Assembly (NCBI GenBank): GCA_017465155.1
Contig: JAFTWV010000123.1
Span: 1-45,541, forward strand
Reading direction: 5' to 3'
DNA length: 45,541 bases
Source of the DNA: Clostridia bacterium
GTDB lineage: Bacteria > Bacillota > Clostridia > Christensenellales > Aristaeellaceae
The first letter of the stretch is position 1, and every line of letters begins with the position of its first letter. Shown here one piece after another: positions 1 through 45,541 of this stretch. Both the position numbers and the translations under genes were made by a program. Under the pieces are notes generated by a model, which was not told where the DNA came from, searched no databases, and worked only from the letters and a program-made list of their open reading frames with translations.

Positions 1-1
1 G

Positions 2-37
2 ACGGCCGTGAAAAATGTAAGGAATGGTTTCGTCTGA
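2..37 (+). other. possible C-terminal tail of an upstream plus-strand gene
   Basis: Reading frame 2 is open from the window edge and ends TAVKNVRNGFV-stop at 35-37. A plus-strand hairpin terminator follows at 141-178, which implies that a plus-strand gene ends near the window start. The tail is too short to identify. Frame 1 is also open here, so the assignment is tentative. Confidence 0.2.
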
Positions 38-89
38 TGCCGAAACCGCCCCGCCCGCGCGGCAAAGCCCCGCGATACGATTACAGTCA

Positions 90-107
90 GAGGGCCTGCG
101 GGCCCTC
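90..107 (+). other. GC-rich hairpin without T-tract
   Basis: GAGGGCC (90-96) pairs with GGCCCTC (101-107) around a TGCG loop. The next T-run (124-130) lies 17 bp further on, so this is not a textbook terminator. It may be part of a tandem termination region with the hairpin at 141-172. Confidence 0.35.
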
Positions 108-140
108 CGACACCTCCCGTGAAGCTTTTTTGACAGTCTA

Positions 141-178
141 CGCCCTGCTCTCCAGCCATGGAAAGCAGGGCGTTTTAT
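141..178 (+). terminator. intrinsic terminator
   Basis: CGCCCTGCT (141-149) pairs with AGCAGGGCG (164-172), followed by TTTTATT. The T-tract lies on the plus strand, so it serves a gene upstream of the window. The converging monophosphatase gene ends at 187 and has no clear terminator of its own. Confidence 0.7.
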
Positions 179-186
179 TCTCTTTA

Positions 187-965
187 TCAGACGTTCAGTT
201 CCTGGCGGACTTTCTGCAGCAGCTCCTGCAGAAGGTCAAAGCTGCGTCGGCTGGCTGCCAGGTGCGGAATAGCCTTGTCATAGGTCACCGGGCCGCCCAG
301 AATGTTGCCGCAGCAGCCGCCGGCTTCCTCCACCAGCAGCGTACCGGCACAGTAATCCCACGGCTGCAGGATCCATTCAAAATGCCCATCGCTGCGTCCC
401 GACGCCACGTCGCACAGATCCACGCACGCGCTGCCTGTACGCCGAATGTCCGCCACCCTCGGCAGCAGCGCAGTCAGTGAACGGCCCGTAAGCTCCGCCA
501 GCTCTGTGTAATAGGGCGCGGTACCGAAGCCTATCAGCGCCCGTTCAAAGGGCTCCTCCGACACATGCAGACGTTCATCGCCGCACCATGCGCCCTTCCC
601 TGCCGCCGCATAAACAGCTCCCTGCGGTATGGGTCGTACAGCGCGCCGAAAACAGGCTTCTTGCTCTCCACTGCGCCAACGGAAATCATTGAGCAGCAGC
701 GGCGGCGAAAATAGTTGGTCGTGCCATCAATGGGATCAATGATAAAGGTCAGCGCATCTGTGAGGACGTTTTCTTCCGATTCCTCGGCAAAAAAGCGTGC
801 GCCGGGATATGCCTTTGCCAGCGCATCCAGCAAAAATTCCTGCACGGCAATATCCGCTTCCGTCACAAAATCGGCGTGCTTTCCCTTGGCAAAAACCTGC
901 GGCGCCTGATAATCCGTCATGATCCGGCCTGCGCGGCACAGGATATCCGTCAATGCAGACTGCAT
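187..965 (-). pseudogene. inositol monophosphatase family protein, single-base frameshift
   Basis: FIG-superfamily Mg2+-dependent phosphatase (inositol monophosphatase / 3'-phosphoadenosine phosphatase type). The first part carries the metal site DPIDGTTN and a Glu-Glu (FAEESEE) upstream of it. The second part carries PWDYCAGTLLVEEAGG, the family's second metal/substrate motif. The two parts are in different frames. Reading minus, the sequence runs GAGCTGTTT-ATGCGGCGG; one extra T in the T-run (plus-strand AAA at 612-614) would restore ELFYAAAGKGAW and a product of about 259 aa, the normal family length. The start at 965 is chosen because GGAGGG lies 7-8 nt upstream; longer in-frame starts would overlap the previous gene. 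It is the last gene of the operon and overlaps the phosphoesterase stop. This is either a real pseudogene or an indel error in a homopolymer. Confidence 0.8.
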
Positions 966-979
966 ACGATTTCCCTCCA

Positions 980-1675
980 TCATGCTTTTTCCAGATGCAG
1001 CACCACCAACTCGCAATTGCAGTTGATGCGGGGCGCCCATGTAGCGTTGGTCAAGCCGCGGCTGACAAAGAGCCTCCCATCGAAATAAAAGCCGCTCGTC
1101 AGCTTCGGAAGCCACCACTGCCCCGGTGCATACAAGCCCTGACTGCCGATGCGCACCTGCCCGCCGTGGGCATGCCCGGAGACGGTCAGATCAATGTCGC
1201 AGCCGGCGATATACTTCTGATAATACTCCGGGTGATGACACATCAGCAGGCGGAAACCCGACTGCTTTTCCATGCTGCCAAGGAACTCTGCCCTCACCTC
1301 GCCCGGCGCGCGGCTTGTCAGTCCGCCAAGGGTAATGCCCTTGAAGGACACAAAGCGATCGTCCAGCACAGTCACGCGGCTGCGTTCCACATGGGGCCAG
1401 TAATCTGCCAGCGCTTTCAGCTTACGCTCGTGATTGCCAATGGCATAGAACGTCGGGGCAATCTCCGGTGCAGCTTCCACAAAACGGATGGCATTCCGGT
1501 ACAGCCCGTGATGCCGCTCCACCAGATCCCCCACGATCAAAATCGCGTCACATTTACACAATTCAGGGGTCAGATCATCAAACGGACCGTCGTGCAGATC
1601 CGCGACCAGCGCAAGCGTCAGCGGAGTTTCGATCCGCGCTGACCGAACCGTCACATGATTGATTTCCCTCTTCAT
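980..1675 (-). CDS. calcineurin-like metallophosphoesterase (YkuE/YaeI-like)
   Basis: A 231-aa dimetal phosphoesterase. Visible motifs in order are VADLHDG (DxH, about residue 26), VGDLV (GD), GNHE (about 80), CHHPEYY (about 147) and SGHAHGGQ (GHxH, about 170), the full calcineurin-type metal set. No N-terminal membrane segment is present, unlike many YaeI/YkuE proteins. The start is set at 1675 because its ATG overlaps the previous gene's TGA (ATGA), indicating translational coupling; in-frame extension upstream would lie inside that gene. The YaeI/YkuE group acts on membrane lipids or undecaprenyl/UDP-sugar substrates; the substrate cannot be read from the sequence. Cotranscribed with the monophosphatase downstream. 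Confidence 0.85.
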   Translation of the reverse strand: MKREINHVTVRSARIETPLTLALVADLHDGPFDDLTPELCKCDAILIVGDLVERHHGLYRNAIRFVEAAPEIAPTFYAIGNHERKLKALADYWPHVERSRVTVLDDRFVSFKGITLGGLTSRAPGEVRAEFLGSMEKQSGFRLLMCHHPEYYQKYIAGCDIDLTVSGHAHGGQVRIGSQGLYAPGQWWLPKLTSGFYFDGRLFVSRGLTNATWAPRINCNCELVVLHLEKA

Positions 1676-2496
1676 AGGCGTTCGTCCCCCACACGGATGA
1701 TGATCGTTCCCGCCGCAGCCAGCACAAGCGCCGCGCCATACCACGGGATGGCCAGCCACAGGAGTGCATTGCTCCCCTGAGCCGCCGCGATCGCATTGAG
1801 CGACCTGAGCATCCTTGCAATGTCCAGCAGCCACACCGGAACGCTGAGCGCAGCCATCAGCCCAGCCGTCGACAGCAGCGTACTGCCCGCCACCTTGCGC
1901 AGCATCGGCAGCAGCAGCATGGCCAGCACCAGCAGCACTCCGGCTGCAATGAGCGTCAGCCGCGCCAGCATCGGCAGATCAATGTGCGCCACGGCGGCAG
2001 ACAGCACCAGATCAACAACGCTGCGCCGCAGAGGGGTAACTGCCCCGCAGACAATCTCATCCACCGCATATGCCACGTCATCCCGGGCTGCAGCGCGCCG
2101 CTGCGCAGAAGGGGTGGCTGCTGCAAAGCCCTCATCCGCCATAACAGCCGCAATCAGCGCCCTTTCCTCCTCCGCTGACAGGAATGCCGGAAGCGCTGTA
2201 TCTGCCTCTTCGCTGTGCCACAATGCATGCCACCACTGCTGCATCGCCGCATTATGCCTTCTGGCAGCATCTGCTGTCCACGGAGTCAACGTCTCAGGAG
2301 ATACCTGCTGCTTCGCTGCAAGCTCCTCAATCTTTTCATCAATACGGGCCTGCTGCTGGGCAATCAACGCTTCATTTCCCAGCGCATGCTCTGCATACCA
2401 GCCCGTCGAGGCGTAGCAGGCAAGACCTAAAAGCGCCGCAGACAACAGCAGCAGCGTCGTCAGCATCGCGCCGATATATCGGAATATATGCTTCAT
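1672..2496 (-). CDS. membrane protein of unknown function, 274 aa
   Basis: Not recognised. One N-terminal membrane segment (about residues 8-29) is followed by a roughly 140-residue Ala/Glu/Gln-rich, probably extracytoplasmic helical region containing two WW/WH-rich patches (QQWWHALWHSEE). Three hydrophobic segments follow (about 178-197, 205-225 and 245-268), ending in a short charged tail. The ATG overlaps the TGA of the 46-aa gene upstream, and its own TGA overlaps the phosphoesterase ATG, so all are translationally coupled. Coexpression with two phosphatases suggests an envelope or lipid-related job, but this is only inference. Confidence 0.7.
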   Translation of the reverse strand: MKHIFRYIGAMLTTLLLLSAALLGLACYASTGWYAEHALGNEALIAQQQARIDEKIEELAAKQQVSPETLTPWTADAARRHNAAMQQWWHALWHSEEADTALPAFLSAEEERALIAAVMADEGFAAATPSAQRRAAARDDVAYAVDEIVCGAVTPLRRSVVDLVLSAAVAHIDLPMLARLTLIAAGVLLVLAMLLLPMLRKVAGSTLLSTAGLMAALSVPVWLLDIARMLRSLNAIAAAQGSNALLWLAIPWYGAALVLAAAGTIIIRVGDERL

Positions 2497-2633
2497 CGTG
2501 TCACCACCAGCTTCAGCATTGCGAACACTGCATCATATACCGTCTCGCCGCAAAGCAGCCACCCGACGGTCAGCAGCAGCGCCGCCGGAACAAACACCGC
2601 CAGCACCGTGCGCAAAGGATATCGGTCATGCAT
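2493..2633 (-). CDS. small membrane protein, 46 aa
   Basis: Starts at ATG 2633 behind GGGAGG (spacing about 9 nt) and a near-perfect promoter, and ends in a TGA that overlaps the next ATG. The product begins MHDRYPLRTVL, has one strongly hydrophobic stretch (about residues 9-28) and a second amphipathic stretch ending KLVVTR. Two tandem ATGs (2633, 2629) lie in different frames; only the first gives this product. No family recognised. Promoter, ribosome site and ATGA coupling together make it a real gene despite its size. It heads a four-gene operon. Confidence 0.7.
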   Translation of the reverse strand: MHDRYPLRTVLAVFVPAALLLTVGWLLCGETVYDAVFAMLKLVVTR

Positions 2634-2665
2634 GGTGTGTCGCCTCCCTGTGATCAATCCTGTTT

Positions 2666-2694
2666 ATTATACGGCGAAATCCTCTCATGGTCAA
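2666..2694 (-). promoter_or_regulatory. sigma-A promoter of the small-membrane-protein operon
   Basis: TTGACC (2689-2694), 17-bp spacer, TATAAT (2666-2671), read on the minus strand. It lies about 30 bp upstream of the ATG at 2633. Confidence 0.85.
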
Positions 2695-2772
2695 TGGATT
2701 GACAGTTTTCCCCGTGCGAATGCGCTGGAGGGCTGTCAAAAGGCGCCCTCTGCAGCCGGAATTGCTCCGATT

Positions 2773-2818
2773 GCAAAAGGCGCCCTGCACGGCACTTTGG
2801 GGAACTGCGGCCTTTGCT
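2773..2818 (-). terminator. possible imperfect terminator after uvrB
   Basis: On the minus strand GCAAAGGC (2811-2818) can pair with GCCTTTTGC (2773-2781, one bulged T), with a GCA/TGC inner pairing and a TTTT run within the 3' arm. The stem is imperfect and the loop long. A 12-bp direct repeat AAAAGGCGCCCT (2738-2749 and 2775-2786) overlaps it. Confidence 0.25.
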
Positions 2819-2831
2819 CCCGCCGTCCGTT

Positions 2832-4859
2832 TTAATGATGACGCGTGCTTTCCCGCGTCCGGCGGCGCTTCTTCTGTACATCGTCCTTCTGAACCGTTTC
2901 TCCGCGCATCTCCAGCATCTGATCACGCAGCTTTGCCGCACGCTCGAAGTCCAGCTCCTTTGCCGCAGCCAGCATCTGCTCCTCCAGCTGGCGTACCACC
3001 GCTGCACGCTCCTCCTCGGTCATTTTCGCCGGTGCGCTCTCCTCTACCTTCTTCGTGATTTCCAACACCTGATGAATGGCGTTGCGTACGCTCTCCGGCG
3101 TTATGCCGTTGAGCCGATTATACTCTTCCTGAATGGCGCGCCTGCGGTTTGTTTCGCTGATAGCCCGCATCATGCTGTCCGTCATCACATCCGCATACAT
3201 GATCACCCGGCCGTCCACATTGCGCGCCGCACGGCCGATGGTCTGTACAAGCGACGTTTCCGAGCGCAGGAAGCCTTCCTTGTCCGCATCGAGGATCGCC
3301 ACAAGGCTCACCTCCGGCAGATCAAGGCCTTCGCGCAGCAGGTTGATGCCCACCAGAATGTCGTATTCGCCCAGACGCAGTCCGCGGATCAGCTCCATGC
3401 GCTCCATCGTCGTCATATCAGAATGCAGATAGCGCACGCGCATCTCCATGCCGCGCAGGTATTCCGTCAGGCTCTCAGCCATGCGCTTGGTCAGCGTTGT
3501 CACCAGCACGCGCTGCTTCTTATCCACCACCCTGTGGATCTCGCCCACAAGATCATCCACCTGCCCGGTGGCCGGACGCACGTCAATCTTCGGATCCAGC
3601 AGGCCCGTCGGCCGGATGATCTGCTCCACGATCTGCTTTGTCCTGCCAAGCTCATAAGGGCCGGGCGTTGCGCTGACGTAGATTGTCTGACCGATGCGCT
3701 GCTCAAACTCCTCAAACAGAAGCGGACGGTTGTCAAACGCGCTGGGCAGACGGAAGCCGTACTCTACCAGCTGCTCCTTGCGCGCCCGGTCTCCGTTGTA
3801 CATCGCGCGAATCTGAGGAACGGTCACATGGCTCTCATCAATGATGCACAGGAAGCCCTTAGGGAAATAGTCCAGCAGGGAATAGGGCGCGTCACCGGGC
3901 TTGCGGCCGTCAAAATACCGACTGTAATTCTCAATTCCTGAGCAATAGCCAATCTCGCGCATCATTTCGATATCATAATTGGTACGCTGGGCGATGCGCT
4001 CGGCCTCCAGGGGCTTCCCCTCCTGCGTGAAGCGCTCAATCTGCGCCTGCAGATCCGCCTCGATGACCGCGATGTTTTCGTCCAGATGACTCTTGTCCGT
4101 CGCATAGTGGGTCGCCGGGAAGATCGCCGCATGCTCAAGGTTCGAAAGCACATGCCCGCTGGTCACGTCGATCTGGCTGATTCGGTCAATCTCATCCCCG
4201 AAGAACTCAATGCGCAATCCATGTTCGTTCATCGCCGCAGGAATGATCTCCACCACGTCGCCCCGCACACGGAAGGAACCCCGGGCAAACTCAATGTCAT
4301 TACGCTCGTACTGGATATCAATCAGCAGCCGCAGCAGCCGGTCGCGATCAATGGCCATCCCCGGCCGCAGGGAGATCATCTGTCCCTCATACTCACTGGG
4401 ATCACCCATGGAGTAGATACAGGATACGGACGCGACGATAATCACATCACGGCGTTCCCGCAGCGCAGCCGTGGCACTGTGGCGCAGGCGGTCGATCTCC
4501 TCGTTGATGGACGCGTCCTTTTCAATGTAGGTGTCCGAGGAGGCGATGTAGGCTTCAGGCTGGTAATAATCATAATAGGACACGAAATACTCCACGCGGC
4601 TGTCCGGGAAGAAAGCCTTCAGCTCTGAGCAAAGCTGCGCCGCGAGGGTCTTGTTATGAGCGATAACAAGCGTCGGACGCTGCACCCGTTCGATGACAGA
4701 CGCCATGGTAAAGGTCTTGCCGGAGCCAGTCACGCCCAGCAGCACCTGCGCGTCCATTCCCTGCTGTACCCCTGAAGCGAGGGCATCAATCGCCTGTGGC
4801 TGATCGCCATTGGGCCGATATGGCGCCTTCAGGACGAATTTGCCGGTCAGTTCGGACAT
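2832..4859 (-). CDS. uvrB: excinuclease ABC subunit B
   Basis: The damage-verification helicase of nucleotide excision repair, loaded by UvrA and recruiting UvrC. The 675-aa length is normal. Visible features are the Walker A GVTGSGKT (42-49), the beta-hairpin [11 protein letters not shown] that inserts between DNA strands, DEAD-type IDESHVT, SATP, the helicase motif [11 protein letters not shown], and a C-terminal UVR motif ([15 protein letters not shown]) that contacts UvrC. The start is placed at ATG 4859 because GGAGG is 8 nt upstream; an in-frame GTG at 4868 lies inside that ribosome site. It is transcribed alone. No LexA-type CGAAC-N4-GTTCG box was seen at its promoter. Confidence 0.97.
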
Positions 4860-4897
4860 GAGTATCACCTCCGGAATCGCAGAATGATTGTTCCTGT

Positions 4898-4926
4898 ATC
4901 ATAGCACAACCCGGCTTTCTTGTGAA
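4898..4926 (-). promoter_or_regulatory. uvrB promoter
   Basis: TTCACA (4921-4926), 17-bp spacer, TATGAT (4898-4903) on the minus strand, about 40 bp upstream of the uvrB ATG. Confidence 0.7.
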
Positions 4927-4974
4927 GGGGAACACCGGATTTGCCGTCATTTTCCCGCTTCGCTGTTTATGGGG

Positions 4975-5004
4975 TGGACATGTCCGGCTGCGAAGTGATA
5001 TTAT
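4975..5004 (+). promoter_or_regulatory. promoter of the membrane-anchored HTH gene
   Basis: TGGACA (4975-4980), 18-bp spacer, TATTAT (4999-5004). The ribosome site AAAGGAGG follows at 5015-5022, 7 nt before ATG 5030. Confidence 0.6.
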
Positions 5005-5029
5005 GATGTCATCAAAAGGAGGCATTTGC

Positions 5030-5542
5030 ATGGACACGACGAAAATGGGCACATTCCTGCAGCAGCTCCGCAAGGAACAGGGCATGACACAGGAGCTGTT
5101 GGGGGAGAAGCTTCATGTAAGCAGCAAGACGATCTCCCGCTGGGAAACCGGAGTATACATGCCTCCGGTAGATATGCTGCTGGAGCTTTCCAGAATATAT
5201 GGGTTAAGCATCAACGAGTTGGTTGCTGGCGAGCGTCTTTCTCCTGAAACGCTACCCCACGCAGCAGAAGAAACGCTGACGGCCGTGTTGAAGGAGCAGG
5301 AAATATTCCAGATGCAGGAGCGAAAAGCTTTCTGGCAGAAAAAATGGAACAAAGACCACCGAAGCACCATGATCCTGCTCGCATTGTTCCTGCTCATTGC
5401 GTATCTGCTCGGCACAATCTTTGATTTGGACTGGCTGAGCCTCAGTACCGTGATTGCTGCCGTTTTGACGTCTCTATATCTTACAAACCGCCGTGCAAGC
5501 TACATCGAGCATCATCTCTACGATGACAAGCTGGAGCATTAA
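5030..5542 (+). CDS. XRE-family regulator with C-terminal membrane anchor
   Basis: A 170-aa protein. The N-terminal helix-turn-helix of the Cro/CI type (about residues 8-65; GMTQELLGEKLHVSSKTISRWE) is followed by a charged linker and two membrane segments (about 112-128 and 132-148), ending in a basic/His-rich tail. This is the layout of Firmicute membrane-tethered XRE regulators, which bind DNA close to the membrane; signal and targets are unknown. ATG 5030 is chosen for its AAAGGAGG site, and an upstream in-frame ATG lies before the promoter. Transcribed singly and closed by a bidirectional terminator shared with metQ. Confidence 0.8.
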   Translation: MDTTKMGTFLQQLRKEQGMTQELLGEKLHVSSKTISRWETGVYMPPVDMLLELSRIYGLSINELVAGERLSPETLPHAAEETLTAVLKEQEIFQMQERKAFWQKKWNKDHRSTMILLALFLLIAYLLGTIFDLDWLSLSTVIAAVLTSLYLTNRRASYIEHHLYDDKLEH

Positions 5543-5548
5543 AAGAAA

Positions 5549-5587
5549 CCCCGTGCAGAGCTGTCACGCTCCGCACGGGCATTTTTC
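5549..5587. terminator. bidirectional terminator between the HTH gene and metQ
   Basis: CCCGTGC-A-GAG (5550-5560) pairs with CTC-C-GCACGGG (5569-5579). A plus-strand T-run follows (5582-5586). On the minus strand the stem is followed by GTTTCTTTTAA. It therefore serves both convergent genes. Confidence 0.8.
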
Positions 5588-5601
5588 TGTTATGGATTGA
5601 C

Positions 5602-6423
5602 TCAGAAGGTGGGCACCACGCCGCCGGCGTAGGTATCGTTCATGTACTGACGGGCTTCCTCAGTGGTCAGGGCGGTCTTCAGGGCAGCCAGCCACTCGGA
5701 GTCGACATCCTCAGCGCGCACAGCCACAACATTGGCGTACAGCACGGCGAAGGCAGAATCGGAAGCTTCCAGCGCCAGAGCGTCCACAGCGGGCTTCAGG
5801 CCAGCATCGATGGCGTAGTTGCCGTTGATGACGGCGATGTCATAGTCCGGCAGGGTGGAGGGCAGCAGCTCAGCGGCAACCTCCTCGAACTTGAAACCGC
5901 GGGGGTTCATTTCGTCAGTGATGTCGTACTTGGTCAGCACGGACTCAGCATTCGCGCCTTCGGGCACGGAGATCAGGCCGACAGCAGCCAGCAGCAGCAG
6001 GGCGCGGGTCTCGTTGGAGGGATCGTTGGGCACGCCGATGTAGGCGCCATCCTTCAGCTCCTCCAGGCTCTTCAGGCTGTCAGAGTAAATGCCGAAGGGT
6101 TCATAGTGCACGCTGAACGCGCCAACCAGCTGATCCTTCTCATCCACGGTGGCATTGTAGGAATCAAGGTAGGGCTGATGCTGGAAGTAGTTGGCCATAT
6201 CGGTGCCGTCAGACACAGCAGGATTCTCCAGCACATAGCCGTCGTACACCACGACATCGAGCTTATAGCCCAGCTCAGCCAGCTTGGCAGTCACAGCCTC
6301 GCTCTCGAGGATCTCGGCATGGGGGGCGGCAGTTGCGCCGACGCGGATGACCTTCAGGTCTTCCGCGGCCGCCAGAGACAGGGACAGAACCAGGGCAAGA
6401 ACCAGGGCAAGAATCTTCTTCAT
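5602..6423 (-). CDS. metQ: methionine ABC transporter substrate-binding protein, without lipobox
   Basis: NlpA/MetQ family binding protein, 273 aa, that delivers methionine to MetNI. Seen: a signal peptide ending LAAAED, then the family's VGATAAPHAEIL start, MANYFQHQPYL, IGVPNDPSNETRALLLL and INGNYAIDAGL (the NG-N-A ligand-pocket region). The signal peptide has no cysteine. MetQ is normally a lipoprotein, so this one is predicted to be cleaved by signal peptidase I and released, or held another way. It follows metI after 183 bp that contain two small hairpins but no clear promoter. Ribosome site AAAGGAG is 9 nt upstream of the ATG. Confidence 0.92.
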   Translation of the reverse strand: MKKILALVLALVLSLSLAAAEDLKVIRVGATAAPHAEILESEAVTAKLAELGYKLDVVVYDGYVLENPAVSDGTDMANYFQHQPYLDSYNATVDEKDQLVGAFSVHYEPFGIYSDSLKSLEELKDGAYIGVPNDPSNETRALLLLAAVGLISVPEGANAESVLTKYDITDEMNPRGFKFEEVAAELLPSTLPDYDIAVINGNYAIDAGLKPAVDALALEASDSAFAVLYANVVAVRAEDVDSEWLAALKTALTTEEARQYMNDTYAGGVVPTF

Positions 6424-6606
6424 GGTAGGTTGCTCCTTTCATTTTGTGGAACTTATTCAGACGCGGAACGCCGCGAGAGAACCAAGATAAGAGGGGGTGG
6501 TTTTAGGAACCTTTCCAAAGGGGTTGGTTTAGGGATGTTTCGCTGTCTTGTTGAAACGACGCGATTTCTTCCTTGATCGACACCCGGTATTTGCCTTGGA
6601 CGTCTC
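6424..6606 (-). other. metI-metQ intergenic region with hairpins
   Basis: Minus-strand hairpins: an imperfect AACC/GGTT plus CTTT/AAAG stem near 6508-6530, and GCGG-CGTT-CCGC near 6466-6477. Neither has a T-tract. They could protect mRNA ends and allow metQ to be made in excess of metNI, which is common for binding proteins; this is inference. Confidence 0.3.
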
Positions 6607-7272
6607 TTATTTGCGACGGCGGTGATCGATCACGTGAGACAGCGTCGTACCACCAACCTGGAACAGCTGCACCAGCAGTACCAGAACAATACTCGCCGCA
6701 TACATCACATCATATTGCCTCTTGTTCAGGCCATAGGTGATCGCCACCTTACCCAGACCGTCGCCGCCTGCCGTACCAGCCATCGCCGTGTACGCCAGAA
6801 TCGTCGTGATGCAAATTGCAAAGCCGTTCACCAGACTCGGCATCGCCTCCGGAATCAGCACCTTGCGCACGATTTGGAGCGTGCTTGAGCCCATCGACTG
6901 CGCTGCCTCCACCACGCCGGAATCAACCTCCAGCAGGCTCGACTCCACCATACGCGCCACATACGGGAAGGCACTGATCGTCAGCGGCACAATGACCGAC
7001 GCTGTGCCGGTGCCGCGGCCCATAATCGCGCGGGTTACAGGGAACAGCATCACCATCAGGATGATGAAGGGAACCGAACGCAGCAAATTCACCACAATGC
7101 CCAGCACACGGTTGAGCGTGGGCAGGGGCATGATGCCGTCCTTGCGGGTGATGACCAGCAGTACGCCCAGCGGCAGACCCAGTAAATAAGCAATCAGCGT
7201 GGATGGAATGGTCATGAACAGCGTGTTGCAGGTTTCTTCAGCAAGCATCGCCATCAGTGTGTTCCAGCTCAT
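6607..7272 (-). CDS. metI: methionine ABC transporter permease
   Basis: A 221-aa inner-membrane permease with about five membrane segments, forming the channel of the MetNI importer. It carries the family's cytoplasmic EAA-like loop (SSLLEVDSGVVEAAQSMGSSTLQIVRKVLIPEAMPS region). The ATG at 7272 overlaps the metN TGA (ATGA). A longer in-frame extension inside metN was not used. Order metN-metI-metQ is the usual one. Confidence 0.95.
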   Translation of the reverse strand: MSWNTLMAMLAEETCNTLFMTIPSTLIAYLLGLPLGVLLVITRKDGIMPLPTLNRVLGIVVNLLRSVPFIILMVMLFPVTRAIMGRGTGTASVIVPLTISAFPYVARMVESSLLEVDSGVVEAAQSMGSSTLQIVRKVLIPEAMPSLVNGFAICITTILAYTAMAGTAGGDGLGKVAITYGLNKRQYDVMYAASIVLVLLVQLFQVGGTTLSHVIDHRRRK

Positions 7273-8300
7273 GCCTGACGCACCTCCTCCACCGTCAGCC
7301 CGCGTCCCTTCAGGTACGCAAAGGCCTTGTCGCAAACATCCCGGTTCTCCGGACGGGTGATGAGCATCTGACCATACTGCGCGCCGTTAAGGGTATGGAC
7401 GTCGGCGGACAGGATGCTCACCGGCTGGCCCAGATGCAGGATCAGCTCGGCAATGATGGGCTCGGACAGCTGCTCGCCGTCAAAGACGATACGAAGGGCA
7501 GGCGCTTCCGCCAGCTCTTCGCGGTTCTCGGGGGTCACGATACCGAACAGTCGCTTGCCTGCCGCAGACTTGGTGTGGGTGAACACCTCGTCCACGCTGC
7601 CCTCCTCGGCAATCACGCCGCCATCAAGGATGGCAACATGCGTGCAGATTTGCCGGATAACCGCCATCTCATGGGTGATGACCACAATGGTGATGCCCAG
7701 CTCACGGTTGATCTGCTGCAGCAGGCGCAGGATGGACTGGGTGGTCATGGGGTCAAGAGCGGAGGTCGCCTCGTCGCACAGCAGCACTTCAGGGTCGCTT
7801 GCCAGTGCACGGGCAATAGCCACGCGCTGCTTCTGGCCGCCGGACAGCTGGGACGGATACGCCTTGGCCTTATCGGACAGGCCGACGATTTCCAGCAGCT
7901 CCGCCACGCGCTTGCGAATCCGCTCTTTCGGCACGCCCGCGATCTCCATCGGGTAGGCGATGTTCTTGGCGACAGTCTGCTGCATCAGCAGATTGAACTG
8001 CTGGAAGATCATGCTCATCTTGCGGCGCATGAGGTTCAGCTGCTGCTTGTTCATCTCCGGCACATTTTTGCCGCAGAAGAGGATCTTACCCTCCGTGGGC
8101 GTATCGAGCCTGTTTACGCAGCGGATGAGCGTGCTCTTGCCCGCGCCTGACAGGCCGATGATGCCGAAGATATCGCCCTTGTGAATCTTGAGGCTGATGT
8201 TGTCCAGCGCCACGACCTCGCCGCCGGTCACAGGGTAGACCTTGCGTACGTTCTGCAGCTCGATCTGACAGGGACGATTGGTATCCTGGATAGAATCCAT
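7269..8300 (-). CDS. metN: methionine ABC transporter ATP-binding protein
   Basis: A 343-aa ATPase of the MetNI importer. Walker A GLSGAGKST (49-57), Q-loop FQQFN, signature LSGGQKQR, Walker B VLLCDEATSALD and switch histidine (VITHE) are all present. The C-terminal NIL domain (about 265-340) binds methionine and trans-inhibits transport in the E. coli homologue. The gene lies directly downstream of an intrinsic terminator and a methionine-rich leader ORF, so its expression is probably controlled by attenuation. AGAGGGA 6-7 nt upstream supports ATG 8300. Confidence 0.96.
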   Translation of the reverse strand: MDSIQDTNRPCQIELQNVRKVYPVTGGEVVALDNISLKIHKGDIFGIIGLSGAGKSTLIRCVNRLDTPTEGKILFCGKNVPEMNKQQLNLMRRKMSMIFQQFNLLMQQTVAKNIAYPMEIAGVPKERIRKRVAELLEIVGLSDKAKAYPSQLSGGQKQRVAIARALASDPEVLLCDEATSALDPMTTQSILRLLQQINRELGITIVVITHEMAVIRQICTHVAILDGGVIAEEGSVDEVFTHTKSAAGKRLFGIVTPENREELAEAPALRIVFDGEQLSEPIIAELILHLGQPVSILSADVHTLNGAQYGQMLITRPENRDVCDKAFAYLKGRGLTVEEVRQA

Positions 8301-8320
8301 GTGCTTCCCTCTTTCTCCAT

Positions 8321-8356
8321 AAAAAACAGGGGATGCCGCTCAGATGCAGCCTCCCC
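8321..8356 (-). terminator. intrinsic terminator (attenuator) in the metN leader
   Basis: On the minus strand GGGGAGGCTGC pairs with GCGGCATCCCC around an ATCTGA loop (one mismatch, one G-U), followed by TGTTTTTTATGG. It ends only about 20 nt before the metN ATG and after the leader ORF, so it can only act on metN transcription. Confidence 0.8.
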
Positions 8357-8366
8357 TTCTCTACCC

Positions 8367-8410
8367 TCACGGTGGTCTTCAAGAGCGCCTGCCCTTACCT
8401 TCCGCCGTGA
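8367..8410 (-). promoter_or_regulatory. leader hairpin between the leader-peptide stop and the attenuator
   Basis: TCACGGCGG (8402-8410, minus-strand sense) can pair with CCACCGTGA (8367-8375), 8 of 9 pairs. It begins 2 nt after the leader stop codon, where a terminating ribosome would cover it. It may act as pause or antiterminator stem; the role is inferred. Confidence 0.5.
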
Positions 8411-8412
8411 TA

Positions 8413-8514
8413 TTACGAAAAGCGCATCTGATTTTCGGCACAGCAACGCATGCTCATGCGGCACATGCACATGGGCATCATCATGTTGATCATGGCGTTG
8501 CGGTCGAACTTCAT
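8413..8514 (-). CDS. methionine/cysteine-rich leader peptide of metNIQ, 33 aa
   Basis: A short ORF between a consensus promoter and the attenuator. ATG 8514 has the ribosome site AAGGGAG about 9 nt upstream; stop TAA is at 8413-8415. The peptide begins MKFDRNAMIN, continues MMMPMCMCRMSMRCC and ends in NQMRFS. Ten of 33 residues are Met and four are Cys. There is no signal peptide and no family recognised. Placement and composition match ribosome-mediated attenuation: stalling at Met codons when charged Met-tRNA is scarce would let metN be transcribed. Near its 3' end TCAGATGC (8424-8431) is complementary to the terminator loop and 5' arm (8340-8347), offering an antiterminator pairing that a ribosome at the stop codon would block. 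An alternative is a metal-binding Met/Cys peptide. Confidence 0.75.
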   Translation of the reverse strand: MKFDRNAMINMMMPMCMCRMSMRCCAENQMRFS

Positions 8515-8548
8515 CAGCGCTTTCTCCCTTCTTCAGGTGTTGTATACA

Positions 8549-8578
8549 AGCATAACATATGCCCGGCGGCTTTGTCAA
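8549..8578 (-). promoter_or_regulatory. promoter of the metNIQ leader
   Basis: TTGACA (8573-8578), 18-bp spacer, TATGCT (8549-8554) on the minus strand. The predicted transcript start near 8541 leaves about 27 nt before the leader ATG. No SAM-box or T-box motif is visible in the leader. Confidence 0.75.
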
Positions 8579-8677
8579 CCCTAAATGACGGATTTGGCGT
8601 TTTTTTGCATTTGTTTCTTTGCGTGTATGGCAACAGCTGCATATCTTGAAAATCTGCTGGAAAATCTCCCCTTCCTC

Positions 8678-8706
8678 TTGCTTTCTGCTGCCTGAACCGC
8701 TACAAT
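8678..8706 (+). promoter_or_regulatory. promoter of the L,D-transpeptidase gene
   Basis: TTGCTT (8678-8683), 17-bp spacer, TACAAT (8701-8706), about 33 bp before ATG 8739. Confidence 0.7.
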
Positions 8707-8738
8707 AGCTGTGTACGAATACATGATGAGGTATGCCC

Positions 8739-10550
8739 ATGAAACAATTGCTTGCATTCCTGCTGCTTACGGTCATGCTGCTGCCCTGCGCGGTGCTGGC
8801 GGAATCCAACGCCGTTCCTATGGACGAATACGATGATGAAATCGAAATCGTCCCCGTGGACGACTACGGCGATGAAGACGAGGTCGTCATCATGGATGAT
8901 AACGGCAGCACTGCCCTGCCGACGTATCAGCCGCTGATCTACGGCGCTTTCGGCGAAGGGGTTGCAGAGCTCCAGCTGAAGCTGGCCGAGCTGCATTACT
9001 ATGACGGCGAGATTACCGGCTCCTATGGCGATCTGACCCGTGCGGCAGTCAAGGCCTTCCAGTCGGATTTCAGCCTGCTGCAGACTGGCGAGGCCGATGC
9101 AGAGACTCAGGAGCTTCTCTTCTCCACGAGATACCGTCCGCTGCGTCTGGGCTGCACGGGCGAGGACGTACGTCTGCTGCAGGTACGTCTCACAGCGCTG
9201 GGCTATTACAGCAGCAAGCTCAGCGGCACCTATCTGCCTTCCACGCAGGAAGCGGTGTACAATTTCCAGATGTGCAGCGGCGAAATCCCCACCGGCCAGG
9301 CTGATGTTGATACCCTGACGCTCCTGTACAGTGAGGATGCAGTGAGCTATGCGGAAGGCATGGCTTCCCTGCCCGACGTCACCCCCGCCCCCACGGCTCT
9401 GGACATGCTGGACGCAGCCCCCCTCACACCTGCGCCGACGGTCGAATACACCAAGACCCTGCGTTATGAGGACAAAGGTACGCTGGTCAAGACACTCCAG
9501 CAGCGCCTGACTGATCTGGGGTATTATGAAGGCAATATCTCCGGCAACTTCCTTGGCCACACCCGCAACGCAGTCAAGGCCTTTCAGACACAGAACGCCC
9601 TGAAGGCTGACGGCGTCGTCGGCGAGCAGACCTGGAACGCCCTGTTCAACGACCCGGACGCCCGTTCCGTCGACGACGCGCCCAAGCCCACACCGGAACC
9701 TACGCCTGTGCCCTACGCCATCACCGTCGACGTGAACAATCAGGTCACCACCGTTTATGGTCTGGATGAGAACGGCGAATATACGAAGGTTGTCCGGCAG
9801 ATGCTATGCTCCACGGGCACCCGCTCTGCCCCCAGCGATGTGGGCGACTGGGTGCTCACCGGCCGCACAGCCCGTTGGTGCTACTTCCCCAAGTGGGGCG
9901 GCCATGCCCAGTACTGGACAAAGATCAACGAATCCATCGCCTTCCACAGCGTTATTTACAGCCAGGTGGACAACATGGCCCTGAAGGTCTCCAGCTACAA
10001 GAACCTTGGCAAGCGCGCCTCCCACGGCTGCATCCGCCTGACCGTTGCCGACGCAAAGTGGATTTACTACAACTGCGGCGCTGGCGTGGTGGTTACCATC
10101 ACGGAGGATCTGCCTGCCGATCCGGAGCTGCGCGCCGCGCTCAAGTTGCCTGGGCTCGATTACAGCTGTATGCTGCCCATCATCACCCCCGCACCCACGG
10201 CAGCACCTGAGTATGTCTCCGGCGCAAAACCGCCCATGCCCTTCAAGACCCTTAAAAAGAACAGCTCCGGCGAGGCGGTTTACTGGCTGCAGTGCAAGCT
10301 CAAGGAGCTGGGCTACTACAACGGCTATGTGTCCGGCACGTATCTGGGCGGCACGGTAAACGCCGTCAAGGCCTTCCAGAAAGCCAACGGTCTGACCGCT
10401 AATGGCACCGCAGATGAAAAGACCCTGCGCAAGATCTATGCACAGGAGCTTGCCACTGCAGCGCCCTCCCCGACAGTCTCTCGCACGCCCAATGCGACAC
10501 CTTCCTTCACCCCCGCGCCTGCCCCGACGGCTACGCCTGCCGCTCAATAA
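8739..10550 (+). CDS. secreted L,D-transpeptidase with four peptidoglycan-binding domains
   Basis: A 603-aa cell-wall cross-linking enzyme. Order: signal peptide (cleavage near VLA-ES), acidic linker rich in D/E/Y, three PG_binding_1 repeats (about residues 62-125, 133-195 and 240-305; each with LGYY or LHYY and AVKAFQ-type cores), a YkuD catalytic domain (about 325-465) with the SHGCIRL motif (H429, C431), a fourth PG_binding_1 repeat (about 500-565) and a Pro/Thr tail. YkuD enzymes make 3-3 cross-links or attach proteins to peptidoglycan; four binding modules suggest firm wall anchoring. ATG 8739 is preferred over 8733 because GAGG lies 7-8 nt before it. Confidence 0.92.
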   Translation: MKQLLAFLLLTVMLLPCAVLAESNAVPMDEYDDEIEIVPVDDYGDEDEVVIMDDNGSTALPTYQPLIYGAFGEGVAELQLKLAELHYYDGEITGSYGDLTRAAVKAFQSDFSLLQTGEADAETQELLFSTRYRPLRLGCTGEDVRLLQVRLTALGYYSSKLSGTYLPSTQEAVYNFQMCSGEIPTGQADVDTLTLLYSEDAVSYAEGMASLPDVTPAPTALDMLDAAPLTPAPTVEYTKTLRYEDKGTLVKTLQQRLTDLGYYEGNISGNFLGHTRNAVKAFQTQNALKADGVVGEQTWNALFNDPDARSVDDAPKPTPEPTPVPYAITVDVNNQVTTVYGLDENGEYTKVVRQMLCSTGTRSAPSDVGDWVLTGRTARWCYFPKWGGHAQYWTKINESIAFHSVIYSQVDNMALKVSSYKNLGKRASHGCIRLTVADAKWIYYNCGAGVVVTITEDLPADPELRAALKLPGLDYSCMLPIITPAPTAAPEYVSGAKPPMPFKTLKKNSSGEAVYWLQCKLKELGYYNGYVSGTYLGGTVNAVKAFQKANGLTANGTADEKTLRKIYAQELATAAPSPTVSRTPNATPSFTPAPAPTATPAAQ

Positions 10551-10560
10551 TAACAGCACA

Positions 10561-10607
10561 CCGCCGCCTGTCCAATGCACATACCGGACAGGCGGCGGGT
10601 ATTTTTA
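10561..10607 (+). terminator. strong intrinsic terminator
   Basis: Perfect 13-bp stem (10561-10573 with 10586-10598) followed by a T-rich tail (10600-10607). It closes the transpeptidase gene and lies just before the convergent HTH gene's stop. Confidence 0.85.
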
Positions 10608-10802
10608 TTCCTCTGGCCAGAACAATTCATCGAGCGTTTTGTCCAATGCCTTGCAGATGGCAATGCATAGCTTCAGCGTCGGGTTGTAGCTCCCGGATTC
10701 GATCAGTCCGATGGTCTGCCTTGTCACACCCAGCAGGACAGCCAGCTGCTCCTGCGACAGATCCTTTTCAATGCGGGCGATTTTCATGCGTTTATTCTTC
10801 AT
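10605..10802 (-). CDS. small XRE-family regulator
   Basis: A 65-aa Cro/CI-type DNA-binding protein consisting only of the helix-turn-helix (SQEQLAVLLGVTRQTIGLIESG) and a short C-terminus ending ELFWPEE. This minimal form is common in Firmicutes beside a membrane protein gene. ATG 10802 overlaps the end of the membrane protein gene (stop 10792), suggesting translational coupling. Likely target: its own operon promoter, which carries repeated TTGCATT motifs. Confidence 0.85.
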   Translation of the reverse strand: MKNKRMKIARIEKDLSQEQLAVLLGVTRQTIGLIESGSYNPTLKLCIAICKALDKTLDELFWPEE

Positions 10803-11496
10803 CAGCAGCATCCTCACCCGCATCATCCATGCGTGTTTCTGCTTCCGCTACGGCCTGATCTGCCGCCTTTTCGCCGCGCTTCATCATGGCGCTGAACATC
10901 ACGTAGAACAGCGTACCCCAGACCGCGCCCATCATCAGCACCTGCACAAGACCCGAAGGCTGGAACGAGCCATCCTTGAAGCAGGAAGGACCACCAATCA
11001 CCACGCCAAAGAACACAGCACCCAGCACCGTCCCCTTCAGCAAACGCGCCTTGCCTGCCTTTTCCTGCTGGCGGCCACCCCAGAGCAGCAGTCCCTGCCG
11101 CAAGCTCTTCACGGTGATGACCACCGCCGGGAGCCCCCAGACCAGCACATAGGGCGCATACCACCAGAGGTTCCTACCGTCGCTGAACGCCAGCAGAAAC
11201 TCACCGAACACCAGCAGCCAGAACATCGCCATGAACAGCTTCGTCAGGCAGGCGTCGTCAATTTCCCGCAGCACCTCGTCCTTTGCGCCCCACAAGCCCT
11301 TTGCCGTACGCAGAATGGCCATACCGCCAAGACCCACAGCCAGCACCAGCAAGTCGAGGATGCACTGCATCAGCCCTGCCCCCAGTACCAGCTTCACAAT
11401 CAGCACCGACAATTGCAGGGCAAGCATCAGCCAGTACATCCTTGCCGTCATGGCGTTGGTCTCCCTTGCAAGTCTTTCGTCCACGATCTTCCTCAT
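10792..11496 (-). CDS. membrane protein paired with the small XRE regulator
   Basis: A 234-aa protein with about six membrane segments in three pairs (about 22-40, 46-64, 88-104, 112-130, 155-170 and 183-200) and an acidic C-terminal tail (DDAGEDAADEE). No catalytic motif recognised. Membrane protein followed by a 65-70-aa XRE regulator is a recurrent Firmicute pair of unknown function. GGGAGG is 6-7 nt upstream of the ATG. Confidence 0.75.
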   Translation of the reverse strand: MRKIVDERLARETNAMTARMYWLMLALQLSVLIVKLVLGAGLMQCILDLLVLAVGLGGMAILRTAKGLWGAKDEVLREIDDACLTKLFMAMFWLLVFGEFLLAFSDGRNLWWYAPYVLVWGLPAVVITVKSLRQGLLLWGGRQQEKAGKARLLKGTVLGAVFFGVVIGGPSCFKDGSFQPSGLVQVLMMGAVWGTLFYVMFSAMMKRGEKAADQAVAEAETRMDDAGEDAADEE

Positions 11497-11560
11497 TGCA
11501 GGTTCCTCCCGTCACAATTACATCAATTCTCACATCGGCGCATCACCCGCCGACATGAAC

Positions 11561-11604
11561 AGTATATCACATTATCTTGCATTACGCAATATATATTTTG
11601 CATT
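11561..11604 (-). promoter_or_regulatory. promoter with TTGCATT direct repeats (candidate XRE operator)
   Basis: Minus-strand TTGCGT (11584-11589), 17-bp spacer, TATACT (11561-11566). Plus-strand TTGCATT occurs at 11577-11583 and 11598-11604, exactly 21 bp apart (two helical turns), and the first lies in a TTGC-N5-GCAA palindrome (11577-11589) over the -35 box. This suits binding by the co-encoded HTH protein. Confidence 0.6.
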
Positions 11605-11613
11605 TTGTTTGAT

Positions 11614-11647
11614 AAAAAAAGCGTGCCAGCAAGTAAAGCTGACACGC
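11614..11647 (-). terminator. terminator of the moxR-DUF58-transglutaminase operon
   Basis: On the minus strand GCGTGTCAGC pairs with GCTGGCACGC (10 bp including one G-U), followed by TTTTTTT (11614-11620). Confidence 0.85.
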
Positions 11648-11667
11648 AAGCGAAACTTTTGTCAGGC

Positions 11668-13986
11668 TCACGCCGTGATATCATGGGAACGACGAGGCAT
11701 GAAAGCCCGCTGTAGGGCAAGGAGGATGCGCTGACCGATGTTCAGGCGGCGGCAGATCACCTCGTAGGCACGGCGGAATGCATCAATCTCACCGGGTTCC
11801 GGAATGGCATGACCATAGAACATCAGCGATTCCGTTTCGCCAAGAGCCTGCAGCGACAGCGGCAGCTTGCCCGATGCATCTACGCGGCGGAAGAAGGCAA
11901 TCGGCGTTTCGCTCTCAAGGCGCACCAAATCCAGCATCCGCAGTCCATCATGCACCGCCTGCGCCCATACCAGCCAACGGGCAAAGGGCTTCTTCTGGCG
12001 GCCGGCGCGAATATCGGGACGGGTGAACAGCACGCGTATAGCCGCAGCCGCCATCAGCATCAGAACCAGCAGCAGCCACCATAGCGCCGACGCAGCCTTT
12101 TCATTCCGCTGCACGTGGCCTTGCTCATCATCCGGAGCCTGCTGGATATCCGGTGTTTCCGTCGGCACGGACTGCTCCGTGTTCGGCGTGGGACTCGGGG
12201 TTTGGACAGGTTCGGGCGACTGTGTAGGGGTGGCAGTCGGTTCAGGCGACTGCTCGGGAGGATTCGGGGCATCGGGGAGCTGGTCGGGAGAGATATAGGT
12301 GGTTTCAGCGCTCCAGGGTGTTGCATCAAAAGTCAGCCAGCCAAAGCCCTTGAAGTAGACCTCTGTCCAGGCATGTCCCTCCCTGCCGGTCACGATGGCC
12401 TTTCCCTCGGCGTCAGGGCTGGCAAGATAGCCCTCCACATAGCGTGCAGGCAATCCGACCATCCGGCACAGCACCGTCATCGCGGATGCAAAATAAGTGC
12501 AGTAACCTTCCTTCTCCAGCAACAGGAAGGTGGATACAAAATCCAGTTCCGGGGGCTGCTCAGCCACATCCAGCTTGTAGGTATAGTTACCGGCAAGATA
12601 CTGCTGCAGCGCCCATGCCATTTCATAGGGTGTGTCAGCACCCGCCACGGCTTCGTAGGCAATGTCGTAGACCGCCTGCTCCAGATGGCCGGGCAATGCG
12701 CGGTAGGTGCGGTTCACGTATTCCCAGTTGTCATCAGTCGCATTTTCACAGGCACTCACAAGGGCTTCCACACCGGTATCCCCCGCACGATACAGGGGCG
12801 CTTCCACCGTCCAGACGTCCCCCAACGTAAGGTTACGGGTCGCAAAAATTTCGCTTCCCATGTTGAAATAAGGGGTCAGGTCTCCCTCTGCTTCCAGCGA
12901 ACGCACCCGTTGGGGCACAAACATGCTCGACGCGCTGTCTGCCAGCATGCGCACAGTGATGGTGTAGGGCTGCAGAATGCCTGTTGCGCCAAGATCGGCA
13001 ACCTCCGGCCGCTCCATATCGAAAGCCGCTGCCTTCGCATTCTGCCATCTGCTGCTTTCCCAGAGGTACCGCCGCCCGCCGGTTTCATCCACCCATGAGC
13101 GTCCTGTATAAACATTCTTGACCACGCCGCGCAGATACGTCTTACGGGGCGTAATCACGACCATCACGGGGTTCTCATGGGGCTCAGCCGGGCCGCCCAG
13201 CTGATTCTGTCCCTGCGGATAATAGCCCTCCGTGGCCAGCGAGAACACATCGCGCGGATCAGTAAAAAAGAAGATATCGTAAATTTTCTGCCGGAGGGCG
13301 TCAGCTGCGTCCTTGAGAGGCGGAATCGTCGCGCCGCCCACAGCCACGCCGGTAAAGCTGATGACCGTCGTCACGACCGCCAAAGGCAGCACACGGAATG
13401 TGCGGATATCATCGTCACCGGATTGCAGCAGGAGCGTCACACAGGCGACCACCGAGGGCAGAAGCGCCCACAGCACGTGCGTCTGATCCCCCAGCCAAAG
13501 CAGCACCACCGCCAGCAGCAGCAGAATCAGCGCTGGATAAGCCCCTGCACTCCGGTACGTGACAAAGAAGGACGCCGCTGCGCACAGCACGCAGATCATC
13601 GCTGCGGCCTCGCCTGCCACAAGCGGAAGCGCAGTCTTCAAGCCGGACATATGCAGCACTGTGGCCTGCATAACCTCCACGACCGTCCCCATTCCGCCCA
13701 GCGTCAGCCAGCCTACGCCGCCGACCAGCGCTGCGCCGGTCAGTACCCACGCAGCCCTGCGGTTCATGGACGCTGCCGTCATAATTGCAGTCATAGCTGT
13801 CAGCAGCGCTGCCGCCATCCATCCATAACGGAGCAGCCCCGTCACGCCCAGCAGCATCAGCACCATACCAAGGGCAAACAGCAGCGCAACCGCCCCATGG
13901 GCCAGCGCTTCACGAAGCCTGCTTTGCAGATGAGACACCTCCTTAACCCCTGTTTCAAGCCGTGCCAGCTTTCGCCGCCGCGGCAT
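11668..13986 (-). CDS. membrane transglutaminase-like protein (TgpA type)
   Basis: A 772-aa protein: about seven N-terminal membrane segments in the first 210 residues, a TgpA-type extracytoplasmic region (TPRKTYLRGVVKNVYTG), a transglutaminase core with the Cys-His-Asp triad (GYCTYFASAM; EGHAWTEVYF; FDATPW), a Pro/Thr/Ser linker rich in PEPT/PTPTQS, one C-terminal membrane segment and a cytoplasmic domain (DUF4129-like). Together with DUF58 and MoxR genes this is the widespread cluster thought to modify or assemble envelope proteins. ATG 13986 is chosen for AGGAGG 4 nt upstream; it overlaps the DUF58 gene's last codons only by 18 bp the other way (gap 17 bp). Confidence 0.9.
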   Translation of the reverse strand: MPRRRKLARLETGVKEVSHLQSRLREALAHGAVALLFALGMVLMLLGVTGLLRYGWMAAALLTAMTAIMTAASMNRRAAWVLTGAALVGGVGWLTLGGMGTVVEVMQATVLHMSGLKTALPLVAGEAAAMICVLCAAASFFVTYRSAGAYPALILLLLAVVLLWLGDQTHVLWALLPSVVACVTLLLQSGDDDIRTFRVLPLAVVTTVISFTGVAVGGATIPPLKDAADALRQKIYDIFFFTDPRDVFSLATEGYYPQGQNQLGGPAEPHENPVMVVITPRKTYLRGVVKNVYTGRSWVDETGGRRYLWESSRWQNAKAAAFDMERPEVADLGATGILQPYTITVRMLADSASSMFVPQRVRSLEAEGDLTPYFNMGSEIFATRNLTLGDVWTVEAPLYRAGDTGVEALVSACENATDDNWEYVNRTYRALPGHLEQAVYDIAYEAVAGADTPYEMAWALQQYLAGNYTYKLDVAEQPPELDFVSTFLLLEKEGYCTYFASAMTVLCRMVGLPARYVEGYLASPDAEGKAIVTGREGHAWTEVYFKGFGWLTFDATPWSAETTYISPDQLPDAPNPPEQSPEPTATPTQSPEPVQTPSPTPNTEQSVPTETPDIQQAPDDEQGHVQRNEKAASALWWLLLVLMLMAAAAIRVLFTRPDIRAGRQKKPFARWLVWAQAVHDGLRMLDLVRLESETPIAFFRRVDASGKLPLSLQALGETESLMFYGHAIPEPGEIDAFRRAYEVICRRLNIGQRILLALQRAFMPRRSHDITA

Positions 13987-14003
13987 CCTCCCTCCTGCAG
14001 CGC

Positions 14004-15158
14004 TTACATGGCTGCCGGAGTCACATAGCATACCTCCACCCCGGCGCTCTGCAGCTTGGTAATCATCGGCAGCAGCTGCGCATCATCAGGGGTAAAGGTC
14101 ACCAGATAAAAACGTACATAGGGCCCCATGCGGCGCATGGACATCATCACATCAACCATGCGGGAATTGAGTCGGGCCGCGATCACAACCGTACTGCCCA
14201 CCTTGCGCATCCGCCGCAATTCCAGCAGCAGCACACGTTCAAACTTGTCTCCGGCAGAAAAGTCTGCCCGGGCAAGCGCTTCCAGGATGACCGGCATGCC
14301 CATCCCCTTGTCCAGCTCGATAGGATGCTCGCCCAGCAGCGGAAGCTTCGCCGGATGACCGGTACGGGTGTTTTCCTGCATGACAGAGGCTGCCGTTTCC
14401 AGCAGCGCGTCGCGTACATCAAGCTCGGCCTCCGCATGCTGCTGCTTCGGAGGCTTCGAGCAGTCCATCAGCACCAGTGCATCGGGCATGACGGGCTCCT
14501 CAAACCGGCGCACCATCAGCTCCTGCTTGCGCATGGACAGCTTCCAGTGGATCTTCTTCATCGCATCGCCCTGCTGGTAGGCGCGCACCTCCGCGGGGCT
14601 TGTGATATCCTCAGACGCTCTTGCCATCGTTTCGCTGCCAGAGTCACCTGCTGCGTAGGTCAGTTCACCCACGTCGAAGGGCAGCGGCAGCACAATCAGC
14701 TCGCCGCCCACTGTTTCCGGAACGACCCGCGCACTGCACAGCCCGAACAGATCAGTAACCGTCACCGCTTTCACGCCGGGACTGCTCACACCGATATGCG
14801 CCGCATGGAAGGGCAGCGTCAGCTTCTGCGGGCGACCCGGCACAGCGTTCAGGCGAATGGTCTGCTCCGGCTTGTCCGGCCCGGCAGACACCTCCACCTG
14901 CAAGGGCGCGATGGGAATCAATCCCCGGTAGCTCAGGGCAACCTCCAGCTGCACGTCGTCTCCGCGCTGCACGATGTGATCCGTCAATCCCGAGGATACC
15001 GTCAGCGTTCCGGCCGCACGCCGCACGCCCAGGATGCTCGATGCGCACAGCAGAATAATCAGCATCGCCCCCGTCAGGAAGACAGGGCTGCCCGTGGAAA
15101 AGGCCGCCGCCAGCAGCGAAAAGGTCACCAGCGACGGCATCGTCATGCGAATCTTCAT
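14004..15158 (-). CDS. DUF58 domain protein
   Basis: A 384-aa protein with two N-terminal membrane segments (about 8-42), a beta-sandwich region and then the DUF58 signature with VRAYQQGDAMKKIHWK, followed by KQELMVRRFEEP (about 195-225), and a vWA-like fold with MDCS. Partner of the MoxR ATPase in a chaperone-like pair. The ATG overlaps the moxR TGA (ATGA), so translation is coupled; the ribosome site is weak. Confidence 0.92.
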   Translation of the reverse strand: MKIRMTMPSLVTFSLLAAAFSTGSPVFLTGAMLIILLCASSILGVRRAAGTLTVSSGLTDHIVQRGDDVQLEVALSYRGLIPIAPLQVEVSAGPDKPEQTIRLNAVPGRPQKLTLPFHAAHIGVSSPGVKAVTVTDLFGLCSARVVPETVGGELIVLPLPFDVGELTYAAGDSGSETMARASEDITSPAEVRAYQQGDAMKKIHWKLSMRKQELMVRRFEEPVMPDALVLMDCSKPPKQQHAEAELDVRDALLETAASVMQENTRTGHPAKLPLLGEHPIELDKGMGMPVILEALARADFSAGDKFERVLLLELRRMRKVGSTVVIAARLNSRMVDVMMSMRRMGPYVRFYLVTFTPDDAQLLPMITKLQSAGVEVCYVTPAAM

Positions 15159-16099
15159 AGCTTCACCGGCACGGGGACGTTCTTGAGCACCCGATGCACG
15201 ACACTCTGGGCGGTAATGCCCTTCATGCGCGCTTCAGGGCTGAGCACCAGTCGGTGGGCCAGCACAGGCAACGCCATGTGCTGTACGTCCTCGGGAATGA
15301 TATAGTCACGCCCGGCCAGCAGCGCACAGGCCTGCGCACCGTGAATCAGCGCGATGGCCGCACGGGTGGACGCGCCCAGCGACAGCGCAGGCTCCTGACG
15401 CGTCGCCGCTGCAATAGACGCCACATACATGCGCACCTCCGGCGAGCAGTAAACCTGCGTCACCATATCCTGCAATGCAAGAATATCCTCCGCCGAACAG
15501 ACAGGCTCAATGGTAGCCATGGGCTTGACCACGCCGGAATAGCGCTCCAGCACGTCCATTTCCTGCTCCACGGTCGGATAACCAATGGAGATGCGCAGGA
15601 AGAAGCGGTCCATCTGTGCCTCCGGCAGCGGATAGGTGCCCACGAATTCCCCTGGATTCTGGGTCGCCAGCACAATGAAGGGCTGGGGTACCGGATGGGT
15701 CACGCCGTCCACGGTAACCTGATGCTCCTCCATAACCTCCAGCAGCGCCGACTGGGTTTTGGGGCTGGTGCGGTTGATCTCATCCGCCAGCACCACCTGC
15801 GACATGACGGAGCCTTCCTTGTATTCCATTTCGCCCGTCTTGAAGTTGACCAGCGTGAAGCCTGTCACGTCCGAAGGCATCAGATCAGGCGTGAACTGAA
15901 TACGCCGGAAGGAGCATGCCAGGGACTTGGCCAGCGCGGACGCGAGCGTCGTCTTGCCTACGCCTGGCACGTCCTCAATCAGCACATGTCCCTTGCACAG
16001 GAGCGCGATCAGAGCGTACTCCACTGCTTCCTCCTTGCCGACGATTACCTTGCTGATATTGTCGAGCAGTGCGCCGATGATTCTGCGGGGCTGCTGCAT
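15155..16099 (-). CDS. MoxR-family AAA+ ATPase
   Basis: A 314-aa ATPase. Walker A DVPGVGKTT, Walker B LADEINRTSPKTQSALLE, sensor 1 ATQNP and pore/loop DRFFLR are visible. MoxR proteins act as assembly factors for vWA-containing partners, here the DUF58 protein downstream. ATG 16099 is set by AGGAGG 8 nt upstream. First gene of a three-gene operon with its own promoter. Confidence 0.95.
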   Translation of the reverse strand: MQQPRRIIGALLDNISKVIVGKEEAVEYALIALLCKGHVLIEDVPGVGKTTLASALAKSLACSFRRIQFTPDLMPSDVTGFTLVNFKTGEMEYKEGSVMSQVVLADEINRTSPKTQSALLEVMEEHQVTVDGVTHPVPQPFIVLATQNPGEFVGTYPLPEAQMDRFFLRISIGYPTVEQEMDVLERYSGVVKPMATIEPVCSAEDILALQDMVTQVYCSPEVRMYVASIAAATRQEPALSLGASTRAAIALIHGAQACALLAGRDYIIPEDVQHMALPVLAHRLVLSPEARMKGITAQSVVHRVLKNVPVPVKL

Positions 16100-16132
16100 G
16101 ATGATTTCCTCCTGAGAATAAAGAATGTCATT

Positions 16133-16161
16133 AGTATACCCCGAATCGGCAAATAATGCAA
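16133..16161 (-). promoter_or_regulatory. promoter of the moxR operon
   Basis: TTGCAT (16156-16161), 17-bp spacer, TATACT (16133-16138) on the minus strand. Confidence 0.75.
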
Positions 16162-16191
16162 GCCGTGCAGCCGGCGCTTCCGCAGCACAGC

Positions 16192-16218
16192 AAAAAAGGG
16201 ACGGAATCACTCCGCCCC
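16192..16218 (-). terminator. terminator of the GerMN gene
   Basis: On the minus strand GGGGCGGA pairs with TCCGTCCC (one G-U), loop GTGAT, followed by TTTTTT. Confidence 0.8.
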
Positions 16219-16226
16219 GCTCGCTA

Positions 16227-17291
16227 TCAATCGATCTCGATCACGCCCGGATACTGTGCCATCACCTCATCCGCCTGATTGACCCAGGTGGTAGCAGTCT
16301 GCGGTTCTGTCCGGAAGGGCTTGCCGTCCACAAGCACCTGCACCTGCTTCACCCCGGGAAACTGGCTGGCCGTGAACACCACTGCCTGCAGCGCCTGATA
16401 GCCGCCATCAGACTGCTGCGCCACCTGCGCAAATTCCTTCGTAAAATCAATGGTGGCAATGCCCTTGCTGATGGATACAGACTTCACGCCGCAGTCGCCC
16501 GGCAGCGGGTTTTCAAGGCCGCTGTCCGCCTTCGGGCCCTTGGCCAGCTCCAGAATCGCAGTCGTCAGGTCTGCCGGAGAAAACACCGTCCGCGTCACAG
16601 GCACCAGCATCCTGCCGCTGGCTGACGGAAAGTACAGCTGCACCTGATCGGCATACGCGCTGTCCGCCATCGTCGCAACGCTTTCCACATTCACCATATC
16701 CTCTGTAAAAACCCCGGATACATCCGTGCCGTGGGTCAGGCGGCTGCGTTTCTGTCCATCGAAGAGGAAGGTGACCTCCTCCACCGTATCAAAGCCGCAC
16801 AGAGCCGCTGCCGTTCCCTGTACCATGAGCAGCTCATCCTCGGCACTGCTGCAGTTAAGGGCTTCGGCGCTCATATCCACCCGAGCCTTACCGCCCGAGA
16901 TATCCAGATCAATGGTCACACCCTCGGGAATGACATTCGTCAGTCCCATCCGTGCAGCAGCAAGGTCATTCTCGGAGGACTGCACCATCAGCGCGAGGGT
17001 TGCCTTGGCAATACCGTCCTGCAGGGGGATCTGCCGGGTAACGGGCACAAGATATCCATCGCCGTCCTCATACCAGCAGACAGTGGAGGTCATTTCCACA
17101 TTTTCCAGGCTGGCAGACACCGTGTCCGTCAGCGGCGGCGTCTCATAGATCATGGTCTGCGTTGTTTCACCACCCCCGCGCAGGGCAAGAACGACGACAA
17201 GTCCTGCCGCACCTACGATGAGCAGCCGTTCCATGTCGACACGCCTTGGCATGGGGATCCTCGGGAAATTGGAAAAACGGGGAAGCTTCAT
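16227..17291 (-). CDS. membrane-anchored protein with two GerMN domains
   Basis: A 354-aa protein with one membrane segment (about 21-40) and two GerMN repeats (about 75-205 and 220-345). The repeats share ...VPVTRQIP.../...VPVTRTVF... starts, LxLMVQ/ILELAKGP cores and ATIDFTKEF-type ends. GerMN domains occur in sporulation/germination protein GerM and in lipoprotein LpqB. No lipobox. AGGAGG is 11 nt upstream of the ATG, a long spacing. No clear sigma-A promoter was found in the 140 bp upstream, which would fit sporulation control, but no sporulation promoter could be established. Confidence 0.85.
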   Translation of the reverse strand: MKLPRFSNFPRIPMPRRVDMERLLIVGAAGLVVVLALRGGGETTQTMIYETPPLTDTVSASLENVEMTSTVCWYEDGDGYLVPVTRQIPLQDGIAKATLALMVQSSENDLAAARMGLTNVIPEGVTIDLDISGGKARVDMSAEALNCSSAEDELLMVQGTAAALCGFDTVEEVTFLFDGQKRSRLTHGTDVSGVFTEDMVNVESVATMADSAYADQVQLYFPSASGRMLVPVTRTVFSPADLTTAILELAKGPKADSGLENPLPGDCGVKSVSISKGIATIDFTKEFAQVAQQSDGGYQALQAVVFTASQFPGVKQVQVLVDGKPFRTEPQTATTWVNQADEVMAQYPGVIEID

Positions 17292-17390
17292 ACGGTCATC
17301 GACCTCCTGACCGGAGTCGGGATTGGCCGACCCCTGTTTATTGGCTGCTTGATGATATGTCCGGAGATCGCGATGTATGACTGCACAATA

Positions 17391-17427
17391 ATTGCCGCCT
17401 GCCAGTTATCCACCAGCAGGCGGCAAT
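17391..17427 (-). terminator. hairpin terminator after the glycoside hydrolase gene
   Basis: Perfect 12-bp stem (17391-17402 with 17416-17427), followed on the minus strand by a short TTATTGT tail. It lies 6 bp past the stop. Confidence 0.65.
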
Positions 17428-17432
17428 GCACC

Positions 17433-18869
17433 TCACTCAATGTCGCAGCGTCCAAGAAGATGACCCGCCCGGTCGGTGATAAGCCGAATGCCGCAGGGAC
17501 TGCGGTGCTTCTCTGCGCCGTCGATCAGCACACGTGCTTCTTTGCCGTCGCTTTCAATGCGGTACACATGATCTCCCCACACCTGCTCATAGGCATAGGC
17601 GCTGCCGCTGCCCAGAGAAAACCACATCTGCCCGCGCACCATCGTCACACCCCAGATATGGGCGATGTATTCCAGCACCGACAGCAGCGTAGGCCCGTAG
17701 GCATCCTGAAAGGGCTCGTCAGAATCCGGCGGGAGAGGCTCCTTGGTCAGCTGCGATACGCAGCTGGGCGCGCCGGTAAAGGGATCGAACTGCTGCGTGA
17801 ATACATAGCCGCCGTCGATGACCGCCTGCATCAGCTTTTTACCCAGCACCGTCACAAGCTTGTGATACCCATAGCGCTCCAGCGCGAGAATCGCCCGCTG
17901 ATAGGTCAGGCCCTCGCATTGGCCGCTCCAATTGTTCTCCACGGCGTTGCGGAAGGCAGGATCGCTCACGGACACCGAAGGCAGCGGCAGCGGCGTCCAG
18001 AACTCCTCCGGCGCAAGCAGATGCTCGCTGACAAACCGATCCGCCATCTCCTGCGAGATACTCCCCCAGTACATGCAGCGCAGCGTATTATGGCACAGCA
18101 CGTCGATGACGCACCCGTGCCTGTCCTTGTCGAAGCACGCGCCGCGCCTTTCATCCCACAGTTTATCGCGGATGACCGCCGCCACAGCATCTGCAGCCCG
18201 CCGCCATTCCGCTTCCCGGCCATCCTGCCTGATCCGGCTGATCTCAGCGAGCGTATCACGGCAGGCATAGGAAAAGGAAGTCACGTCCATCGAAGCCATG
18301 GGAACAACGCTGCTGCCCTGAGGCGGCACATCCTCCGTCGCGTAGTTGGGCGCATCGCCGTAGCGGACGGCGTTGTCTTCGCCGGTATCGTATACGCACC
18401 AGCTTTCCAGCACACCATCCCCATCCGAATCCCGGACGCGCCACAGATAAGCGTCAAATCGCTCCAGGCAGTCTGCCAGCCGATCGAGGTACATGCGATC
18501 CTCCTCGATCCAGTAATACATGTTCAGCGCCGGCCAGGGGAAGCAAAAGCCCTGGAACTTGTTGAACTGCGCCTCCACCGTGCCATCCGGGAATCCCTGG
18601 ATGGAGCCCGCCAGCCTGCCATCCGCACGCTGATGACGCATGAACAGCAACTGGTTGTTCATTGCGGCAGTCATGTTATGCCCTGCGTACATCTCGCCGC
18701 CCATGGGCTGCGTTTCCAGCCATATCTTCTCATACCCGCCGCCCTCTACCAGCACCTGATCTTCGCCGAACATATTCAGGTTGTTCAGGCACTTTCGCAC
18801 GGCTGTGTCAAAAAGCCGCTGCAGGGCAGTATCACCGGTCCTGAAGGATACGCTGGTTCTGGGATACAT
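17433..18869 (-). CDS. cytoplasmic (alpha/alpha)6-barrel glycoside hydrolase, GH37/GH63-like
   Basis: A 478-aa enzyme without signal peptide. The repeating helical pattern, the DSDGDGVLESW motif followed by TGEDN, MDVTSFSYACRDTLAEI, NNWSGQCEGLTYQRAI and DAYGPT resemble trehalase/mannosyl-oligosaccharide-glucosidase type barrels and related domains. Substrate cannot be told. Catalytic acid candidates are the Asp/Glu of DGDGVLES and the Glu of GQCEGL. The start at ATG 18869 is chosen because GGAGGG lies 7-8 nt upstream; an in-frame ATG at 18884 lies within that site. The gene stands alone between a GerMN gene and divergent rqcH; no transporter or sugar regulator adjoins it. Confidence 0.6.
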   Translation of the reverse strand: MYPRTSVSFRTGDTALQRLFDTAVRKCLNNLNMFGEDQVLVEGGGYEKIWLETQPMGGEMYAGHNMTAAMNNQLLFMRHQRADGRLAGSIQGFPDGTVEAQFNKFQGFCFPWPALNMYYWIEEDRMYLDRLADCLERFDAYLWRVRDSDGDGVLESWCVYDTGEDNAVRYGDAPNYATEDVPPQGSSVVPMASMDVTSFSYACRDTLAEISRIRQDGREAEWRRAADAVAAVIRDKLWDERRGACFDKDRHGCVIDVLCHNTLRCMYWGSISQEMADRFVSEHLLAPEEFWTPLPLPSVSVSDPAFRNAVENNWSGQCEGLTYQRAILALERYGYHKLVTVLGKKLMQAVIDGGYVFTQQFDPFTGAPSCVSQLTKEPLPPDSDEPFQDAYGPTLLSVLEYIAHIWGVTMVRGQMWFSLGSGSAYAYEQVWGDHVYRIESDGKEARVLIDGAEKHRSPCGIRLITDRAGHLLGRCDIE

Positions 18870-19052
18870 CTGCTTTCCCTCCATATATATCAGTCATCGT
18901 GTGTATCGTACTGTGCTTCGTTCCTGCACTGTATCAGTTCGTGATCCGCAGGCGGAATCCTGCGCGCTGCCTTCACGTGTTTTGCCTTCCGGAACAATGT
19001 TCCGTTCGTCCCCGTCGGCACTGTTGTTCTGCTGGGACATGTTCGGCCTGTG

Positions 19053-19081
19053 TTGCAATTTCCAGACAGTTCCTTTATAAT
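19053..19081 (+). promoter_or_regulatory. rqcH promoter
   Basis: TTGCAA (19053-19058), 17-bp spacer, TATAAT (19076-19081), about 34 bp before ATG 19116. The rest of the 246-bp divergent region holds only a GGAAC-AAT-GTTCC palindrome (18990-19004). Confidence 0.8.
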
Positions 19082-19115
19082 AGATGCAACTTCCCATGAA
19101 AGGTCGTGTCCTGAG

Positions 19116-20858
19116 ATGCCCATGGATGGCCTCACCCTCGGCTTTGCCGCACGTGAGCTCAACGCAGCCCTTGCCGGCGGCCGTATCGATAAAATCACCC
19201 AGCCTGAAAAGGATACCATCATCCTGCTTATCCGCAGCGCATCCACAAATTATCAGCTGCTGCTCTGCGCATCGCCCAATAACGCCCGCTGCCACATCAC
19301 CACGCAGAAGTTTTCCAATCCGCTCGAACCGCCGATGTTCTGCATGCTGCTTCGCAAGCAGCTGATGTCAGGACGCATTTTGTCAGTCCGGCAGATCGGC
19401 GGCGACCGCGTCGTTCATATCGACATTGATACGGTAGACGAAATGGGCGACCATGTCCTGCGGCGGCTGATCCTTGAAATCATGGGCCGCCACTCCAATC
19501 TGATTCTCGTGGACGGGCAAGACCGTATTCTGGAAGCCGCGCGTCATGTCAGTCTCGATATGTCCCGCGTGCGTCAGGTACAGCCGGGACTGCCCTATCT
19601 TCCTCCGCCTGCGCAGGATAAGCTTGATCCAGTCGATGCGTCTGCCCAGACGCTCCTGACCCGTCTGCAAGATCAGGGAGACATGCCGCTGTTCAAGGCA
19701 CTTTCCGCCTCTGTGTCCGGTCTGTCCAACCCCGCAGCAAAGGAGCTTGCCTTCCGCGTGCTGCCCGCAGGCTGTGACCGCACGGACGACCTTGCAGACG
19801 CCGCAGCCCGGCTTGCAGACCTCCTGCACCGTCTGCCCGGCATGACCGATCCCCGCGTACTCCTTGACGAGGGCGGCGATCCTGCGGATGTGTTTGCCTT
19901 CCCGTACCTGATGCACCCACTGGATGCGCAGAAGCCCTGCCCCACCGTAAGCGCGGCGCTGGAGCGTTATTTCGGCGCCCGCGATCAGGCTGACCGTCTG
20001 AGCCAGAAATCCGCTACCATGGTCAGGCTGCTCAAGAATCACATCGAACGCTGCGAAAAAAAGCTTGCCCAGCAGGAGGAAGACCTGTCCAACGCCGCAA
20101 AGCTGGAAGAGTATCGCCTGATGGGCGAGCTGATCAATGCAAATCTCTGGCAGCTTAAAAAAGGCATGACCGAAGCCGTTCTGCCCAATTTCTACGATGA
20201 AGCCGGCGGCATGATGACCATCCCGCTGGACATCCAGCTGACTCCCGTCCAGAATGCCCAGCGCTATTTCAAGAAATATCAAAAGGCCCGCACTACCCGC
20301 GAAATGGCAGCAGAACAGCGCACATCCACGCTGGCCGAGCTGGATTATCTCGAAGGTATGCTCCTTGATGTAGGCAAGTGTGTGGGTGAAGCCGAGCTGG
20401 AGGAGATCCGTCAGGAGCTGCAGCGCAGCGGCTACATCAAAAAGGGACTTGGCCGCCGGCAGCAGCGCGCACTGCCCAAGTCCAAGCCCTATCATTACCG
20501 TTCCAGCGATGGCATCGACATCTTTGTCGGCAAGAATGCTGCACAGAATGAACGGCTTACCGGTGACGCACGCCCCAACGAAACATGGCTCCACGCCAAG
20601 GATATGCCCGGCAGCCACGTTATCATCAAGCATGAAGGCAGCATCCCCGACACAACCCTCGCACAAGCCGCAACGTTGGCCGCATGGTACTCCAAGGGAC
20701 AGCATTCCTCCATGGTTCCCATTGACTACACCCTCAAGCGGCACGTCAAGAAGCCCAGCGGTACTGCTCCCGGCATGGTGATCTACACCAATCAGAAGAC
20801 CGTGTACATGACCGTCAGCGAGGCAGACGTCAAAAAGATCGAGCTGATCGATGGCTGA
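19116..20858 (+). CDS. rqcH: ribosome quality control protein RqcH (NFACT/Rqc2 homologue)
   Basis: A 580-aa protein that binds obstructed 50S subunits and adds C-terminal alanine tails to stalled chains. Seen: NFACT-N start (MDGLTLGFAARELN), GRHSNLILVDGQDRI, a long charged coiled-coil middle (about 300-430), and the NFACT-R end with NETWLHAKDMPGSHVII and YTLKRHVKKPSG. The Fbp-type annotation (fibronectin-binding) given to homologues is the same family. Start: ATG 19116 gives MPMDG, matching the family's M(A/S)-DG start; the ribosome site is weak. Monocistronic. Confidence 0.93.
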   Translation: MPMDGLTLGFAARELNAALAGGRIDKITQPEKDTIILLIRSASTNYQLLLCASPNNARCHITTQKFSNPLEPPMFCMLLRKQLMSGRILSVRQIGGDRVVHIDIDTVDEMGDHVLRRLILEIMGRHSNLILVDGQDRILEAARHVSLDMSRVRQVQPGLPYLPPPAQDKLDPVDASAQTLLTRLQDQGDMPLFKALSASVSGLSNPAAKELAFRVLPAGCDRTDDLADAAARLADLLHRLPGMTDPRVLLDEGGDPADVFAFPYLMHPLDAQKPCPTVSAALERYFGARDQADRLSQKSATMVRLLKNHIERCEKKLAQQEEDLSNAAKLEEYRLMGELINANLWQLKKGMTEAVLPNFYDEAGGMMTIPLDIQLTPVQNAQRYFKKYQKARTTREMAAEQRTSTLAELDYLEGMLLDVGKCVGEAELEEIRQELQRSGYIKKGLGRRQQRALPKSKPYHYRSSDGIDIFVGKNAAQNERLTGDARPNETWLHAKDMPGSHVIIKHEGSIPDTTLAQAATLAAWYSKGQHSSMVPIDYTLKRHVKKPSGTAPGMVIYTNQKTVYMTVSEADVKKIELIDG

Positions 20859-20935
20859 CAGCCTTACACCTTCCCGATTCATACCCCTCATTCATTTCCG
20901 CACCCCTTCTCCCGGTTCATACCCCTTCACGAATT

Positions 20936-20967
20936 GCGGAGGCTGCACATAAGCATGCAGCCTCCGC
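20936..20967 (+). terminator. terminator hairpin of rqcH (loop shared with 39180-39209)
   Basis: Perfect 12-bp stem GCGGAGGCTGCA (20936-20947) with TGCAGCCTCCGC (20956-20967), loop CATAAGCA, then TTTACATTGATT. It could also block minus-strand reading, but the T-tail favours plus. Confidence 0.7.
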
Positions 20968-20983
20968 TTTACATTGATTCGGT

Positions 20984-22153
20984 TTATTCCTGAACCGGGA
21001 CGGGGATGATCAGCTCCGCGGCCACCTGTGCAGGCAGAGACATGGTCATCGTACCATTGGTATAGACGGTCAGCGCTGCATCCATGCTGATGTACTCAGC
21101 CATCCCGTCGCGGATGTTGACAATAATAGGCTCCAGCTCCGTCTGCAGCAGGAAGTAGGTTTCACCCACGTCCAGCACCGTGCCGGTATGGGTGTAGCAG
21201 CCAATCTTCAGCGCCGCAATCTGTGCAGGAATGGAGAAGGTCATCTGGCCGTTGTATGTCACATGAATCAGGTCGCCCACGGCAATCTCCTTGCCTTCAT
21301 AGAGCGTCTCAGGGGATACGTTGACCTGAATGCGCTGACCTTCTGCAGTTTCAATGATCACATACTCATCCGTGATTTCCAGAATCACGCCTGCCATGTC
21401 GAACAGCTCCTGTCCGTCCTCAACGGGCAGCACCTCCAGCGCGTTCACGATGGCCGCGTCAAGGGCAGGCGCCATCACGCCGTCCGTCACAATGCCAACA
21501 GTCATGCCAGGCTCAGGCTGCACGAACAGCAGCGCATCCTCGCGGGGAATCACCGTATAGGGTGTTTCAACACCTTCCACAGAGACAAGGAAGCCCTCGC
21601 TGGTCATCTCTGTCACGGTGCCGGTAATCACCTCGCCGCGGATGTGCTCAGCACTCACCTGTGCAGGCAGTGACATGGTCATCGCGCCATTGAAATATAC
21701 GGTGGCGGTCATACCCGTCTGAATGCCGGTCAGCTTGTCCGCCTCCGCATTCACCAGGTACTCATCCGAATCAGTCACAATCGTGAAGCCGTTCTCCGTC
21801 ATGTCCGCAACAACGCCTGTCAGCTTGCTGCTGCGCACATGTTCTGCCGTGATCTGTGCAGGCAGGGAGCGGGTCATCATGCCGTTATAAATGACATGAA
21901 TGTAATCGCCGATAGCCGCAGCAGTGCCTTCCGCAGTGGTTTCATCCGTCAGCTTCGCCTCAACATAAAGGCCGTCGGGCGTTTTCAGCAGGATGGTCTC
22001 ATCCGTCACATCCATCACATAACCGGACAGATCATAAGCAGTGATCAGCTCGCCCTCCACAGGCAGCTCTGTCTCCCCTTCCTCTGCCCAAACGCTCAGG
22101 GTCATCATCGCCAGCACCAGAGCCAGCAGCATCGCAAACAACTTCTTCATCAT
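20984..22153 (-). CDS. secreted protein of five tandem beta-rich repeats
   Basis: Not recognised by name. A 389-aa product with a cysteine-free signal peptide (cleavage near VWA-EE) and about five repeats of 65-70 residues. Each repeat has a GxVxxMT...F/I-L/V strand pattern and closes with a phrase such as YNGMMTRSLPAQITAEHVR, FNGAMTMSLPAQVSAEH, YNGQMTFSIPAQIAALKI or TNGTMTMSLPAQVAAELI; the third (TDGVMAPALDAAIVNA) has diverged. The pattern looks like small OB/SH3-like barrels repeated in series (DUF5666/DUF3221-like), suggesting an extracellular binding or stress protein. AAGGAGG is 7 nt upstream. An ECF-type promoter candidate precedes it. Confidence 0.7.
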   Translation of the reverse strand: MMKKLFAMLLALVLAMMTLSVWAEEGETELPVEGELITAYDLSGYVMDVTDETILLKTPDGLYVEAKLTDETTAEGTAAAIGDYIHVIYNGMMTRSLPAQITAEHVRSSKLTGVVADMTENGFTIVTDSDEYLVNAEADKLTGIQTGMTATVYFNGAMTMSLPAQVSAEHIRGEVITGTVTEMTSEGFLVSVEGVETPYTVIPREDALLFVQPEPGMTVGIVTDGVMAPALDAAIVNALEVLPVEDGQELFDMAGVILEITDEYVIIETAEGQRIQVNVSPETLYEGKEIAVGDLIHVTYNGQMTFSIPAQIAALKIGCYTHTGTVLDVGETYFLLQTELEPIIVNIRDGMAEYISMDAALTVYTNGTMTMSLPAQVAAELIIPVPVQE

Positions 22154-22189
22154 GGTTCATCCTCCTTGAAGTGGGGTTACACCTATTTA

Positions 22190-22214
22190 GACGATCCAGA
22201 AGCAAAATTGTTCC
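22190..22214 (-). promoter_or_regulatory. candidate ECF sigma promoter
   Basis: On the minus strand GGAAC (22210-22214), 16-bp spacer, CGTC (22190-22193), the spacing and cores typical of envelope-stress ECF sigma factors. It lies about 37 bp before the repeat-protein ATG. No good sigma-A promoter competes in the same place. Confidence 0.4.
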
Positions 22215-22285
22215 CGCTGGAAAAAATAATTTTGTGCGAAACCGTATTCTTTTTTGCTAATTGTGTACGACAAGGCCTTTCATGT

Positions 22286-22314
22286 TTGCTTTTTTACGCA
22301 AACGGTGTTATAAT
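22286..22314 (+). promoter_or_regulatory. promoter of the sensor-GGDEF gene
   Basis: TTGCTT (22286-22291), 17-bp spacer, TATAAT (22309-22314), leaving a 5' leader of about 90 nt before ATG 22414. Confidence 0.75.
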
Positions 22315-22413
22315 GGTTTCATCAAATCATTCTCGTTATAACATCAGTGTAACCAAGAGAATGCTGTGCGCTTTTCGGCCCGCCGGAAAGCAGCGAAGGG
22401 AGGTGGCATCGGC

Positions 22414-24288
22414 ATGCGAAGAAAGCGTATCGCAGCTCTGATGGCCGGCGTAGACCGGGAATATCAGCAGGCCTTCACATGGGGTATGGTCAGCGCAGCA
22501 AGAGAAACAGATGTTGATCTGTGCGTATTCAACTGTCAGGGACATGCCGATGGCTTCGTCCGGAACGATCGCGGTGAACGCGCCATTTTTGAGCTTCCGG
22601 AGCTTTCTGCCTTTGACGGAGCCGTTGTTCTTCTGGCAACGATCCCGACGGAGGCCTGCCGTACACAGATCAGCGCCCTGATCGCCCAATATCCGGAGCT
22701 GCCTCTGGTGACCATCGATGTGCAGCTGGCGCAGAGCGTCATGCTTGCCTTTGATGATCAGAGCAGCGTGCGGGAGCTGACGGCCCATCTGCTGGACGAG
22801 CATCATGTGCGTAGCGCGGCTGTGGTGACAGGCCCCGTGGAAACCGACGTGGCAATGGCCCGTTGCAACGCCTGCCTGCAGGTACTCAACGCCCGCGGCA
22901 TCCACGTGGATGCAGATGCGATAATCGAAGGTCGCTGGGTTCGCGAAGGCGGACGCAGGGCAGTCGATCAGCTGTTCAGCCGCGGCAAGCCTCTGCCGGA
23001 TGTAATCTTCTGCGGGAACGACGAGATGGCCTTTGGCGTGATCGAAAGGCTGGCAGAGCATAACCTGAGCGTCCCGGGCGATGTGAAGGTCACGGGCTTC
23101 GACGGTCTCCTGGAGGCAGAAGGACGCGGCCTGACCACCATCCGCCGCCCCGTGGACGAAGCCGGCAAGATGGCCGTTTCAATCCTGATGGACTGGATGG
23201 ACAACGGCCGCCCGGACTTGCGCGAGCGTTACCTTCCCACCCGGACAATCTACGGAGAAAGCTGCGGCTGCGTGCTGGACAGCAAGCGTGCCAGCGATTA
23301 TGTGCGCATCCTGAGCGAGGAGCGCCGCGGCGTAGAAAACAGTCTTCTGCATGCAGCATCATTCTTTGGCGGGCTCGCAGGGGTATCAGGCGAGGAAGAG
23401 GCGGGCGAACTGATCGCAGACTTTGCACAGGCCTGGGGCGCCACCGAAATGCATGTGTGCATTGATCCGACCGTGCTGTCCTCCGCTGTAACCGGCCGCG
23501 CCGCATCGTATCCGGAGGAGCTGCTTCTGCTGTCCAGCTGGAGCGGCGGCAATGCCAGCGCGCCCTCCCGGTTCTGCGTCAAGGAGCTCTTGCCCCGTCT
23601 GGAGGAAGAGCGCAGCCGCCCACTGGCGCTGGTATTCTCCCCGCTGTATTATATCGACAAGAATCTCGGCTACGCGGTGTTCGACGTAGAACACGCCACC
23701 GGCTACGCGCTTTATTCGCTGCTGACACTGCTTTCCGGCGCGCTGATGAGCCTGTCCCTGCAGACTACGGTCAGAGCCTATGCTTCCGTGCTGGAAAACA
23801 AGTCCACCCACGATGCGCTGACCGGGCTTTATAACCGCCGCGGCTTTGAAAAAATCGTGCCGCCGCTCTTTGAGCAGGCAATCGCTGAACAGCGCTGCTT
23901 TGCGGTCGTCAGCTGCGATATGGACGGCATGAAGCATATCAACGACTGCTACGGCCATCTGTCAGGTGACAAGGCCATCTGCCGCATGAGCACAGCGCTG
24001 CGCGTACTGGAGACGCACGGACTCGTCTGCATCCATATCAGCGGCGACGAGTTCCTTGCCGTCGGCATGGTAGAGAATGAACGCGCTGCCAAAACGCTGC
24101 TGGCGGCGCTGCATGAAAGTGTTGACCGCCTGAACCGCGAGGATCCGTGGCTGTGCGATATCGCCGCCAGCATGGGCGCATACGCAGCGGTTCCCTGTCC
24201 CGGCGACCATCTGAATGATTATCTGCTCTTTGCTGACCGCCGCATGTATGCGGACAAGAACAGCCGCCGCAAGCCATCCCTTATCTGA
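22414..24288 (+). CDS. LacI-type sugar-binding domain fused to GGDEF diguanylate cyclase
   Basis: A 624-aa cytoplasmic fusion. Residues about 5-290 are a LacI/GalR-type periplasmic-binding fold (IAALMAGVDREYQQAF start, CGNDEMAFGVIE, VTGFDGL) but without the N-terminal DNA-binding helix-turn-helix. About 295-450 is a linker/GAF-like region. About 455-620 is a GGDEF domain (DALTGLYNRRGFEKI, CDMDGMKHIND, GHLSGDKAI) with the active-site loop SGDEF (543-547), a variant compatible with cyclase activity. No RxxD inhibitory site precedes it. There is no signal peptide or membrane segment, so the ligand must be intracellular. ATG 22414 is supported by GGGAGGTG 8-9 nt upstream. Predicted role: coupling a sugar or metabolite signal to cyclic di-GMP. 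Confidence 0.88.
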   Translation: MRRKRIAALMAGVDREYQQAFTWGMVSAARETDVDLCVFNCQGHADGFVRNDRGERAIFELPELSAFDGAVVLLATIPTEACRTQISALIAQYPELPLVTIDVQLAQSVMLAFDDQSSVRELTAHLLDEHHVRSAAVVTGPVETDVAMARCNACLQVLNARGIHVDADAIIEGRWVREGGRRAVDQLFSRGKPLPDVIFCGNDEMAFGVIERLAEHNLSVPGDVKVTGFDGLLEAEGRGLTTIRRPVDEAGKMAVSILMDWMDNGRPDLRERYLPTRTIYGESCGCVLDSKRASDYVRILSEERRGVENSLLHAASFFGGLAGVSGEEEAGELIADFAQAWGATEMHVCIDPTVLSSAVTGRAASYPEELLLLSSWSGGNASAPSRFCVKELLPRLEEERSRPLALVFSPLYYIDKNLGYAVFDVEHATGYALYSLLTLLSGALMSLSLQTTVRAYASVLENKSTHDALTGLYNRRGFEKIVPPLFEQAIAEQRCFAVVSCDMDGMKHINDCYGHLSGDKAICRMSTALRVLETHGLVCIHISGDEFLAVGMVENERAAKTLLAALHESVDRLNREDPWLCDIAASMGAYAAVPCPGDHLNDYLLFADRRMYADKNSRRKPSLI

Positions 24289-24300
24289 CATACAGAATCA

Positions 24301-24338
24301 GCCGCCGGAACCATGGGCTCCGGCGGCTATATTATTTA
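24301..24338 (+). terminator. terminator of the sensor-GGDEF gene
   Basis: GCCGCCGGA (24301-24309) pairs with TCCGGCGGC (24319-24327), with an inner CC/GG extension, then TATATTATTT. Confidence 0.75.
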
Positions 24339-24351
24339 ATGTAGCTTTTCC

Positions 24352-25065
24352 TCAGTCTTCAGGAATGTAGATGCAGGCGCCTGCCTTAAAGTCCGATGGC
24401 GCCAGACATGGATTGGCACGCAGAAGGGCGCTCAGGGAGGCGTTGAGCTTCAGCGCAGTGCTTTCCAGATTCTCGTCCGTTTGAAGCGTATAGGTCAGCG
24501 GGGCAGCACAGGCAATGTTGCTCGTCGGGATACAGATCGTCTGCCCGGCACGAAGATTCATCAGATCCACGTTTGGGTTGGCCATTTGCAATGTCTGCAG
24601 ATTCACATTGGCGCGCAGCTGGATGTCTGCTGCCGTTTCACCTTGCACAACCGTGTGACGGCTGCCTTCCGGACAGACGAAAATTGCGTCATCCATGACC
24701 GCGTCATCCGGGGATGCAGGCTGATCCGGCAGTGTAGCAGGAGCATCGAGATCGTCATCTCCAGTCATATCCGGCACGGCGGGCTGCTGCTCCGCAGGCT
24801 GCTGCACCGACGGCACTTGTACCGAGGGGGGCTGTACCGAGGGCGCTTGCTCGGCAGGCGGCGAGTCATCCTCCTCCATGGGAATGCACAGCACATCGCC
24901 AACCATCAGGCGCGCCGGGTTGATATCGCTGTTGGCCTCCAGCAGATCTCTCAGCGGTACGCCCAGACGGTTCGCAATCAGATAGAAGCTGTCTCCCCGC
25001 CGGACGGTGTATTCATAGCCGCACACCTTCTCCTGCGGGGCACGGGTAGTATGATTTCCTGCCAT
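24352..25065 (-). CDS. three-LysM protein without signal peptide
   Basis: A 237-aa protein with LysM modules at about 20-63 (YTVRRGDSFYLIANRLG), 137-180 (HTVVQGETAADIQ) and 188-234 (YTLQTDENLESTALKL), separated by a Pro/Gln/Ser-rich linker containing PSVQ/PAEQ repeats and an acidic stretch. LysM binds N-acetylglucosamine polymers such as peptidoglycan. Lack of a signal peptide is typical of spore-coat/cortex LysM proteins (SafA type) made in the mother cell; that role is inference. ATG 25065 chosen because AAAGGAG lies 8 nt upstream. Confidence 0.85.
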   Translation of the reverse strand: MAGNHTTRAPQEKVCGYEYTVRRGDSFYLIANRLGVPLRDLLEANSDINPARLMVGDVLCIPMEEDDSPPAEQAPSVQPPSVQVPSVQQPAEQQPAVPDMTGDDDLDAPATLPDQPASPDDAVMDDAIFVCPEGSRHTVVQGETAADIQLRANVNLQTLQMANPNVDLMNLRAGQTICIPTSNIACAAPLTYTLQTDENLESTALKLNASLSALLRANPCLAPSDFKAGACIYIPED

Positions 25066-25216
25066 AGTTCCTGCTCCTTTCGCTGTTTGGGTCAATCAAT
25101 TCTATGCGCAGCCGTCCGGGATATGAATCCTGAACACAGACTGTGAACAATCCGTAAAACCTCTCTCCACAATATGCTGCAAGGCATGGAAAATCGCGAT
25201 TTTTACAAATTCTCTG

Positions 25217-25244
25217 TTTACATTGAAATAATTTGTGATATACT
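25217..25244 (+). promoter_or_regulatory. promoter of the 485-aa membrane protein gene
   Basis: TTTACA (25217-25222), 16-bp spacer, TATACT (25239-25244). The leader to ATG 25382 is about 130 nt and contains no recognised riboswitch. Confidence 0.6.
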
Positions 25245-25381
25245 GTATGCTGTGGTTCAGAACACGCTTTCTTTGTCGTGGAAAAATTTCCGCTGCAAGC
25301 GCTGCTTCTGACGCCCATCATACATGTTGACAGCGATTTGATCATAGCCGCATCACAGCGGTGGAAAGGACAGGTAAACGG

Positions 25382-26839
25382 ATGAATAACGGCCATCCTC
25401 CCTACGGAGATCCTTCAGCGTGGGGAACCCAGCCCGCCGGGCAGAACCCACAGGCAGGCTTCACCGGCCAGCAGGGCGGTTATCCGCAGCAGGGCTATGG
25501 TATGAACGACGCTCAGCCGCAGCCCTATCAGCAGCCCTACGGACAGAATGTCTATGGGCAGCAGGCCTATGGACAGCCGCAGACTTACCAGCCCCAGGCA
25601 CACCAGCCGCAGGTTTATCATCAGCAAAGCTGGCAGCCTTATGGCCAGCAAAGCGCCTATCAGTCCCAGCAGTACCCGCAGCAGGGCGCATACCAGCCCT
25701 ATCAGCAGGCGCAGGGATATCAGCAGGCGCAGGCGATGGGACAGTCAATGCCCGGCATGCAGGCTCCGTATCCGCAGTTCAACCAGCAGGGACAGCAGGT
25801 CTATCCCTCGCAGGGCTACAGCGGCTATGTCAGCCAGCCGCAGCAAAAGAAGCCGACCCTGCCCGCTGACACGATCATGAAAGTCGTGCTCTTCGGCGTG
25901 CTGCCGGTGCTGTTCATACTGGGGCTGGTCCTGGGTTCGCCGGTGCTCAAGTGGGTGTTCCTCGGTCTGGCAGTGGCGGGCATCATCGTCATGTGGCTCA
26001 AGGATGTAGTATCACCCAATGTCAAGCTGACAATGTCTCTGGTATACGGCGCGATGGCCGTTATTACGCTGGTGGGCGCCCTCAACGGCCCGGCTGCCGA
26101 TCCGCAGAACGCCGTCTCCGGAACAGCCCAGACCGTGCAGTCTCAGGGCAGCTACGGCGCACAGCAGGGCGGACAGCTCAGCGGCGGCGTTGCTGCAACC
26201 GAGACGCCCTCGCCTACCCCCTCGCCCACGCTCACGCCCGATCCCTATGCGGTGGAAGGCGCAGCGGTAGAGCAGCTGAAGTCCTTCTTCTACTTCTGGG
26301 CCCTGAACAACGATGAGAACATGGTCGCACTGACCGCACCCTCCTGGCGCAGCTCGGTGGAAGACCCCAAAAAGTCGCTGTTTACCATTCTGGTCAACCG
26401 CACGCCCGATCACGACTACGAGATCACCAACATCACCGGCACGGAGAATGATCTTGTGCGTACAGCTACCGTCAAGGCGACCATCGACAAGCACAACAAC
26501 CGCGCCAAGGAGCGCTATGTCTTCAAGATCATCATGCTCAAGGAAGACGGTACGTGGTATGTTGATCCGCGCTCGCTGGAGTCCCATGATAAGGAAACCG
26601 CAACGCCCGCAACGGTCAATACCACGCCCACCCAGCCTCCGCTTTACACTGGCACGCCCAGCACCGTGCTCTATTACAACCCCGACGGCGGCTCCATGTA
26701 TCATCTGGACGCCAACTGTAAGAAGGTCGGCAAGGAATATAAGCCCCTGAAGGGCAGCTTCTATTTCTCCCAGCTGAGCGAGGCGCCCTATAACGAACTG
26801 ACGCCCTGCAACGTTTGCGGCGCGCCCATCCAGGAGTGA
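25382..26839 (+). CDS. membrane protein with Q/Y/P-rich tail and C-terminal Cys/His motif
   Basis: Not recognised as a whole. A 485-aa product in which residues 1-160 are low-complexity Gln/Tyr/Pro/Gly repeats (QPYGQNVYGQQAYGQ style), predicted disordered and cytoplasmic. Three membrane segments follow (about 166-185, 188-205 and 214-232). A Ser/Thr/Pro linker leads to an extracytoplasmic domain (about 290-395, with SFFYFWALNN and RYVFKIIML), and a short C-terminal module has H441, C446, C476 and C479 in YHLDANC...TPCNVCG, like Ada/nuclease-associated zinc-binding ends. ATG 25382 used; an in-frame GTG at 25361 is possible. Its TGA overlaps the tilS start (TGATG), so the two are coupled. Confidence 0.7.
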   Translation: MNNGHPPYGDPSAWGTQPAGQNPQAGFTGQQGGYPQQGYGMNDAQPQPYQQPYGQNVYGQQAYGQPQTYQPQAHQPQVYHQQSWQPYGQQSAYQSQQYPQQGAYQPYQQAQGYQQAQAMGQSMPGMQAPYPQFNQQGQQVYPSQGYSGYVSQPQQKKPTLPADTIMKVVLFGVLPVLFILGLVLGSPVLKWVFLGLAVAGIIVMWLKDVVSPNVKLTMSLVYGAMAVITLVGALNGPAADPQNAVSGTAQTVQSQGSYGAQQGGQLSGGVAATETPSPTPSPTLTPDPYAVEGAAVEQLKSFFYFWALNNDENMVALTAPSWRSSVEDPKKSLFTILVNRTPDHDYEITNITGTENDLVRTATVKATIDKHNNRAKERYVFKIIMLKEDGTWYVDPRSLESHDKETATPATVNTTPTQPPLYTGTPSTVLYYNPDGGSMYHLDANCKKVGKEYKPLKGSFYFSQLSEAPYNELTPCNVCGAPIQE

Positions 26840-28128
26840 TGCTGTGCGTACAGCCGCCGTCCCACGTGCTGGTCGGTCTGTCCGGCGGCGCTGACTCCGT
26901 GGCGCTGACCTGCCTGCTGCTGAAAAGCGGCGTGCAGGTAACCGCCGTCCATGTGAACCACGCCCTGCGCGGGAATGCCTCGGACGGTGACGAGCAGTTT
27001 GTCCGGACGCTGTGCCGGAAATGGCAGGTGCCGCTTCTGACATACCGTGCCGAGCCGCCCGCGCATCCCAGCGAAGACTGGGCACGTCAGGTACGGTGGC
27101 GCTTCTTCCACCAGGCCATGGACGCATGCGGCGCACAGGCGCTGGCACTGGCTCATCACAGGGATGATCAGGCGGAGACGCTGCTGATGCACCTGCTGCG
27201 CGGCTCGGGGCTGAACGGCATGGGCGGCATGGCGGCAGATACAGTCATCGACGGCATGCGCGTTCTTCGGCCGCTGCTGAACTGCTCCCGGCAAGCACTG
27301 CGTGAGATGCTGATTGCCGATGGTCAGGACTGGCGTGAGGACGCCTCCAATGAGGATCAGCGCTATCTGCGCAATGCCCTGCGCTGTGATATCATCCCCC
27401 GTCTGGAGCAGCTGGCGCCCGGTACCTCGGTGCGTCTGGCAGAAACCGCGGCGCTCCTGCGGGCGGATGAGGACGTCCTGCGCAGCCAAACAGAACGCTT
27501 TCTTGACATGCACGGCGGCATGCGGTGCCTTCCTCTTGCACAGCTTCAAATGCAGCCCCCCGGCATGCGCAGGCGAATCGTGCGCGCGTGGTGGCGGCGC
27601 GAAGCCTGCATGAATCGAAGCGAACACGATCTGTCCGCTGCACAGACGGAGCGACTGACCGCGCTGATCGACGCAGCCGTGTCGGCACGGTGCAATCTGC
27701 CTGCTGACTGGCATGGCCAGCGCGGCTGGACGCATCTGCATCTGCTGTCCCCGCAGCCGTCTTTGCCGCTTCCGGAAGTACCTGTAACAGACAGCCCGCT
27801 CATTCAGCTGACATCCTGCACTGGTTCCGGCGACGGCAAACGCACGCAGGCAATCCCCCAGATGTGGCTGCCGGAGCTGACCGTGCGCACACGCCGTCCG
27901 GGCGATTGGATCAGACCCTTTGGCAGCAGCGGCCGTCAATCGCTGCAGGATTATCTGGTCAACCGGCATGTGGATGCGCCCTTCCGTGATCAGGTGCCGC
28001 TGGTATGCCGGGGCAGCGAGGTTCTGCTGGCAGGCGGTACAGGCGCAGGCTGCATCCCCCGAACCGAAGATACGTCAACGACGGTCATGCTCCGCTGGCA
28101 GGCGGCATTTCCGTGGCTCATTGACTGA
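26839..28128 (+). CDS. tilS: tRNA(Ile)-lysidine synthetase
   Basis: Modifies C34 of the CAU-anticodon tRNA(Ile) to lysidine, giving AUA decoding. Length is 429 aa. PP-loop SGGADS at 15-20, HVNHALRG, HHRDDQAETLLMHLLRG and the C-terminal TilS domain (RTRRPGDWIRPFG) are present. The N-terminus before the PP-loop is short (14 residues), consistent with the start at 26839 overlapping the previous stop; GTG 26844 is out of frame. Lies in the classic tilS-hpt-ftsH order. Confidence 0.95.
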   Translation: MLCVQPPSHVLVGLSGGADSVALTCLLLKSGVQVTAVHVNHALRGNASDGDEQFVRTLCRKWQVPLLTYRAEPPAHPSEDWARQVRWRFFHQAMDACGAQALALAHHRDDQAETLLMHLLRGSGLNGMGGMAADTVIDGMRVLRPLLNCSRQALREMLIADGQDWREDASNEDQRYLRNALRCDIIPRLEQLAPGTSVRLAETAALLRADEDVLRSQTERFLDMHGGMRCLPLAQLQMQPPGMRRRIVRAWWRREACMNRSEHDLSAAQTERLTALIDAAVSARCNLPADWHGQRGWTHLHLLSPQPSLPLPEVPVTDSPLIQLTSCTGSGDGKRTQAIPQMWLPELTVRTRRPGDWIRPFGSSGRQSLQDYLVNRHVDAPFRDQVPLVCRGSEVLLAGGTGAGCIPRTEDTSTTVMLRWQAAFPWLID

Positions 28129-28153
28129 TACACGATTGAAGGAGGAATTTCCC

Positions 28154-28717
28154 ATGATGGATACCAACGCGAAGCTTTATGGTGACCTGTCCCGCATTCT
28201 GGTGAAGCGCGAGGACATTGCACAGGCGGTGAAGAAGCTCGGTCAGGAGATCTCCCGGGATTACGAGGGCAAGGAGCTGATGCTCGTCGGCATCCTCAAG
28301 GGCGCTGTCGTGTTTTTCTCCGACCTCGTGCGCGAGATCGATCTGCCGGTGAAGATGGAGTTCATGGCCGTGTCCAGCTATGGCGCGTCCACCAAGACCA
28401 CGGGCGTGGTCAACCTCGTCAAGGATATTACCGTGGATATTACCGGCATGCATGTGCTGATTGTCGAGGACATCGTCGACTCCGGCATGACCCTGAGCTA
28501 CCTGAAGAAGTACCTGTCCACCCGCGGCGCAGCTTCCATCAAGATCGCCACGCTGCTGGACAAGCCGGAGCGCCGCCGCGTTGATCTGAAGGCCGACTAC
28601 TTCTGCTTCACCATTCCGGACGAATTCGTGGTGGGCTACGGCTTGGATTATGCGGAGAAGTACCGCAATCTGCCGGATATCGGCGTGCTTGATCCCCGCA
28701 TCTACGCGCAGGAATAA
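28154..28717 (+). CDS. hpt: hypoxanthine phosphoribosyltransferase
   Basis: A 187-aa purine-salvage enzyme converting hypoxanthine/guanine plus PRPP to IMP/GMP. PRPP loop VLIVEDIVDSGMT (101-113), the flexible SSYG loop (74-77) and C-terminal DEFVVGYGLDYAEKYRNLP are all typical. ATG 28154 has AGGAGG 8 nt upstream. 25 bp after tilS, probably same transcript. Confidence 0.96.
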   Translation: MMDTNAKLYGDLSRILVKREDIAQAVKKLGQEISRDYEGKELMLVGILKGAVVFFSDLVREIDLPVKMEFMAVSSYGASTKTTGVVNLVKDITVDITGMHVLIVEDIVDSGMTLSYLKKYLSTRGAASIKIATLLDKPERRRVDLKADYFCFTIPDEFVVGYGLDYAEKYRNLPDIGVLDPRIYAQE

Positions 28718-28737
28718 AAACAGGTTTTCATCGTCTC

Positions 28738-28758
28738 TGCCGAATCATTCGGCATTTA
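28738..28758 (+). terminator. hairpin after hpt
   Basis: TGCCGAA (28738-28744) pairs with TTCGGCA (28748-28754), then TTTATC. The tail is short, so read-through into ftsH is likely. Confidence 0.45.
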
Positions 28759-28808
28759 TCACCGTCTATTCAGCCAGAGGATAGGTTGACAAAATCATCC
28801 TTGCTCTT

Positions 28809-28839
28809 TTGGCGATATTCTCTGCGCCTGTCGTATAAT
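28809..28839 (+). promoter_or_regulatory. ftsH promoter
   Basis: A perfect -10 TATAAT (28834-28839). The best -35 is TTGGCG (28809-28814) with a long 19-bp spacer; TTGACA at 28787-28792 is too far to pair with it. Confidence 0.5.
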
Positions 28840-28901
28840 AGACATATGGAATCAGGTTTACACGGGACTTCAGCCCGTTATTGATGAAGGAGGACCAGAC
28901 A

Positions 28902-30902
28902 TTGAAGAAGAACAGGGGATGGATGGGCTATATCATCGTGCTTGGCACGTTCCTGCTCATTTCCATTCTGCTCAGCGGCAGCCTGACGGGCCCAAAGGAT
29001 CGCACCGTGACCTACCCGAAGCTGCTGGAAATGATCCAGAAGGATGAAGTCGCTGCGGTGGCCATCCGCAACACAAGCCTGGTGGGCCTGCGGAAGGACA
29101 CGAAGGTAGCCGATGCTGACTTCCCGGATCGCGACTATGATTTTGAAACGACCATCGGCGACGACTTTATCGAAACCGTCCGACAGATGGAAGCAACAAA
29201 GCAGGGCGTCTCGCTGGACACAGTCTCCGTCAGCGACCTGCCCTTCACCGTGCAGTACCGCGCGCCGGTAACCATCCCGTGGTGGTATGACTTTATCCCG
29301 CTGCTGCTGATGATGGTACTGCTGGGCGGTCTGTGGTTTGTGATGCTGCGCAGTCAGGGCGGCGGAGGCGGCGGAAAGGTGATGAGCTTCGGCAAATCCC
29401 GCGCCCGCATGGCTGAACCGGGCAAGAACAAGGTCACCTTTGCTGACGTGGCCGGCGCAGACGAAGAGAAGGAAGAGCTGCAGGAAATGGTGGATTTCCT
29501 GCGTAATCCCCGCACGTACATCGACATGGGTGCACGCATTCCCAAGGGCGTGCTGCTGGTGGGCCCTCCCGGCACAGGCAAAACCCTGCTGGCCAAGGCT
29601 GTTGCCGGCGAAGCAGGCGTGCCCTTCTTCAGCATTTCCGGTTCTGACTTCGTGGAGATGTTCGTAGGCGTGGGTGCAAGCCGTGTGCGCGACCTGTTTG
29701 ATCAGGCGAAGCGCAGCGCACCCTCCATCGTGTTTATCGACGAGATTGATGCGGTGGGCCGTCACCGCGGCGCCGGTCTGGGCGGCGGTCATGACGAGCG
29801 CGAACAGACCCTGAACCAGCTGCTGGTGGAAATGGACGGCTTTGCAGCCAACGAAGGCGTAATCGTCATGGCAGCAACCAACCGCCGCGACATCCTTGAT
29901 CCTGCACTGCTGCGTCCCGGCCGCTTCGATCGTACGATCACGGTCAACTATCCGGATCTGGAAGGCCGCGTGGCTATCCTGAAGGTTCATACCAAGGGCA
30001 AGCCGCTGGCCGCAGATGTGGATCTGGTGAACATCGCCAAGCGCACCCCCTTTGCCACCGGTGCTGAACTTGAAAACATGATGAACGAGGCTGCAATCCT
30101 CGCTGCCCGCTCCCGGAAGAAGGAGATTGATCACCAGCTGATGGTGGACGCGATCGCCCGCGTGCAGATGGGCCCGGAGAAGCGCAGCCACAAAGTAACT
30201 GATCGCGACCGCCGCAACACGGCCATTCACGAGGTCGGCCATGCAATGGTGGCACACATGCTGCCCCAGTGTGAGGAAGTGCATCTGATCACCATCGTGC
30301 CCCGCGGCAAGGCAGCCGGTCACACGCTCACCCTGCCCGAACAGGAATATGACAACCTGACCCGAAGCCAGCTGCTGGACCGCATCGCCATGATGCTTGG
30401 CGGACGCGCAGCAGAGGAAGTTGTCCTTGGCGAATTCGAGACTGGCGCTGTCAGCGATCTGCAGCGCGCGACGGATCTGTGCCGCCGGATGGTGACGCAG
30501 TTCGGCATGAGCGAGAAAATCGGCCCGGTGAGCCTCGATGATGATCAGGAGATCTTCGTGGGCAGCAGTTATGGCAGGAGCAGTAATTACTCCGGCAAGA
30601 CCGCCGCTGTGATCGACGAGGAGATCAAGCGCATCTCCGAGGAGTGCTACGAGCGCGCCGTACAGGTTCTGCGCGAGAACCGCGAGAAGCTCGATCTTCT
30701 GGTGGAAGCGCTGCTCCAGCATGAAACGCTCAGCCGCAAGGAGTTTGTTGCTCTGATGGATACCGGCGTGCTGCCGGAAATCACCGAAGAGGGCAAGCCC
30801 CGCGCCGACAAGGTCATCTTCCAGCAGAGCGCACCCGCTGAATCCGACGGCAAGGTAAACGGTATCCGCGTGGGTACGGCCGACACGGAGAATCAGGCAT
30901 GA
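28902..30902 (+). CDS. ftsH: ATP-dependent zinc metalloprotease FtsH
   Basis: Membrane AAA+ protease degrading unstable membrane and regulatory proteins. 666 aa from a TTG start at 28902, chosen because AAGGAGG lies exactly 8 nt upstream; the ATG at 28884 has no ribosome site and would add six residues. Two membrane segments (about 7-26 and 127-147), Walker A GPPGTGKT (221-228), Walker [15 protein letters not shown] with LLRPGRFDR and the zinc site HEVGH (443-447) are present. The C-terminus is Asp/Glu-rich but otherwise ordinary. The ATGA overlap with the next gene indicates coupling. Confidence 0.96.
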
Positions 30903-31744
30903 CACCAGACCTGCACATGCACACCACCAGCTCCGATGGTACGCTTTCCCCCCGGGAGCTGGTGGCGATGGCAGCACGGCAGGGCGTGACCATCATGGCC
31001 ATCACGGATCATGATACCTTTGACGGCGTCGATGCGCTGCAAGGCACGGAAACAGCCATCCCTGTGCTGACCGGCACTGAGCTTTCCCTGCGGGATATGC
31101 GGGGGCTGCACCTGCTGGGCTATGGCATGGGAGCAGCCGCAGAGCTGCGTCAGGCAGTAGCCGACCTTGCTGCGCGCCGTTTCACCCGCGCCAAACGCAT
31201 GGTGGACAAGCTGCAGACGCTGGGATATCCGCTCGACTATGACGCCATCCGCGCTGAATGCAAGGGTACGGTCGGCCGCATGCATATCGCCCGAACCATG
31301 GTCAGCGCCGGGTATGTATCCGATATCAGGGAAGCCTTCGGGCGTTTTCTTGGAGACGATGGCCCTGCCTATGTAGCCGGTGAGCGTCTGTCGATGGCAG
31401 AGGCCCTGCCGCTGATGCGCCGCAACGGCTTCGTCCCTGTACTGGCCCATCCGGCCGAGCTCGGCAAGGATGACGTGACCCTGCGCGCACTGCTGGGAAC
31501 CTGGCAAAATCAAGGCCTCATGGGCGTTGAGGTGTATCATCCCTCCCAGTCAGGCCGTGGCTTTTCGGCTCTGGACGCGATGGTTCGCCGCATGGGTATG
31601 CTGGTAACAGGCGGCAGCGATTTTCATCATGTGAATGATTCCCATCATGGCCAGCCCGGATGTACCGCAGCCTTCTGGCGACAGGCACAAGCAGATACCG
31701 ACGCATTGGTCACAGCCATGCGCCTTGCCGTAATAAATGAATAA
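30899..31744 (+). CDS. PHP-domain phosphoesterase (RNase AM / 3',5'-nucleoside bisphosphatase-like)
   Basis: A 281-aa PHP protein. Motifs in order are DLHMHTTSSDG (HxH), AITDHDT, TGTELS, a helical insert, LAHPAEL and GGSDFHH. This set matches the YciV/TrpH group that hydrolyses 3',5'-bisphosphate nucleosides or trims RNA 5' ends; the exact substrate is inferred from family. ATG overlaps the ftsH TGA. Confidence 0.88.
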   Translation: MTPDLHMHTTSSDGTLSPRELVAMAARQGVTIMAITDHDTFDGVDALQGTETAIPVLTGTELSLRDMRGLHLLGYGMGAAAELRQAVADLAARRFTRAKRMVDKLQTLGYPLDYDAIRAECKGTVGRMHIARTMVSAGYVSDIREAFGRFLGDDGPAYVAGERLSMAEALPLMRRNGFVPVLAHPAELGKDDVTLRALLGTWQNQGLMGVEVYHPSQSGRGFSALDAMVRRMGMLVTGGSDFHHVNDSHHGQPGCTAAFWRQAQADTDALVTAMRLAVINE

Positions 31745-31789
31745 CAATGGAACAAAACACCAAGGAGCAAGCAAGAAAGGGGGAGGGCA

Positions 31790-33871
31790 ATGAACCCATA
31801 CGAGCGTGTACCGCAGACAACCGCGCGACGTCGCCGGACGGAACGATATGGCAGCACCTATGAAACCGAGCCGTCGATGATCGCGCCTCAGCCGATGCCG
31901 GGCGCCAGCGTAGTGAGTTCGGCCGGTCATTATCCGCCTGCTGGCGCGTCCACGGGATATGCGACGCCCACAGGCTATCCGGCTCCTGTAAACCAGCAGC
32001 CGGCAGCCAGTCAGCCCGCCATGAGCAAACTCCCCGCGACAGGCAGCACCCCGCCGATGACAAGTCATTCCATGGCGCCGGTACAGGTCGCCCCGCCTGC
32101 CCAAAGCCGTTATCCGAACACGGCCGTGCAGCAGCAATCCGGCACATTCCAGCCCTACGATCCGTCTTTTCAGCAGCCATACAGCGCTCAGCCTGCGCAA
32201 AAGAGCTGGTCGCAGCAGTATGAGCCGCAACCCGGCGACTCCGCCTGGTCACAGCCCTATAACATGCAGCCAGTTCAAAACGATTGGCAGCGCTGCCCTG
32301 CCCCGCAGGCACAGGGCAGCTGGCAATCCGCCTACTATGGCGATCAGCCTTCCTGGCAGCAGGGCCACGGCGGCGGCAAACCGCCGCGCAGAACCGGTGA
32401 TTACCTGAAGTATGCCGCCATTGCCGCGTTGATCGTGGTGGTGGTGATTGCCGCAGTGATCGGCGGCACGAAGGTTGCCCAGAACAATCAACTCCGCGCA
32501 GAGGTCACCGCTTACGACGCACTCTTTTGCCAAGGCGTTTATGTGGACGGCATCCATCTTGGAGGTATGACGCAGGAGCAGGCGATGCAGCTTGTCAACG
32601 CCAATGCCCAGCAGCGCCGAGACAGCTGGAACGTCCGCCTGACATACCAGGGCGGCCTTGTGCGTGAGATCAACGCCAACGATCTGGGCATGGCAGTCAA
32701 CGTGGATGACGCGCTGGCCGCTGCGTGGGAGCAGGGACATGAGACCAGCGACATCAGCGCCCGCAAGGCCACGATGGATGCGCTCCTGACGGATCACTAC
32801 TATGGCACGACTGCGCTGCCCAGCGGCGACGTCTCCGCCATCGACAGTATCCTGCAGGAGATCGCCCGCACCGTCTACCGCGCACCTCAGGATGCTCAGC
32901 TGCTCGGCTTCAACGCGATGCAGGTATCTAATCCTTTCAGCATCCAGCCGGAGGTCATCGGCCGCGAGCTGAATGTGGAGCCCCTGCGGGAAAAGCTCTA
33001 TGATATGGTCTCCCGCATGGAGACAGGCAGCATTGAGGTTGAGCTGAAGGATATCTATCCCAGCGTCACAACTGCGGACGTACAGAAGCAGGTCAAGCTC
33101 CGCGGCTCCGCTTACACAGAGATCTCCACCACCTCCACCGAAGAGCGTAAAAACAACATCCGCCGCGCCTTTGAGCTGATCAGCGGCACGGTGCTCCAGC
33201 CTGGCGATACCTTCTCCTTCAACGGAATCGTCGGCGAGCGTTCTGCCAAGAACGGCTTCTATCAGGCCATCGAGTATGCCTATGGCGAAGAGCGCATGGG
33301 CTATGGCGGCGGCGTATGTCAGGCCAGCACCACGGTGTATCTGGCGGCTGTCCGCTCCAATCTGCAGATTATCAAGCGCGAGCCCCACTCCGACAAGGTC
33401 AATTACACCGAGTATGGTCTGGACGCCACAGTGAATTACGACGGCAAAAAGATCGACCTGACCTTCAAGAACGACACGGGCAGCAATGTTTACATCATCG
33501 CAACCGTGCAGCTGGATCCGAAGATCAGCAAGAGCCACTATATCTGCAAGGTTGACATCTACGGCCCTGACCTTGGCGATGGCGTGACCTACGACCTGAT
33601 CGCAGAGACCGTCGAAGTCCTTCCCGCCCCCGAAGAAATCGAGTGGCGCGAGGACAAAAAGGCCACCTATGTTACCTACATTGATCAGGAGCATGTTTAC
33701 CGCGAGGCCAAGGAAGGCTGCAAGGTGGACAGCTACAAGGTCAAGTACATCTATGGCGCCGAGGCCGAGCGCACCTTCATGTATCAGGACACCTACGCAG
33801 CCAAGAAGCAGATCATCTACGTCGGCGTGACCGAGCGTGAGGATGCTTATTGGCAAAACGGCGGCTATTGA
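31790..33871 (+). CDS. VanW family membrane protein with Q/P-rich cytoplasmic tail
   Basis: A 693-aa protein. Residues 1-200 are low-complexity Gln/Pro/Tyr/Ser, predicted disordered and cytoplasmic. One membrane segment lies at about 207-228. A PG_binding_4 domain (about 240-420; VDGIHLGGMTQEQAM) and a VanW domain (about 440-570; FSFNGIVGERSAKNGF, GGGVCQASTTVYLAA) lie outside, followed by a beta-rich tail. VanW occurs in some vancomycin-resistance loci, but the domain is widespread in Clostridia and no vanA/B ligase lies here, so a cell-wall role is the safer call. GGAGGG sits only 3-5 nt before ATG 31790. It probably shares the ftsH transcript (45-bp gap). Confidence 0.88.
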   Translation: MNPYERVPQTTARRRRTERYGSTYETEPSMIAPQPMPGASVVSSAGHYPPAGASTGYATPTGYPAPVNQQPAASQPAMSKLPATGSTPPMTSHSMAPVQVAPPAQSRYPNTAVQQQSGTFQPYDPSFQQPYSAQPAQKSWSQQYEPQPGDSAWSQPYNMQPVQNDWQRCPAPQAQGSWQSAYYGDQPSWQQGHGGGKPPRRTGDYLKYAAIAALIVVVVIAAVIGGTKVAQNNQLRAEVTAYDALFCQGVYVDGIHLGGMTQEQAMQLVNANAQQRRDSWNVRLTYQGGLVREINANDLGMAVNVDDALAAAWEQGHETSDISARKATMDALLTDHYYGTTALPSGDVSAIDSILQEIARTVYRAPQDAQLLGFNAMQVSNPFSIQPEVIGRELNVEPLREKLYDMVSRMETGSIEVELKDIYPSVTTADVQKQVKLRGSAYTEISTTSTEERKNNIRRAFELISGTVLQPGDTFSFNGIVGERSAKNGFYQAIEYAYGEERMGYGGGVCQASTTVYLAAVRSNLQIIKREPHSDKVNYTEYGLDATVNYDGKKIDLTFKNDTGSNVYIIATVQLDPKISKSHYICKVDIYGPDLGDGVTYDLIAETVEVLPAPEEIEWREDKKATYVTYIDQEHVYREAKEGCKVDSYKVKYIYGAEAERTFMYQDTYAAKKQIIYVGVTEREDAYWQNGGY

Positions 33872-33888
33872 GCTGCCAACATAAAAGC

Positions 33889-33923
33889 AACTCCCCGCTG
33901 CATCATGTGCGCGGGGAGTTTTC
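33889..33923 (+). terminator. terminator of the VanW gene
   Basis: AACTCCCCGC (33889-33898) pairs with GCGGGGAGTT (33911-33920), followed by TTC. Ends the tilS-to-VanW plus-strand block. Confidence 0.75.
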
Positions 33924-33956
33924 ATGACCTCTGAACACTGCTCATTCAAACGCTGC

Positions 33957-33981
33957 AAACAAAAAAGTGGCCGAAGCCACT
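33957..33981 (-). terminator. fba terminator with UUCG tetraloop
   Basis: On the minus strand AGTGGC-TTCG-GCCACT followed by TTTTTTG. The C(UUCG)G closing pair is exceptionally stable. A flanking A-run (33957-33965) extends the stem with TCTTTT. Confidence 0.9.
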
Positions 33982-34001
33982 CTTTTGCTGCAGAATGCAG
34001 A

Positions 34002-34940
34002 TTAAGCCTTGCCGTTGCAGCCCAGAACGTTCACGATCTTGTGGGTGACCATGTCCTTCACAGCCTGACGGGCGGGCTTGAGCCACTGACGAGGATCGAA
34101 ATGATCCGGATGCTCCGCGAAGTACTTGCGCACGGAAGCAGTCATGGCCAGACGGATGTCAGAGTCGATGTTGATCTTGCAGACGGCCAGCTTGGCAGCC
34201 TGAGCCAGCTGCTCCTCGGGAATGCCGATGGCGCCGGGCATGTTGCCGCCGTACTGATTGATCTCAGCCACGAAGTTCTGGGGCACAGAAGAAGCGCCGT
34301 GCAGAACGATCGGGAAGCCGGGCAGACGCTTTGCGCACTCTTCCAGCACGTCGAAGCGCAGCTGGGGCTTGGTGCCGGGCTTGAACTTGTAAGCGCCGTG
34401 GCTGGTGCCGATGGCGATGGCCAGAGAGTCACAGCCAGTCTTGGAGACGAACTCCTCGACTTCCTCGGGGCGGGTGAACATCTCAGCGCCGTGCTCAACA
34501 ACAACGTCGTCTTCCACACCGGCCAGAGTGCCCAGCTCAGCCTCAACAACAGCGCCGTGGTCATGAGCATACTCAACAACGCGCTTGGTCAGCTCGATGT
34601 TCTCGGCGAAGGGCTTGGAGGAGGCGTCGATCATGACAGAGGTGAAGCCGCCGTCGATGCAGCTCTTGCACAGCTCAAAGGAATCGCCGTGATCCAGATG
34701 CAGAGCGATCGGGATTTCGGGGTTCTCAGCGGCAGCAGCCTCCACCAGCTTCACCAGATAGGTGTGGTTGGCATAGTTGCGCGCGCCCTTGGACACCTGC
34801 AGAATGACGGGAGCCTTCAGCTCGCCCGCAGCCTCGGTGATGCCCTGGATGATCTCCATGTTGTTGACGTTGAAAGCGCCGACGGCATAGCCGCCTTCAT
34901 AGGCCTTCTTGAACATTTCCTTGGTCGTTACGATAGCCAT
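34002..34940 (-). CDS. fba: class II fructose-1,6-bisphosphate aldolase
   Basis: Glycolytic zinc aldolase splitting FBP to DHAP and G3P, 312 aa. HLDHGDSFE (zinc histidine and catalytic Asp), EAELG, GTSHGAYKF (zinc His, potassium/substrate loop), LHGASSVP and NIDSDIR (substrate Asp/Arg) are present. GGAGG is 9 nt upstream of the ATG. Strong promoter and a hairpin at the very 5' end of the mRNA suggest high, stable expression. Monocistronic. Confidence 0.97.
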   Translation of the reverse strand: MAIVTTKEMFKKAYEGGYAVGAFNVNNMEIIQGITEAAGELKAPVILQVSKGARNYANHTYLVKLVEAAAAENPEIPIALHLDHGDSFELCKSCIDGGFTSVMIDASSKPFAENIELTKRVVEYAHDHGAVVEAELGTLAGVEDDVVVEHGAEMFTRPEEVEEFVSKTGCDSLAIAIGTSHGAYKFKPGTKPQLRFDVLEECAKRLPGFPIVLHGASSVPQNFVAEINQYGGNMPGAIGIPEEQLAQAAKLAVCKINIDSDIRLAMTASVRKYFAEHPDHFDPRQWLKPARQAVKDMVTHKIVNVLGCNGKA

Positions 34941-34969
34941 TGGAATTGCCCTCCTATATGTGTCAGTTT

Positions 34970-34991
34970 CTGTACTCGTTTTCGCGTACAG
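34970..34991 (-). other. 5'-end hairpin in the fba leader
   Basis: CTGTAC (34986-34991, minus sense) pairs with GTACAG (34970-34975) around GCGAAAACGA. It starts about 5 nt after the -10 box, so it caps the transcript's 5' end, a known mRNA-stabilising arrangement in Firmicutes. Confidence 0.5.
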
Positions 34992-34995
34992 AGTT

Positions 34996-35024
34996 ATTAT
35001 AGCACATTCTGTCGATGGTGAAAA
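34996..35024 (-). promoter_or_regulatory. fba promoter
   Basis: TTTTCA (35019-35024), 17-bp spacer, perfect TATAAT (34996-35001) on the minus strand. Confidence 0.75.
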
Positions 35025-35142
35025 GGGGTTTGTTTAGAATTTCACAGATTGCACCACATCATTTTTTGCCGGGCGCTCCTGTTGTATTCAGTGCGCTGCA
35101 GAAGTTTCATCACAGCAGCATTCGGGACAAGGGACGAATCTC

Positions 35143-35484
35143 TCAGTCCAGCTTCTCGGAAAGCTGCTTGCCACCCAGTACATGGAAGTGCAGGTGACGG
35201 ACAGTCTGTGCCGCGTCCGGACCGCAGTTGCTGATGGTTCGGAAGCCACCGGTCAGCTTCTCCAAATCGGCGACCTTTTTACAAGTGCGCAGGCAGGCAG
35301 CAAGAGTCGCGTCGTCCAGCTCACCCACGCCGTCCATGCCGCTCACATGCGTCTTGGGCACCACCAGCACATGGGTCGGGGCCATCGGCGCGATGTCGCG
35401 GAAGGCATAGGTCTTCTCATCCTGATACACACAGGTGGAGGGGATTTCGCCGGCAATGATCTTACAGAACAGGCAGTCAGACAT
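35143..35484 (-). CDS. HIT-family nucleotide hydrolase/transferase
   Basis: A 113-aa HIT protein of the HinT group with the HLHFHVLGG active site (HxHxH) and an N-terminal CLFCKI half zinc site; hydrolyses adenosine phosphoramidates and similar. ATG 35484 gives MSDCLFCKI, the usual start; two ATGs just upstream in frame are alternatives. AAAGGA is 9 nt upstream. Last gene of the prmA operon. Confidence 0.93.
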   Translation of the reverse strand: MSDCLFCKIIAGEIPSTCVYQDEKTYAFRDIAPMAPTHVLVVPKTHVSGMDGVGELDDATLAACLRTCKKVADLEKLTGGFRTISNCGPDAAQTVRHLHFHVLGGKQLSEKLD

Positions 35485-35507
35485 GATCATCATTCCTTTC
35501 ATAAGCT

Positions 35508-36806
35508 TCAGTTGCTGAGATCAGCGGACATACCATCGTCGGTAATGGCCCGCAGGGTTACGGGGAGAATTGCGCCCTGACAGCAGGCAGGGCAATCAGC
35601 GATGGTCACAGGAATGTATTCCGGCGTGTAACCGAACCACCTGTTTCCGCGCTTTTCTTCCAGCAGAATCGTGGTATCCCGGTTCAGCCATTGCCGCTGA
35701 TAGGCGGCGGCAGTCTCCTCACCGATAGCGATGAGCAGACGGGCGCGGCGTTCCTTCTCCGCTTTGGGCAGCTGCCCGGGCATAACGGCGGCCTTGGTAC
35801 CCTCTCGCTGGGAATATGGGAATACATGAATTTTCGCAAAGCCTACCTCGCGGATGACGGCGGCAGTCTGCTGCAGCTCATCCTCCGTTTCGCCTGGGAA
35901 GGCAGTCAGCACATCTGTCGTGAAGGCAGCCATGGGAAACGCGCCGCGCAGGTTCTGCACAGCAGCCATGTACATGCGCATGTTATAGCATCGGGCCATG
36001 CGGGCAAGCACCGTGTCGCTGCCGGACTGCAGGGCGAGGTGGAACTGCGGGCATACCTTGGGCATGGCTGCCAGCGCCTGCGCGAACTCTGTGGTCGCAA
36101 TGGTCGGTTCAAGGCTGCCCAGACGAATGCGCTGCACGCCCTCCACCGCATGCACGGCGCGGATGGCGTCCAGCAGGGTGGTGCCATCCTTCCAGTCCTT
36201 GCCGTAGCTGGACAGGTGGATACCCGTCAGCACGATCTCCGTAAAGCCTGCGGCGGCAAGGCGCTCGGTCTCCAAGGTGACCTCTGCCAGCGGACGGGAG
36301 CGAATCGGCCCGCGCACGCTGGGGATGATGCAGTAGGTACAGTGGTTGTTGCAGCCCTCCTGGATTTTGAGGGTGGCGCGGGTGTGCTCATCCTGACTGG
36401 CGATGGCCAGCGGCTCAAAGGGAGTCGTTTCATTCAGCTCGTTGACGGCGCTGATAGCGGTTCCCTCCCTGACGGCCTTTTCCAGCAAACTGACGACCTC
36501 GTTGCGCCGCTGCGTACCGATGATGAGCCGCGCGCCGGTGGAGAGCAGCTCCTCGCCCTTGCGCTGGGCGAGGCAGCCAGCCAGAATGATATGGCTGTCC
36601 GGATGCTCGCGGCGCAGGCGGCGGGTCAGCTGCAAGGACTTCTTGTCGCCCGTGCCGGTGACGGTGCAGGTGTTGATGACGTACACGTCCGCCGCGCCGT
36701 CAAATGACACGACCTCGTACCCGGCGGTGCGGAAGAGCTCCAGCATCGCCTGTGTGTCGTACTGGTTCACCTTGCAGCCGAGGGTGTGAAAAGCAACGGT
36801 CTTCAT
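35508..36806 (-). CDS. mtaB: tRNA t6A37 methylthiotransferase
   Basis: Radical-SAM enzyme adding a methylthio group to t6A37 of ANN-decoding tRNAs. 432 aa. The N-terminal cluster cysteines are C11, C47 and C78; the radical-SAM CxxxCxxC is at C152, C156, C159 (CNNHCTYC); and there is a C-terminal TRAM-like part. The start sequence VAFHTLGCKVNQYDT and SVRGPIRSRP favour MtaB over MiaB. 9 bp after rsmE. Confidence 0.93.
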   Translation of the reverse strand: MKTVAFHTLGCKVNQYDTQAMLELFRTAGYEVVSFDGAADVYVINTCTVTGTGDKKSLQLTRRLRREHPDSHIILAGCLAQRKGEELLSTGARLIIGTQRRNEVVSLLEKAVREGTAISAVNELNETTPFEPLAIASQDEHTRATLKIQEGCNNHCTYCIIPSVRGPIRSRPLAEVTLETERLAAAGFTEIVLTGIHLSSYGKDWKDGTTLLDAIRAVHAVEGVQRIRLGSLEPTIATTEFAQALAAMPKVCPQFHLALQSGSDTVLARMARCYNMRMYMAAVQNLRGAFPMAAFTTDVLTAFPGETEDELQQTAAVIREVGFAKIHVFPYSQREGTKAAVMPGQLPKAEKERRARLLIAIGEETAAAYQRQWLNRDTTILLEEKRGNRWFGYTPEYIPVTIADCPACCQGAILPVTLRAITDDGMSADLSN

Positions 36807-36815
36807 GTGGTTGGT

Positions 36816-37550
36816 TCACTCCATATCGCCATACAGGCAGAATAGGGCGCTCATGGCGCACAGGCCGGCGGTCTCGGTACGCAAAATGCGCGGGCCGAGG
36901 GTCACGGACAGGCAGACGGCCTCCTTCATCCGGGCGACCTCGTCCTCCGACATACCGCCCTCGGGGCCGATGACGATGGCCAGGTCGGTCACGTCCGGGT
37001 GGTCGGCATGGAAGCGGCTGAGGCTGTAGCCCCGCGCGTCTTCCCACGGGACGATGGCTGCGCCGTGCTCCGGCAGCTTTGCGAGGAGCTGCTTGAAGGA
37101 GATAGGTTCGGTGACCTGCAGCATATCGCACCGGCCGGACTGCTTGCAGGCCTCGCGGGCGATCTTCTGCCAGCGCTCCTGCTTTTTTCGGCCATCCTTG
37201 CCGTCCAGCTGGACGACGCAGCGGCTCATTGCCACCGGCACGACCTGCGCCGCACCCAGTTCGGTGGCCTTTTGCACGATCAGCTCCATCTTGTCCGCCT
37301 TGGGCAGGCCCTGATAGAGGGTGATGCGCAGCTTTGCCTCGGTGGAGGGCATTTCGCCGGTGATGTGTACCGCGACTTCGCCGTCGCCGATTGACGATAT
37401 CTCACCGGAGAAGCGGCAGCCCTCGGCGAACAGCTCGCAGGCTTCGCCGGTTTTCATCCGCAGTACGCGGGTGGCGTGGCGGGCGTCCTCTTCGCACAGG
37501 TACGCCGTCTCGCCCTGCACGCCGCGCTCGTCAGCATAAAAACGGTGCAT
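36816..37550 (-). CDS. rsmE: 16S rRNA m3U1498 methyltransferase
   Basis: A 244-aa SPOUT methyltransferase. An N-terminal PUA-like region (HRFYADE, HATRVLRMKTG) and the C-terminal knotted SAM site (IVIGPEGGMSEDEV, LGPRILRTETAG) are present. Its ATG shares a base with the prmA TGA (TGATG). prmA-rsmE-mtaB is a common Firmicute order. Confidence 0.96.
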   Translation of the reverse strand: MHRFYADERGVQGETAYLCEEDARHATRVLRMKTGEACELFAEGCRFSGEISSIGDGEVAVHITGEMPSTEAKLRITLYQGLPKADKMELIVQKATELGAAQVVPVAMSRCVVQLDGKDGRKKQERWQKIAREACKQSGRCDMLQVTEPISFKQLLAKLPEHGAAIVPWEDARGYSLSRFHADHPDVTDLAIVIGPEGGMSEDEVARMKEAVCLSVTLGPRILRTETAGLCAMSALFCLYGDME

Positions 37551-38503
37551 CAGTCAGGCCTCCGGGACAACATCGCGACCCACTCGCCCTTGCGGCGGAT
37601 CTCGAGGATGTCATAGTTCGCTTCGGTCAGCGCGTTGACGACGTCCTGCTCGCGCTCCTTGATGATGCCGGAGCAGATGAACAGGCCGCCGGGCACGATG
37701 TGGGGGATGAGGGGCTTTGCAAACATGCAGATCACGTCGGCGATGATATTGGCCACGCAGACCTCGCACACGCCGTCGGTGGACTCCAGCAGGTTGCCCT
37801 CCACCGCGCGGATCTTGCCCTGAAGGCCGTTGTGCTCGACGTTTTCCCTGGCGACCTTGACGGCGGTGGGGTCGATGTCGATGGCCAGCACGTCCTGAGC
37901 ACCCAGCATCGCCGCACCGATGGCGAGGATGCCGCTGCCCGTGCCCACGTCGATGACGGTCTTGACGGGCTGCTTGAGCATCACGTCTTCAAGCAGCTCC
38001 AGGCACATACCGGTAGTCTCGTGGGTACCGGAACCAAAGGCCATGCCGGGGTCGATCTCCATGACGAGATCATTCTCCTGTGCGTCGTAGAGCTCCCACG
38101 TGGGCTTGACCACCAGGCGCTTGCCCGCGCGGAAGGGCTTGTAGAACTTCTTCCACACCTCCGACCAGTCCTCGTCGTGGACGTTGGCTGTGGCAATTTC
38201 AAGGCTGCCCATGTCGATGCCGAGGTCTGCCGCCTTCAGCTCCGTCATGCGGCCCTTCAGCGCGCCCATGCGGTCAGCGAACTTCTCATCCGGCTCGAAC
38301 CATGCGTGGACGACCACGTCCTCCGGCAGGGTGTTGATGAGATTGGGGTCAATGATCTCCCAGTAGCCGTTGGGCTTGTCGGGGTCGGGGATATCAGCGC
38401 GGTCCTCGACCATGGTGCCGGTCGCGCCCTCGGAAATGAGCGCCTCGGAGACGATGTCCGCGCCCATGGTGGTGGTGTGTATGGTCAGCTCGACCCAATC
38501 CAT
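37550..38503 (-). CDS. prmA: ribosomal protein L11 methyltransferase
   Basis: A 317-aa SAM methyltransferase trimethylating L11. The N-terminal substrate-recognition domain contains a WVELTIHTTTMGADIVSEAL start; motif I is DVGTGSGILAIGAA, followed by DIDPTAVKVARENV, and VANIIADVI is the NIxA-type motif. GMAFGSGTHETT is diagnostic. The ribosome site is weak (GAAAGAAG). Confidence 0.95.
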   Translation of the reverse strand: MDWVELTIHTTTMGADIVSEALISEGATGTMVEDRADIPDPDKPNGYWEIIDPNLINTLPEDVVVHAWFEPDEKFADRMGALKGRMTELKAADLGIDMGSLEIATANVHDEDWSEVWKKFYKPFRAGKRLVVKPTWELYDAQENDLVMEIDPGMAFGSGTHETTGMCLELLEDVMLKQPVKTVIDVGTGSGILAIGAAMLGAQDVLAIDIDPTAVKVARENVEHNGLQGKIRAVEGNLLESTDGVCEVCVANIIADVICMFAKPLIPHIVPGGLFICSGIIKEREQDVVNALTEANYDILEIRRKGEWVAMLSRRPD

Positions 38504-38547
38504 ATTGTCACGCTTCTTTCTGAGTGAAATAATAAAATCCCATCATT

Positions 38548-38576
38548 ATTATAAATCAAAACCAATGCCCGGTCAA
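38548..38576 (-). promoter_or_regulatory. prmA operon promoter
   Basis: TTGACC (38571-38576), 17-bp spacer, TATAAT (38548-38553) on the minus strand. Only 18 bp from the divergent mscL -35 box, so the two polymerases would compete. Confidence 0.85.
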
Positions 38577-38594
38577 CCATCTGCAAAAAATGGC

Positions 38595-38623
38595 TTGCAC
38601 AACGCAGCCTGGTATGTTATACT
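38595..38623 (+). promoter_or_regulatory. mscL promoter
   Basis: TTGCAC (38595-38600), 17-bp spacer, TATACT (38618-38623). Confidence 0.75.
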
Positions 38624-38671
38624 GCCGATGAAAGCGGCGTTTTCTGTCGAATTTGAGGAGGATGGAAATTC

Positions 38672-39094
38672 ATGAAGAAGTTCATCGAGGAATTCAAAAA
38701 GTTTGCACTGCGCGGCAACGTGGTAGATCTGGCTGTCGGCGTCATCATCGGCGGCGCGTTCACCGGCATTGTCAATGCGCTGACCAACAATTTCATCAAC
38801 CCCCTGCTGGCGTTCATTCTGTCCGGCTTCCAGAGCTGGGGCAACCTGGCAGATGGCACCCCGTGGACGGCTTACGGCGCCGGCGCGGCCTTCATCACGA
38901 CAATTATCAACTTTTTCATCACCGCTCTGGTGCTGTTCGTGATCGTCAAGGCCATGAACAAGCTGATAACCCTTGGTAAGAAGCCCGAAGCGCCCAAGGC
39001 GCCCACCACCAAGAAGTGCCCCTATTGCCTGAGCGAGATCCCGATTGCCGCCACCAAGTGCGCCCACTGCACCAGCGAACTGCCCAAGGCATAA
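38672..39094 (+). CDS. mscL: large-conductance mechanosensitive channel with zinc-ribbon tail
   Basis: A 140-aa emergency-release channel opened by membrane tension. The N-terminal amphipathic helix FKKFALRGNVVDLAVGVIIG is typical, then TM1, a periplasmic loop and TM2 (about 74-96). The usual C-terminal helical bundle is replaced by a short linker and a zinc-ribbon-like module with C116/C119 and C130/C133 (CPYC...CAHC). GAGGAGG precedes ATG 38672. Confidence 0.94.
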   Translation: MKKFIEEFKKFALRGNVVDLAVGVIIGGAFTGIVNALTNNFINPLLAFILSGFQSWGNLADGTPWTAYGAGAAFITTIINFFITALVLFVIVKAMNKLITLGKKPEAPKAPTTKKCPYCLSEIPIAATKCAHCTSELPKA

Positions 39095-39128
39095 TGCCCA
39101 TACGCAAAACAGCTGCAGCGACAGCACA

Positions 39129-39172
39129 AAGGCGCTGCCCCGGTCTGCATGACCAGCGGGGCAGCGCCTTTT
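39129..39172 (+). terminator. mscL terminator
   Basis: 14-bp perfect stem (39129-39142 with 39157-39170) ending in CCTTTTC. Confidence 0.85.
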
Positions 39173-39175
39173 CAT

Positions 39176-39209
39176 AAAAGCGAGACTGCACATAAGCATG
39201 CAGCCTCGC
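39176..39209 (-). terminator. terminator of the TlpA-like gene (loop shared with 20936-20967)
   Basis: On the minus strand GCGAGGCTGCA pairs with TGCAGTCTCGC (one G-U), loop TGCTTATG, then TTTTATG. The mismatch is A-C on the plus strand, so the minus-strand RNA is the functional one. Confidence 0.75.
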
Positions 39210-39217
39210 TTCCTTGT

Positions 39218-41011
39218 TTATTCCAACTCAAAAGTGCGATGGAGCGTAAACACCGTCTCGCCGCCGTCCGCTTCAGTCTTGAAGGCCTGCGTCATGTCAA
39301 ACTCATAGCCGTCAGGAATCTTGATGACATGGACGTCATACGCATAGGGAACGTTCTCGAATTCAATCACTCCTGCCGCATTGGAGGTCATGGGAATACA
39401 GGAGCTCTCATCGCAGACATTGGCGATGACGCCCGCAACGGGCTCGCCGTCCTGATCCATGAAGGTCAGCGTGTAATGGGACAGCGCGTCCGTTCCCTCG
39501 CCGGTCAGTGCATCGGTAGACGCATCGCTGCCGTCAATGTAGCTCCAGCCGTCCACTGTGTAGCCGTAAAGCTTCATCATGGCCACGAACTCATTGACGT
39601 TTTCCTCGCTGGCAAAGCAGACCACCGTGCGAACATCGGTGATCGCGCCGTCGGCAGAAGGATACAGGTGCACGTTGGTGTAAGTGTATCCGGTGGTTTC
39701 CATGCTGTCGATGGCCGTGGCATACGCATAGCCGTCAGCCGTCATGGAAGGCAGGACGCTGGTGATGGAGCCGTCATAGTAGTTGACGAAGAACGCAGCC
39801 TCCGGATCAACCGCAGCCCCCAGCGTCGCATGGAAGCTCGCATTGCCGCCGGGGACAAGGTAATAGTCCGCCAGACCGAACAGCGACAGCAGCGCATAGG
39901 TCGGGTCATCGAAGACAATCTGCCGTGCGTCATCATTGGCAACGGTCAGGGTCGTCGCGCCGGCAGCGGGATACACAGGATTGGCCGCAAGAGCAGCTTC
40001 CGCCTTCGCCCCGGACAGCACGACCAGCTCGTCAATGTAGACCACATCCTCACCGGCGCTGTTCAGGGGATCCTTGACGTACTTCAGGCCCACGGTGTAT
40101 TCACCGTCCGCAGCGATGGAGTACGCATAGGTCATCCAGTCCTTTTCGCCACCGAACACCTTGACGGTCTCGCCGTTCACTGTGATTCCCAGCAGATCGG
40201 CTGCCGCCTCACTGGACACCTTGAAGGTCACCGCCAGCACATCGCCTGCCTTGGCGCTCACAGATGCATACAGCGCCGCTTCCGTATCATCCACGCCCTT
40301 GTTTGTGGACATGACGCACAGACGATCGTCGATCTCCGCAGGAATCATCGGCCAGGTGTAGACGTCCGTGGGATTGCTGAAGGTCAGCTCTGCATTCAGC
40401 GCCTCCGCCAGCTTGCCAACCTCTGCCTTGGGGATGTTGGGACGGGTCGCAGGAATGCTGGACAGCAGCCGGGACTCCGTGTAGCCCTCGCCAACAAACG
40501 CGTCAAACAGACGGGCAAACGCATCCGTGGAGGTCTGCGCACCGCTTTCGATGAAGCACACCGTGCCAAAGCGGTCGATCACGACAGAGGTCGGGATACT
40601 CGCCGCATAGAACTGCATGGCGAGATTCGCGGTATCGCGGGCAATGGGGAAGGTCAGGCCATGACTCTCGGCATATGCAGCCAGATCATTGTCCGTATCA
40701 GACGCCTCGCAGGAGACCGCGATGACCTCCACATCGTCCTTGTACTGCTGATAAGCCTCCTCCAGATAGGGGAACTCCATCTCGCAGGGGCCACACCAGG
40801 TCGCCCAGATGTTGATCAGCACCATGTCCTTCTCCTTGAGAATCTCGGACAGGGTGATGGGCTCACCCTTGCAGGTGGTGAGCGTGAAATCATTGACCTT
40901 GCTGCCCAGCGTGTAGAAGGTCAGCACTGCGTTTTCCGCAGCGGCAGGCAGCACCGCCATGCACAGCATCAGCACCGCCAGCAGCGCACAAATGCGCCTT
41001 GTCATCTTCAT
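39218..41011 (-). CDS. secreted TlpA-like thioredoxin-fold protein with large C-terminal extension
   Basis: A 597-aa protein: signal peptide (cleavage near AAA-EN, no clear lipobox), a redoxin/TlpA domain (about 32-170) with TWCGPC (C73, C76) and the cis-Pro IPTSVV, then about 300 residues of beta-rich sequence including a carbohydrate-binding-like sandwich, and a C-terminal Cna/CarboxypepD-like repeat (about 525-590; YTLTFMDQDGEPVAGVIANV). TlpA domains reduce disulfides or heme-pathway partners outside the membrane; the client is unknown. GGGAGG is 8-9 nt upstream of the ATG. Confidence 0.82.
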   Translation of the reverse strand: MKMTRRICALLAVLMLCMAVLPAAAENAVLTFYTLGSKVNDFTLTTCKGEPITLSEILKEKDMVLINIWATWCGPCEMEFPYLEEAYQQYKDDVEVIAVSCEASDTDNDLAAYAESHGLTFPIARDTANLAMQFYAASIPTSVVIDRFGTVCFIESGAQTSTDAFARLFDAFVGEGYTESRLLSSIPATRPNIPKAEVGKLAEALNAELTFSNPTDVYTWPMIPAEIDDRLCVMSTNKGVDDTEAALYASVSAKAGDVLAVTFKVSSEAAADLLGITVNGETVKVFGGEKDWMTYAYSIAADGEYTVGLKYVKDPLNSAGEDVVYIDELVVLSGAKAEAALAANPVYPAAGATTLTVANDDARQIVFDDPTYALLSLFGLADYYLVPGGNASFHATLGAAVDPEAAFFVNYYDGSITSVLPSMTADGYAYATAIDSMETTGYTYTNVHLYPSADGAITDVRTVVCFASEENVNEFVAMMKLYGYTVDGWSYIDGSDASTDALTGEGTDALSHYTLTFMDQDGEPVAGVIANVCDESSCIPMTSNAAGVIEFENVPYAYDVHVIKIPDGYEFDMTQAFKTEADGGETVFTLHRTFELE

Positions 41012-41043
41012 GCGTAATACCTCCCGTACATTTGTCTTTTACC

Positions 41044-41072
41044 ATGATAAAGACAGCGCTGCCGCTTGTCAA
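41044..41072 (-). promoter_or_regulatory. promoter of the TlpA-like gene
   Basis: TTGACA (41067-41072), 17-bp spacer, TATCAT (41044-41049) on the minus strand. TACATTTGT occurs on both sides (41027-41035 and 41090-41098, 63 bp apart), possibly a regulator site. Confidence 0.75.
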
Positions 41073-41103
41073 GGCAGCAGGCTGCAATTTACATTTGTGT
41101 CAA

Positions 41104-41526
41104 TCAGATGCCCAGCTCGCCCCAGGACAGACTCGTCACATCCAGCGGCAGCCCCGTTGCCACCAGCCGCTGCAGCGTTTCCGGCATCAGACGGTAGGAC
41201 ATCTGCGCATAATCGCTCTGCACATACAGGCGAAGGCGAACCTTGATCCCATCATTGGCCGCCATCTCCGACAGCACACCCTGACACAGAATCACACGCG
41301 CCAGCATCTGGTTCATTTCCGCATCGGTGTCCTGCGAATTGGTCAGGGTGATCGTGTGCGTCCACTCATCGCGTTCAGCAACCATCATCGGCAGACGGTT
41401 GAGCACCTCCCCCTTGCGGATGATCCGCGTCGGCTTCAGCTTGAGCTTCTTTTCAATCATGTCCAGCGGCATATTGTCGCCCTCAAGGATCAGCGAAAAG
41501 CGGGCCTCGCTCACAGAATTTGACAT
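41104..41526 (-). CDS. DUF4279 domain protein
   Basis: A 140-aa cytoplasmic protein matching the DUF4279 pattern (SLILEGDNMPLDMIEKKLKLKPTRIIRKGE; LRLYVQSDYAQMSYRL). Function unknown; family members occur near immunity and toxin systems but also alone, as here. AGGAGG is 8 nt upstream of ATG 41526 (5 nt before the adjacent ATG 41529). A longer in-frame start at 41553 lies at or before the likely transcript start, so it is rejected. Confidence 0.8.
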   Translation of the reverse strand: MSNSVSEARFSLILEGDNMPLDMIEKKLKLKPTRIIRKGEVLNRLPMMVAERDEWTHTITLTNSQDTDAEMNQMLARVILCQGVLSEMAANDGIKVRLRLYVQSDYAQMSYRLMPETLQRLVATGLPLDVTSLSWGELGI

Positions 41527-41554
41527 CATCAATGCCTCCTTATCGACAGTATCC

Positions 41555-41560
41555 ATTATA
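41555..41560 (-). promoter_or_regulatory. -10 element of the DUF4279 gene
   Basis: Perfect TATAAT on the minus strand, 28 bp before ATG 41526. No convincing -35 at 16-18 bp, so an activator may be needed. Confidence 0.45.
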
Positions 41561-41692
41561 TTGGAATGATTCGACACACATCCCTGCTCCTCCTGCCTGA
41601 AAGCACGGTTTGCCACAGCGAAATTCTTGCCTGACGGAAGAAAAAACGCGGTCATTTTTACAAAAATATCGCAAGAAATTGAAAATTAGGCA

Positions 41693-41721
41693 TTGACGTG
41701 CACAAACCTTTTTGCTATAAT
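41693..41721 (+). promoter_or_regulatory. rpsU promoter
   Basis: TTGACG (41693-41698), 17-bp spacer, TATAAT (41716-41721). Confidence 0.85.
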
Positions 41722-41795
41722 AGCTTTACGGTTTTCGCCATCCGTCTGTCTATTTGGCTGATGTCAAGGCGAGATGAGCGAAAGGAGGGATAACA

Positions 41796-41969
41796 GTGTC
41801 CGAGGTACGCGTCCGTGAGAACGAATCCCTGGAGAGCGCCCTGAAGCGCTTCAAGCGTCAGTGCGCCCGCGCAGGCGTCATTCAGGAGGTTCGCAAGCGT
41901 GAGCATTACGAAAAGCCCAGCGTGAAGCGCAAGAAGAAGGCTGAGGCGGCTCGCAAGCGCAAGTATTGA
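41796..41969 (+). CDS. rpsU: 30S ribosomal protein S21
   Basis: A 57-aa protein with a GTG start at 41796 behind AAAGGAGG (8 nt). Reads [19 protein letters not shown], then [20 protein letters not shown] and a Lys/Arg-rich tail ([14 protein letters not shown]), the full S21 pattern. Strong promoter and a structured 3' region with a strong terminator. The gene usually neighbouring rpsU (yqeY) is absent. Confidence 0.95.
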
Positions 41970-41975
41970 TGATCG

Positions 41976-42064
41976 GCTCCCCTTCAGGTTCACGGCTACA
42001 CCCTCTGCAAGCGCAGGCGGTAGTCATGACCGGGAGCGTCTCAACAGTTTCACTCAAATGAAAC
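41976..42064 (+). other. structured 3' region downstream of rpsU
   Basis: Nested pairings: GCTCCC (41976-41981) with GGGAGC (42032-42037), GGCTAC (41994-41999) with GTAGTC (42020-42025), and CTGC-AAGC-GCAG-type apex (42005-42016), then a hairpin GTTTCA/TGAAAC (42047-42064) before the terminator. No open frame of note. It could be a stable 3' untranslated region or a small RNA; no known RNA family recognised. Confidence 0.35.
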
Positions 42065-42065
42065 G

Positions 42066-42096
42066 CCCCTTCCCTTGATTGGGAAGGGGTTTTTCT
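42066..42096 (+). terminator. rpsU terminator
   Basis: CCCCTTCCC (42066-42074) pairs with GGGAAGGGG (42081-42089), then TTTTTCTTT. Confidence 0.95.
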
Positions 42097-42181
42097 TTGT
42101 GCCGGAAGCAAGCGCTATTGCGTCGTTTTACAGCATTGGCAGGCAGATTTTCTCCTTTGGCGCCGGCACAGAAAAATCCCC

Positions 42182-42210
42182 TTGCGCAGCAACCAATTCT
42201 TTGATATACT
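42182..42210 (+). promoter_or_regulatory. promoter of the methylase-rho operon
   Basis: TTGCGC (42182-42187), 17-bp spacer, TATACT (42205-42210), about 50 bp before ATG 42263. Confidence 0.7.
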
Positions 42211-42262
42211 TGTTTTATCATTGCATTCAAGCAGCATCACAATCGACAGAAAGAGGCATTTC

Positions 42263-43273
42263 ATGGTTTTCTGTATTCAATTGACCCCTCATGCAAATAT
42301 CCGATATCGCGAAGCACAGCTGACGCTCGGACAGGCGGAGCTGCAATGTCTGCTGCAGGGGCTCGGCCTGCATTGTCCTGTCACACCCGCAGTCATCGGC
42401 GGCGTGTCTTTTCTGACCTTTGAGGCGGACACACTGACAGATGCACAGTTGTCAGCCCTGTCGCGGCATAGCACAGCGCTGATGATCTGCGAGCGGCTGG
42501 GCGATATGCTGCGCCCGCTGGAGAAGGACGCGCACGCATACCTCACGGAGGATCTGGCCGAGGTTCTCAAGTACAAGGGCAAAACCAGCGCAGTATTCAC
42601 CCGCATGATGCTCAACTGTGCCCACGCTGCCAGTGATTTCTTTGACAGCGAGGCTCCGCTGACTGTATTGGATCCCATGTGTGGAAAGGGCACTACCTGC
42701 TTCGTCGCCCTGCAGCAGGGCATGAACGCCGCAGGCGTCGATGTTGACCGCCGCGACCTGAAGGAGGCCGCCGATTATTTTGAGCGTCACCTGCAGTTTC
42801 ATCGCCTGAAGCACAAGCTTGATCAGGGCAGCCGCACGGTTCGCAAGCATGCCGTGCCCGAGGCAATCTACACCATTGCCGACACAAAGGAGCATTTCCG
42901 CGAAGGTGATACCCGCAGCCTTGCGCTGTATCTGGCCGATACAGGCCTCACGGGTGAGCTGATGAAGAAAACCCCCGCCCATCTGATTGTCAGCGACCTG
43001 CCTTACGGCGTACAGCATGCGCCGCAGGAGGGCCGCCGCACCGAATCCTTCACCCAGCTGATGAAGCGCGTCCTGCCCTCCTGGCATGCAGCCCTGAAGC
43101 CCGGCGGCGCGTTGGCCCTCTCCTTCAATACCCTGACGCTGAAGAAGAGCGCGCTGATAGAGCTCCTGACCGAAGCAGGCTTCACCCCGCTGACAGAAGC
43201 CCCTTACGATGATTTCCAGCATTTTGTCGAGCAGGCCGTAACCCGCGACTTCGTTGTCGCGCGTCGCAGCTGA
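42263..43273 (+). CDS. SAM-dependent methylase (UPF0020/Trm11-like)
   Basis: A 336-aa protein. N-terminal half (about 1-125) may be a THUMP-like or family-specific region. The C-terminal Rossmann methylase has motif I LDPMCGKGTT, acidic loop VDVDRRDL and motif IV SDLPYG (an NPPY-like amino-methylase site). This resembles Trm11/RlmL-type enzymes methylating the exocyclic amine of guanine in RNA; substrate unproven. ATG 42263 has AAAGAGG 6 nt upstream. 28 bp before rho, so probably cotranscribed. Confidence 0.8.
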   Translation: MVFCIQLTPHANIRYREAQLTLGQAELQCLLQGLGLHCPVTPAVIGGVSFLTFEADTLTDAQLSALSRHSTALMICERLGDMLRPLEKDAHAYLTEDLAEVLKYKGKTSAVFTRMMLNCAHAASDFFDSEAPLTVLDPMCGKGTTCFVALQQGMNAAGVDVDRRDLKEAADYFERHLQFHRLKHKLDQGSRTVRKHAVPEAIYTIADTKEHFREGDTRSLALYLADTGLTGELMKKTPAHLIVSDLPYGVQHAPQEGRRTESFTQLMKRVLPSWHAALKPGGALALSFNTLTLKKSALIELLTEAGFTPLTEAPYDDFQHFVEQAVTRDFVVARRS

Positions 43274-43301
43274 CACGCCACGGACATAAGGAGGTCACGC
43301 C

Positions 43302-45314
43302 ATGTCTGATATGAATCTCTCCGCAAAAACCGTCATCGAGCTACGCAAGCTGGCCAAAGAGCTGCATGTACCACTGAGCGCGGGCATCTCCAAGCAGGGC
43401 ATTGTTGAAAAGCTGACGCAGGCCATCGAGGCGCAGAAGCCCGACGCACCTGAAACCGACGCAGCTCCCGCTCCTGAACAGGCTTCTGCGCCGCAGGTTC
43501 AGGCTGCTGACACGCCTGAACCGCAAGCTGCGCCCTCCGCTCCCGCAGCACAATCCCCTGCCCCGCAAGCCTCTGCACAGCCTGCGTTCCGGCAGGCCTA
43601 TGCCGCGCCGCCCCGTTTCAACAGCAGGCCTGCCTATCAGGCTCCCGCCTACGGCAATCGCACAAACACGCCCCGCACACCTGCGCCCATGGAGACGCAG
43701 CGCACGCAGACGACGCGTCCCGTAGGCTTCACGCCGCGATTTGGCCCAGCCGCGTCCGCTCAGGAGCAGCCTGCCTTCCAACGGGATGAGGAAAGCCGTC
43801 CAGTTCGTCAGGAGCCGCCGCGTCCAGCTTACAGCGCAGACCGCCGACCGGCCAATGGTGAGAATCCACGCTTCCAGTCCCGCCCGGCCTACGAGCAGCG
43901 CCCGACCTATGAGCAGCCTGCACGCCCAGCTTATGAGCAGCGCCCGACCTATGAGCAGCCTGCACGCCCGGCTTACGAGCAACGCCCGGCCTATGACCAG
44001 CCTGCACGCCCGACTTACGAGCAACGCCCGGCCTATGACCAGCCTGCACGCCCGGCTTACGAGCAGCGCCCGGCTTATGAGCAGCGGCAGCCTGCGCCCT
44101 ACGCCACACCCCGTCGTGATTTTACCACAGCGCCTGATGCGCCGACCGGCGCTAACCCGGCAGTCAACGAGATGCTCGCTGCCGGCGACTGCCTTGATGG
44201 AGAAGGCGTACTGGAGCTGCATCCCGACGGCTATGGCTTTCTTCGCAGTGACAGTCTCCTGCCCTCCGCCAAGGACATCTATGTTTCCATGGCACAGGTG
44301 CGGCGCTTCGGGCTGCGCAGCGGTGATTATGTTGTCGGCAAGACACGTCCCCAGCGCGACGGCGATAAGGTGACCGCCATGCTTTATATTACCGAGGTTA
44401 ACGGCGCTGCGCCCGATGCGCTCCAAAGCCGCTCTGCTTTCGATGATCTGACGCCCGTCTACCCTACCCGCCGCCTGTCCCTTGCCTCCTCCGAGGGTGA
44501 TCAGGCAGATCTTCGCCTGCTGGATCTTGTCACCCCCATGGGGTTTGGTCAGCGCGCGCTGCTGCTTTGCCCGCCCGATACAGGCAAGACCCGGCTGCTG
44601 CTGCGTCTGGCTTGCGCAATCCATGCCAATCATCCCGATGCAGAGGTCATGGCGCTGCTGTACAATAAGAATCCCGAGGATGTAACGCTCTTCCGCGAGG
44701 AGGTCGGCTGTCCCGTGCTGGCCACGACCTTCGACATGGCTCCGGAAAGTCACCTGCGCCTGACAGATCTGGCGCTTGAACGTGCGCAGCGCATGGTGGA
44801 AGCCAAGCGCGATGTGGTGCTGCTCGTCGACAGTCTCACAACGCTGTCCAAGGTCTACACGGCCGCAGCCATGCAGCAGAGCCGTCAATCGCCCGGATCG
44901 GTCAATCCCACCAGCCTGTTCAAGGCCAAGAAGCTCTTCGGCGCTGCCCGCTGCCTGCGGGAGGGCGGCTCGCTGACCATCATCGCGGCCATGAATACCG
45001 ATAATGGCAGCAAGGTGGACGACGCTGTCGTCAGCGAATTCCGCACCGCTGCCAACCTGACGCTGGTGCTGGACGCCGCAGCCGCCCAGGCCGGCGTGTA
45101 CCCGCCCATTGATCTGTCCGTCTCCGGCACCCGCCGGGCCGAGAGCGTTATCACGCCCGAGCATGCTCAGGCGCTGTCGCTGATCCGCAGCATGCTGGGT
45201 GATCTTCCCGCAGGCAAGGCTGTCACGGAGCTGACGTCCATGCTGGAAAAGACCGCATCCAACGAAGAGTTGTTCGTCCGCGTCAAGGACTGGGCCGCCG
45301 CAATGAATAAATAA
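43302..45314 (+). CDS. rho: transcription termination factor Rho, divergent ATPase site
   Basis: A 670-aa Rho. Order: Rho_N helical domain (about 7-45), a disordered Ala/Pro/Gln/Arg-rich insertion (about 46-285) with five 14-residue repeats (194-263), the RNA-binding cold-shock domain (about 295-365; DGYGFLR, IYVSMAQVRRFGL), and the ATPase core (about 370-670). The core aligns gaplessly with E. coli Rho (offset 245). Kept: GKT of the P-loop (428-430), Walker B Asp510, Lys571, Arg-finger R611. Changed: K181 to D426, D210-E211-R212 to N455-K456-N457, R269 to T514, R347 to A592, R353 to G598. E211 is the catalytic base, so ATP hydrolysis may be lost or altered. GGAGG precedes ATG 43302; rpmE follows, the usual neighbour. 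Confidence 0.93.
   Translation: MSDMNLSAKTVIELRKLAKELHVPLSAGISKQGIVEKLTQAIEAQKPDAPETDAAPAPEQASAPQVQAADTPEPQAAPSAPAAQSPAPQASAQPAFRQAYAAPPRFNSRPAYQAPAYGNRTNTPRTPAPMETQRTQTTRPVGFTPRFGPAASAQEQPAFQRDEESRPVRQEPPRPAYSADRRPANGENPRFQSRPAYEQRPTYEQPARPAYEQRPTYEQPARPAYEQRPAYDQPARPTYEQRPAYDQPARPAYEQRPAYEQRQPAPYATPRRDFTTAPDAPTGANPAVNEMLAAGDCLDGEGVLELHPDGYGFLRSDSLLPSAKDIYVSMAQVRRFGLRSGDYVVGKTRPQRDGDKVTAMLYITEVNGAAPDALQSRSAFDDLTPVYPTRRLSLASSEGDQADLRLLDLVTPMGFGQRALLLCPPDTGKTRLLLRLACAIHANHPDAEVMALLYNKNPEDVTLFREEVGCPVLATTFDMAPESHLRLTDLALERAQRMVEAKRDVVLLVDSLTTLSKVYTAAAMQQSRQSPGSVNPTSLFKAKKLFGAARCLREGGSLTIIAAMNTDNGSKVDDAVVSEFRTAANLTLVLDAAAAQAGVYPPIDLSVSGTRRAESVITPEHAQALSLIRSMLGDLPAGKAVTELTSMLEKTASNEELFVRVKDWAAAMNK
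43881..44090 (+). repeat. five 42-bp in-frame tandem repeats inside rho
   Basis: Five consecutive 42-bp units encode variants of RPAYEQRPTYEQPA (T/A and E/D changes between units; the last unit ends EQRQ). They sit in the disordered insertion between Rho_N and the RNA-binding domain. Confidence 0.9.
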
Positions 45315-45341
45315 CGCCAGCAATGAAAAAAAAGGCGCGGA

Positions 45342-45383
45342 GACCCCTTGCATTCCCTTTATGAATGTGATACAATAGGGGTC
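45342..45383 (+). promoter_or_regulatory. rpmE promoter flanked by a 7-bp inverted repeat
   Basis: TTGCAT (45348-45353), 17-bp spacer, TACAAT (45371-45376). GACCCCT (45342-45348) and AGGGGTC (45377-45383) flank the core exactly. No terminator was seen between rho and this promoter. Confidence 0.7.
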
Positions 45384-45431
45384 GCGGCTAATAGAGTCGA
45401 TCATTGCATACGCGAAAGAGGTGAAATCGCA

Positions 45432-45541
45432 ATGAAGGAAAAGATCCATCCCAACTACGGCAAGTGCATCGTTCGCTGCGTGTGCGGTGAGACGTTTGAG
45501 ACCGGTTCTACCAAGAAGGAACTGAAGGTGGATATCTGCTC
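45432..45541 (+). CDS. rpmE: 50S ribosomal protein L31 (partial, runs off window)
   Basis: First 36 residues: [22 protein letters not shown], then [14 protein letters not shown]. The Cys at VRCVCG and VDIC belong to the zinc-binding (C+) form of L31. AGAGGTGAAA lies upstream of ATG 45432. The 3' end lies outside the window. Confidence 0.95.

Follow-up and report, generated by a model that had tools for sequence, protein, structure and literature searches.

Ribosome-mediated attenuators of the trp/his/leu type are known from the Proteobacteria. In Firmicutes, control of the methionine genes is usually attributed to repressors, SAM riboswitches or Met T-boxes, the SAM riboswitch (RF00162) and the Met T-box acting there through premature termination. 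In C. perfringens, according to the accessible part of the source, metK and metT are under S-boxes and the cysteine genes under T-boxes (PMC2940859). Leader-peptide attenuation has been described within this T-box-dominated phylum, namely for hisS/hisZ in bacilli (PMC2965389) and for a leucine-rich attenuator peptide in S. aureus (PMC5794164), the accessible portions of both sources dealing with amino acids and genes other than those considered here. The Cys-rich leader peptides of Actinobacteria resemble the present case in that sulfur amino acid codons occur in runs within a leader ORF, but their Cys codons lie near the stop and the available text of the survey reports no conserved terminator hairpins, nor any conserved RNA structure before methionine operons (PMC1262725).

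The closest described system is metL of S. lividans, a 29-residue leader upstream of metNIQ that was predicted to be an attenuator, with termination left unclear in the available text (PMC8079986). Like the leader described below, metL encodes a short peptide that contains Met and Cys and lies immediately ahead of metNIQ. Unlike it, metL lies on a leaderless transcript, has two internal Met codons and no typical Rho-independent terminator, and was described in one genome; the accessible part of the description mentions neither an antiterminator nor covariation (PMC8079986). A full-text literature search, thin on subscription journals, found no clostridial Met leader. The author of an earlier note on this DNA knew of no described Met-codon attenuator of this form. 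This has to be narrowed, as metL had been predicted in S. lividans (PMC8079986), and it holds in so far as metL appears there without an intrinsic terminator. Our best reading is that the present locus is a new clostridial variant of the metNIQ Met leader and not a new kind of leader, because the S. lividans example, without an intrinsic terminator, is already in print.

The DNA analysed here, called the window, comprises positions 1 to 45,541 of contig JAFTWV010000123.1 (assembly GCA_017465155.1) of a Clostridia bacterium of the Aristaeellaceae. The features of interest are collected in Table 1. Direct reading bore out the coordinates in the earlier note, together with its promoter, its 33-codon ORF with 10 Met and 4 Cys codons, the hairpin after the stop codon and the terminator. 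Nine of the Met codons are internal (codons 8, 11, 12, 13, 15, 17, 20, 22 and 30), and about 20 nt separate the end of the terminator from the metN ATG at 8300. A simple consensus scan listed no terminator in 8100-8900, perhaps due to the internal mismatch in the stem. The ORF region folded alone is no better than its shuffles (z 0.07).

Table 1. Features of the leader region and of the metNIQ operon in the window (nt, given 5' to 3' on the forward strand).
Feature	Position	Strand	Basis
Sigma-70-type promoter, TTGACA-18-TATGCT, TG ahead of the -10	8549..8578	-	Consensus scan
Shine-Dalgarno GGGAG, 9 nt ahead of the leader ATG	8524..8528	-	Sequence reading
Leader ORF, 33 codons, Met/Cys-rich, MKFDRNAMINMMMPMCMCRMSMRCCAENQMRFS	8413..8514	-	Sequence and shuffle tests
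Putative control region, Met codons 8-22	8449..8493	-	Modelled stalling
Predicted antiterminator 5' half at the ORF end, AUCAGAUGCGCUUUUCG	8416..8432	-	Duplex of -20.9 kcal/mol with 8356-8340
Spacer hairpin just past the stop codon	8367..8410	-	Folding: -21.1 kcal/mol, z -4.6
Predicted antiterminator 3' half (terminator 5' arm and loop)	8340..8356	-	Duplex folding, window folding
Intrinsic terminator, stem 8357-8328, six T at 8326-8321	8321..8357	-	Folding: -22.6 kcal/mol, z -3.6
metN	7269..8300	-	ABC ATPase with C-terminal NIL domain; best NCBIfam match MetN, 358 bits (cut-off 499.7)
metI permease	6607..7335	-	NCBIfam MetI, 205.9 bits (cut-off 212)
metQ, NlpA/MetQ-type binding protein	5602..6423	-	Pfam Lipoprotein_9 reached; NCBIfam MetQ, 143.1 bits (cut-off 374)

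Pairing is possible between the ORF end and the terminator. The earlier note had pointed to TCAGATGC (8431-8424) as complementary to the terminator loop and 5' arm, and it is indeed a perfect complement, over 8 nt, of GCATCTGA (8347-8340). It had also taken TCAGATGC to be the antiterminator; here the pairing stands and the extent does not, the duplex being longer, with 15 pairs in the window and 19 in the structure counted across the family. The spacer hairpin would be enclosed by the antiterminator if the latter forms, and it is perhaps a pause site or brings the two antiterminator halves together.

Taken together with the relatives and the ribosome models described below, the leader is very probably a ribosome-mediated (trp-type) transcription attenuator that would sense methionine shortage through its codons. 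RNA polymerase would start downstream of the promoter and a ribosome would begin to translate the leader ORF. A shortage of charged elongator Met-tRNA would make this ribosome stall in the Met run and leave the end of the ORF free to pair with the nascent terminator 5' arm and loop, so that no terminator forms and transcription proceeds into metNIQ. With ample Met-tRNA, a ribosome at the stop codon would cover the ORF end, the terminator would form and transcription would stop before metN. In this scheme the translation of the ORF, the stalling, the termination and the methionine signal are what we infer.

What is found here has the make-up of a trp-type system: an ORF rich in cognate codons and preceded by a Shine-Dalgarno sequence, an intrinsic terminator, an antiterminator that excludes it and, in the models, a fitting placement of the Met codons. 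As in the trp/his/leu-type attenuators, a ribosome at the stop codon would favour termination. The differences are that Met would be sensed here, that the operon encodes a transporter and that the 5' half of the antiterminator lies inside the ORF end.

A known RNA element was considered and rejected for the window: no Rfam family, SAM riboswitch and T-box included, reaches its gathering score anywhere in it, and none appears even at E=5 in 8250-8600, in keeping with the earlier note, which had seen no such motif. The leader loci of relatives that were scanned with Rfam likewise gave no riboswitch or T-box, one set returning only tRNA genes and the other nothing. Unlike genes under a SAM riboswitch or Met T-box, the window and the scanned leader loci thus have neither aptamer nor T-box.

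The Met-rich leader ORF is not explained by chance. When the 300 nt ahead of metN are dinucleotide-shuffled 5000 times, no ORF preceded by a Shine-Dalgarno sequence has more than 6 internal Met, compared to the 9 observed, and among the 179 such ORFs of 15-45 codons on both strands of the whole window the runner-up has 4. The 8-nt complement, on the other hand, is equalled in 65 of 5000 trials in which the codons of the ORF are shuffled, and the pairing in the window taken alone is therefore only suggestive.

A search of 308 genomes of the window's family for MetN orthologues gave 94 genomes with a match at E up to 1e-110, at 95 places. Of these places 90 were examined (L031-L060 and L141-L200, window included), and 88 have enough upstream sequence. 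An automatic rule finds leaders with at least three internal Met at 57 of the 88, and ten more have one or two internal Met together with the kept RNA motif. The remaining 21 were read by eye; eight have the same kind of leader (L043, L048, L141, L144, L150, L163, L165 and L166), and 13 metN places have no leader. An ORF with at least three internal Met and a Shine-Dalgarno sequence ahead of it lies upstream of 57 of 86 family metN genes (window included), whereas shuffles lead to an expectation of 0.8; for at least four internal Met the figures are 37 of 86 (window included) and 0.2. Of the 73 leader ORFs, 70 have a promoter-like site with a score of 10 or more out of 12 in the 110 nt ahead of them; the mean score is 11.1, as against 7.9 for shuffled sequence.

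In some leaders of genus g66 (L047, L051, L052, L055 and L059) there are one or two internal Met, and the antiterminator and terminator RNA persist; we propose that the sensor has decayed or been re-tuned in these. At L032/L063, where the closest MetN relative found is encoded (76%), reading by eye shows a promoter directly ahead of metN and no leader. At L076, whose metN is without a leader, a SAM riboswitch occupies the corresponding place (806-905).

When a profile built from 22 leaders of the family is run against the 308 genomes, 49 of them give matches at E up to 2e-4, 51 in all. From coordinates and reading, 46 of them lie directly before metN; the other five are near a contig end where the next gene is unreadable (G150:C82, G152:C18, G157:C295, G160:C41 and G125:C141), with about 240 bases following the match in G125:C141 and no metN start visible among them. 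Among the weaker matches inspected, that in G123 (E 0.004) has unrelated sequence around it. With a profile of the xMRMSM type, E up to 0.01, matches are found in 12 of 395 genomes of the order and 1 of 391 of the class, all belonging to the window's family. The window's own leader does not match the 22-leader profile at E up to 1, and is therefore either a divergent member or an independent one.

For the wider set of genome contigs, the best 80 of 591 MetN candidates were taken, from which 71 non-family loci (L067-L140) were tested. Eight of the 71 have at least four internal Met, compared to 0.05 expected: L072, L084 (Agathobaculum), L092, L093, L113 (Herbinix), L115, L118 and L120. As L092 is similar to L118 in its leader, and L093 to L113, the eight loci amount to about six types. 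The contig of L093 is labelled as an Anaerolineaceae MAG, and it has neighbouring tRNAs in common with L113 as well as a near-identical leader before metN; its label may be a binning error.

As far as sequence goes, these counts support a Met-codon attenuator that is widespread in the window's family, with look-alikes in other Clostridia. The check that the earlier note had suggested upstream of metNIQ in homologues, covering the Met-rich ORF, the terminator and the alternative pairing, came out in favour of its reading as classical attenuation, to which the covariation and the modelled geometry of the Met codons, both given below, lend further support.

The comparison of leaders also bears on nascent-chain arrest, in which the Met-rich peptide would stall the ribosome on sensing a metabolite, and not for lack of charged tRNA. 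The core xMRMSM is fairly constant across the 22 aligned family leaders, as such a peptide would have it. We consider this very improbable, because the non-family leaders have Met/Cys richness in common with the family type but little sequence, and because part of the constancy is at the RNA level; at L003 the ORF stops earlier, yet the bases TTTGTGTTGC persist beyond its stop. An uptake system induced by plentiful Met would, moreover, be illogical.

An intrinsic terminator is located between the leader stop and metN at 74 of 75 leader loci (window included), two doubtful candidate ORFs, L015 and L173, having been dropped ahead of this count. The terminator of L181 is poor and L189 has none by the rule used, and these two loci were left out of the duplex, ribosome-masking and nascent-terminator analyses, which cover 73 loci. 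The strong additional hairpin at 8410-8367 in the window could be thought to belong to an undescribed riboswitch or a protein-bound leader in which the Met-rich ORF is incidental. This is extremely unlikely in our judgement: in many relatives only 12-30 nt separate the leader stop from the terminator, which leaves no room for such a hairpin, and among nine longer or divergent spacers that were folded only that of L084 (Agathobaculum; -23.3 kcal/mol) is comparable to the window's. The Rfam scans of the window and of the leader loci, with no riboswitch family found, also speak against it.

In the family the tail of the ORF approximates CGnGCUnUUUGUGuuGCGccGCUUGA and its partner GAGCccCGCuuCGCAAAnnGCGCG, which comprises the terminator 5' arm, the loop and the start of the 3' arm. 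Covariation was counted on 43 of 74 loci; 30 were set aside, the window among them, on account of a shifted stop codon, a differing architecture or a position outside the main type, and one identical row was removed. Over the 43 loci, 85.4% of the antiterminator cells are paired (80.1 in shuffles), and 52 cells are doubly changed, compared to 15.6 in shuffles (sd 3.3; reached by 0 of 500). If the partner is shifted along by one to three columns, no more than 18 doubly changed cells remain, part of the excess over these shifted versions being expected as the antiterminator was derived from the same sequences. Ten pairs have double changes, against 7.1 in shuffles, of which 19 of 500 reach ten. 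The competing terminator covaries as well, with 87.7% of cells paired and 24 doubly changed against 6.4. For the window, which is absent from this set, it is the duplex energy that supports the antiterminator.

Duplex energies across loci point the same way. When the ORF tails are paired with their own whole terminator hairpin and compared with codon-shuffled controls, the mean z is -0.99, with 40 of 73 loci below -1 and 17 of 73 at p up to 0.05; the tails also pair slightly better with their own terminators than with those of other loci (mean z -0.47). The loci are related, and these z and p values thus overstate independence. A narrower duplex test, confined to the terminator 5' arm and loop, gives 3 of 73 loci at p<0.05 and a median p of 0.245. 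RNAalifold on the alignment proposes a short local hairpin and four terminator pairs, and not the antiterminator. For an anti-antiterminator (1:2) hairpin just past the Met run, the mean z against codon shuffles is -0.29 over 51 loci. By eye, a helix CGAAUGUC:GACAUUCG, joining Met codons with post-stop bases, can be drawn in part of the family and not in the rest.

Met and Cys serve as metal ligands, and the ORF could accordingly be imagined to encode a functional Met/Cys-rich small protein for metal binding, the terminator being an ordinary feature of the operon. It is hardly credible, however, that this is the function. The leaders vary widely in sequence and length while the position before metN and the terminator persist, and the ORF tail covaries with the terminator. 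A known protein family was likewise rejected for the leader, none of the four leaders tested having a Pfam or NCBIfam match.

The positions at which a ribosome would free or block the antiterminator were modelled by masking its footprint and refolding the RNA. Averaged over the 73 loci, the terminator has a pair probability of 0.90 in ribosome-free RNA and of 0.95 when a ribosome sits at the stop codon. As the ribosome is stepped along the ORF (mask of 13 nt, the outcome being alike for 10 and 16 nt), the terminator falls to 0.62-0.64 at the run's last Met codons and the two before, whereas the value is 0.87 ten codons ahead of the run's last Met and 0.94 twelve codons after it. The minimum coincides with the last Met codons. 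With the ribosome on the most favourable Met codon, the terminator falls under 0.5 at equilibrium in 37 of 73 loci and does not in the other 36.

A second model describes the moment at which transcription has just completed the terminator 5' arm and loop. The fraction held by the ORF is then on average 0.62 for a Met-stalled ribosome, 0.48 for codon-shuffled tails and 0.45 for ribosome-free RNA, the value with the ribosome at the stop codon being zero by construction. This hold is above the codon-shuffled control in 62 of 73 loci; the 11 in which it is not include the Met-rich L070, L072, L093 and L113. For the window itself, the terminator has an equilibrium probability of 0.97 when no ribosome is present or when one is at the stop codon, 0.47 with the ribosome at Met 13 and 0.29 at Met 20, and 0.70-0.94 at the run's other Met codons. 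The corresponding snapshot gives the antiterminator 0.97 for a ribosome at Met 13 or 20, and still 0.78 without a ribosome.

It is necessary to consider also the Cys codons, as Cys is enriched in these leaders. In ten leaders, hand-picked as one per sequence type, Cys accounts for 34 of 280 residues, compared to 1.0% in six proteins of the window. If all bases except those of the Met codons are shuffled, the expectation is 7.8 Cys, and 34 is reached by 0 of 2000 shuffles. This enrichment would fit a dual sulfur amino acid attenuator, in which a stall at either Met or Cys codons would give read-through and the operon would answer both shortages. The S. lividans metNIQ leader likewise ends CMCRRMCAF in the accessible text (PMC8079986), and in the window a stall at Cys 16 gives a P(AT) of 0.66. 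We nevertheless regard dual sensing as doubtful. Plain dinucleotide shuffling of the ORFs, by which the TG and GC steps of those codons are preserved, already yields 25 Cys, and 38 of 2000 such shuffles reach 34. The density of Cys peaks over the final nine residues (18.9%, versus 9.9% before), which is where the antiterminator sits. In the models (73 loci, mask 13), the mean terminator probability for a ribosome stalled at Cys, 0.837, is like that for other codons, 0.846, and unlike that for Met, 0.743; in the window, stalls at Cys 18, 24 and 25 give a P(AT) of 0.01 or less. A wider version can be offered only tentatively, namely that a sulfur amino acid attenuator had more than one origin before metNIQ in Clostridia, reads Met and Cys, and tells elongator from initiator Met-tRNA, a distinction that it would have to make because its own translation starts with Met.

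The operon downstream has the MetNIQ layout according to Pfam, with a NIL-domain ATPase, a permease and an NlpA/MetQ-type binding protein adjoining one another. None of the three window proteins reaches its own curated NCBIfam cut-off for MetN, MetI or MetQ, and we therefore infer the substrate. The listed TTG start of metI overlaps metN, and translation of metI probably begins further downstream. The MetQ-type protein begins like a signal peptide, yet as translated it is without a nearby cysteine usable as a lipobox.

A misbinned contig was ruled out, as the uvrB adjoining the operon is 82-92% identical to that of 17 same-genus genomes. In 13 of these 17, the contig that carries uvrB also has a MetN-like match no more than ~6 kb away from it, and the same-genus MetN proteins that were compared are ~48-51% identical to the window's. 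Nine same-genus metN upstream regions were read; they contain a metQ-like gene and a terminator-like hairpin, and not a Met-rich leader, and an Rfam search of the same-genus upstream regions gave no match. Since same-genus genomes carry a different MetN near the same uvrB, without a Met-rich leader, an exchange of both operon and attenuator appears to have taken place at the uvrB-side locus (window 2832-8300) in the window's species.

Finally, Met starvation should lower both initiation and elongation, and a Met attenuator would thus work only if elongator Met-tRNA runs short first. A conserved Met-codon attenuator, if true, would be a rare classical leader-peptide system in Firmicutes, and naming such leaders would improve the annotation of small ORFs before metN. 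It would also explain how metNIQ is controlled in a family of Clostridia that is known mainly from metagenomes.
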